In this document: piece by piece, positions 1-36,112 of the stretch
Position numbering within the stretch: position 1 is the stretch's first letter
Layout of the letters: every line of letters starts with the position of its first letter
Assembly: GCA_017540085.1 (NCBI GenBank)
Contig: JAFYBQ010000040.1
Span: forward strand, 1-36,112
Length of the DNA stretch: 36,112 nt
Direction of reading: 5' to 3'
DNA from: Synergistaceae bacterium
GTDB taxonomy: Bacteria > Synergistota > Synergistia > Synergistales > Aminobacteriaceae
Translations under genes and position numbers: made by a program
The notes under the pieces: generated by a model
The model's input: the letters and a program-made list of their open reading frames with translations, nothing else
Told to the model about the DNA's origin: nothing
Databases searched by the model: none

Positions 1-30
1 CCCCCAGTTCGAATCTGGGTGCCGCCTCCA
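1..30 (+). tRNA. tRNA-Cys, 3' end only (probable)
   Basis: The window opens inside a tRNA gene. A T-arm (CCCAG, loop TTCGAAT, CTGGG) is followed directly by the acceptor strand TGCCGCC, a T discriminator and an encoded CCA. A U73 discriminator together with an acceptor that would pair with GGCGGCA is typical of bacterial tRNA-Cys. The anticodon lies outside the window, so the identity is inferred. The defence-like cassette begins about 40 bases downstream, a common position for integrated DNA. Confidence 0.8.
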
Positions 31-70
31 TAAATCCATTCTCACAGAAAATTTCCCATTGACGCAAAAA

Positions 71-1183
71 TTACAGGCTACCTTTCTTCCTGTTGCACTG
101 TCTGCACAACATCTGGCAGTTTTCCGGCGTTGTGTGTCCTCCCCGGCTCCACGGGGTAATGTGATCTGCTTCCATCTGCTCAATGCCGAAATGTTTTCCG
201 CAGAATTTGCAGAGTCCCTTCTGCCGTTCGTATACCTGACGTTTTATCTTTTCGCTGAATGGCCGAATGTTTAAGTGTCTTTCATGGCCGTCAATGAGAT
301 ACTCATAGATTCCCGCCGGGCGCGTTATGTCGTCATCGTCAAAAAGTTCAAGCACCCTCGCTTCAAGTTCGTGTGCGTCAAAAATTTTGTCGTGAAAATT
401 ATTGTAGTAATATCCCCAGTTTAGGCCACGCATTTCTTTGTGGTAAACAGGAAAAAGACTCTGTACCCAGTTTATGACGTTCTGAAAGTATAGCCATAAT
501 CTTTCCGCGCCGGAGTCCTGCTGATGATTCGACATGCAATGACAGATAATATCATCGTCGCTTTTGCCCGCTATGTGTTCGGACTCAGCGTACCATTTCA
601 GGACGGTCTCTAAATATTCCTGTCGTATCGGGTCTCCTGAAAGATATTTTCCGGCGAAAATCTGCGCAGGTGAATTGCGCTTGCTGAAGCGGCGTTTTGC
701 GTCCGTAATCCATGCGCCCGGATATATAGCGTTGCGGAGTTCCTGAGGCGTTAATTGTTCCCCGGCAATGTTCACGATCTTGAACCAGTCGCGCTTCTCG
801 CTGTCAGTCCCTTCACAGAAATATATCATTAGGGGATAAGAGAAAATTTTTTCCTGCTCGTCATTCGCAAGGCTCGTGAAATTGAAATTGTTGACGGAAA
901 AAACGCCCTTAATGTATTGGCATATGCTTATAGTTCTCTGCTGGCCGTCGAGCATCTCATACTTTCCGCCGTCATTCACAATCCAGTACATAACATTCAG
1001 GGGGAAATCACTAAGGATTGAGCGTATTACGTCATCGCGCTGTTTGTCGCTGTAAATAAATTCGCGCTGGAATGGAGGACGGATATTCAGCCTGCCATTG
1101 TAGGCCCAGACTCCGCCCTCTTCCGACTCGGTGTAGCCCTCGGATATTTCGCGCACGGTGATTTCATGCAGTGTGATTTTCAT
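71..1183 (-). CDS. DUF262 (GmrS-like) N-terminal domain with C-terminal HNH nuclease
   Basis: The 370-residue protein has a DUF262/ParB-like N-terminal half with the hallmark DGQQRT at residues 79-84. In GmrSD-type systems this motif belongs to a nucleotide-binding or hydrolysing domain. The C-terminal 50 residues form a zinc-type HNH nuclease with C325-x2-C328, catalytic D340-H341 in EADHITPWSRGG, and C360-x2-C363. The expected activity is DNA cleavage gated by the DUF262 domain. The gene is last in a minus-strand cassette, and its start overlaps the end of the 96-residue gene by 20 bases, which suggests translational coupling. With the upstream methyltransferase it probably forms a restriction-modification-like or modification-sensing defence unit. 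The domain assignment is firm; the biological role is inferred. Confidence 0.88.
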   Translation of the reverse strand: MKITLHEITVREISEGYTESEEGGVWAYNGRLNIRPPFQREFIYSDKQRDDVIRSILSDFPLNVMYWIVNDGGKYEMLDGQQRTISICQYIKGVFSVNNFNFTSLANDEQEKIFSYPLMIYFCEGTDSEKRDWFKIVNIAGEQLTPQELRNAIYPGAWITDAKRRFSKRNSPAQIFAGKYLSGDPIRQEYLETVLKWYAESEHIAGKSDDDIICHCMSNHQQDSGAERLWLYFQNVINWVQSLFPVYHKEMRGLNWGYYYNNFHDKIFDAHELEARVLELFDDDDITRPAGIYEYLIDGHERHLNIRPFSEKIKRQVYERQKGLCKFCGKHFGIEQMEADHITPWSRGGHTTPENCQMLCRQCNRKKGSL

Positions 1184-1454
1184 ATTCAGACATTCCCAAG
1201 CTCTTTTTCAGCTCATCACCCGTTATGAATATATGACAGTCCGGGTCATTCTTTATTTCGCCGATCATCTCTAAGTCAAACTCGTCCGGCTCCTCTTCGG
1301 GAATCAATGCCCATCTCGCAGCCTCGTCAAAATTACTGCTGATGAAATCCCACAGCCTTGACGCTTCCTCATCGCTCATTACACGCGAGGCCGTTATGTT
1401 TCTCCGCTGAAGTTCGCCTAATTTCGGTTTAGGGTGATAGTCAAGCACATTCAT
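1164..1454 (-). CDS. small acidic protein of unknown function in defence cassette
   Basis: This 96-residue acidic protein is not recognised. No signal peptide or membrane segment is visible. It looks mainly helical, with a Glu/Asp-rich centre around EEEPDEFDLEMIGE. Its ATG shares four bases with the toxin stop codon (ATGA), and its end overlaps the DUF262-HNH start by 20 bases, so it is translated within the same polycistronic message. Because it lies between a RelE-type toxin and a nuclease, it could be an extra antitoxin, a nuclease inhibitor or a specificity subunit. That is a guess from position only. Confidence 0.65.
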   Translation of the reverse strand: MNVLDYHPKPKLGELQRRNITASRVMSDEEASRLWDFISSNFDEAARWALIPEEEPDEFDLEMIGEIKNDPDCHIFITGDELKKSLGMSEYENHTA

Positions 1455-1705
1455 TTTCTTTCTCCTCCCTTGTATACCTCTCCGCGAGGCTTTATGCGGT
1501 ATATGAGAATCACGTTGCCTAAGTCATCAAATATGACTCTGTATATTCCGACACGCAACCGCCATCCCGGCTGCCCTTCCATTTTCTTTATGTCGCCTTT
1601 TCCTTCGGGGATTTTTTCTATTGCGCTTATTATACGTTCTCTTGTCTGCGCGTTCTGCTTCATCAGAAATTTCTGCGCCTGCTTCGAGTACTCTATAACT
1701 TTCAT
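1451..1705 (-). CDS. RelE/ParE-family toxin
   Basis: The 84-residue basic protein has the RelE fold signature: an N-terminal strand, the helical stretch SKQAQKFLMKQNAQTRERI, then GDIKKMEGQPGWRLRVGIYR and a final strand ending near RIKPRGEVYKG. Known RelE toxins are ribosome-dependent mRNA interferases, while ParE relatives target gyrase. The RLRVGxYRVIF block, which carries the basic catalytic-type residues, favours the RelE branch. Its start overlaps the antitoxin stop by four bases (ATGA), the usual arrangement in which the antitoxin is made first. It lies between the methyltransferase and the DUF262-HNH gene. Confidence 0.87.
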   Translation of the reverse strand: MKVIEYSKQAQKFLMKQNAQTRERIISAIEKIPEGKGDIKKMEGQPGWRLRVGIYRVIFDDLGNVILIYRIKPRGEVYKGGERK

Positions 1706-1998
1706 GACGCTTTTTTTCTTTCACGCCTGGCCGCTGCTATTTCGGCTTCTATTTCCTCGTCTGACATATAGCCCCTCTGCCTCGCAATTTCGCGCATACT
1801 CTCGAATGCTTCCATCGCCCTCGCACGGATTATCGCCTCTATTATGCGTTCAGGATTGTCGCCTGAAATATCGAGCATAAGCAGAACGGGTTTTCCGTCA
1901 TCCGTAAAAACTGCGCCGCCTCCGCTGTACTTCTCCATCAAGCCGCGAGCCGCTACAGAAATTTCTTCACGCGGTATATATTCGTATGTTGTGTTCAT
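1702..1998 (-). CDS. Phd/YefM- or RelB-like antitoxin
   Basis: This 98-residue acidic protein lies directly upstream of a RelE-type toxin. The N-terminal part (NTTYEYIPREEISVAARGL, then GGAVFTDDGKPVLLMLDI) matches the Phd/YefM layout of a DNA-binding strand-helix region. The helical, charged C-terminus (MSDEEIEAEIAAARRERKK) would wrap the toxin. The start is set at 1998 because AAGGAG lies nine bases upstream; an in-frame ATG 18 bases earlier has no ribosome-binding site. Such antitoxins usually repress their own promoter, but only 34 bases separate this gene from the methyltransferase, so the cassette may be co-transcribed. Confidence 0.82.
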   Translation of the reverse strand: MNTTYEYIPREEISVAARGLMEKYSGGGAVFTDDGKPVLLMLDISGDNPERIIEAIIRARAMEAFESMREIARQRGYMSDEEIEAEIAAARRERKKAS

Positions 1999-2032
1999 TT
2001 GGGACTCTCCTTTCACGCCTCATTATAGCCTG

Positions 2033-3106
2033 TTATATGAAGTCCGCTATCTTTCGGATAAAGAGTCTTCTGTAAATATTCCTGCCGTTAATTTTCGCGT
2101 TTCGTGATGTGCCTTCTATGTGGCATGGCGGGACTCCTTCAGCAAAATTTGTACCTGACATTCCGAGAATCTCAAACTGTTTCGGGTTGTACTTGTCGAG
2201 AAAAGTTATCGGGACTCCCATTATGCCGTCATAGTCATACGGAATTTCAACGGTCTTGCTGACTTCTATTGCATCGTAATTGTCATAGTGTGGAAATTTT
2301 GACGGGTCTTTATGGTAGCTCATCACAAGAATCATTGTCTCGTTGTGGCGGTTGTGTTCGAGATTCGTGAACCATCGAACGCCCTTCACGCGAATGAATC
2401 GCCTGCCCTCATCATCGACCCCGCACCCGGCTGCCTCAAGCGGATATGATTCAGGGACGTGAAATTTCCTGTCGCCGCTGTGAATCGTAACGCCCATCCA
2501 CATTTTATTCTGCATGATTAGCGGGAAAACTTCTTTATACGTTACTGCGTTGATATTTCCGAGAACGATAAATTTCTTGCCGTACTTCGTGAGGAGGAAA
2601 ATATATTCGCGCAGGAGCGAGTGAGGCGGATTAGTCGCTACTATGTCGGCTTCCTGCAGGAGCTTCACGCATTCGGGACTCCGAAAATCCCCGTCCCCGT
2701 CAAGAACCCGGAGTCCTCCGCCTACACCGTGCTGCAAGATATATTCAGCGTCAAGAAGATCCGTGCGTCCGTCGCCGTTGTAGTCCTTCATGCACTCAAT
2801 CACCGCGCAATAGGGCTTGCGACTCGGGGCGGGAGTCTCATCGTCAAAAAGCGATAACTGTCTCTGCGCTATCGGGCTTCCTGCGTAACATGTCGCGATT
2901 AATTTCTTGAGACCGATTGTGTTGAAGAACAGCGCGAAATACTTGAAGAACTCACTTTCATACGGATCATCGCAATTACACAGTACAGTTTTTCCCCTGA
3001 AATGTTCCCGGTAATACCGCATTTCGTTTTCGATGTCGCTACGTGAAGTGTAAAATTCATCCTGCCTTGCGCGAGCCGCTTCCTGCAATGCAAAATTTTT
3101 CGACAC
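2033..3106 (-). CDS. EcoRI-family adenine-specific DNA methyltransferase
   Basis: The 357-residue protein belongs to the EcoRI-methylase family. It opens with the typical DEFYTSRSDIENEMRYY stretch, followed by VLCNCDDPYESEF (residues 41-53) and the motif IV region ADIVATNPPHSLLREY. It would transfer methyl from S-adenosylmethionine to adenine N6. The start is a GTG at 3106, placed by AAGGAGG ten bases upstream; a longer open frame to 3295 runs across the divergent promoter and lacks family similarity. An oddity is that motif IV (residues 159-162) is NPPH where family enzymes carry NPPF or NPPY. The gene is first in the minus-strand cassette ending with the DUF262-HNH nuclease and may protect host DNA from it. 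Confidence 0.9.
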   Translation of the reverse strand: MSKNFALQEAARARQDEFYTSRSDIENEMRYYREHFRGKTVLCNCDDPYESEFFKYFALFFNTIGLKKLIATCYAGSPIAQRQLSLFDDETPAPSRKPYCAVIECMKDYNGDGRTDLLDAEYILQHGVGGGLRVLDGDGDFRSPECVKLLQEADIVATNPPHSLLREYIFLLTKYGKKFIVLGNINAVTYKEVFPLIMQNKMWMGVTIHSGDRKFHVPESYPLEAAGCGVDDEGRRFIRVKGVRWFTNLEHNRHNETMILVMSYHKDPSKFPHYDNYDAIEVSKTVEIPYDYDGIMGVPITFLDKYNPKQFEILGMSGTNFAEGVPPCHIEGTSRNAKINGRNIYRRLFIRKIADFI

Positions 3107-3167
3107 TGTAACAAATCCTCCTTGTTGGGAATGTATAATGATAACAAAATTCCAGGAGGTAATAAAA

Positions 3168-3875
3168 ATGTCAGCAAAAAAAATTCTTGTGCTGATTCTG
3201 GTTATGGCTGTGTGTGCTCCGGCAATGGCCAGCAATGTTGAAGTATGGCAGGATCCGAACGTGAATTTTTCCGGGCTGAAGAAAATTTTTGTCATGCCTC
3301 CGTCTTTTACGCTCAGAGCCGGGAATCAGCTTATGCCTCAGAAACAATTGAGGGCGGATTTCTTTTCGTGGACTCTTGAGGGGATAAAGGCGGCTTTCGG
3401 TAAGAGGAGTGCGCTTCAGGTGAAGTATGTCGACTCGGTCGTGGAGGATATGAAGTTCATTCACGGGGACAAGGTTTCGCCGACAAGTGCGGAGTTCTTC
3501 AAGTGGGCAGGGGAGATCGGCTACACGGCGTATATTGTCGCTGACATAACGCAGGAATTTGTTACGGAACATATCCCAGAAACTACGAGGACTTACACCG
3601 TGTACCGCGAAATACAGAGGCGCGATTCCCGCGGGCGCGTCATTGAGACGATAACAATCCCGGAAGAGAAGACAGAAATTATCCCGGCGCATGATGTTAC
3701 GTACCTGCATACCGTCAGCAGGCCGAGACTCTACAGCACGAAAGACCCGAACGGCGACTATATCGGGGCGGTGAACTATGACATTTACCGGGAATATCAG
3801 GGCGGGCCGGTGATGAAGGTTGTCGAGAATATCACAATAGCTTCAACAAAGAATCTTTTCGCGGGGAAAAAGTAA
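3168..3875 (+). CDS. secreted protein of unknown function
   Basis: The 235-residue protein starts with a clear signal peptide (MSAKKILVLILVMAVCAPAMA, cleavage near residue 22), so it is exported. The mature part begins with FSGLKKIFVMPPSF, a strand pattern seen in periplasmic proteins with DUF4136-like folds, but I do not recognise the family with confidence. The start at 3168 is chosen because AGGAGGT lies seven bases upstream; a TATAAT at 3134-3139 is a plausible -10. It is divergent from the methyltransferase gene and not obviously linked to it. No lipobox cysteine is present, so it is probably soluble in the periplasm. Confidence 0.7.
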   Translation: MSAKKILVLILVMAVCAPAMASNVEVWQDPNVNFSGLKKIFVMPPSFTLRAGNQLMPQKQLRADFFSWTLEGIKAAFGKRSALQVKYVDSVVEDMKFIHGDKVSPTSAEFFKWAGEIGYTAYIVADITQEFVTEHIPETTRTYTVYREIQRRDSRGRVIETITIPEEKTEIIPAHDVTYLHTVSRPRLYSTKDPNGDYIGAVNYDIYREYQGGPVMKVVENITIASTKNLFAGKK

Positions 3876-4878
3876 TCCGTTTACGTAGCTGAAATATTAT
3901 CCCGGCATGAATTGTGCATCACGGTAATTTTCGCTATGATTTTATCATCAATTCTGCGTAATTTCGCAATCCTTTTACGGAGGTATTCAGCCATGAAGAA
4001 ATACTCTCTATTGTTTTTCCTCGCGCTAGTGTTATGGGCAGTCCCGGCGGACGCTTTTCATCACTGCTCTACACGTTCTCTTCCGGCGACATCCTCGCGG
4101 CCAACGCCCTGCAGGTCGCGACATATGGACTCGGACGCATTGACTTTGTGAGCGGTGAGCCAGTCCCGACAGTCATAATTTCAGGCGACAAACGGCAGCA
4201 CGCCTTGGGCGAGTTCACACGGAACGGAAGACGATACATCTATGACTTGAAGGTCAACAAGGCCAACGAGAATATCAAGTACTATGATGTATATGACGCT
4301 TCAGCCGGCCCGAATTACCCGCTCGCGACAGATCAAATAGTCAGCGTAACCCCGAACCCGAAAGCCTCAGCTGACTTAGCCCTCACGCCTGACACAGCCG
4401 GAATCGCTTACGCCATTGACGGCACGACCCTTTCACGCTATGACCTCATGAACTGGAGCGGGACTGTTACGGCGACTCTTGACAGCGGATATGACGTTTA
4501 CAGCCTTGTGTGACTCACGAACAACGAGAATTTTGTCTACGTGTGGGAGTCAAAGCGTACGGCAATAAGCTCGGACGGCTCATATACTCCCGTAAGCAGT
4601 GATGTAGCTGTTTATGACCGTGCGACTCTCAGAAAACTGGCGACATTCAGCTTCCCACGCACAGGGCTTGACGCTACAAAGAAGACCGCTGACGATGAGC
4701 CGTACAAGCAGGAAGTCGGGCGCGGACTCGTTGACATAAGCAACACAGCAACGGATAAATCTGTCGTGCTTGTCGTGTATGACAGTGTTTCATCAGACGC
4801 GGCGAAAATCATCCGCATAGATGAGGCGGCTTCCCCGGTGTCATATGAAGTTATCGTAACAAGCTCCGACCTGAACCT

Positions 4879-4900
4879 CCCCATGCCTAAAGGCAGGGGG
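4879..4900 (-). repeat. right-end imperfect palindrome of the IS200/IS605-type element
   Basis: CCCC-AT-GCCT-AA-AGGC-A-GGGG forms a hairpin with a two-base against one-base internal bulge. Its architecture is identical to the hairpin at the other end of the element. It is followed outward by CTGAA, which reads TTCAG on the minus strand and may hold the cleavage site. Confidence 0.75.
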
Positions 4901-5202
4901 TTCTTGAGAAGTTTGATTTTAAGTTTCCACCTGCAAAAACAGGCATCCTTATTCTCAAGGGCGTGGCCAGTCCGCCCCTACTGTATAGTCCCAAAGGGAC
5001 ACAACATTACTTTGCTTTACTTCATTACACCTTTTCTCCTAGAACCCGTCATAGTTCACCCAGTCCGGAGATTTATATCTCTAAGTGCTACGCTGCGGCG
5101 AGAGGGAAGTGTTCCCCCGTATTGCATTTGATAGTGTTGCTACATTTTTGTTAAAGCGGAACGACTAACCGCAAAAATATTATACTATATTGCGGCTTAT
5201 AT

Positions 5203-5223
5203 CCCCATAGCTAAAGCTAGGGG
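5203..5223 (-). repeat. left-end imperfect palindrome of the IS200/IS605-type element
   Basis: CCCC-AT-AGCT-AA-AGCT-A-GGGG, the partner of the hairpin at 4879-4900. On the minus strand it has the CCCCTAGC...GGGG form reminiscent of IS608 left ends. The host reading frame resumes just downstream. Confidence 0.75.
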
Positions 5224-6378
5224 TATTACGCCGTTTTTTGATAAAGGGCTGGAATGTTGACACAGAGTCGCCGATTCCTGACGAGGCAGGCGGATTCTAT
5301 TTCGGGTGCTACTCAGGAGACGCGAACGCAGAGCCGACATCAGCAAGCAAAGAAAGCACCGTATACCACTGGAACAGCACAAAGAAATTATCACAGATCA
5401 GCGTGAAGAACGCGCAGACTACAGCGGATATTGTCATCAAATCCGGAGATCACAAGGGAAGCATTGTAGCGTTTTTAGCGTCAAATCCTGTCCATGTTAT
5501 CAATCAGGAATATGATTACACCCTCACCACATACATATGGAACGGCGTTAGCGGTGTGATTACCACAGTGGGCGAAGGATTCGGCGTTGAGCTGGAAAAA
5601 CCATTCACGGACGGCCATGACGGAATATATTTCATGATGGAGACTGTATTTGTGTCTGATGACTTTGACTCGCTCTGCCACTGGAACAACGCAAGCGGCT
5701 ACAAGATTTTGCAGTCTTCACCGATGGAGCTTGAAGTTGAAGCCCCTCCCTCTGACGGCAATAACGGCTTCTATTATGTTACGTCAAGCATTTACAACAC
5801 ACCCGCGAGACAGAGAGCGCAGAGCGTTGATGTTGGCATGTTAGGCGTAAACATGAGGCTGTATCACTGCATTGACTGGAACACGTCGCCTGACCTCGTG
5901 TGTAATCTGGGATCGTTTGACGTTCCTGCGTCCGCATACGCCAACACGAGCGGGGATTACATGCTTGTGCGCGAGAATGTACAGAGCGAGCACGGATTCC
6001 TTGAGGACTTAGAGCACAATATTCTTTTTGTCGGAGCAGGGCCTATAGGCGGAAATATGACCCTAAAGGCGTTCACGTGGAATGCGTCAACAAAAACGCG
6101 CCTCACGTCCCAGCACCTTATACGGTCATTCAGCGACAAAGAGCTTGGCGGATATACTGATATTGTTACGGCTGTGCTGTTCACTGACCGCGAAATCGGC
6201 GGCGTTGGCAGTTCAGGCGGGTGCAATGGCGGAATGTTCGGTGTGATTGGCCTGGCATTGTCGGCGGTGTTCGTCTTCAGGAAGAAATAGCGCGTTCATT
6301 CACGGAATATTACGGGGCGGCAGGGAGTGTGTGTTTCCTTGTCGCCTCAATTTTTACTGAAGGGAAAATTCAGACTGC

Positions 6379-6687
6379 ATGAGCTGTGATTTCTATGATG
6401 GAACAATAAAACGCATGGCCGATATTACGGAGCAGAGTTTTGCGCGGCAGGAAGCTATATTAGCTGAAATTAAGAGCGAGGCAAGAGACTTCAGCGAGAG
6501 AACAGAAAGAAAGCTGAACAGAATCAGGGAAACAGTAAAAGACGTGAAACACAACATGACACGGCAGAAAATAATCATGACAAATAATAATTGTTGCCGT
6601 ACAAATTATATCCGCAGTTCTCGTCCGCTGTCTGAAGTAAAATCCCTGTGCTATAATCCTCCGCGTAAAAGCACAAACAGCAGATAA
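6379..6687 (+). CDS. short coiled-coil protein or gene remnant, doubtful
   Basis: This is a possible 102-residue protein. Residues 13-60 are strongly helical and charged (ADITEQSFARQEAILAEIK and onward), as in a short coiled coil. The C-terminal third looks like random translation (NNNCCRTNYIRSS) and overlaps the promoter and RNA structure described next. No good ribosome-binding site precedes the ATG. It may be a remnant of a longer gene or not a gene at all. No function can be assigned. Confidence 0.35.
   Translation: MSCDFYDGTIKRMADITEQSFARQEAILAEIKSEARDFSERTERKLNRIRETVKDVKHNMTRQKIIMTNNNCCRTNYIRSSRPLSEVKSLCYNPPRKSTNSR
6652..6657 (+). promoter_or_regulatory. candidate -10 box for the tRNA-like RNA / Ro-like gene leader
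   Basis: A perfect TATAAT lies ten bases before the 8-bp stem of the tRNA-like fold, so transcription would start at about 6664. The -35 position (about 6629-6634) is weak. Confidence 0.5.
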
Positions 6688-6779
6688 TTGGCGATGAGGT
6701 TCGAATCCTAATGTGCTTTGTCATTCTAAAGGCGCATACAGCAAAACTATTATGCACTGTAAATGCAAAACCATGCGCC
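6664..6779 (+). ncRNA. candidate tRNA-like / Y-RNA-like RNA upstream of Ro-like gene
   Basis: AAAGCACA (6668-6675) pairs perfectly with TGTGCTTT (6712-6719). Directly before the 3' strand sits a 17-base T-arm (6695-6711) with the canonical loop TTCGAAT, so the acceptor and T-arm would stack as in a tRNA. Only 19 bases (6676-6694) replace the D and anticodon arms. A second long stem, GGCGCAT (6731-6737) with ATGCGCC (6773-6779), follows and encloses ACAG/CTGT. The segment begins just after a TATAAT and ends 25 bases before a Ro60-like gene. Bacterial Y RNAs contain tRNA-like modules and are encoded beside Ro genes. Alternatives are a structured leader of that gene or a decayed tRNA fragment. 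Confidence 0.45.
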
Positions 6780-6804
6780 TTGTTTCATTTCAGGAGGAAA
6801 TATT

Positions 6805-8253
6805 ATGCTTGACGAACTCAAACACGAAGCTAATTACACCCTCACGGAAAATCTTGCGCTGACTCACAAATCAACCCTTTCGCACTGTCTTGACCTCTTC
6901 AGCACAATCGGAGCATTACGAAATTCACAGCCTCACGAAATCCGCGCCCGCTTCATGAGAGCTTTCGCCGAAAATCCCGACATGGCCGCAAGAATAGCAT
7001 TCTACGCCCGCGACATTCGCGCAGGACTCGGTGAGCGCAGAGCATTCCGGGTGATTCTTGAGTGGCTCGCGCAAAATTCCCCGTCAACAGTCAGCAAGAA
7101 TATATCACTCATTCCCGAATACGGACGATTTGATGACCTTCTCGCGCTCATCGGGACTCCCTGCGAATCGTCAGCAATAGACGCAATATCTTCACAGCTC
7201 AAAGCCGACATTACCGCCGACTCTCCTTCTCTCCTCGCTAAATGGCTTCCTTCCGTCAACGCCTCATCACCCGAAACGCGCCGCAAAGCCCTGACAGTCG
7301 CAAAGGGACTCGGACTCAGCCTCAGAGATTACCGCAGGACGCTCACGGATTTACGCGCAAGACTCCGGCTCATCGAGAACGATTTACGCACAGGGGATTA
7401 CACGTTCGACTACAGCAAGCAGCCTTCACGCGCAATGCTCAAATATCGTCAGGCATTCATACGCAATGACGGCGAAAGATATTCAGCGTTCCTTGATGAT
7501 GTTGCGTCAGGGAAAACGGAGCTTCATACCGGGACGCTTGCACCCTATGACGTAATCATGCCCATATTCACGCGGGGAAAAATGGACGATGACGAGCGGA
7601 AATCACTCAATACTGCGTGGAATGCCATGGAGGATTTCACGAGGGGGGAAAATTCGCTGGCTGTTGTCGACTGTTCCGGGTCAATGTACGGCGGAAGGAC
7701 GGTTTACCCGATAGCCGCGGCGGTTTCGCTGGGAATATATTTCGCAGAACATAACACGGGCGAATACCGCAATCACTTCATTACGTTCTCGGCGGCTCCC
7801 CGGCTTGTCGAAATAAAAGGCTCGGACATTTTCGAGAAGGTCAATTACTGCGCGACATTCAATCAGGCAGAGAATACTAACCTTCAGGCGGTCTTTGAGC
7901 TGATACTGAACACCGCAGTGAAGCACAAAATTCCGCAGGACGAAATGCCGTCATCACTCTACATAATTTCAGACATGGAATTTGACGACTGCACAGACGA
8001 CTCAAGCATGACGAATTTCGATTACGCGAGGAAGATTTTTGCAGACAATGGCTATACCCTTCCGCAGGTCGTATTCTGGAACGTTGACAGCAGGAACACT
8101 CAGCAGCCCGTTACCATGAATGAGCAGGGAGTCGTATTAGTCAGCGGATTGTCGCTGAGAGTCTTTGCGATGATAAAGAGCGGGAATCTTTCACCCTATG
8201 ATTTTATGCTTGAGGTGTTAAGCTCGGAGCGTTACGCGAAAATCACGGCATAA
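6805..8253 (+). CDS. Ro60-like protein, TROVE/DUF2828 repeat region plus vWA domain
   Basis: The 482-residue cytoplasmic protein has an all-helical, HEAT-like N-terminal region of about 280 residues. It shows the family blocks TENLALTHKS, FYARDIRAGLGERRAFR, LIPEYGRFDDLL and KWLPSV. A von Willebrand A domain follows, with a complete MIDAS start D289-C-S-G-S293. This is the layout of Ro60/Rsr-type RNA-binding rings, which bind the ends of misfolded RNAs and Y RNAs; many bacterial relatives are catalogued as DUF2828. The start at 6805 follows AGGAGG by seven bases, whereas an earlier in-frame ATG (6763) has no such site. A tRNA-like RNA fold lies immediately upstream. The gene is followed by a terminator that merges with the next gene's ribosome-binding site. 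Confidence 0.82.
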   Translation: MLDELKHEANYTLTENLALTHKSTLSHCLDLFSTIGALRNSQPHEIRARFMRAFAENPDMAARIAFYARDIRAGLGERRAFRVILEWLAQNSPSTVSKNISLIPEYGRFDDLLALIGTPCESSAIDAISSQLKADITADSPSLLAKWLPSVNASSPETRRKALTVAKGLGLSLRDYRRTLTDLRARLRLIENDLRTGDYTFDYSKQPSRAMLKYRQAFIRNDGERYSAFLDDVASGKTELHTGTLAPYDVIMPIFTRGKMDDDERKSLNTAWNAMEDFTRGENSLAVVDCSGSMYGGRTVYPIAAAVSLGIYFAEHNTGEYRNHFITFSAAPRLVEIKGSDIFEKVNYCATFNQAENTNLQAVFELILNTAVKHKIPQDEMPSSLYIISDMEFDDCTDDSSMTNFDYARKIFADNGYTLPQVVFWNVDSRNTQQPVTMNEQGVVLVSGLSLRVFAMIKSGNLSPYDFMLEVLSSERYAKITA

Positions 8254-8255
8254 AG

Positions 8256-8261
8256 TATAAT
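8256..8261 (+). promoter_or_regulatory. -10 box for first subtilase gene
   Basis: TATAAT sits immediately upstream of the terminator/ribosome-binding hairpin. Initiation about seven bases downstream (near 8268) would fall inside the 5' arm, so this transcript could not form the hairpin. The -35 is weak. The same arrangement recurs at 12065. Confidence 0.55.
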
Positions 8262-8262
8262 T

Positions 8263-8297
8263 CCTCCTGATTCAAAATTTAGTCAGGAGGTTTTTTT
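8263..8297 (+). terminator. terminator whose 3' arm is the next gene's Shine-Dalgarno
   Basis: CCTCCTGA (8263-8270) pairs with TCAGGAGG (8283-8290) and is followed by seven T. It would end transcription from the Ro-like gene. The 3' arm is also the AGGAGG ribosome-binding site of the subtilase at 8302. Confidence 0.75.
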
Positions 8298-8301
8298 GTA
8301 C

Positions 8302-11300
8302 ATGAGGAAATTTTTTGTAGCTATCCTCTTTATGTCTTTTCTTGTTGTTCCATCGTTAGCTTATGACGCAGTGCCCGGTGATGTGATTGTTGTACTGCGT
8401 AACACATCGGGAGTCCGAATCAGTTCGGCAAATTCGGCCATAAGCGTTGAGAATCTTTCAGCCGTACAATCATTCGCACAGTCAGCAAATGTAAACGTCG
8501 TGAAAACTTATGACGCACTCTCTGAAGTCAGCAATAACATTTTCATGCTCGTTCACTCTGACAAAAAGAATGAGAATGACCTTCTCCGCGAAATCAGGCA
8601 GAACCCGAATGTCATTGCGGCCTCGCTGAACAGAGTCATTCACCTTTGCGCCGACGGAAGAATCCCGAATGACCCGGAATATTACAGGCTCTGGGGAATG
8701 GAAGCCATCAACGCGCCGGATGTGTGGAACATGTCAACAGGCTCTGAAGATGTCTATGTTGCTGTGATTGATTCGGGAGTCGATTTTGAGCATGAAGACC
8801 TGAAGGACAATTTTTCGCACAAGTACAGCATGAATTTCACGGGAATTAACACCAGCGGATATAATCCCAACAATTACGGAGACGCGAACGATCACGGGAC
8901 TCACGTCTCAGGAACGATTGCGGCTGTCGGCAACAACGGAGTCGGCGTTGCGGGCGTAAACTGGAAGGCAAAAATTATCTCCCTCAGAGTTTTTGACGCA
9001 AGCGGGATGAGTTCAAATGCCGTTACCGTAGCGGCAATAAATCACCTTACCGGCCTTCTCATAAGCAATCCCGGACTTAATGTCGCAGCACTCAATATGT
9101 CGCTTGGAGGTTTCTCGCCTTTGTCGCCGTCCGAAGCAGTCGCAGAGAATGACCCCCAATATCTTGCTCTTCAGGCACTAAGCAGCCTAAACAGGACAGT
9201 GATTTGTGTCGCGGCAGGAAATGAGAACACAGAAGTCGGCGCGCCTGTCATGAACACAACATACAATTCTGACGGCAGCATTAGAACTCGGAAAGGATGG
9301 TACTGTTACCCCTCAGGTTACCCGGACATTGAGAATATGATTGTTGTTGCGGCTTCAGGCTATACGCTTCAGCGGGCTTCATACAGCAATTACAGCAGTC
9401 ATTATGTACACGTTGCGGCACCGGGAGGAGATATTGACGGCCAAAATCTCAGCCAGCCGATAAACGGATGGATATACAGCACTATACGCGCTCATGATGC
9501 GGAAAATTCCACGATATATGAAAGAGAGCTTATTAAGCTGGAAAATTCTAAGCGGACTTCATTTTACGGTGATCTGCTGGGTACTTCTATGGCGACTCCT
9601 CATGTCGCAGGGGCTGTGGCTCTCCTCAAATCCATTTTCCCAAGCGCAACAGCAAATCAGATAAAGGCCGCAATTCTCGGAGGCGCGAACGGTGATTATC
9701 TCCGCGACAACAACACTTCAATGTACGGGCTTCTTGACATTCGCGGGGCTGCTGACTTCTTAGCCGCGACTCTCGGTGAAAATAATCCCCCGAAAATCTC
9801 TGCTCACGAACTTCACAACGCAACCGCAAAACAGTTCTACAAGTTCGAGCTTAAAGCGTCAGGATCAGAGCCAATCACATGGAGCGTTGAAGGAAATCTC
9901 CCGGAAGGTCTCAGCCTCGACAAGAACGGATACATTACAGGCGTTACGGAAAAAGAAGGAGTATATGAATTTGTCATCACCGCTGAAAATGATTACGGCC
10001 ATGACTCAATGATATACACTGTAAGCGTTGACAAAGGAGTCGCGCCCGTCATAAACATGAGCAGCGATATAAATTACTCCATGACAAGCACGGCTTATTC
10101 TTTCCCCGTCAACATCAGCGCAGGAAGCTGGCCAATCATCTACAGCATAGAAAGCTCTGACATGCCTTCAAGTTTCGGGCTTTCATTCGACAAAAGGGGC
10201 TATGTGAGCTTCACGCCGACTCAGGAAGGAACGTATCACTTGACGCTCAACGCTGAGAATTACGCCGGGGAAGACAGCAAATCTTTCACCGTAACAGTCG
10301 AGGCGCAGAAAATCCCGTCAATCGAGTCAAAAGATCTCAGGCCGGGCATAAAGGGTGTGCGTTACGCAGTTTCGAGCGCGGCCGATTATGCATTGAGGTC
10401 AATAGAGGAGACTATAACCGCTGAAGGTGCCGTGCCAATGTCATGGAATATAACCGGGCTTCCTGACGGCTTGACATTAGGGAAAACAACCGTATACGAC
10501 AAAAACGGATATTCGCACAAAGAAACAGTAACGATTGAGGGTCATGCAAAAGAAGCCGGGAGCTTTGATGTTCATGTTACAGTCTCAAACAAATTCGGGA
10601 CTGCAAGCAGGGATTTCACGATTGAGATTGCGGATCTTCCTCCGTCTTTCCTGCTTTCGAGCGACACCAAAAACATGCAGGCAGGCTATTACAGCACAAG
10701 CAGTATTTTTGCTGTAGGAACCTCGCCGATGACTTTCACATTTGAAGGGACTCTGCCAAAAGGAATGGCCGTTAAGAGCAACGATAATTTTGCGTTCTTA
10801 TACGGCACTCCGACAGAAACAGGGACATTCAGCGCAACTGTTTACGCCTCGAATGACTTGGGAGTAGCAAGCGAAGATGTAACATTCATCGTAAGAGAAC
10901 CTGCCGTAATCACAACAAACTTTCTTCCCGACGCTGTGAGAGGAGTCGCATATAATGCCCGGCTTGCCTCATTCGGTGATGTTGCTTTGTCGTGGACTTT
11001 GAGCAGTGATTTGCCGGCAGGTTTAACACTGTCAGAATCTGGCGACCTCAGCGGCATTCCCACAGTGGCCGGGAAATTCCTCATCACAATAAACGCAAAG
11101 GCTCTCGACTCATCAACAAATTCTCACACGAGAAATTACACGCTGACAGTCAGAGACCGCCCGACAATAATCACAGCAAGCCTCCCGGACGGAAGAATGA
11201 ATACCCCGTATGACATGACCGCGCTTAGTGCTGACGGTACAGCCCCTATAACGTGGAGCGTTTCAGGCGGAAATTTCCCCGCAGGATTAACTCTCGCGGG

Positions 11301-12042
11301 CAACGGATATATTTTCGGAACGCCGACAAAATCCGGGACATTCGCATTCACACTCAGAGCCGCAAACGGAGTCTTATATGGCGAGAAATCATACACCGTA
11401 AATATTGCCTCTGACGGTTCAGACAGCGGAGACATCAAGCCCGACAGCGGAGACATTACACCCGAAAGCAAAGACATCAAGCCCGACAGCGGAGACATCA
11501 CCCCCGAAAGCAAAGACGTTAAACCCGCAACAATCACGACAGGAAGCGCGAGGGGAATATCATCGCTCACAATCGGAGAGCTTGAAGCAATTGCTGACGG
11601 GGGCGGACTTGTCGCGGCGGTTCTCCCGGAAATCAGCGTGAATATTTCGGACTTCTACACGTACAAGAGCGTTGATATTTTTGCGGACGTGAAACTTTCT
11701 GATGATGTCCCTGCGGGCTACACTCTCGTATGGCATCCCTTCACGCGGTCAATGACAGGCGCATTCATTGAGGACTCAGCGAATGACTCGGCGGAATTTT
11801 ACGACTCAGACGGCAATATAATTACGGACGTTCCTGCAAACAGAGTCGTGAACGTCTCGGCGTGGCTAGATTCCGGGAAGACTTATGCCCCGGTAATTTC
11901 TGCGGTTAGGCCGGGACAGAGCGGCTACGGAGTCGGCTCCTCATCGGGCGGATGTGATTCGGGAGTCGCTGGGCTTGCGGGACTCATGCTTGCGGCGGTG
12001 ATATTCTCCGTAAGCAAAAAGAATGACGGCAAAAACTCGTAG
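8302..12042 (+). CDS. secreted subtilase (S8) with Ig-like repeats and Synerg-CTERM, paralogue 1
   Basis: The 1246-residue exported serine protease has these parts in order: signal peptide (1-20); I9-like propeptide (about 22-115) ending NPNVIAASLNR; S8 domain with catalytic D157 (AVIDSGVD), H198 (DHGTHVSG) and S429 (GTSMATPH); several Ig-like modules of the He_PIG type with repeats such as LPAGLTLSESGDLSGIPT (about 495-1035); an acidic DSGDIKP/ESKDIKP linker (1041-1075); a conserved C-terminal domain (1076-1202); and a Synerg-CTERM (SSGGC near 1215, a hydrophobic segment, then KK). It is probably anchored at the cell surface and degrades protein. ATG 8302 is preferred to the in-frame TTG at 8296, matching the SD spacing of the paralogues. 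It is the first of three tandem paralogues. Confidence 0.93.
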   Translation: MRKFFVAILFMSFLVVPSLAYDAVPGDVIVVLRNTSGVRISSANSAISVENLSAVQSFAQSANVNVVKTYDALSEVSNNIFMLVHSDKKNENDLLREIRQNPNVIAASLNRVIHLCADGRIPNDPEYYRLWGMEAINAPDVWNMSTGSEDVYVAVIDSGVDFEHEDLKDNFSHKYSMNFTGINTSGYNPNNYGDANDHGTHVSGTIAAVGNNGVGVAGVNWKAKIISLRVFDASGMSSNAVTVAAINHLTGLLISNPGLNVAALNMSLGGFSPLSPSEAVAENDPQYLALQALSSLNRTVICVAAGNENTEVGAPVMNTTYNSDGSIRTRKGWYCYPSGYPDIENMIVVAASGYTLQRASYSNYSSHYVHVAAPGGDIDGQNLSQPINGWIYSTIRAHDAENSTIYERELIKLENSKRTSFYGDLLGTSMATPHVAGAVALLKSIFPSATANQIKAAILGGANGDYLRDNNTSMYGLLDIRGAADFLAATLGENNPPKISAHELHNATAKQFYKFELKASGSEPITWSVEGNLPEGLSLDKNGYITGVTEKEGVYEFVITAENDYGHDSMIYTVSVDKGVAPVINMSSDINYSMTSTAYSFPVNISAGSWPIIYSIESSDMPSSFGLSFDKRGYVSFTPTQEGTYHLTLNAENYAGEDSKSFTVTVEAQKIPSIESKDLRPGIKGVRYAVSSAADYALRSIEETITAEGAVPMSWNITGLPDGLTLGKTTVYDKNGYSHKETVTIEGHAKEAGSFDVHVTVSNKFGTASRDFTIEIADLPPSFLLSSDTKNMQAGYYSTSSIFAVGTSPMTFTFEGTLPKGMAVKSNDNFAFLYGTPTETGTFSATVYASNDLGVASEDVTFIVREPAVITTNFLPDAVRGVAYNARLASFGDVALSWTLSSDLPAGLTLSESGDLSGIPTVAGKFLITINAKALDSSTNSHTRNYTLTVRDRPTIITASLPDGRMNTPYDMTALSADGTAPITWSVSGGNFPAGLTLAGNGYIFGTPTKSGTFAFTLRAANGVLYGEKSYTVNIASDGSDSGDIKPDSGDITPESKDIKPDSGDITPESKDVKPATITTGSARGISSLTIGELEAIADGGGLVAAVLPEISVNISDFYTYKSVDIFADVKLSDDVPAGYTLVWHPFTRSMTGAFIEDSANDSAEFYDSDGNIITDVPANRVVNVSAWLDSGKTYAPVISAVRPGQSGYGVGSSSGGCDSGVAGLAGLMLAAVIFSVSKKNDGKNS
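11422..11526 (+). repeat. in-frame tandem repeats encoding an acidic Pro-rich linker
   Basis: Units of about 18 bases encode alternating DSGDI(K/T)P and ESKD(I/V)KP. The repeats form a flexible stalk between the Ig-like modules and the C-terminal domain. The two sister genes carry linkers of different sequence and length at the same position (15148-15250 and 18909-19020). Confidence 0.8.
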
Positions 12043-12064
12043 CCAAATATCAGCAAAATAGCAG

Positions 12065-12070
12065 TATAAT
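12065..12070 (+). promoter_or_regulatory. -10 box for second subtilase gene
   Basis: TATAAT directly precedes the hairpin at 12072, as at 8256. The spacing to the SD is nearly identical, so each paralogue probably has its own promoter. Confidence 0.55.
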
Positions 12071-12071
12071 T

Positions 12072-12108
12072 CCTCCTGACAGAACAATCCCGCGTCAGGA
12101 GGTTTTTT
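12072..12108 (+). terminator. terminator overlapping Shine-Dalgarno of second subtilase
   Basis: CCTCCTGAC (12072-12080) pairs with GTCAGGAGG (12094-12102), followed by six T. The 3' arm contains AGGAGG, the ribosome-binding site for the ATG at 12112. It would terminate paralogue 1. Confidence 0.75.
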
Positions 12109-12111
12109 ATT

Positions 12112-15100
12112 ATGAGAAAAATACTTACGGTATTATTCTTACTGTCCTTCCTGGCTTCTGCCTCACACGCTCAAGACGCAGTGCCGGGGGACGTAATAAT
12201 AGTGCTTAGAAATACAACAGGTGTCCGAATCAATTCCGCGAAAACAGCGGGGGGAGTGAAGTCTCTTTCCTCCGTTCAGTCGTTTGCGGCCTCTCAGAAT
12301 GTGAAAGTTGTTGAGACTTTCGACTCACTCTCGGACAGGAGCAACAATATTTTCATGGTCGTGCATTCCGACAATGAGGACGAGAACGCATTACTCCGCC
12401 GGATAAAGTCCCGCCCCGACGTAATAGCGGCCTCGCTGAACCGTATATACACGCTCAACCTTCCCGCAGTCCCGGACGACTCAGAGTATTTCCGACTCTG
12501 GGGAATGGACGCGATAAACGCCCCGGACGCATGGACATACGGCACGGGATCTGATGATGTGTATGTTGCTGTCGTTGACTCTGGGATCGACTATAATCAC
12601 CCGGACTTGAGGGACAATTTCTCGCACGAATACAGCCGGAACTTTCTCGGCCATGCGGGGGCGGACTACGATCCCTCAGCGTATTACGATGAGCGCGGAC
12701 ACGGGACTCATGTCGCAGGAACGATAGCGGGAGTCGGCAACAACGCGCAGGGAGTCGCGGGGGTAAATTGGCGGGCAAAAATAATCTCCGTCAGAGTCCT
12801 GAACAAAAACGGAAGCGGAACATACGCGGACATAATAGCGGCCTTCAACTACATATCGGGACTCCTCACGAAAGAACCCCGGCTGAATCTCGCGGCGGTG
12901 AATTTCTCTGTCGGAGGCTATGACACTGACTCGCCTGAAAAATTAATCGCGGACAATAATCCCCTGTGGCTGGCCCTGAAAATACTCAGTGATACGGGCA
13001 GGACGCTCATATGCGCCGCGGCGGGAAATGATGCTAACGACATAGGCAGGCCGACTCCGTCAACAACATCAAGCTGGCTCAAAGGAAGCTATGTTCTCAT
13101 AGGCTCATATCTTGAACTCGACAACATGATAGTTGTAGCAGCTGCGAATCGAAGTTTATCGAGGACATATTTCAGCAACTACAGCCGGAAATATGTCGAC
13201 ATTGCCGCGCCGGGGATGAACATTTTCAGCACGATTCCTCTGACGCTCTCGAATGATACGGGATATGCAATGCTTCCGAGTGTTTATCCCTACGCTTCAA
13301 AGTCAGGCACATCAATGGCGACTCCTCACGTGGCAGGCTCTGCGGCTCTCCTGAAGGCAATTTACCCGAAAGCTACAGCGAGTCAGATAAAGGCCGCCCT
13401 TATCGGAGGGGCGAACGCTGACTATCTCCGGGATGACGGGACATCAGCGCACGGACTCTTAGACCTCACAGGCGCAATAAATTTCATGGCCGGGATAATG
13501 TCGGCTGACACACCGCCGCAAATCAGCGATGCGAATCCCCCGGAAGGAGTCGTGAATCAGCGGTACAAGACGGAATTTTACGCAACAGGGACTCAGCCCG
13601 TAACAGTTACAATTGACGGAGCATTACCGGAAGGACTTACGTTTGACGGCGTGAAAATCTCAGGCACTCCGAAAGAGTCCGGCTCATTCCCCTTCACTGT
13701 AACAGCCTCGAACAGTTACGGCTCAAGCTCGCTGGCATTAACCCTCGTAATATCGCCTCAGTCAGCACCCGTTCTTCTGAGGTCTGATGATATGACTCCT
13801 GCCTATGTGAGCAGTGATTACAGGGCTGATATTGATACAACGGCGGGAGACTGGCCAATGAAATGGAGACTGGCAAGCGGAGATTACCCGGCTGATTTCG
13901 GCGCGAGAATAAACGAGGACAGCGGGATATTGAGCTTCACCCCGACAAAGGCAGGGACATATTCATTCCCGGTAACAGTCTCGAATGACTCAGGCTCCGA
14001 CAGTTACACGTTCAAAATTACGGTGAATGAAGCGAAAGCGGCGGAAATATCCGAGACAAACAAGCATAATATTACGCTCGGACGGCCCGTCAGCGTGAAA
14101 TATGTCTCGGAAGACAGCGCAATTGATGAGGCTGACATAAGCGTGATTGCTTACGGAACAAAGCCGTTATCTTGGAACGTTCAGAATCTGCCGAAAGGAG
14201 TCGGATTCGGGATTGCTAATAATTCCCTCGCGCCGACTATGCAGACTCTGACACTCACAGGAAGGGCGGAGGAGTCCGGGGATTTTCACGTGATTGTTAC
14301 TGTCTCAAATGACTGGGGAGCCTCAAGCACTGACTTGTTGATTACGGTTGAGGATTCCGCGCCGATATTCATTAGCAATGCGCTTTATACGCTCAGGAGT
14401 CTTGAGAAGGACACGGAATTTTCGTTCAATATTCCTGTTTACGGAAGTGCGCCGATGACTTTCACCGTTAGCGGAGACCTTCCTGCGGGGACTCGCATTC
14501 GCTGCGAGGACAGCACGCCGATATTCTACGGTAAGCCGACAAAGAACGGGCATTATGTTTTCACGATTACTGCGGAAAATTCAGCCGGAAAAGATGAACG
14601 CACAATTGATTTCTACGTTCATGAGCCGTCAGAAATCATCACGCACTTTTTGCCCGATGCCGTGAAGGGAGTCTCATATGACGCAAAAATAAATCTCCGC
14701 AGCGATGCCAGTATGAAATGGACACTGTTATTAGCAGACGAATCACTTAACATGAAAATTTCGCAGACGGGAAATATTACGGCCTTCCCGACATTAGCAG
14801 GAGAGTTCATCGTTGTCGTGCAAACGGAATCGCCCGATGTAAGCGCGGATTCATCTGTGGCTTACAGGCTTACAGTCAAAGCCGCGCCCGCAATAAAGAC
14901 ATCAAGCCTTCCCGACTGCAAAATCAATACGGCTTACCCGCTAACGCCCCTCAGCGCGGACGGCACAGCCCCGGTAATGTGGACAGTCGCAGAAGGAGTT
15001 TTGCCCAAAGGACTCACCCTCTCACGTAACGGATATATTTTCGGAACGCCGGAAGAGGGCGGACTCTTCATATTCACGCTCAGGGCGGAGAACACAGCCG

Positions 15101-15762
15101 GCCATGACACGAAAACTTTAACGGTAAACATCACAGGCGGCTCCGGCTCAGATATTCCCGAAACACCGACAAGCCGCGATGTTGACCCGGAGCCGTCAAG
15201 CGGGGACATTCCCCCGGCACCTATAAGCCCCGACATTCCGCCGACACCGAAAGAAGTCAAAATCACAGTGAGCGGGGCAAGGGACATATCATCGCTGACA
15301 ATCGGCGAGCTTGCCTCAATAACTGCCGCTGACGGAGTTATAGCCGCTGTTCTGCCTGAGATTCGCACGAACGACTCGGCCTTCTACACCCCCGAAAGCG
15401 TTGACTGTTTCGCGAACGTCAAAATCTCCGATGATGTCCCGACAGGCTGGCGGCTTGTGTGGAACGCATTTACACGCGGGAAAGCTAACGCCCTCTCAAT
15501 GGAGGACGCAGAAGACGACAACGTTCAATTCACCGACTCAGACGGCAACATAATAATCACAGTCCCGGAAGATCATACTGTGAATGTTTCGGCGTGGCTT
15601 GACGCTGATACGCTGTATGCCCCGGTGATTTCGGCGACAGAACACAAAGAAGACCCGGAGGGACTCGCGTCTTCAGGCTCCGGCGGATGTCTTAACCTTT
15701 CGGGAGCGTCATTGCTTGCGGCGTTCATTCCGTTAATCGCGCTGGGACGCAGAAAACGTTAA
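12112..15762 (+). CDS. secreted subtilase (S8) with Ig-like repeats and Synerg-CTERM, paralogue 2
   Basis: This 1216-residue protein has the same architecture as its neighbours: signal peptide ending SHAQ (1-20), I9-like propeptide (22-112), and S8 domain with D156 (VVDSGIDYNHPD), H197 (GHGTHVAG) and S401 (SGTSMATPH). Ig-like modules with LPEGLTF/ISGTP-type motifs span about 468-1010, followed by a Pro-rich linker (about 1013-1046), the shared C-terminal domain (about 1050-1180) and a Synerg-CTERM (SGSGGC, hydrophobic segment, GRRKR). All catalytic residues are present, so it should be active. Sequence differences are greatest in the Ig-like region, suggesting different substrates or surface positions. 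Its promoter and SD lie in the 12065-12108 hairpin region; a terminator follows at 15776. Confidence 0.93.
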   Translation: MRKILTVLFLLSFLASASHAQDAVPGDVIIVLRNTTGVRINSAKTAGGVKSLSSVQSFAASQNVKVVETFDSLSDRSNNIFMVVHSDNEDENALLRRIKSRPDVIAASLNRIYTLNLPAVPDDSEYFRLWGMDAINAPDAWTYGTGSDDVYVAVVDSGIDYNHPDLRDNFSHEYSRNFLGHAGADYDPSAYYDERGHGTHVAGTIAGVGNNAQGVAGVNWRAKIISVRVLNKNGSGTYADIIAAFNYISGLLTKEPRLNLAAVNFSVGGYDTDSPEKLIADNNPLWLALKILSDTGRTLICAAAGNDANDIGRPTPSTTSSWLKGSYVLIGSYLELDNMIVVAAANRSLSRTYFSNYSRKYVDIAAPGMNIFSTIPLTLSNDTGYAMLPSVYPYASKSGTSMATPHVAGSAALLKAIYPKATASQIKAALIGGANADYLRDDGTSAHGLLDLTGAINFMAGIMSADTPPQISDANPPEGVVNQRYKTEFYATGTQPVTVTIDGALPEGLTFDGVKISGTPKESGSFPFTVTASNSYGSSSLALTLVISPQSAPVLLRSDDMTPAYVSSDYRADIDTTAGDWPMKWRLASGDYPADFGARINEDSGILSFTPTKAGTYSFPVTVSNDSGSDSYTFKITVNEAKAAEISETNKHNITLGRPVSVKYVSEDSAIDEADISVIAYGTKPLSWNVQNLPKGVGFGIANNSLAPTMQTLTLTGRAEESGDFHVIVTVSNDWGASSTDLLITVEDSAPIFISNALYTLRSLEKDTEFSFNIPVYGSAPMTFTVSGDLPAGTRIRCEDSTPIFYGKPTKNGHYVFTITAENSAGKDERTIDFYVHEPSEIITHFLPDAVKGVSYDAKINLRSDASMKWTLLLADESLNMKISQTGNITAFPTLAGEFIVVVQTESPDVSADSSVAYRLTVKAAPAIKTSSLPDCKINTAYPLTPLSADGTAPVMWTVAEGVLPKGLTLSRNGYIFGTPEEGGLFIFTLRAENTAGHDTKTLTVNITGGSGSDIPETPTSRDVDPEPSSGDIPPAPISPDIPPTPKEVKITVSGARDISSLTIGELASITAADGVIAAVLPEIRTNDSAFYTPESVDCFANVKISDDVPTGWRLVWNAFTRGKANALSMEDAEDDNVQFTDSDGNIIITVPEDHTVNVSAWLDADTLYAPVISATEHKEDPEGLASSGSGGCLNLSGASLLAAFIPLIALGRRKR

Positions 15763-15775
15763 AGCCTGAAAGATT

Positions 15776-15811
15776 TTCCCCTGTCAGAAAACGGCGGGGG
15801 AATTTTTTTTT
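15776..15811 (+). terminator. rho-independent terminator of second subtilase
   Basis: TTCCCCTGTC (15776-15785) pairs with GGCGGGGGAA (15793-15802, two G-U pairs), loop AGAAAAC, then nine T. It is independent of the downstream ribosome-binding site. Confidence 0.85.
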
Positions 15812-15823
15812 GCGCCTGAATAG

Positions 15824-15829
15824 TATAAT
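15824..15829 (+). promoter_or_regulatory. -10 box for third subtilase gene
   Basis: TATAAT lies just after the terminator, 27 bases before the AGGAGG (15856-15861) of the third subtilase. No hairpin covers this SD, unlike the two sister genes. Confidence 0.5.
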
Positions 15830-15870
15830 CTCATCACAAAATTCCATTACACATAGGAGGATTTTATAGC

Positions 15871-18800
15871 ATGAAGAAAATATTATCTCTGATTCTTCTG
15901 CTGGCTCTTGCGGCATGTTCATACGCTGAAGACTACGTGCCGGGAGATGTCATTGTCGTACTCCGAAACACATCGGCCATGAGCATATCAGCCGCGGCGA
16001 AATCATCAGGGGGCGTTCGGGGGCTGTCGTCCGTTCAGTCATTCGCGCAGTCTGAAGGGGTGAATGTTGCCCGGACTTTTGACGCTCTTTCGGAACTCGG
16101 CGGAAAAGTTTTCATGGTAGTCCATTCCGACAAAGAGGACGCAAAATCGCTCCTCCGCAGAATTTCGGCAAATCCCAATGTCCTGGCCGCGTCCCTCAAC
16201 AGGATATATCACGGACACGCGGACTCATCAGACAGGAGAGTCCCCGATGACCCTGAATATTATCGTCTCTGGGGAATGGAGGCCATCAACGCTCCGCAGG
16301 CATGGAGTCTCAGCACGGGTTCAAATGATGTGTATGTCGCAGTTGTTGACTCCGGCATTGACTACAATCACCCCGATTTAGCGGCTCACTTTGTCCACGA
16401 GTACAGCAAAAATTTCGTGCAGGGGACAAAGTACAATGAGAAATCCTACTATGACGAAGTGAATCACGGCACCCACGTAGCCGGGACAATCGGAGCGATT
16501 GCCAACAACGGACTCGGAGTCGCCGGTATCAATTGGAACGTGAAAATAATCTCCGTCAGAGTGCTTGACGCGGACAATTCCGGCACAGACGAGAGCATAA
16601 CCGCGGGGCTGAATCATGTGGCTGACCTTCTCAGGATATACCCGGAAATGAAACTTGCGGCGGTGAACTACTCAATCGGCGGAGGCTGGGAGCAAACACC
16701 CGGAGAAATCATAGCGCAGAGAAACCCTCAGTATTTAGCATTCAAGACGATAAGCGATACAAACAGGACGCTGATATGTGTCTCTGCGGGAAATGAATCG
16801 GCTGAGGTCGGAGCGCCCAATTATTTTGGCGACATGTCGAGGCTAACGCAGGGGCTTTACGTTTATCCCGCGTCATTCACAGGAATCGACAACATGATAG
16901 TAGTTGCGGCGGCAGCTCCTGATTTCACACGGGCAGGTTTCAGCAACTACAGCCGGAAATACGCCGACATAACAGCACCCGGACTTGACATATTCAGCAC
17001 AGTGGGACGGAGCGTATTAATCAATCTTGTGTATGACACCCTGCTTCCCTCTTACCCCTACAGCTACATGAGCGGGACATCAATGGCGGCTCCTCATGTT
17101 TCGGGTACAGCCGCGCTCTTGAAGGCCATGTACCCGCAAGCCACAGCGAGTCAGATTAAGGCGGCTATTGTCGGAGGGGCTGACACAAGGACTCTTGTTG
17201 ACGATGGCACATCAATGTACGGAATGTTAGACATCAGCGGCGCGATTTTAGGCATGGACAACATGATGAAGTCTGACTCCGCACCGATTATAGCGTTCGC
17301 GGCACTTCCTGCAGCTGTCGTGAATCAGCCGTACAATTTCAGGTTCTATGCGTCAGGCGCAGGGAGAATATCATGGGACATTGACGGCGTACTCCCTGCG
17401 GGCTTGAGGTTTGAGAGCGGGATAATTTCGGGGACTCCTCTTTCTGTCGACAGGCGCGAGATTCTTGTTACGGCCATGAATGACTACGGGCAGGACTCTT
17501 TAGCCCTAGTGATAAGCACGGACAGAGGGACAGCCCCGGAGATTCTGAGCGCGGTTATACCAGCAACGGCGGCCGGGAAAAATACAAGGTGCTATGTGAA
17601 GCTCAATGCGGGAACATGGCCGTTTTCGTGGGAAATCACAAACAGCGCAGATATTATTGCGGACGGTGCATCGGTCTCTGTCGACAAAGCCGGGTATATA
17701 TCCTTCACGCCGGAAAAAGCCGGGAGCTACACGATAACGGTGAAAGTCTCGAATTTTGCCGGGTCAGACAGCATTGACATTCCCGCAACAGTGAACAGCG
17801 GGGACGGGATTCCGTTCATTTATGACACCGTGCTGAAGCCTGCTGTTGTCGGAAAACTCTACGGCGCGGCGACATCTGCCGATTTTCAGGAGACATATAA
17901 TATCAATCCCCGTAATGTCAATCCCGATGCCATGATATATATTGACAGTTGGGCAAATTATCACTGGTCAGCGAATAACGTCCCGGAAGGAATGTACTTC
18001 ACGAACGCCGACAGCGGAATCAGACTCAGCGGCTATCCGTCATCGGCGGACACATACATAATTCACGTAACGGCCTCGAACGATTACGGGACAGCGAGCC
18101 GGGATTTTGAGCTTGTTGTCATGAACGCGGCACCGTCATTCCTTGAGGGGAAATATGACATGACATATCCTCGCGGCATGAATATGGATCTGCGTATTCC
18201 TGTGCTTGGGACTCCTGCGCTTTCTGTCGACATTTCCGGGACAGTCCCGGCGGGAATCAGCTTTGACATGGAGAATTACACGGCGCGTTTCGCGGGCTTT
18301 CCGTCAGCAAAAGGCGTATACAGCTCCGTAATCACGGCAACAAATCAATACGGCACATCAAGCGCGGACGTAACAATCACAATCACAGACCCTGCAATAA
18401 TCACTACGGCGGTGCTTCCTGAGTCTGTCGTGGGTGAATCATACGGCTTCAAGCTAGGCTCACTGTTCGGGGCGAGCCTGTCATGGCGTGAGTCCGGCGA
18501 TGTCCTTGCGGGAATCGGGCTGTCTCTCTCTGCTTCCGGCGACATAACCGGGACTCCCACAAGGCCGGGTGATTACCGCTTCACGGTGAGGGCTTCCGCG
18601 CTTGACTCCTGGCTCAATGACACGTGGAATTACCTTCTGAGGGTCAGCGCAAAGACCGAAATCACAGCCGCGGCGACTCTTCCTTCCGGCAAGATTAATA
18701 CTCTCTATGAGCCTGTATATATTGCGTGTTACGGCTCCGCGCCCATGTGGTTCACGCTGACAGAGGGCGCAATGCCCGCGGGACTCTCCCTAACGTCAAA

Positions 18801-19503
18801 CGGCTGTATTTACGGAACGCCGACAGAGTCCGGGACATTCATATTCACAGTAACAGCCATTAACTTAGCCGGAAGAGACGCAAGAACATTCACCGTAACA
18901 ATTGCCCCTGACGAAACATCACCGGCAAGCCCTGACATAAAGCCCGCAAGCCCGGACGTAAAGCCGTCAAGCCCGGACCGCCCCTCGCCCGTAACGCCTG
19001 AAGTAACACCGACATTAACGGCGGGAGAATCGCGGGGAGTTTCGGCCATGACAGCGGGAGAACGTGAGATAATCGCGCAGGAGAACGGGAAAATAGTGGC
19101 GGTGCTTCCTGAAATCAGAGTGAATATTTCGGGGGTATACTCATTTGAGAGCGTTGACGCTTTAGCAAATGTAACTCTCTCTCTTGATGTCCCGGCGGGG
19201 TATGGGCTTTTGTGGCATCCTTTCACGAGAGACACGGCGGGAAGCCTCATTGAGGACTCAGAAGGTGAGTCGGCGACATTCTACGATATTTCCGGGAATG
19301 TGATTGATACTGTCCCGGAGAATCATATCGTGAACATCTCCGCATACTTTGAGGCGGGGAAGACGTATTACCCGGTAATTTCGGCGGTGAGTCCCTCAGA
19401 TAATGTGATGGGAGTCGGAACTGGGTCCGGGGGGTGCGTTGCGGGGGCTTCAGTACTTGGGCTAATGCTCTGCGCTGTAATCTTCAGGAAAAATTCACGT
19501 TAA
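15871..19503 (+). CDS. secreted subtilase (S8) with Ig-like repeats and Synerg-CTERM, paralogue 3
   Basis: The 1210-residue paralogue has a complete triad: D160 (VVDSGIDYNHPD), H199 (NHGTHVAG) and S404 (SGTSMAAPH). An I9-like propeptide covers about 22-113, Ig-like modules about 475-1010, and a Pro-rich linker with SPDIKPASPDVKP about 1013-1050. The shared C-terminal domain and a Synerg-CTERM (GSGGC, hydrophobic segment, RKNSR) follow. Its signal peptide contains LAAC (C16), which fits a lipobox, so it might be a lipoprotein; cleavage after SYA by signal peptidase I is the alternative. ATG 15871 follows AGGAGG by nine bases. Its terminator (19516) interacts with the SD of the propeptide gene downstream. 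Confidence 0.93.
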   Translation: MKKILSLILLLALAACSYAEDYVPGDVIVVLRNTSAMSISAAAKSSGGVRGLSSVQSFAQSEGVNVARTFDALSELGGKVFMVVHSDKEDAKSLLRRISANPNVLAASLNRIYHGHADSSDRRVPDDPEYYRLWGMEAINAPQAWSLSTGSNDVYVAVVDSGIDYNHPDLAAHFVHEYSKNFVQGTKYNEKSYYDEVNHGTHVAGTIGAIANNGLGVAGINWNVKIISVRVLDADNSGTDESITAGLNHVADLLRIYPEMKLAAVNYSIGGGWEQTPGEIIAQRNPQYLAFKTISDTNRTLICVSAGNESAEVGAPNYFGDMSRLTQGLYVYPASFTGIDNMIVVAAAAPDFTRAGFSNYSRKYADITAPGLDIFSTVGRSVLINLVYDTLLPSYPYSYMSGTSMAAPHVSGTAALLKAMYPQATASQIKAAIVGGADTRTLVDDGTSMYGMLDISGAILGMDNMMKSDSAPIIAFAALPAAVVNQPYNFRFYASGAGRISWDIDGVLPAGLRFESGIISGTPLSVDRREILVTAMNDYGQDSLALVISTDRGTAPEILSAVIPATAAGKNTRCYVKLNAGTWPFSWEITNSADIIADGASVSVDKAGYISFTPEKAGSYTITVKVSNFAGSDSIDIPATVNSGDGIPFIYDTVLKPAVVGKLYGAATSADFQETYNINPRNVNPDAMIYIDSWANYHWSANNVPEGMYFTNADSGIRLSGYPSSADTYIIHVTASNDYGTASRDFELVVMNAAPSFLEGKYDMTYPRGMNMDLRIPVLGTPALSVDISGTVPAGISFDMENYTARFAGFPSAKGVYSSVITATNQYGTSSADVTITITDPAIITTAVLPESVVGESYGFKLGSLFGASLSWRESGDVLAGIGLSLSASGDITGTPTRPGDYRFTVRASALDSWLNDTWNYLLRVSAKTEITAAATLPSGKINTLYEPVYIACYGSAPMWFTLTEGAMPAGLSLTSNGCIYGTPTESGTFIFTVTAINLAGRDARTFTVTIAPDETSPASPDIKPASPDVKPSSPDRPSPVTPEVTPTLTAGESRGVSAMTAGEREIIAQENGKIVAVLPEIRVNISGVYSFESVDALANVTLSLDVPAGYGLLWHPFTRDTAGSLIEDSEGESATFYDISGNVIDTVPENHIVNISAYFEAGKTYYPVISAVSPSDNVMGVGTGSGGCVAGASVLGLMLCAVIFRKNSR

Positions 19504-19515
19504 GCGGATAAAATT

Positions 19516-19548
19516 TCCCCTGTGCTTTTGTGGTACGGGGGATTTTTT
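19516..19548 (+). terminator. terminator of third subtilase, with alternative pairing
   Basis: TCCCCTGT (19516-19523) pairs with ACGGGGGA (19535-19542), followed by six T. The same 5' arm, as TTTCCCC plus TGTG (19514-19524), can instead pair with CACA and GGGGAAA at 19565-19578, which contain the next gene's SD. The two folds exclude each other. Confidence 0.8.
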
Positions 19549-19582
19549 GTGCCGATAAAATTAACACAGGAGGGGAAAAATC

Positions 19583-19939
19583 ATGAAGGTTTTGCGGATA
19601 TTGATTGCGTTATGTCTGATTGTCCCGGCGTTTTCGGCATTTGGCGCGGAAACAAAAAGGGGGGAAGTTCTCGCGGTGCTGAAGACTCCTGCAGGAATGA
19701 CTCTGACAGAAGAGAGCCTGAAGGGGGGCAGGATACGGAAATATATCGACATCACAGCCGACTCAGCCGGAGGAAAAACAGCAAGTATATTTGACGCGCT
19801 GACTCTCACGAACAAGGACGGCTATATATTCGTGTTCATAGTGTCGGACAGCAAGACATCAGAACAGCTTGCCTCAGACCTGAAATCAGATCCCAATGTA
19901 GTATCAGCATCCCCGAACAGGCAGCTTCATATGAATTAG
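19583..19939 (+). CDS. free-standing subtilase propeptide (I9-like inhibitor), secreted
   Basis: The 118-residue protein has a signal peptide (MKVLRILIALCLIVPAFSAF, cleavage near residue 22) and otherwise consists only of an I9-type propeptide. It aligns by eye with the propeptides of the three upstream subtilases: GEVLAVLKTPAGM versus GDVIVVLRNTSGV, SIFDALT versus TFDALSE, and DPNVVSASPNR versus NPNVIAASLNR. No protease domain follows; a tRNA promoter begins ten bases after the stop. Subtilase propeptides are chaperones and tight inhibitors, so this could restrain or help fold the neighbouring proteases in trans. It could also be a remnant of a fourth paralogue. AGGAGGGG precedes the ATG by seven bases. 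Confidence 0.75.
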   Translation: MKVLRILIALCLIVPAFSAFGAETKRGEVLAVLKTPAGMTLTEESLKGGRIRKYIDITADSAGGKTASIFDALTLTNKDGYIFVFIVSDSKTSEQLASDLKSDPNVVSASPNRQLHMN

Positions 19940-19948
19940 CGGGAATGC

Positions 19949-19977
19949 TTGACAGAATGAATTATAGCCTGTAAAAT
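19949..19977 (+). promoter_or_regulatory. sigma-70 promoter of plus-strand tRNA cluster
   Basis: TTGACA (19949-19954), a 17-base spacer, and TAAAAT (19972-19977). The first tRNA starts 16 bases downstream. Confidence 0.85.
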
Positions 19978-19992
19978 GCGTAACTTGTTGAA

Positions 19993-20068
19993 GCCGGTGT
20001 AGCTCAGCTGGCAGAGCAACTGACTTGTAATCAGTAGGTCGGAGGTTCAAATCCCCTCGCCGGCTCCA
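19993..20068 (+). tRNA. tRNA-Thr(TGT)
   Basis: Complete cloverleaf with acceptor GCCGGTG/CGCCGGC, anticodon loop CTTGTAA (TGT) and T-arm GAGGTTCAAATCCCCTC. CCA is encoded. First gene of the plus-strand cluster. Confidence 0.95.
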
Positions 20069-20081
20069 GTAAGTAACAAAA

Positions 20082-20164
20082 GGCGGAATGGCCGAGTGGT
20101 CAATGGCAACAGACTGTAAATCTGTCGACGGGAGTCTACCATGGTTCGAACCCATGTTCCGCCA
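20082..20164 (+). tRNA. tRNA-Tyr(GTA)
   Basis: Class II tRNA with a long variable arm. Anticodon loop CTGTAAA (GTA), acceptor GGCGGAA/TTCCGCC, discriminator A. The next bases are TCA, so CCA is not encoded and must be added. Confidence 0.94.
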
Positions 20165-20178
20165 TCAAACAGCGAGAG

Positions 20179-20251
20179 GCCGATTTAGCTCAGCCGGCAG
20201 AGCACATCCATGGTAAGGATGGGGTCTTCGGTTCAAATCCGAAAATCGGCT
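20179..20251 (+). tRNA. tRNA-Thr(GGT)
   Basis: Acceptor GCCGATT/AATCGGC, anticodon loop ATGGTAA (GGT), T-loop TTCAAAT. CCA is not encoded. With the TGT isoacceptor two genes upstream it covers the A- and pyrimidine-ending Thr codons. Confidence 0.95.
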
Positions 20252-20281
20252 TGTTCTCAGGAATATAACAGCTTCGGGGTG

Positions 20282-20305
20282 AAATAGCTTCGGAGCTTTT
20301 ATTTT
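20282..20305 (+). terminator. weak terminator of plus-strand tRNA cluster
   Basis: AGCT/AGCT stem around TCGG, extended by A/T pairs and followed by TTTATTTT. It lies 30 bases after the last plus-strand tRNA and is short, so moderately supported. Confidence 0.5.
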
Positions 20306-20360
20306 GCTTTCCGGCAGGCTGTGTTACGGCTTGGAATTATGATAGTGCTGACTCCAAGAT

Positions 20361-20390
20361 AAAAGAAAAGACCCGCTTTTTGTGCAGGTC
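20361..20390 (-). terminator. terminator of minus-strand tRNA cluster
   Basis: On the minus strand GACCTGC (20390-20384) pairs with GCGGGTC (20376-20370, one G-U), then TTTTCTTTT. It lies just past the last minus-strand tRNA. Confidence 0.75.
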
Positions 20391-20407
20391 TTCCGATAAA
20401 ATTGCGA

Positions 20408-20480
<73 letters not shown>

Positions 20481-20502
20481 GTATATAGTTGTCAATACTG
20501 AG

Positions 20503-20576
20503 CGCGCCCGGCAGGATTTGAACCCGCTGCCTGAAGATCCGAAGTCTTCCGCTCTATCCAGATGAGCTACGAACGC
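20503..20576 (-). tRNA. tRNA-Arg(TCG)
   Basis: Acceptor GCGTTCG/CGGGCGC with two G-U pairs, anticodon loop CTTCGGA (TCG), T-loop TTCAAAT, discriminator G. CCA not encoded. Confidence 0.9.
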
Positions 20577-20582
20577 TTAAAG

Positions 20583-20657
20583 GGTGAGTGAAGGGACTTG
20601 AACCCTCAACCGCCGGAACCACAATCCGAAGCTCTAACCAATTGCGCTACACTCACC
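20583..20657 (-). tRNA. tRNA-His(GTG)
   Basis: Anticodon loop TTGTGGT (GTG). The 5' GGTGAGTG carries the extra G(-1), which faces C73, the His identity pair; the acceptor is GTGAGTG/CACTCAC. CCA not encoded. Confidence 0.93.
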
Positions 20658-20669
20658 ATATTGTTACAG

Positions 20670-20746
20670 TGGCGCGCCCTGCAGGATTCGAACCCGCGGC
20701 CTACGGCTTAGAAGGCCGTTGCTCTATCCAGCTGAGCTAAGAGCGC
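20670..20746 (-). tRNA. tRNA-Arg(TCT)
   Basis: Acceptor GCGCTCT/AGGGCGC, anticodon loop CTTCTAA (TCT), T-loop TTCGAAT, G discriminator. CCA is encoded, the only case in this minus-strand cluster. Confidence 0.94.
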
Positions 20747-20761
20747 GTATTAATTTCTCAG

Positions 20762-20835
20762 AGCGGGAAACGGGATTCGAACCCGCGACCTACGGCTTGG
20801 AAGGCCATCGCTCTAGCCAACTGAGCTATTCCCGC
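20762..20835 (-). tRNA. tRNA-Gly(TCC)
   Basis: Acceptor GCGGGAA/TTCCCGC, anticodon loop CTTCCAA (TCC), T-loop TTCGAAT, U discriminator typical of tRNA-Gly. CCA not encoded. Confidence 0.94.
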
Positions 20836-20855
20836 ATACTTTACTTCACTGGGTA

Positions 20856-20930
20856 TCGGGGCGAGAAGATTCGAACTTCCGACCCCCTGCTCCCAAAGCA
20901 GGTGCGCTAACCAGACTGCGCTACGCCCCG
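20856..20930 (-). tRNA. tRNA-Pro(TGG)
   Basis: Acceptor CGGGGCG/CGCCCCG, anticodon loop TTTGGGA (TGG), T-loop TTCGAAT, A discriminator. First gene of the minus-strand cluster. CCA not encoded. Confidence 0.94.
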
Positions 20931-20953
20931 GTTTCCGCGTATCACAGGGAGTA

Positions 20954-20981
20954 ATTATATCTCCGCCGCTTATTTTGTCAA
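20954..20981 (-). promoter_or_regulatory. sigma-70 promoter of minus-strand tRNA cluster
   Basis: On the minus strand TTGACA (20981-20976), a 16-base spacer, and TATAAT (20959-20954). Both hexamers are consensus; it lies 23 bases before tRNA-Pro. Confidence 0.88.
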
Positions 20982-21038
20982 GACTGCCGGCTCAAGTTTC
21001 ATGCGTCCCAAGTAAAAAGCATTCCTCCCCGGCGAATA

Positions 21039-21347
21039 TCATATCCTCAAGGCTTCCTGCTCCCGTATAATTCCGGCCATGTCATCAATGATTTCCCTGT
21101 TGTCATTCAGCAGGTCATACACAGCGTCCTCGCTCAGGACTCCCCGTTTCAGCTCCGGCGGAAGTCTCCCGGCTTCATCATCGGCAAAGTCATTCTTCCA
21201 GTCATCAGAGCCGTAATACCCGGCAAGCTCCCGGATTTTTCCCTGTATATCATGATATTCTTCAAGCGCACGGGCGAGTCTGCAAACAGCTTTCCGCGAG
21301 TCGTCAAGGCATTCTTCCATGTGTGAAATACGTTCGGTTTGTGTCAT
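21039..21347 (-). CDS. DUF4298 family protein
   Basis: The 102-residue cytoplasmic protein matches the DUF4298 pattern: RISHMEECLDD near the start, ALEEY, then LAGYYGSDDWKNDFADDE, LPPELKRGVLSEDAVYDLL and a helical end. Members are small, mostly helical and of unknown function, common in gut bacteria. AAGGAG lies 13 bases before the ATG. It stands alone between the tRNA promoter and the dxr terminator, with no clear operon partner. Confidence 0.8.
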   Translation of the reverse strand: MTQTERISHMEECLDDSRKAVCRLARALEEYHDIQGKIRELAGYYGSDDWKNDFADDEAGRLPPELKRGVLSEDAVYDLLNDNREIIDDMAGIIREQEALRI

Positions 21348-21521
21348 TCCGTGTCAGTTCTCCTTCCGTCAGCAAAAAAAAATAGCCCCGCAGAATAAAT
21401 CCACAGAGCAATATTTTACCGCCTAATTATCACGCATTCTTCTTTGAGTGCAATGATTTTTCCCCTGCCGTGCAAAAAATCATCTCATCATCTCAACAAG
21501 GAAGAAGGGAAAAAGGCTGAC

Positions 21522-21556
21522 AAAAAAATTCCCTCCCGGTTTCATGGCCGGAAGGG
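21522..21556 (-). terminator. terminator of the murA-dxr operon
   Basis: On the minus strand CCCTTCCGG pairs with CCGGGAGGG (one G-U), then a run of seven T. It lies just beyond the dxr stop. The rest of 21348-21566 holds nothing else I can identify. Confidence 0.85.
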
Positions 21557-21566
21557 TTTTCGCTCA

Positions 21567-22658
21567 TTACCCCGCAATCCTCAGAGCCTCGCGCCGCCCC
21601 TCGTCAACAAGCGCGATACCCTCATCAAGACTCGCAGGCTCTGTCCATTTCCGCGACTCTAATACTTTCTCCACAAGCCCGGAAATTTCCGCAAATCCTA
21701 TTTTCCCCTTCAGGAACAAATCTACAGCAACCTCATCCGCACCGACAAGCACAGCAGGATACGCACCCTTCAGCCTCATGACCTCACGCGCAATCCTCAC
21801 GGCGGGGAATCTCTGTGCGTCAATCTCCGAGAACGCAATCTCACGCACGAATACAGGCCGCCGGAAATCAGGCGAGGGGAAAAATCTTTCAGGCCAGAAC
21901 AAGCACGATGCCGCAGGAAGTTTCATGTCAGGCTCCGCCGCCAGCAATTTCACGCTCCCGTCCTCAAACTCCGCAAGCCCGTGAACGAATGACCCCGGCG
22001 AAATAAGCGCGTCAACCTGAGACTCATTCAGCCCGAAAAGATACATCGCCTCAATCAGTTCTATTCCCTTGTTCATTAGGGTTGCGCTGTCGATTGTGAT
22101 TTTCGCTCCCATGTCCCACACAGGATGACGCAATGCCATCTCAGGCGTAACGGTCTGCAATTCTTCCGCCGTGAAATTCCTGAAAGGCCCGCCGGAAGCC
22201 GTAAGATATATTTTCCGCACGAACGCTTTATCCTCACCGTGAAGGCACTGCCATATAGCATTGTGTTCACTGTCTAACGGCCTCAATTGCTCAGCATGTT
22301 TCACGAGGGGCATTACCCATTTTCCCGCAACTACTATGCTTTCTTTGTTGGCAAGTGATACGGTCTTCCCCGCCCTCAGTGCCGAGCATAGAGCCTTTAT
22401 CGCCGCCGTTCCTGATGACGCGAAAACTACATGATCTATTTCCGGGTCAAGTGCTATTTCCTCAAGTCCTGCTTCACCTGTTAATTCATAGGCGTAAATT
22501 TTGCTGACAGTGAATTTTTTTGCGAGGCGTGATAGTTTTTCTGACTGACGATTTGCCGCGATTGCTTTGACTGAAATTTTGTCCGGCCATGATTCGCACA
22601 CTGACATTACAGCCCCGCCAACGCTCCCTGTTGCGCCGATAATACCGACATTAATCAC
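21567..22658 (-). CDS. dxr: 1-deoxy-D-xylulose 5-phosphate reductoisomerase
   Basis: The 363-residue enzyme converts DXP plus NADPH to 2-C-methyl-erythritol 4-phosphate, the first committed step of the non-mevalonate isoprenoid pathway. Visible motifs are the NADPH site GATGSVG (8-14), LANKES (102-107), DSEHNAIWQCL (129-139), TASGGPFR (153-160) and the metal/substrate block HPVWDMGAKITIDSATLMNK (178-197). It starts with GTG, whose GTGA shares four bases with the cdsA stop. It is the last gene of the six-gene operon and is followed by a strong terminator. Its product feeds uppS, two genes upstream. Confidence 0.96.
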   Translation of the reverse strand: MINVGIIGATGSVGGAVMSVCESWPDKISVKAIAANRQSEKLSRLAKKFTVSKIYAYELTGEAGLEEIALDPEIDHVVFASSGTAAIKALCSALRAGKTVSLANKESIVVAGKWVMPLVKHAEQLRPLDSEHNAIWQCLHGEDKAFVRKIYLTASGGPFRNFTAEELQTVTPEMALRHPVWDMGAKITIDSATLMNKGIELIEAMYLFGLNESQVDALISPGSFVHGLAEFEDGSVKLLAAEPDMKLPAASCLFWPERFFPSPDFRRPVFVREIAFSEIDAQRFPAVRIAREVMRLKGAYPAVLVGADEVAVDLFLKGKIGFAEISGLVEKVLESRKWTEPASLDEGIALVDEGRREALRIAG

Positions 22659-23485
22659 AGTATCACCCTCAGTACAAGATACGTAAGAAGCCCGCTGAAC
22701 AAAATGCTGTCGAAACGGTCAAGCATTCCCCCGTGTCCCGGAATAACATGGCCTGAGTCCTTTTCGCCGGCCTCGCGCTTTATGAGGGACTCGGCCAAAT
22801 CACCGAGCTGTCCGAAAATCCCGCATATGAACCCAATCAATATTAACGGGTAAGCAGGAAGAGTGAAGAAATATATTGCCCCGGCGTTCGCGAGAAGGCT
22901 GCCGATGATTCCGGCTATGAAGCCCTGAACGGTTTTTCCCGGGCTGACATGCTCGCAGAGTTTTGTTGTACCGAACATTTTCCCGCCGATATACGCCCCG
23001 ACATCACAGCCCCATGTGCAGAAGAATAATGTATCAAGAACCTGCCGCCCGAATGCGTAATCCCTCAGCATTGACATACAGGCCCACGGCACCGTGATAT
23101 AAAGCACTCCCGAAATCACCGCGCCGGAGTTCATTACCGCGCTGCTTGTTCCCGCTGTCATCTGCCGCCTGAATACCTCGACAGACATCACGGAGAATAC
23201 GCACAATGACAATATCATTCCCAGCACAATTGGCTGAGGGTTCTGCTGTTTCGCCGCAATCATGAATATCACCGAGAACAAATAGCCCATGCCGGGAGAA
23301 ATTCTCGCGCCCCGTATTTTTCCCGCAAGCCTGTAATATTCGCTGAGTGAGACCAGAGCAATGCTGCCCGCGATGAGAGTCCATGCTATGCCGCCGGTGT
23401 TTATCCCCCAGAGAATTACGGCGACAATAACAATGCTGCTTAATGTCCGCAGGCGCAGTTCGGTGTCATTTTTTAAGCCCGCCAT
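22655..23485 (-). CDS. cdsA: phosphatidate cytidylyltransferase
   Basis: The 276-residue integral membrane protein makes CDP-diacylglycerol from phosphatidate and CTP. It has about seven to eight hydrophobic segments and the C-terminal CDP-DAG synthase signature near SLIKREAGEKDSGHVIPGHG, then GMLDRFDSILF. The start at 23485 (MAGLKND) is chosen from a GGGAG seven bases upstream and because the longer frame to 23623 merely overlaps uppS. It overlaps uppS by 20 bases and dxr by four, so it is translationally coupled to both. Confidence 0.93.
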   Translation of the reverse strand: MAGLKNDTELRLRTLSSIVIVAVILWGINTGGIAWTLIAGSIALVSLSEYYRLAGKIRGARISPGMGYLFSVIFMIAAKQQNPQPIVLGMILSLCVFSVMSVEVFRRQMTAGTSSAVMNSGAVISGVLYITVPWACMSMLRDYAFGRQVLDTLFFCTWGCDVGAYIGGKMFGTTKLCEHVSPGKTVQGFIAGIIGSLLANAGAIYFFTLPAYPLILIGFICGIFGQLGDLAESLIKREAGEKDSGHVIPGHGGMLDRFDSILFSGLLTYLVLRVIL

Positions 23486-24164
23486 AACGCCGCTCCCTTC
23501 CCGCGTAACTGTCCAATGCCTTGCGTAATTCTTCCTCTCCGAAATCCGGCCAGTGTATATTTGTGAAATAGTACTCGCTGTACGCGCTCTCCCACAGCCA
23601 GAAATTACTGAGCCGCAATTCACCGCTTGTCCTGATAATCAAATCGGGGTCGGGGACATCAGGAAGGTAGAAATGACTCCGCAGGTCTTCTTCTGTTACG
23701 GGAGATTTTACGCCTGACGACATGAGAGAGTTTACAGCGTCGATAATCTCAGCGCGTCCGCCGTAATTTATGCAGAGTATGAAGTCTAGTATTTTCTCGT
23801 CCTTTGTGTAGTCCTCTGCCCACTGCATTTGCCGCAAAAGCTCTTCCGGGATTCTGTCCTTGCGGCCGCAGAAACGAATCCGTGCGCCCTCCGCTTTGAC
23901 CTCATCGACCTTCCGCCGGAGATAGTACCCGAAAAGCCGCATTAGCCCTGTAACTTCCATTATTGGCCGATTCCAGTTCTCTGTGGAAAATGCGTAGACG
24001 GAAAAATAGCGTATCCCCTCGCGTTTCACTAGCCGCACCATGTCTTCAAGTTTTCGGAGTCCCGCCCTGTGTCCCATAAGGCGGGGAAGGTTTCTGCTTT
24101 TTGCCCAGCGACCATTTCCGTCAAGAATTATTGCGAGGTGCCGGGGTATTCGTGAGTCTGTCAT
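23466..24164 (-). CDS. uppS: isoprenyl (undecaprenyl) diphosphate synthase
   Basis: The 232-residue cis-prenyltransferase elongates farnesyl diphosphate with isopentenyl diphosphate to the C55 lipid carrier. The motifs are complete: HLAIILDGNGRWA with catalytic D15, YAFSTENWNRP, and the C-terminal PDLIIRTSGELRLSNFWLW plus SEYYFTNIHWPDF. Length is typical for the family. It overlaps the glycosylase gene by four bases (ATGA). The carrier is used by MurA-dependent peptidoglycan synthesis and by the wecA-like enzyme at 30020. Confidence 0.95.
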   Translation of the reverse strand: MTDSRIPRHLAIILDGNGRWAKSRNLPRLMGHRAGLRKLEDMVRLVKREGIRYFSVYAFSTENWNRPIMEVTGLMRLFGYYLRRKVDEVKAEGARIRFCGRKDRIPEELLRQMQWAEDYTKDEKILDFILCINYGGRAEIIDAVNSLMSSGVKSPVTEEDLRSHFYLPDVPDPDLIIRTSGELRLSNFWLWESAYSEYYFTNIHWPDFGEEELRKALDSYAGRERRYGGLKK

Positions 24165-24775
24165 GATATGCTGCCTCCTTGTGTGAGTTCGTCAATTTTT
24201 GCCTTCAATGCGCGTACATCCTGCCACGTTAAATCTTTAGGGCTTCCCTTTGCGCGTGATTCATTCCGTAATAAATAGCTTGGGTGAAACATAGGTAACA
24301 GCAAAATTCCGCGCCACGGAATCCACTGCCCGCGGAGTGATGTTATACCCTGCTTTGTGTTCAGAAGAAACTGTGTCGGAACATTGCCCAGCGTAACAAC
24401 TATATCCGGGTGCAATAATATTAACTGTGTTTCAAGAAATTCGCTGCACGCTTCAGCCTCTTCAATCTTGGGATTCCTGTTCTCAGGGGGGCGGCATTTC
24501 ACTATATTTGTGATGTACAGGCTTTTGCGGGGGATATTTCCGCCCTGCTCCAATATGCTTGTGAGGAGCATACCAGCCTTTCCGACAAACGGAAGCCCGG
24601 TAGCGTCCTCATCAGCTCCCGGCCCTTCACCGACAAGAACAACCCTGCAATTTTCCGTTGGGCCGTCGCCGAAAACAGTATTGTGCCTTTTCTCGCAAAG
24701 TCCGCACTTCCTGCAATCGTTTACGCGCTGCCTGAGTTCGTCCCAAGCTGTATTAATGTTAGTGTCCATTGTCAT
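24161..24775 (-). CDS. family 4 uracil-DNA glycosylase (4Fe-4S)
   Basis: The 204-residue base-excision repair enzyme removes uracil from DNA. The 4Fe-4S ligands of family 4 are visible: C21 and C24 in CRKCGLC, C94 in IVKCRPPENR, and C110. The active-site region VGEGPGADED (48-57) and the C-terminal LLPMFHPSYLLRN are intact. The start at 24775 gives a four-base overlap with the upstream P-loop gene. It has no obvious metabolic link to the cell-wall genes around it; operon membership seems to be by position. Confidence 0.93.
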   Translation of the reverse strand: MTMDTNINTAWDELRQRVNDCRKCGLCEKRHNTVFGDGPTENCRVVLVGEGPGADEDATGLPFVGKAGMLLTSILEQGGNIPRKSLYITNIVKCRPPENRNPKIEEAEACSEFLETQLILLHPDIVVTLGNVPTQFLLNTKQGITSLRGQWIPWRGILLLPMFHPSYLLRNESRAKGSPKDLTWQDVRALKAKIDELTQGGSIS

Positions 24776-25593
24776 AAAAATATCTCGTTTACTCTTATAT
24801 TAACCTGCCTGATTTCCATTCCTGTGAAGTAGCTTAGTCCCATGCGTAATTTTCTCTGCAATGTCTTGGCAATAGATAAAGCACTCCTTCCCGAAAGGTT
24901 CAAATCAATCTCAACGCTAAGTGAAATTCTGTCATCATCTGTTTCAATGTCAATACTTCTGATTTTGCGAACGTGGTCGCGGAGTTCCAATAATTTCCGG
25001 CACATCTCTAATAATGCCTCAGAGCCTATTGTTACTTTTCCGTTGAAGCTGAAGAGGGGCTTTACTATTGTGTTGCGGGATTCGTCTTTGTCCCTTCCCT
25101 TGAAGAAGCCGCGAATCTGGCTGACGAGCTTTCCGGCAAAGTTCTGCTGAATCTGTGCTTTTGCCGCCGGTACTACGTGCTGTTTCTTCTCTCTGCGTTC
25201 ACGGAGCGCCGACTCTATTTCCTCCGGTGAAGATACGTCTGATATGCGTATGGTTCTTGACGGAGGATTAAGTCCGAGGCGGGATGTGATTTTCGCGGCC
25301 ATGTCATCGGAAGTTGCCAGTATCATAATTTTTGCGGGGTGATTCTTTGCGAGGCAGGCTGATACTTCATCGCGGTGTTCGGGGTACTCGAATATAGCGC
25401 GCTTAATGGCACGTAAGCGGTTAATCTCAGATTTTGCGCTCCGTCCTGCCAAAATTCTCCCGCGTGAAATCATGAGTCCGTCATCAATGATAACATCAAT
25501 GCCATTCTGACGGGCTACCATTGTAGCGCGGTGGCTCTTTCCTGTTCCGGCAGGCCCTACGAAAGCTGTAACCTCAATGTCAGACAAGCTCAA
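24772..25593 (-). CDS. P-loop NTPase fused to an Asp23/Gls24-like domain
   Basis: This 273-residue protein has an N-terminal nucleotide-binding P-loop GPAGTGKS (13-20) and a helical middle rich in charged residues. Its C-terminal domain (about 165-273) resembles the Asp23/Gls24 envelope-stress family (FSFNGKVTIGSEALLEMC, then SVEIDLNLSGRS, and TGMEIRQVNIRVNEI). Asp23 proteins in Gram-positive bacteria are membrane-associated and connected with envelope homeostasis. Fusion to an ATPase is unusual, and I know of no function for it. Its position between murA and the udg/uppS/cdsA/dxr genes suggests a role linked to envelope synthesis. It overlaps murA by 14 bases. Confidence 0.72.
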   Translation of the reverse strand: MSLSDIEVTAFVGPAGTGKSHRATMVARQNGIDVIIDDGLMISRGRILAGRSAKSEINRLRAIKRAIFEYPEHRDEVSACLAKNHPAKIMILATSDDMAAKITSRLGLNPPSRTIRISDVSSPEEIESALRERREKKQHVVPAAKAQIQQNFAGKLVSQIRGFFKGRDKDESRNTIVKPLFSFNGKVTIGSEALLEMCRKLLELRDHVRKIRSIDIETDDDRISLSVEIDLNLSGRSALSIAKTLQRKLRMGLSYFTGMEIRQVNIRVNEIFL

Positions 25594-26839
25594 CCCTCGC
25601 GCCCAGCCCCCGTAATTTTTCGTCTATTGCCTCATAGCCGCGCCATACGTGAATCATGTCGTCGACTCTTGTCTCACCCTTTGCCGAAAGCCCCGCGATA
25701 ATCAGAGCCGCGCCCGCCCGCAGGTCTGTAGCTTTGACGCTTGCCCCCTGCAGCCCGTCAACACCCCGAATAATGGCAACGTCCCGCGAAATCTGAATAT
25801 CTGCTCCCATTCGGTTTAGCTCCTGCGCGTAAAGGAATCTTGCCTGAAACACGCTCTCCTCGATTGTGCTGACTCCTTTTGCGACTGACAGAGCCGCGGC
25901 CATCTGAGGCTGTGAGTCAGTCGGGAAACCTGGGTAAGGCATAGTCTTTACTGTAACGGGGTGAAGTTTTTTCTTTGACGGGAAAATTTCAACGGTGCTT
26001 TTTTTGACGGAAAATTTTGCTCCGGCCTCCTCAAGTTTTGCGAGTATCGCGTCAATGTGGGACGGCACGAGGTCTTCAACCTTAATATGTCCGTTCGTCA
26101 TGATCCCTGCAAGAATGTAAGTGCAAGCCTCTATTCTGTCGGGGATGACTCTTTCACGGCCTGAGCGGGCGCGGTCAATCCCGATGATTCTGACTCCTCC
26201 TGCGCCTTCTGACTCGACAGTAACGCCGATACAGCGCAATACTGCGGCGAGGTTGTCGATTTCGGGTTCGCGGGCTACGTTCTCGATGATAGTCTCGCCC
26301 TGAGCGAGCGAGGCGGCCATCATGAGATTCTCTGTCGCTCCTACTGACGGGAAATCAAGATATATTCTCCGGCCTCTGAGTCTTCCTTTGACGCTTGCAT
26401 GAACGACTCCGTTCTGTATTTCTATTTCCGCGCCCATCTGCTTTAGTCCTTTGAGGTGCAAATCTATGGGACGGCTTCCGATTGAGCATCCGCCGGGGAG
26501 GGGTAATGAGACTTTACCGCAGTTCGCGAGCAGAGGCCCTAATACGAGGGAGGACGCACGCATTTTGCGGGCTAATGTCTCTGAGACTTCCCACTTCAGC
26601 TCATCGGGCGTGTGAAATATTACCTGCGAAGATTTTGAGTCGCGACTGATTTCGACTTCAACGCCGAGTGATTCGAGGGTCTCAATCATCGTATGAATGT
26701 CGTACAAGTCCGGGACGTTATCGAGGGTTAGAGTCTGGCCTTTGAGCAGGAGACACACGGCCATAACGGGAAGAGCGGCATTTTTCGCGCCCTGAGTTTT
26801 GACCGTTCCGCTGAGGGGGATTCCTCCGTTAATTTTCAT
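25580..26839 (-). CDS. murA: UDP-N-acetylglucosamine 1-carboxyvinyltransferase
   Basis: The 419-residue enzyme transfers enolpyruvate from PEP to UDP-GlcNAc, the first committed step of peptidoglycan synthesis. The conserved K19-N20 in QGAKNAALP and catalytic C118 in PGGCSIGSRPIDLH are present. Having Cys (not Asp) means it should be fosfomycin-sensitive. It is the first gene of the operon ending in dxr. The only good SD (AAAGGAGG, 26860-26867) lies 20 bases before the ATG, and an in-frame ATA 12 bases upstream of the ATG would be at normal spacing, so the exact start is uncertain. Confidence 0.96.
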   Translation of the reverse strand: MKINGGIPLSGTVKTQGAKNAALPVMAVCLLLKGQTLTLDNVPDLYDIHTMIETLESLGVEVEISRDSKSSQVIFHTPDELKWEVSETLARKMRASSLVLGPLLANCGKVSLPLPGGCSIGSRPIDLHLKGLKQMGAEIEIQNGVVHASVKGRLRGRRIYLDFPSVGATENLMMAASLAQGETIIENVAREPEIDNLAAVLRCIGVTVESEGAGGVRIIGIDRARSGRERVIPDRIEACTYILAGIMTNGHIKVEDLVPSHIDAILAKLEEAGAKFSVKKSTVEIFPSKKKLHPVTVKTMPYPGFPTDSQPQMAAALSVAKGVSTIEESVFQARFLYAQELNRMGADIQISRDVAIIRGVDGLQGASVKATDLRAGAALIIAGLSAKGETRVDDMIHVWRGYEAIDEKLRGLGARVELV

Positions 26840-26875
26840 TGTGTTGAATATGATTAATTCCTCCTTTCTGAGAGT

Positions 26876-26935
26876 TTAATCTTTCCAGAACTTATTGACA
26901 TATTTCACAGCTTCTTCAGCGGTGATGCCAAATTC
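26876..26935 (-). pseudogene. C-terminal remnant of a second Rpn-type nuclease
   Basis: Twenty codons ending in TAA read EFGITAEEAVKYVNKFWKD, a close match to the C-terminus of the intact gene just upstream (DFGLTAENAAQYVRKLWEK). Further weak similarity with frame breaks extends to about 26990. No start or catalytic part remains. It marks a former tandem copy or a duplication scar between the Rpn gene and murA. Confidence 0.7.
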
Positions 26936-27039
26936 TTACGGCTGATTTTATTATGTTACATGCTTTGCCGTACATTTCTGTTACTTCATCTTGTCTGCTA
27001 TCTCGTTTTAGCGGCTTCTGAGGTAATCTCTGATAATTT

Positions 27040-27924
27040 TCATGATTTTTCCCAGAGCTTTCTGACGTACTGCGCGGCATTTTCAGCGGTGAGGCCGAAA
27101 TCCTGAGCGAGCATATTTATCGCCTCATCGAGAGTTGCGCCGAATCTCCTGCACATTTTCACGGTGTTCTCCATTGCTCCCTCAATTTTTCCTTTCTTTT
27201 TGCCTCTTTTTTCGCCTTCTTTCTCACGTTCTTGGGCGTACTTCTCTGTTACATAATCTTGCTTGAACAGCATTATCATTATAGTGATTACCTCCTTTTC
27301 CAGGCTTTCAAGATATTCTTTCAGAACATTATCATTCTGGCATATCCTTATTGTGTTTTCTGCGGCTTCTCTTGTTCGGCCATGAATTTTTATCTGACTG
27401 TCAAGCACATGCGTGAAAATTATATACTGCCCTATGATGTCATTCTTATTCTCAGAATGTATTACCTTCACAAGAATATCAAGTTTTGCATTGGGATTTT
27501 GCCAGAAATCCTGCCTCATTGAGATTATATCCTTGTCAATCTTTCTGCTTCCCGTATATATCACGTAAAATTCCGGCTCAGGGATATTAATCTTCTTTGA
27601 GCCGTAAACGTTAAGCCCGTTTTCAATAATATAATCATAGTAAGTTGAGGAAAGATACAGCAGAAGCCTTATGAGAATATTTATGCTCCAAGTTGACTGT
27701 GCTTCGGCAAAAATAATCAGCCTGCCTTTCACCATCAGCGCAAGATCATTATATTGCCCGTTCATGACAACAGAATTAAGCGTAACAAGTTTTATGTCAT
27801 CTTCCGTTATGTCAGTCATTTCCGGGTGAAGTGTCTGCACTAATTGCAGTTGGTATTTCGGAATGCTGAAGAGGTCAAGAAAGACGGAATTTTTTGCGCC
27901 CCGCTGAATATTCGGTGTGTCTAT
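27040..27924 (-). CDS. Rpn-family PD-(D/E)XK recombination-promoting nuclease
   Basis: The PD-(D/E)XK nuclease-like protein has a core YNDLALMVKGRLIIFAEAQS whose D...E-x-Q forms the catalytic pattern of the Rpn/transposase-31 group. A Lys/Glu-rich coiled segment and an ENAAQYVRKLW tail follow. The family N-terminus (KNSVFLDLFSIPKYQLQL) lies upstream of the first usual start, a GTG at 27840 (266 residues). It is encoded in frame back to 27924, where the codon is ATA with GGGGAGG eight bases upstream; an in-frame TGA precedes it. With that start the protein has 294 residues. Rpn proteins promote RecA-independent recombination and some act in defence. It lies 36 bases after the ankyrin gene. Confidence 0.78.
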   Translation of the reverse strand: MDTPNIQRGAKNSVFLDLFSIPKYQLQLVQTLHPEMTDITEDDIKLVTLNSVVMNGQYNDLALMVKGRLIIFAEAQSTWSINILIRLLLYLSSTYYDYIIENGLNVYGSKKINIPEPEFYVIYTGSRKIDKDIISMRQDFWQNPNAKLDILVKVIHSENKNDIIGQYIIFTHVLDSQIKIHGRTREAAENTIRICQNDNVLKEYLESLEKEVITIMIMLFKQDYVTEKYAQEREKEGEKRGKKKGKIEGAMENTVKMCRRFGATLDEAINMLAQDFGLTAENAAQYVRKLWEKS

Positions 27925-27960
27925 GGCTCATTCCTCCCCGTGAGAGAAAAGCACATTCCG

Positions 27961-28896
27961 CTAAAACATGCTCCGTATTTTAGGATTCTTGTTGCCTGCG
28001 GCTAAATGTTTTGCGGTGAATCCTTCCTGGTCTTTTGCGTTCACATCAGCTCCGGCATCAAGCAACGTCCTTATTATTTCCGGATTTTCAGAATGTATTA
28101 CTGCCTGCATTAATATTGTCGAACCTCCATAAACCCTAGTGTTGACATCAGCACCGGCGTTAAGGAGAGCTGAAACTATTTCGGGATTATCACTGAAAGC
28201 AGCGGCAACCATCAAAAGAGTAATTCCCTGCTCACCTTTTGCATTCACGTCAGCACCTGAAGCGATTATTGCCTTCACTCTGTCGGGTGTGATTATCTTT
28301 CTTATCTGAGTACCTCTCTGCTTCCACGAGACACGCGGAGTCATCATCACATACATGACTTCACCCAGCAAAGTCTGAACAGGCCCGCTCCCATTGGTAT
28401 TAGTCAGCAATGTATGCGCCATTTTCTGAACCTCTGGATTTTTATTCTTCAGGGCCAAGTCTCTTGCTGTACGTCCATTCCACTTAACTTTCGGATCTGC
28501 GCCTGCTTCCGCCAAAAGTCTCACTACTTCGGCATTAGCGGGGTCATGATATAAGGCGAAAAACAGCGCGTTACGCTCGCCCTTCTCCCTTGCGTTCACG
28601 TCAGCCCCGGATTTCAGGAGAATATCGACAATCTCAGGGTCATTCGCCAAAAGTGTAGCGGCTATCAAAAGCGTAATCCCCTGCTCACCCTTTACATTGA
28701 CATCATCGCCGGAAGATACTATAGCTTTTATTCTGTCCGGCGTTATCAATTTTTTTGCCTGCGATATTATTTCCTTCTCTGACTTGTAAGTCTTCGATAT
28801 GCGCACTATTTCGGCTAACAAATCTTGGGCAGGTCCCCCGAATGCCGCCGAAACACACAGCGCAGACATCATCACGCACAATAATATTTTCTTCAT
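27961..28896 (-). CDS. secreted ankyrin-repeat protein
   Basis: The 311-residue exported protein has a signal peptide (MKKILLCVMMSALCVSAAFG, cleavage near residue 20) and then ankyrin repeats of the form GITLLMVAAAFSDNPEIV followed by LLNAGADVN. The protein is an internal duplication: about residues 45-160 and 195-311 share ITPDR(I/V)KAI, DVN(V/A)KGEQGITLL and the end NKNP(E/K). Ankyrin repeats bind proteins; the periplasmic partner is unknown. Its ATG overlaps the wecB stop by four bases, so it belongs to the amino-sugar operon. Confidence 0.88.
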   Translation of the reverse strand: MKKILLCVMMSALCVSAAFGGPAQDLLAEIVRISKTYKSEKEIISQAKKLITPDRIKAIVSSGDDVNVKGEQGITLLIAATLLANDPEIVDILLKSGADVNAREKGERNALFFALYHDPANAEVVRLLAEAGADPKVKWNGRTARDLALKNKNPEVQKMAHTLLTNTNGSGPVQTLLGEVMYVMMTPRVSWKQRGTQIRKIITPDRVKAIIASGADVNAKGEQGITLLMVAAAFSDNPEIVSALLNAGADVNTRVYGGSTILMQAVIHSENPEIIRTLLDAGADVNAKDQEGFTAKHLAAGNKNPKIRSMF

Positions 28897-30023
28897 GACC
28901 GTTTTTCCTCATGTAAAAATTTCCGCACAGCTTCATGAATCTTCACGCCCGCAGTACCGTCCCCGAAAGGCTTGACATTCTTCCCGACAATCTCATTCAG
29001 GTATTCCGGCTCATTCATTATCCGCAGGGACGCACGCCTGATATTTTCCCGGCCTGTTCCCACAAGTATGCATGTTCCCTCCGTAATCGCTTCGGGACGC
29101 TCCGACACTGTACGCATAATCAGCACCGGCTTGTCTATCGCAGTCGCTTCCTCCTGGACTCCTCCGCTGTCAGAAAGTATGAACGCAGATTTATTCATCG
29201 CCTGTACAAACTCAGGGTAGCTCAATGGCTCTGTGAGTCTTACGTTCCCGGAAAACTCTCCAAGCTCATCGCGGATAACATTCCTCACAGCAGGGTTCTT
29301 GTGCATTGGTATCAGGAACATCACATCAGGCCGCGCCCGTATAATGTCCTTCACTGCCCCGCAAATATTCCGCAGAGGCTCTCCCCATGACTCGCGGCGG
29401 TGCGCCGTCATCAGCACAAGCGGACGACTCCCAATCCCCCGCAAATATTCAGGCTCATCGATCCCCCTCTGACGCTTCAGAATCTCATACAGCGCATCAA
29501 TCACCGTGTTTCCCGTGATGTATATCTGCGACTCGCTTTTGCCCTCGCGCCTGAGATTGTCCGCAGCTCCCACAGTCGGCGCAAAGAACATATCCGCTAT
29601 TCCGTCCGTCAAAATCCTGTTGGCCTCTTCAGGAAACGGCAGCGACAAATCATGACTCCTCAGCCCCGCTTCAACATGGCCGATCTTCACATGACGGTAG
29701 AACCCCGCCAATGCCGCCGCGAATGTCGTTGACGTGTCGCCGTGTACCAGAATCATATCCTGCGGATCTGAGTCGAGAATTTCGCCGACTCCCTGCAATA
29801 CCCCGGCGGTTATGTGGTCTAATGTCTGATTCGCCCGCATTATGTTGAGATTGTAGTCCGCCGTTATACCGAAATCGTCAAGTGCCTGCTTTAACATGTC
29901 GGTGTGCTGCCCTGTCGCTAAAACTGAAACGCTTAACTCCGAATCTTTCCTCAGCTCCAAAATTACAGGAGCCATCTTTATTGCTTCCGGCCTCGTTCCT
30001 ACTACGCATGATATTTTCTTCAT
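28893..30023 (-). CDS. wecB: UDP-N-acetylglucosamine 2-epimerase (non-hydrolysing)
   Basis: The 376-residue enzyme interconverts UDP-GlcNAc and UDP-ManNAc for surface polysaccharide synthesis. Signature blocks are GTRPEAIKMAPV at the N-terminus, VHGDTSTT, GHVEAGLRS, MTAHRRESWG and ILSDSGGVQEEA. Length is typical. Its start overlaps the stop of the wecA-like gene by four bases and its stop overlaps the ankyrin gene by four, giving tight coupling. The pairing with a polyprenyl-phosphate GlcNAc transferase supports a role in a glycan built on a lipid carrier. Confidence 0.95.
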   Translation of the reverse strand: MKKISCVVGTRPEAIKMAPVILELRKDSELSVSVLATGQHTDMLKQALDDFGITADYNLNIMRANQTLDHITAGVLQGVGEILDSDPQDMILVHGDTSTTFAAALAGFYRHVKIGHVEAGLRSHDLSLPFPEEANRILTDGIADMFFAPTVGAADNLRREGKSESQIYITGNTVIDALYEILKRQRGIDEPEYLRGIGSRPLVLMTAHRRESWGEPLRNICGAVKDIIRARPDVMFLIPMHKNPAVRNVIRDELGEFSGNVRLTEPLSYPEFVQAMNKSAFILSDSGGVQEEATAIDKPVLIMRTVSERPEAITEGTCILVGTGRENIRRASLRIMNEPEYLNEIVGKNVKPFGDGTAGVKIHEAVRKFLHEEKRS

Positions 30024-30904
30024 AGCAACCTCATGTAATACTTCAGGCCAGCCGCTAACATTATGACCTGAAGAGATAATATTATTGTTACGGTTAAGAC
30101 GTTCGAGCCTGTCAGGGAGATTAATATGTGGTGAAGGTGCTTCTTGTCCGGGTAAAAGGGAGATTTCCCCGTGAGCATTCGCCGAGTGAAGGCCGTCAAA
30201 GTATCGACAACAGGAATCCCCCCGAATAGTATCATCATCATCAATACATCAGCGATTCCGGCAGAGCGGATTACTCCCGCCGATGACGCAAGAAAATGGG
30301 ACGCGAATAAATATCCCAGCAGTGTGCTTCCGCCGTCGCCCAGAAAAGTTTGTGCGCTTGGGAAATTCCAGCAAAGCACACCGAGAGCCATAGCACCCAT
30401 ATATATGCCGGGATACGATTTCCCAAGAAGGAACAGAGCAAGCGATGACGCAATGAATATCGATATGCACAAGCCGTTCATGCCGTCAATCAGATTGTAC
30501 GCGCTTGTTACTCCGGCAAGCCACACAACAGACACAACCGCCGCGGAAAATCCAAGGTTCAGCGGAATAACTGCCAGTGCTGACGCTCCTATGTGAAGTC
30601 CGAGCCTCAAAAACGGACTCAGCGAACACATGTCATCAAGATAGCCGCATAGAAATATCACCGTAGCACCCGTAGCAATATACCGTATATGCGGAGACTG
30701 CCCGGAAATTATCATGGCCATTAGCATATATCCCAGCCACAAGCCAATACCCGCACCCCGCGGCATGTTCCCTTTGTGAATCTTGCGGGCATCAGGGACA
30801 TCAATAATCCCGTAAATACCCGCAAGCCTTATCGACACAGGAGCCGTCAGCCCCCCCCAGAAAAATCCCAAGAGGAGGAAGACGAATAATTTTACGTCAA
30901 GCAT
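30020..30904 (-). CDS. WecA/TagO-like polyprenyl-phosphate sugar-1-phosphate transferase
   Basis: The 294-residue membrane protein of the MraY/WecA family has about nine to ten hydrophobic segments. The family motifs are present: LDDM (the DDxxD-type site), YNLIDGMNGL, FLGDGGSTLLGY and the C-terminal HLHH in YPDKKHLHHIL. It would transfer HexNAc-1-phosphate from a UDP-sugar to undecaprenyl phosphate, starting a glycan. It is shorter than E. coli WecA or B. subtilis TagO (about 360), mainly at the C-terminus. It starts ten bases after the rpiB-upp stop with no clear SD, so it probably depends on translational coupling. Confidence 0.9.
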   Translation of the reverse strand: MLDVKLFVFLLLGFFWGGLTAPVSIRLAGIYGIIDVPDARKIHKGNMPRGAGIGLWLGYMLMAMIISGQSPHIRYIATGATVIFLCGYLDDMCSLSPFLRLGLHIGASALAVIPLNLGFSAAVVSVVWLAGVTSAYNLIDGMNGLCISIFIASSLALFLLGKSYPGIYMGAMALGVLCWNFPSAQTFLGDGGSTLLGYLFASHFLASSAGVIRSAGIADVLMMMILFGGIPVVDTLTAFTRRMLTGKSPFYPDKKHLHHILISLTGSNVLTVTIILSLQVIMLAAGLKYYMRLL

Positions 30905-30914
30905 TTACTGCCCG

Positions 30915-32109
<1,195 letters not shown>

Positions 32110-32136
32110 TTGGTATTCTGATTTTCAGAGGGGGAT

Positions 32137-32754
32137 TTATTTCTTCTTCTTCCTGTCTTTGATGTTGCGTTCGATTTCGGCCATGATTTTCCCAGCCTCA
32201 ATTTTCGCGCTGTCCATCGCCGAGCCTGAGAGCTTCGCAAGGTTGAAGATTCCTTTTCCTTCTATCTGCTCCTTGATTGAACGTTCAGCGGCATAATCAG
32301 CCCAAAGATAGCCGATTCCCGCAAGAGGTAGAAGAGGCCTGCTCAACAGCAGAGCCGCGCCGCCTCCAATGACTGCCCCGGCAAGGCCAGCTCCCTCTGA
32401 CTTCTCGGCCATCTCAGCGACACAGCACCAAATGTACGAATTGTAGTAGCTCTGCGACAAGTTCCGGCCTCCCGTGAAATAAAGGTGTGCGATTGCGTCT
32501 GCTCCTTCTTGACTTCCCTCGTAAGCAGCTTTCCTGTACCATTTGGACGCTTCTTCGCAGTCTTCATTCACGCCAAAACCGCCCTTGTATAGAGAGCCGA
32601 ATCCTATCATACCGTCAACGCTTCCATTGTTGGCAGCTTTCGTGAAATACTCCCTAGCCTTCGCGTAATTCTGGCTGACTCCTTCGCCTTGAGCGTACAT
32701 GCTCCCTACCTCAACCATCGCAGGAATGTTCCCTTTGTCGGCCTGAGCTTTCAT
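32137..32754 (-). CDS. Sel1-repeat protein with Gly/Ala-rich hydrophobic segment
   Basis: The 205-residue protein has three Sel1/TPR-like repeats (AMVEVGSMYAQGEGVSQNYA, then GMIGFGSLYKGGFGV and a third up to residue 105). A hydrophobic Gly/Ala-rich stretch follows (GAVIGGGAALLLSRPLLPLA, about 125-145), then a Lys-rich tail. Sel1 repeats mediate protein contacts. There is no signal peptide. AGAGGAGG lies eight bases before the ATG. The hydrophobic part may insert in or associate with the membrane; partners are unknown. Confidence 0.85.
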   Translation of the reverse strand: MKAQADKGNIPAMVEVGSMYAQGEGVSQNYAKAREYFTKAANNGSVDGMIGFGSLYKGGFGVNEDCEEASKWYRKAAYEGSQEGADAIAHLYFTGGRNLSQSYYNSYIWCCVAEMAEKSEGAGLAGAVIGGGAALLLSRPLLPLAGIGYLWADYAAERSIKEQIEGKGIFNLAKLSGSAMDSAKIEAGKIMAEIERNIKDRKKKK

Positions 32755-32796
32755 GACAGTAAACCTCCTCTGAAATTTTTTGTGAGATAAAGTTAT

Positions 32797-34167
32797 CTAT
32801 ACACCCCGCAGATTATGCCGCGACTCAAATTTACGGTAGACATATATCGAAATCCCCGCCATCATAATATCAGCAACAACCTGCGTCCACACAATGCCGT
32901 ACATCCCGAACACATAATTCATCACGAACAATAACGGAATGTTGAAGACCGCCCATCTTGACGAGCCGAGAAAAAGCGCAGTGCCTCCCATGCCGACAGC
33001 CTGAAAGAAATTCACCGCGTGAAAGCACACAAACATCAGCGGAGTCGCAAGAACCCTCGCCCGCAGGAAATGAGTCCCAAGCTCCACAGTCTGAGAGTCC
33101 GCAATGAATATCCGCATGATGTACGGCGCGAATATCTCATACATTGCCACGCTCGCGAGCCCGAACACGAGTCCCACAAGCCGCGAGAACCTCACAGACT
33201 CCCTCATCCTCGCTATGTTACCGGAAGCATAGTTGTACCCCGCAAGAGGCATCATCCCCTGACAGAGTCCTATGCCGATATTCAGCGGGAGACGTTCAGC
33301 CTTCAGGACGATTCCCACAGCCGCAAGGGGTATATCACCGTAGCCGGACGCTAATTTGTCGATGATGATATATGTTACGTCGAAAAGTGTTACAGCCACA
33401 GCCGCAGGGACTCCCACAGCAAAGACTTCATACACGTTTTTTGCTGACGCTATGACATTTCCGGGAGACAGCGAAATTATCCCGTCATCGCTCCTGAGAA
33501 TCACGGCGAGGAAATACAGACATATAATCACGTTCGACAGCATTGTGGCTATTCCCGCGCCGAGTACCTCATACCCTTTAGGCAGCAGCACGAACATAAA
33601 CAGAGGGTCAAGAAATATATTGATGATACCGCCCATTGAGACACCGAAACCCGCCTGTTTCGCCCTGCCCGTTGAGCGCAGGAAATTGGAGAGCGTCATT
33701 CCCGTAATCGTTGGGACTGCTCCGAGTGCGATAACGCAGAATGTATACTGACGAGCAAAAATCAATGTGTCATCGCTCGCCCCTAATGCGCGTAATATCG
33801 GTGTCATGAAAAAATACATTGTCCCGGAAAATATCCCGCCCGAAAGAATTGACATCCAGAAACAGAATGATGATACCGACCTGGCCTCGCCGTCTCTTTT
33901 CGCGCCCATGAGCCTAGAAATCAGAGTCCCGCCCCCTATCCCGAAGAGATTCGCGAATGTTATTGTGATGTTGAAGACAGGAAGCAACAGCGACACGCCC
34001 GCAACCATGAGAGGATTGTTAGTGCGTCCGATGAAAAATGTATCTGCGAGATTGTAGACAAGAATAATCAGCTGGCCGAATATCATGGGCAGTGCAAGCT
34101 CAAATAACGCTCTCGGAATCGGCCATGACTCGAAAACTTCCCGGCCTGATATGTGCTTTTTGTTCAT
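32797..34167 (-). CDS. MATE-family efflux transporter
   Basis: The 456-residue polytopic membrane protein has the twelve-helix, two-bundle layout of MATE exporters. The first helix region reads LALPMIFGQLIILVYNLAD, and TFFIGR and GGGTLISRLMGAKR follow. It would expel organic cations or drugs using a Na+ or H+ gradient. AAGGAG precedes the ATG by nine bases. It is a single gene between the Sel1 and glycosyltransferase genes, with no local regulator visible, so the substrate is unknown. Confidence 0.95.
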   Translation of the reverse strand: MNKKHISGREVFESWPIPRALFELALPMIFGQLIILVYNLADTFFIGRTNNPLMVAGVSLLLPVFNITITFANLFGIGGGTLISRLMGAKRDGEARSVSSFCFWMSILSGGIFSGTMYFFMTPILRALGASDDTLIFARQYTFCVIALGAVPTITGMTLSNFLRSTGRAKQAGFGVSMGGIINIFLDPLFMFVLLPKGYEVLGAGIATMLSNVIICLYFLAVILRSDDGIISLSPGNVIASAKNVYEVFAVGVPAAVAVTLFDVTYIIIDKLASGYGDIPLAAVGIVLKAERLPLNIGIGLCQGMMPLAGYNYASGNIARMRESVRFSRLVGLVFGLASVAMYEIFAPYIMRIFIADSQTVELGTHFLRARVLATPLMFVCFHAVNFFQAVGMGGTALFLGSSRWAVFNIPLLFVMNYVFGMYGIVWTQVVADIMMAGISIYVYRKFESRHNLRGV

Positions 34168-34243
34168 GAAAAGATCACTCCTTACCGGGAGTTATCATAG
34201 CAGAATTTCCCGGCATGGCGGAGCTTTCCATCAGCTATAGTAT

Positions 34244-35182
34244 TCAGCTTTCATAAGGCGCGGAAAAATATTGCCCGGCTTTGAACATCAGTTTTTTCAC
34301 GAAGCAGGAAGCGTGAATTTGAACCGTCCGTAATTTTGACAGCAATCTGAACGCCGCGATGAGAAATTTATTGCTGGTTACATAATGTTCCACGAAATAG
34401 ACTTCTGACTTGTTCATGAGGAGATTCCTTTTCTTTGAGCTTTCGAGCTGATCCAAACGCCCCGCGGGGTATACGTGGTTATGCTCGAATGTAGCCTCAT
34501 GCGTGATGCCTGTTTTCCTCCCTGCGTCCTGAAGTTTGCTTGCGAGTATAAATTCTTCTCCGTACAAAAAAACATTCTCATCAAGCATTCCGACATTCAC
34601 AAAATCTTCTGTCCTTATGAAGAACAAGCAGCCTTCCACAGCCCATACATCATGGAAAATTCCGGGGGTGTTTCTGGTTTTTTCAGGATAGTAAGAATAT
34701 GCGTGAAGTTTCTGCATTACTTTTTTGAGAAAATCGCTGAAGGGGATTAAGCACAGTAAGACACTGACAAATCGGTGAGAGATATAACGCTGGTTTTTCC
34801 CCCAGAGCAAAGCGCGTGTGCCTGAGCCTGTTAATACCGCGTACTCTTTTTTCTCCGCGAACAGCTCTTTGATTTTTTCCGCTAGGTCATTGCCGAAAAC
34901 GACATCAGGGTTAGCGATAGCGATAATATCCGGGTGAAATTTATTGATGAGGAACTTTGCGCCGAAATTGTTGCCGTATGAGTAGCCGCCGTTTTTGTCT
35001 GACTGTATGACCGAAATTTTCCCGCCCTCATATTTTTTCAGGACTTCATATGAGTTATTCGGGGACAGGTTGTCGACCACAGCAATATAATCAAGGCTCG
35101 GAAAATCTTTTATTGTATCGAGTAACTTTGTTGTGGCTTCAAAATCTTTGTAGTTGAGAATCACCAGTCCGCATGTCAGCAT
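34244..35182 (-). CDS. family 2 glycosyltransferase
   Basis: The 312-residue GT-A enzyme has the nucleotide-sugar binding start (GLVILNYKDFEATTKLLDTI), VVDNLSPNNS, DKNGGYSYGNNFGAK, a metal-binding-type ANPDVVF in place of DxD, and YGEEFILASKLQDAG. It resembles the rhamnosyltransferase-like GT2 group that builds surface glycans. No membrane segment is obvious. Its SD (AAGGAGG) lies in the 37 bases between the ATG and the IS256 right end, so its original promoter may have been removed by the IS-linked rearrangement. Confidence 0.88.
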   Translation of the reverse strand: MLTCGLVILNYKDFEATTKLLDTIKDFPSLDYIAVVDNLSPNNSYEVLKKYEGGKISVIQSDKNGGYSYGNNFGAKFLINKFHPDIIAIANPDVVFGNDLAEKIKELFAEKKEYAVLTGSGTRALLWGKNQRYISHRFVSVLLCLIPFSDFLKKVMQKLHAYSYYPEKTRNTPGIFHDVWAVEGCLFFIRTEDFVNVGMLDENVFLYGEEFILASKLQDAGRKTGITHEATFEHNHVYPAGRLDQLESSKKRNLLMNKSEVYFVEHYVTSNKFLIAAFRLLSKLRTVQIHASCFVKKLMFKAGQYFSAPYES

Positions 35183-35219
35183 AATTGCGCCGCAAGCCTC
35201 CTTAGTTCGTGGATTTTTA

Positions 35220-35744
<525 letters not shown>

Positions 35745-35775
35745 TCATGCTGTGATAGAATTTCCCCGTAAAAAT

Positions 35776-35838
35776 GGGACCGTTTCCCGAAAGTGGCGTA
35801 GAAAAAATCTCATACACAGTTTACTTGACAGACCCGTC
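35776..35838 (+). mobile_element. IS256-family right-end remnant, opposite orientation
   Basis: On the plus strand the last transposase codons (DRFPKVA stop, GACCGTTTCCCGAAAGTGGC...) run into the terminal repeat ending CTTGACAGACCC. It is an inverted copy of 35220-35282. It directly abuts the transposase fragment at 35839, which reads the other way. Confidence 0.78.
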
Positions 35839-36112
35839 CACGCAGAACACAAATACGTCTTTTACTCCTCTGTTGTTCAATTCTGTGAGTACCTGCGCCC
35901 AGAATGACGCTCCTTCATGCTCCGCTATCCATATCCCAAGCAACTCTTTGTACCCCTCCATGTTAATGGCAAGGGCTAGATATATCGTTTTGTTGAGTAC
36001 TTGATGATCGTGATGAACTTTAACGACCAAGCCATCAAGCCAGACGACAGGATAAACAGCCTCCAGAGGTCTGTCACGCCACTGCTCAACTTCCTCATTG
36101 ACGACATCAGTC
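35839..36112 (-). pseudogene. IS256-family transposase, internal fragment running off the window
   Basis: The minus-strand frame is open to the window edge (5' end missing) and encodes the central, catalytic part of a mutator-type transposase: VWLDGLVVKV with the first DDE aspartate, NMEGYKELLGIWIAEHEGA, and VKDVFVFCVDG with the second aspartate. Family members continue LKGFPEAI, but here the frame passes into the inverted terminal repeat and stops after three codons. The C-terminal third, with the catalytic Glu, is missing. The break may be biological or an assembly join at a repeated element. Confidence 0.85.

Follow-up and report, generated by a model that had tools for sequence, protein, structure and literature searches.

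PMC6993865 describes several subtilase inhibitors that mimic a propeptide and stand alone. These are POIA1, yeast IB2, Arabidopsis SPI-1, TgMIC5 and SUB1-ProM, and the gene of the last adjoins three subtilase-like genes in Plasmodium (PMC6993865). The last six residues affect the inhibitory strength of both YIB2 and POIA1 (PMC10580911). As far as these sources go, lone mimics have been described from fungi, plants and apicomplexans; the ones reported here belong to one bacterial order, in which they occupy several phylogenetic positions and lie beside the enzymes that they resemble. When a limited open-access literature was searched by title or abstract, no paper on a lone subtilase propeptide from a bacterium came up.

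The gene P0001 lies on the forward strand at positions 19583-19939 of the window (the whole stretch of 36,112 nucleotides that was analysed) and encodes 118 amino acids, from an ATG at 19583 to a stop codon at 19937-19939. A signal-peptide-like N-terminus (residues 1-22, 19583-19648, assigned by eye; residues 2-21 are helical in the predicted model) is followed by one subtilase-propeptide domain (19655-19915), a short tail, NRQLHMN (19916-19936), and the stop. With a Shine-Dalgarno sequence, aggagggg, recognised by eye at 19568-19575, the free-standing product with its own ribosome-binding site and clean stop that the first-pass annotation had described was confirmed, its coordinates being exact. 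The absence of a protease remnant behind the gene was confirmed as well: a tblastn search of the 1661 bases 3' of the stop with the three neighbouring proteases gave a best E-value of 0.20, which is at chance level.

Upstream of P0001, and on the same strand, are three tandem subtilases of 1210-1248 amino acids, P0002 (8296-12042), P0003 (12112-15762) and P0004 (15871-19503), each of which carries its own propeptide (at approximately 15871-16215 in P0004), a Peptidase_S8 domain, Ig-like repeats and a Synerg-CTERM-like tail. The tails of P0002 and P0003 score below the cut-off of the Synerg-CTERM model, and that of P0004, which gave no match to the model, was read by eye. The third subtilase ends 79 bases before P0001. 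Directly 3' of P0001 is a conserved anchor, the trio tRNA-Thr(tgt), tRNA-Tyr(gta) and tRNA-Thr(ggt) (19993-20252, forward strand). Other genes of the window include one for a 350-residue protein upstream of the array (5238-6290), with a Synerg-CTERM match just under the cut-off (E 0.00081) and no Pfam family. An EcoRI-type adenine methyltransferase (PF13651; 2036-3295, reverse strand), encoded a few kb upstream, possibly marks a restriction-modification neighbourhood, and a single 376-residue ORF (30918-32045, reverse strand) joins an RpiB/LacAB isomerase domain to a uracil phosphoribosyltransferase domain.

The relationship of P0001 to propeptides was recognised with a profile whose only input was 17 embedded subtilase propeptides and which matched the mature protein (residues 23-118, signal peptide removed) with an E-value of 1.1e-15, the best of 500 shuffles reaching 0.77. 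In pairwise blastp searches, mature P0001 was 27.6-29.0% identical to two of the three propeptides of the window (P0002, E 2.4e-06; P0003, E 3.7e-05). The P0004 propeptide was not matched by blastp and was found in the genome search with P0001 (E 1.7e-9, 29% identity). At its curated cut-off, the Pfam model Inhibitor_I9 (PF05922) matched neither P0001 nor anything else in its whole genome, nor any of 21 lone members of the family. Fervidolysin_NPro-like (PF22148), also used at its curated cut-off, did not match P0001 either; it gave weak matches in 5 of the 21 lone members (best E 0.0078) and 19.9 bits for P0004, against a cut-off of 21. Pfam and NCBIfam searches assigned P0001 to no family, and PDB sequence searches returned nothing relevant and no homologue. 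Because the Inhibitor_I9 model does not recognise the domain, the earlier label "I9-like" stands by virtue of homology to the neighbouring propeptides and of the predicted fold. As for what marks an I9-type lone inhibitor in MEROPS, the P0001 family consists of separate, conserved propeptide genes without a catalytic domain, and propeptide homology or fold is given by the profile match; subtilisin prosegments rank first for the predicted fold, but with only a middling Z-score. A third mark, a C-terminal tail fit for product-like binding at S4-S1, has mixed indications, with 8 of 14 orthologues ending at the P1 equivalent and 6 running past it.

Some match to P0001 was obtained in 40 of the 43 genus genomes searched, mostly to embedded propeptides. 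Close orthologues with 57-82% identity, referred to here as type A, stand alone at 14 loci in 13 genomes, window included (13 loci in 12 other genomes). At 12 of these loci, the gene is immediately preceded by a subtilase ORF or a contig-cut end of one (at 2-121 bases in 11 and at 439 in one); conservation beside subtilases in relatives was the check that the first-pass annotation had suggested. That annotation had named a full-length fourth subtilase in relatives as the sign of a deletion remnant; it was looked for and is absent from all 13 other loci, at none of which does the ORF continue into a protease or S8 domain. Pairwise dN/dS values were 0.10-0.17 at dS of 0.5-1.3 for the 15 pairs that six orthologues form; four orthologous pairs of full-length proteases had higher values, 0.24-0.37. 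Judging from these ratios, the P0001 orthologues evolve under strong purifying selection.

It could be argued that P0001 is what a deletion left of a fourth subtilase, as it follows three tandem subtilases and begins with a similar signal peptide and propeptide start, and one lone copy elsewhere in the genus (L060 in genome G024), which nests among embedded propeptides (97/96, a starred branch), may be such a truncation. This origin is nevertheless highly improbable for P0001, given the lone genes of 12 other genomes, the lack of a following S8 domain at any of the 13 loci, the low dN/dS and the position of the 14 orthologues in a tree of 100 propeptide domains, where they form one clade (96/100, also starred) apart from the embedded propeptides. 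A subtilase remnant or pseudogene was accordingly rejected, as far as sequence can show: there is no relaxed selection, no catalytic debris downstream and no full-length orthologue. Since relatives keep the lone gene too, P0001 is probably a secreted brake on the proteases of the array rather than the debris of a lost one, in what is a rumen-type bacterium. The named records of five related loci bear the titles uncultured Fretibacterium, Synergistaceae or Synergistales, and goat or reindeer is the source of three.

The existence of a genuine, free-standing gene is therefore upheld by the 14 loci and the low dN/dS, with one exception. In genome G002 (L054, G002:C26, 1-3264), a fifteenth orthologue is joined, without a break in the reading frame, to the C-terminal end of the protease encoded upstream, and because of this fusion the orthologue is not lone in all relatives. 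The junction lies right after the hydrophobic tail of the protease, and the signal-peptide-like segment of the propeptide protein is kept inside. The fusion could be natural or an assembly error.

AlphaFold predicted the structure of P0001 with a mean pLDDT of 87.8. Re-alignment of 998 PDB chains to the model placed three subtilisin prosegments on top, i.e. 1spb_P (Z 8.4, which is barely above the background of 7-8 stated for the tool), 1scj_B (Z 8.1) and 3cnq_P (Z 8.0), with ribosomal protein S6 behind them (Z 6.9). A plain Foldseek search with the model gave no match at E <= 0.001 and listed ribosomal S6 and other ferredoxin-like folds. The alignment with 1spb_P comprises 69 residues (rmsd 3.4), and as residues 26-118 of the model cover residues 7-77 of the chain, the last residue of P0001 falls at the end of the processed BPN' prosegment, with residue 118 aligned to Tyr77, the P1 residue of autoprocessing. 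The chain ends exactly at the P1 equivalent in 8 of the 14 orthologues (with a terminal Tyr or Phe in 6 of those 8) and extends 1-4 residues beyond it, often with basic residues, in the other 6. The window copy ends in Asn, which is atypical as a subtilisin P1 residue. In 13 of the 14, V, L, M or A occupies the P4 equivalent. We aligned the helix-capping pair of BPN', Glu69 and Asp71 (PMC6993865), with two invariant residues of A1, Ser110 and Asn112; both this S-x-N motif and the aliphatic P4 equivalent are retained among type-A orthologues. The modelled tail, P4 and capping features are those that would be expected of a product-like inhibitor; the overruns, the terminal Asn and the near-background Z-score count against it.

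The first-pass annotation had left the choice between a trans-acting inhibitor and a folding helper. The propeptides of mesophilic bacterial subtilases are chaperones as well as inhibitors (PMC10580911), one fold would serve both roles, and co-localisation with the proteases also fits an intermolecular chaperone that would fold or refold these very large subtilases during export. However, an embedded propeptide is present in the same frame in all 22 S8 genes of five genomes (each of which has one lone copy besides), and so none lacks a chaperone of its own; moreover, a chaperone needs no chain end at the P1 equivalent, and yet 8 of the 14 orthologues have one. Because of these two observations the inhibitor is favoured and the helper, though the next candidate, appears unlikely. 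The reading that we prefer, and hold with fair confidence, is that P0001 is secreted and inhibits, in a product-like manner, the surface subtilases encoded next to it.

Lone propeptides are not confined to the type-A clade. Among 34 short frames (< ~210 aa) of the genus, 28 are complete lone propeptide ORFs, found in 25 of the 43 genomes, and six (G037:C48, G012:C355, G014:C13, the second frame of G042:C15, G002:C9 and G032:C22) were set aside after reading as cut or broken subtilases. The non-type-A genes L055-L060, L085, L086, L088-L090 and L092 lie upstream of, between or after subtilases, which they sometimes overlap (the neighbour of L090, presumed to be a subtilase, is truncated in its propeptide because the contig stops there); no S8 gene was found in the 8 kb fetched around L084. 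At the L056 locus (G006:C38, 5532-6259), two near-identical lone genes are arranged in tandem; the start of a subtilase gene overlaps the second of them, and two more subtilases follow. In other genera of the family, L095 and L105-L108 are located beside subtilases, and no S8 gene was found in the stretches fetched for L096, L104 and L109. Among the best 150 matches listed was also a lone copy from another family of the order (L140 in G107), 13 bases after a subtilase. The L104 protein (G079:C14, 6206-6670) has a C-terminal tail (Gly-Cys, hydrophobic and basic) that, by eye, resembles a surface sorting signal; the tail has no match to the NCBIfam model, and the protein is possibly a surface-tethered version.

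The tree mentioned above was built from 36 lone and 64 embedded, cut or fused domains over 117 columns (a 77-residue fragment in L107 and the copy L140 are not included). The lone state changes 9 times on it, and at least 6 of these changes are forced by starred branches; the number of origins is approximate, because the columns are few and some branches are long, and some of the changes could be losses or back-fusions. On the same 117 columns, with some long branches, a single origin of all lone copies was rejected (p-AU 8.7e-07). Genomes with a long subtilase frame (>= 1150 aa) have a lone gene in 12 of 14 cases, versus 13 of 29 for genomes without such a frame (Fisher one-sided p 0.011, uncorrected for kinship and with a length cut chosen after inspection). 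Close contact between the two kinds of gene, which abut or overlap in L050, L053, L055, L056 and L059, would suit an obligate two-gene zymogen, in which the lone protein serves in trans as the propeptide of one subtilase whose own is poor. As a recognisable propeptide is kept in each of the 22 S8 genes of five genomes, such an arrangement is scarcely credible. A propeptide-less subtilase that might be a client of P0001 was likewise found nowhere among those 22 genes and was rejected.

The tRNA trio has some match in 42 of the 43 genus genomes, and the lone gene is located just upstream of it, whole or to the contig limit, at 10 of the 14 type-A loci and at the fused G002 locus. In G026 (L047), the lone gene is kept at the tRNA site, with no subtilase similarity in the 9.7 kb that precede it or the 9.9 kb that follow, and in G004 (L046) there is no S8 gene beside it, the upstream stretch being only 1.9 kb. 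Subtilases are encoded elsewhere in both genomes (four in G026). In G032, G038 and G023, the contig that carries the pair of subtilase and lone gene is not the one with the tRNA trio. The same is true of the second copy in G004, and joint movement of the two genes is suggested by these cases. The tRNA Thr/Tyr/Thr locus may be an integration hotspot that hosts the array in some genomes of the genus, the array contig being a different one in others.

The six lone genes with no S8 gene beside them in the stretches fetched (L046, L047, L084, L096, L104 and L109) would be accounted for if the secreted propeptide-domain protein had been recruited elsewhere, e.g. as an adaptor, a decoy substrate or a partner of a non-protease surface protein, and had lost inhibition; tails that vary among the orthologues, and the hydrophobic, basic, sorting-signal-like one of L104, point the same way. 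We regard this as rather doubtful, given that the two orphan type-A genomes (G026 and G004) do have subtilases at other sites and that the S-x-N motif and the aliphatic P4 equivalent have been kept.

A strong terminator-like hairpin with a T run (TCCCC...GGGGGA, then T6), unmentioned in the first-pass annotation, lies between P0004 and P0001 on the forward strand (19516-19542; -28.9 kcal/mol, z -4.5, with none of 200 shuffles as low), and similar hairpins are located before the first protease (8263-8290) and between the second and the third (15776-15802). Such a structure, with folds read by eye, precedes 11 of the 14 orthologues, among them both of those that have no protease beside them; the 120 bases folded for L052 showed none, and in L050 and L053 the protease and the lone gene are 2 bases apart. 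No promoter-like site was found in 19504-19582. The hairpin argues against simple co-transcription of the protease and P0001, which would therefore be expressed by partial read-through or from an unrecognised promoter. Partial read-through would set the dose of P0001 below that of the protease.

If P0001 is an inhibitor, it would be exported and then pack the face of its beta-sheet on the two parallel helices of a mature subtilase, with the C-terminal tail lying in subsites S4-S1 like a cleavage product, and one or more of the neighbouring subtilases would in this way be inhibited in trans. The propeptide of a protease is made 1:1 with it and then destroyed, whereas the dose of a brake encoded by a separate gene could be set independently, and from the gene arrangement such a separately dosed brake would be the simplest use of an extra propeptide copy. 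One use of it might be to hold the proteases inactive on their way through the periplasm; another might be to restrict damage close to the cell surface, to which they are presumably attached by their Synerg-CTERM-like tails. If this is true, the family would provide a small panel of matched inhibitors for bacterial subtilases, and it would suggest how gut and rumen bacteria that ferment amino acids cope with their own protease coat. How the intramolecular chaperone of a protease turns into an independent inhibitor also becomes testable, with closely related pairs (embedded versus lone) at the same locus and in one order.

Streptococcal Spi is a bacterial propeptide-like inhibitor encoded next to its protease; unlike the proposed targets of P0001, that protease is a papain-fold cysteine protease, and fold and family are different. 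POIA1 of Pleurotus, yeast IB2 (Pbi2) and Arabidopsis SPI-1, the I9 lone inhibitors of MEROPS, consist of a single propeptide-like domain that acts in trans, as proposed for P0001, but they are eukaryotic, and the P0001 family is unmatched by the Inhibitor_I9 model. Toxoplasma TgMIC5 differs in being eukaryotic, unrelated in sequence and a regulator of a known target. Myxococcus PopD is bacterial and forms complexes with the subtilisin-like protease PopC, which it restrains; in contrast to the role suggested for P0001, it blocks PopC secretion and is degraded on starvation, and the source, as far as consulted, states no propeptide relationship (PMC6434023). Like P0001, Plasmodium SUB1-ProM (PF3D7_0507400) is a small, lone and secreted protein that resembles a propeptide; its gene lies next to subtilase genes in tandem, synteny is genus-wide, and the fold is that of a propeptide (PMC6993865). 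It is, however, eukaryotic, has 153 residues and was shown to be a selective inhibitor of SUB1, whereas P0001 is a bacterial protein of 118 residues, a putative inhibitor, and comes from lineages that freed the propeptide more than once. By analogy, the best reading is that P0001 works like POIA1, yeast IB2, TgMIC5 and SUB1-ProM; the molecule would then be of a known kind, and what seems to be new is that it recurs, and is clustered, in a bacterial order. With somewhat better than even confidence, we propose that Synergistales have repeatedly cut the propeptide from their surface subtilases and retained it as a separate, secreted brake with a dosage of its own, a cluster-encoded bacterial counterpart of the apicomplexan and fungal mimics, which would have had several origins in one order and whose array and inhibitor would move together between chromosomal sites.
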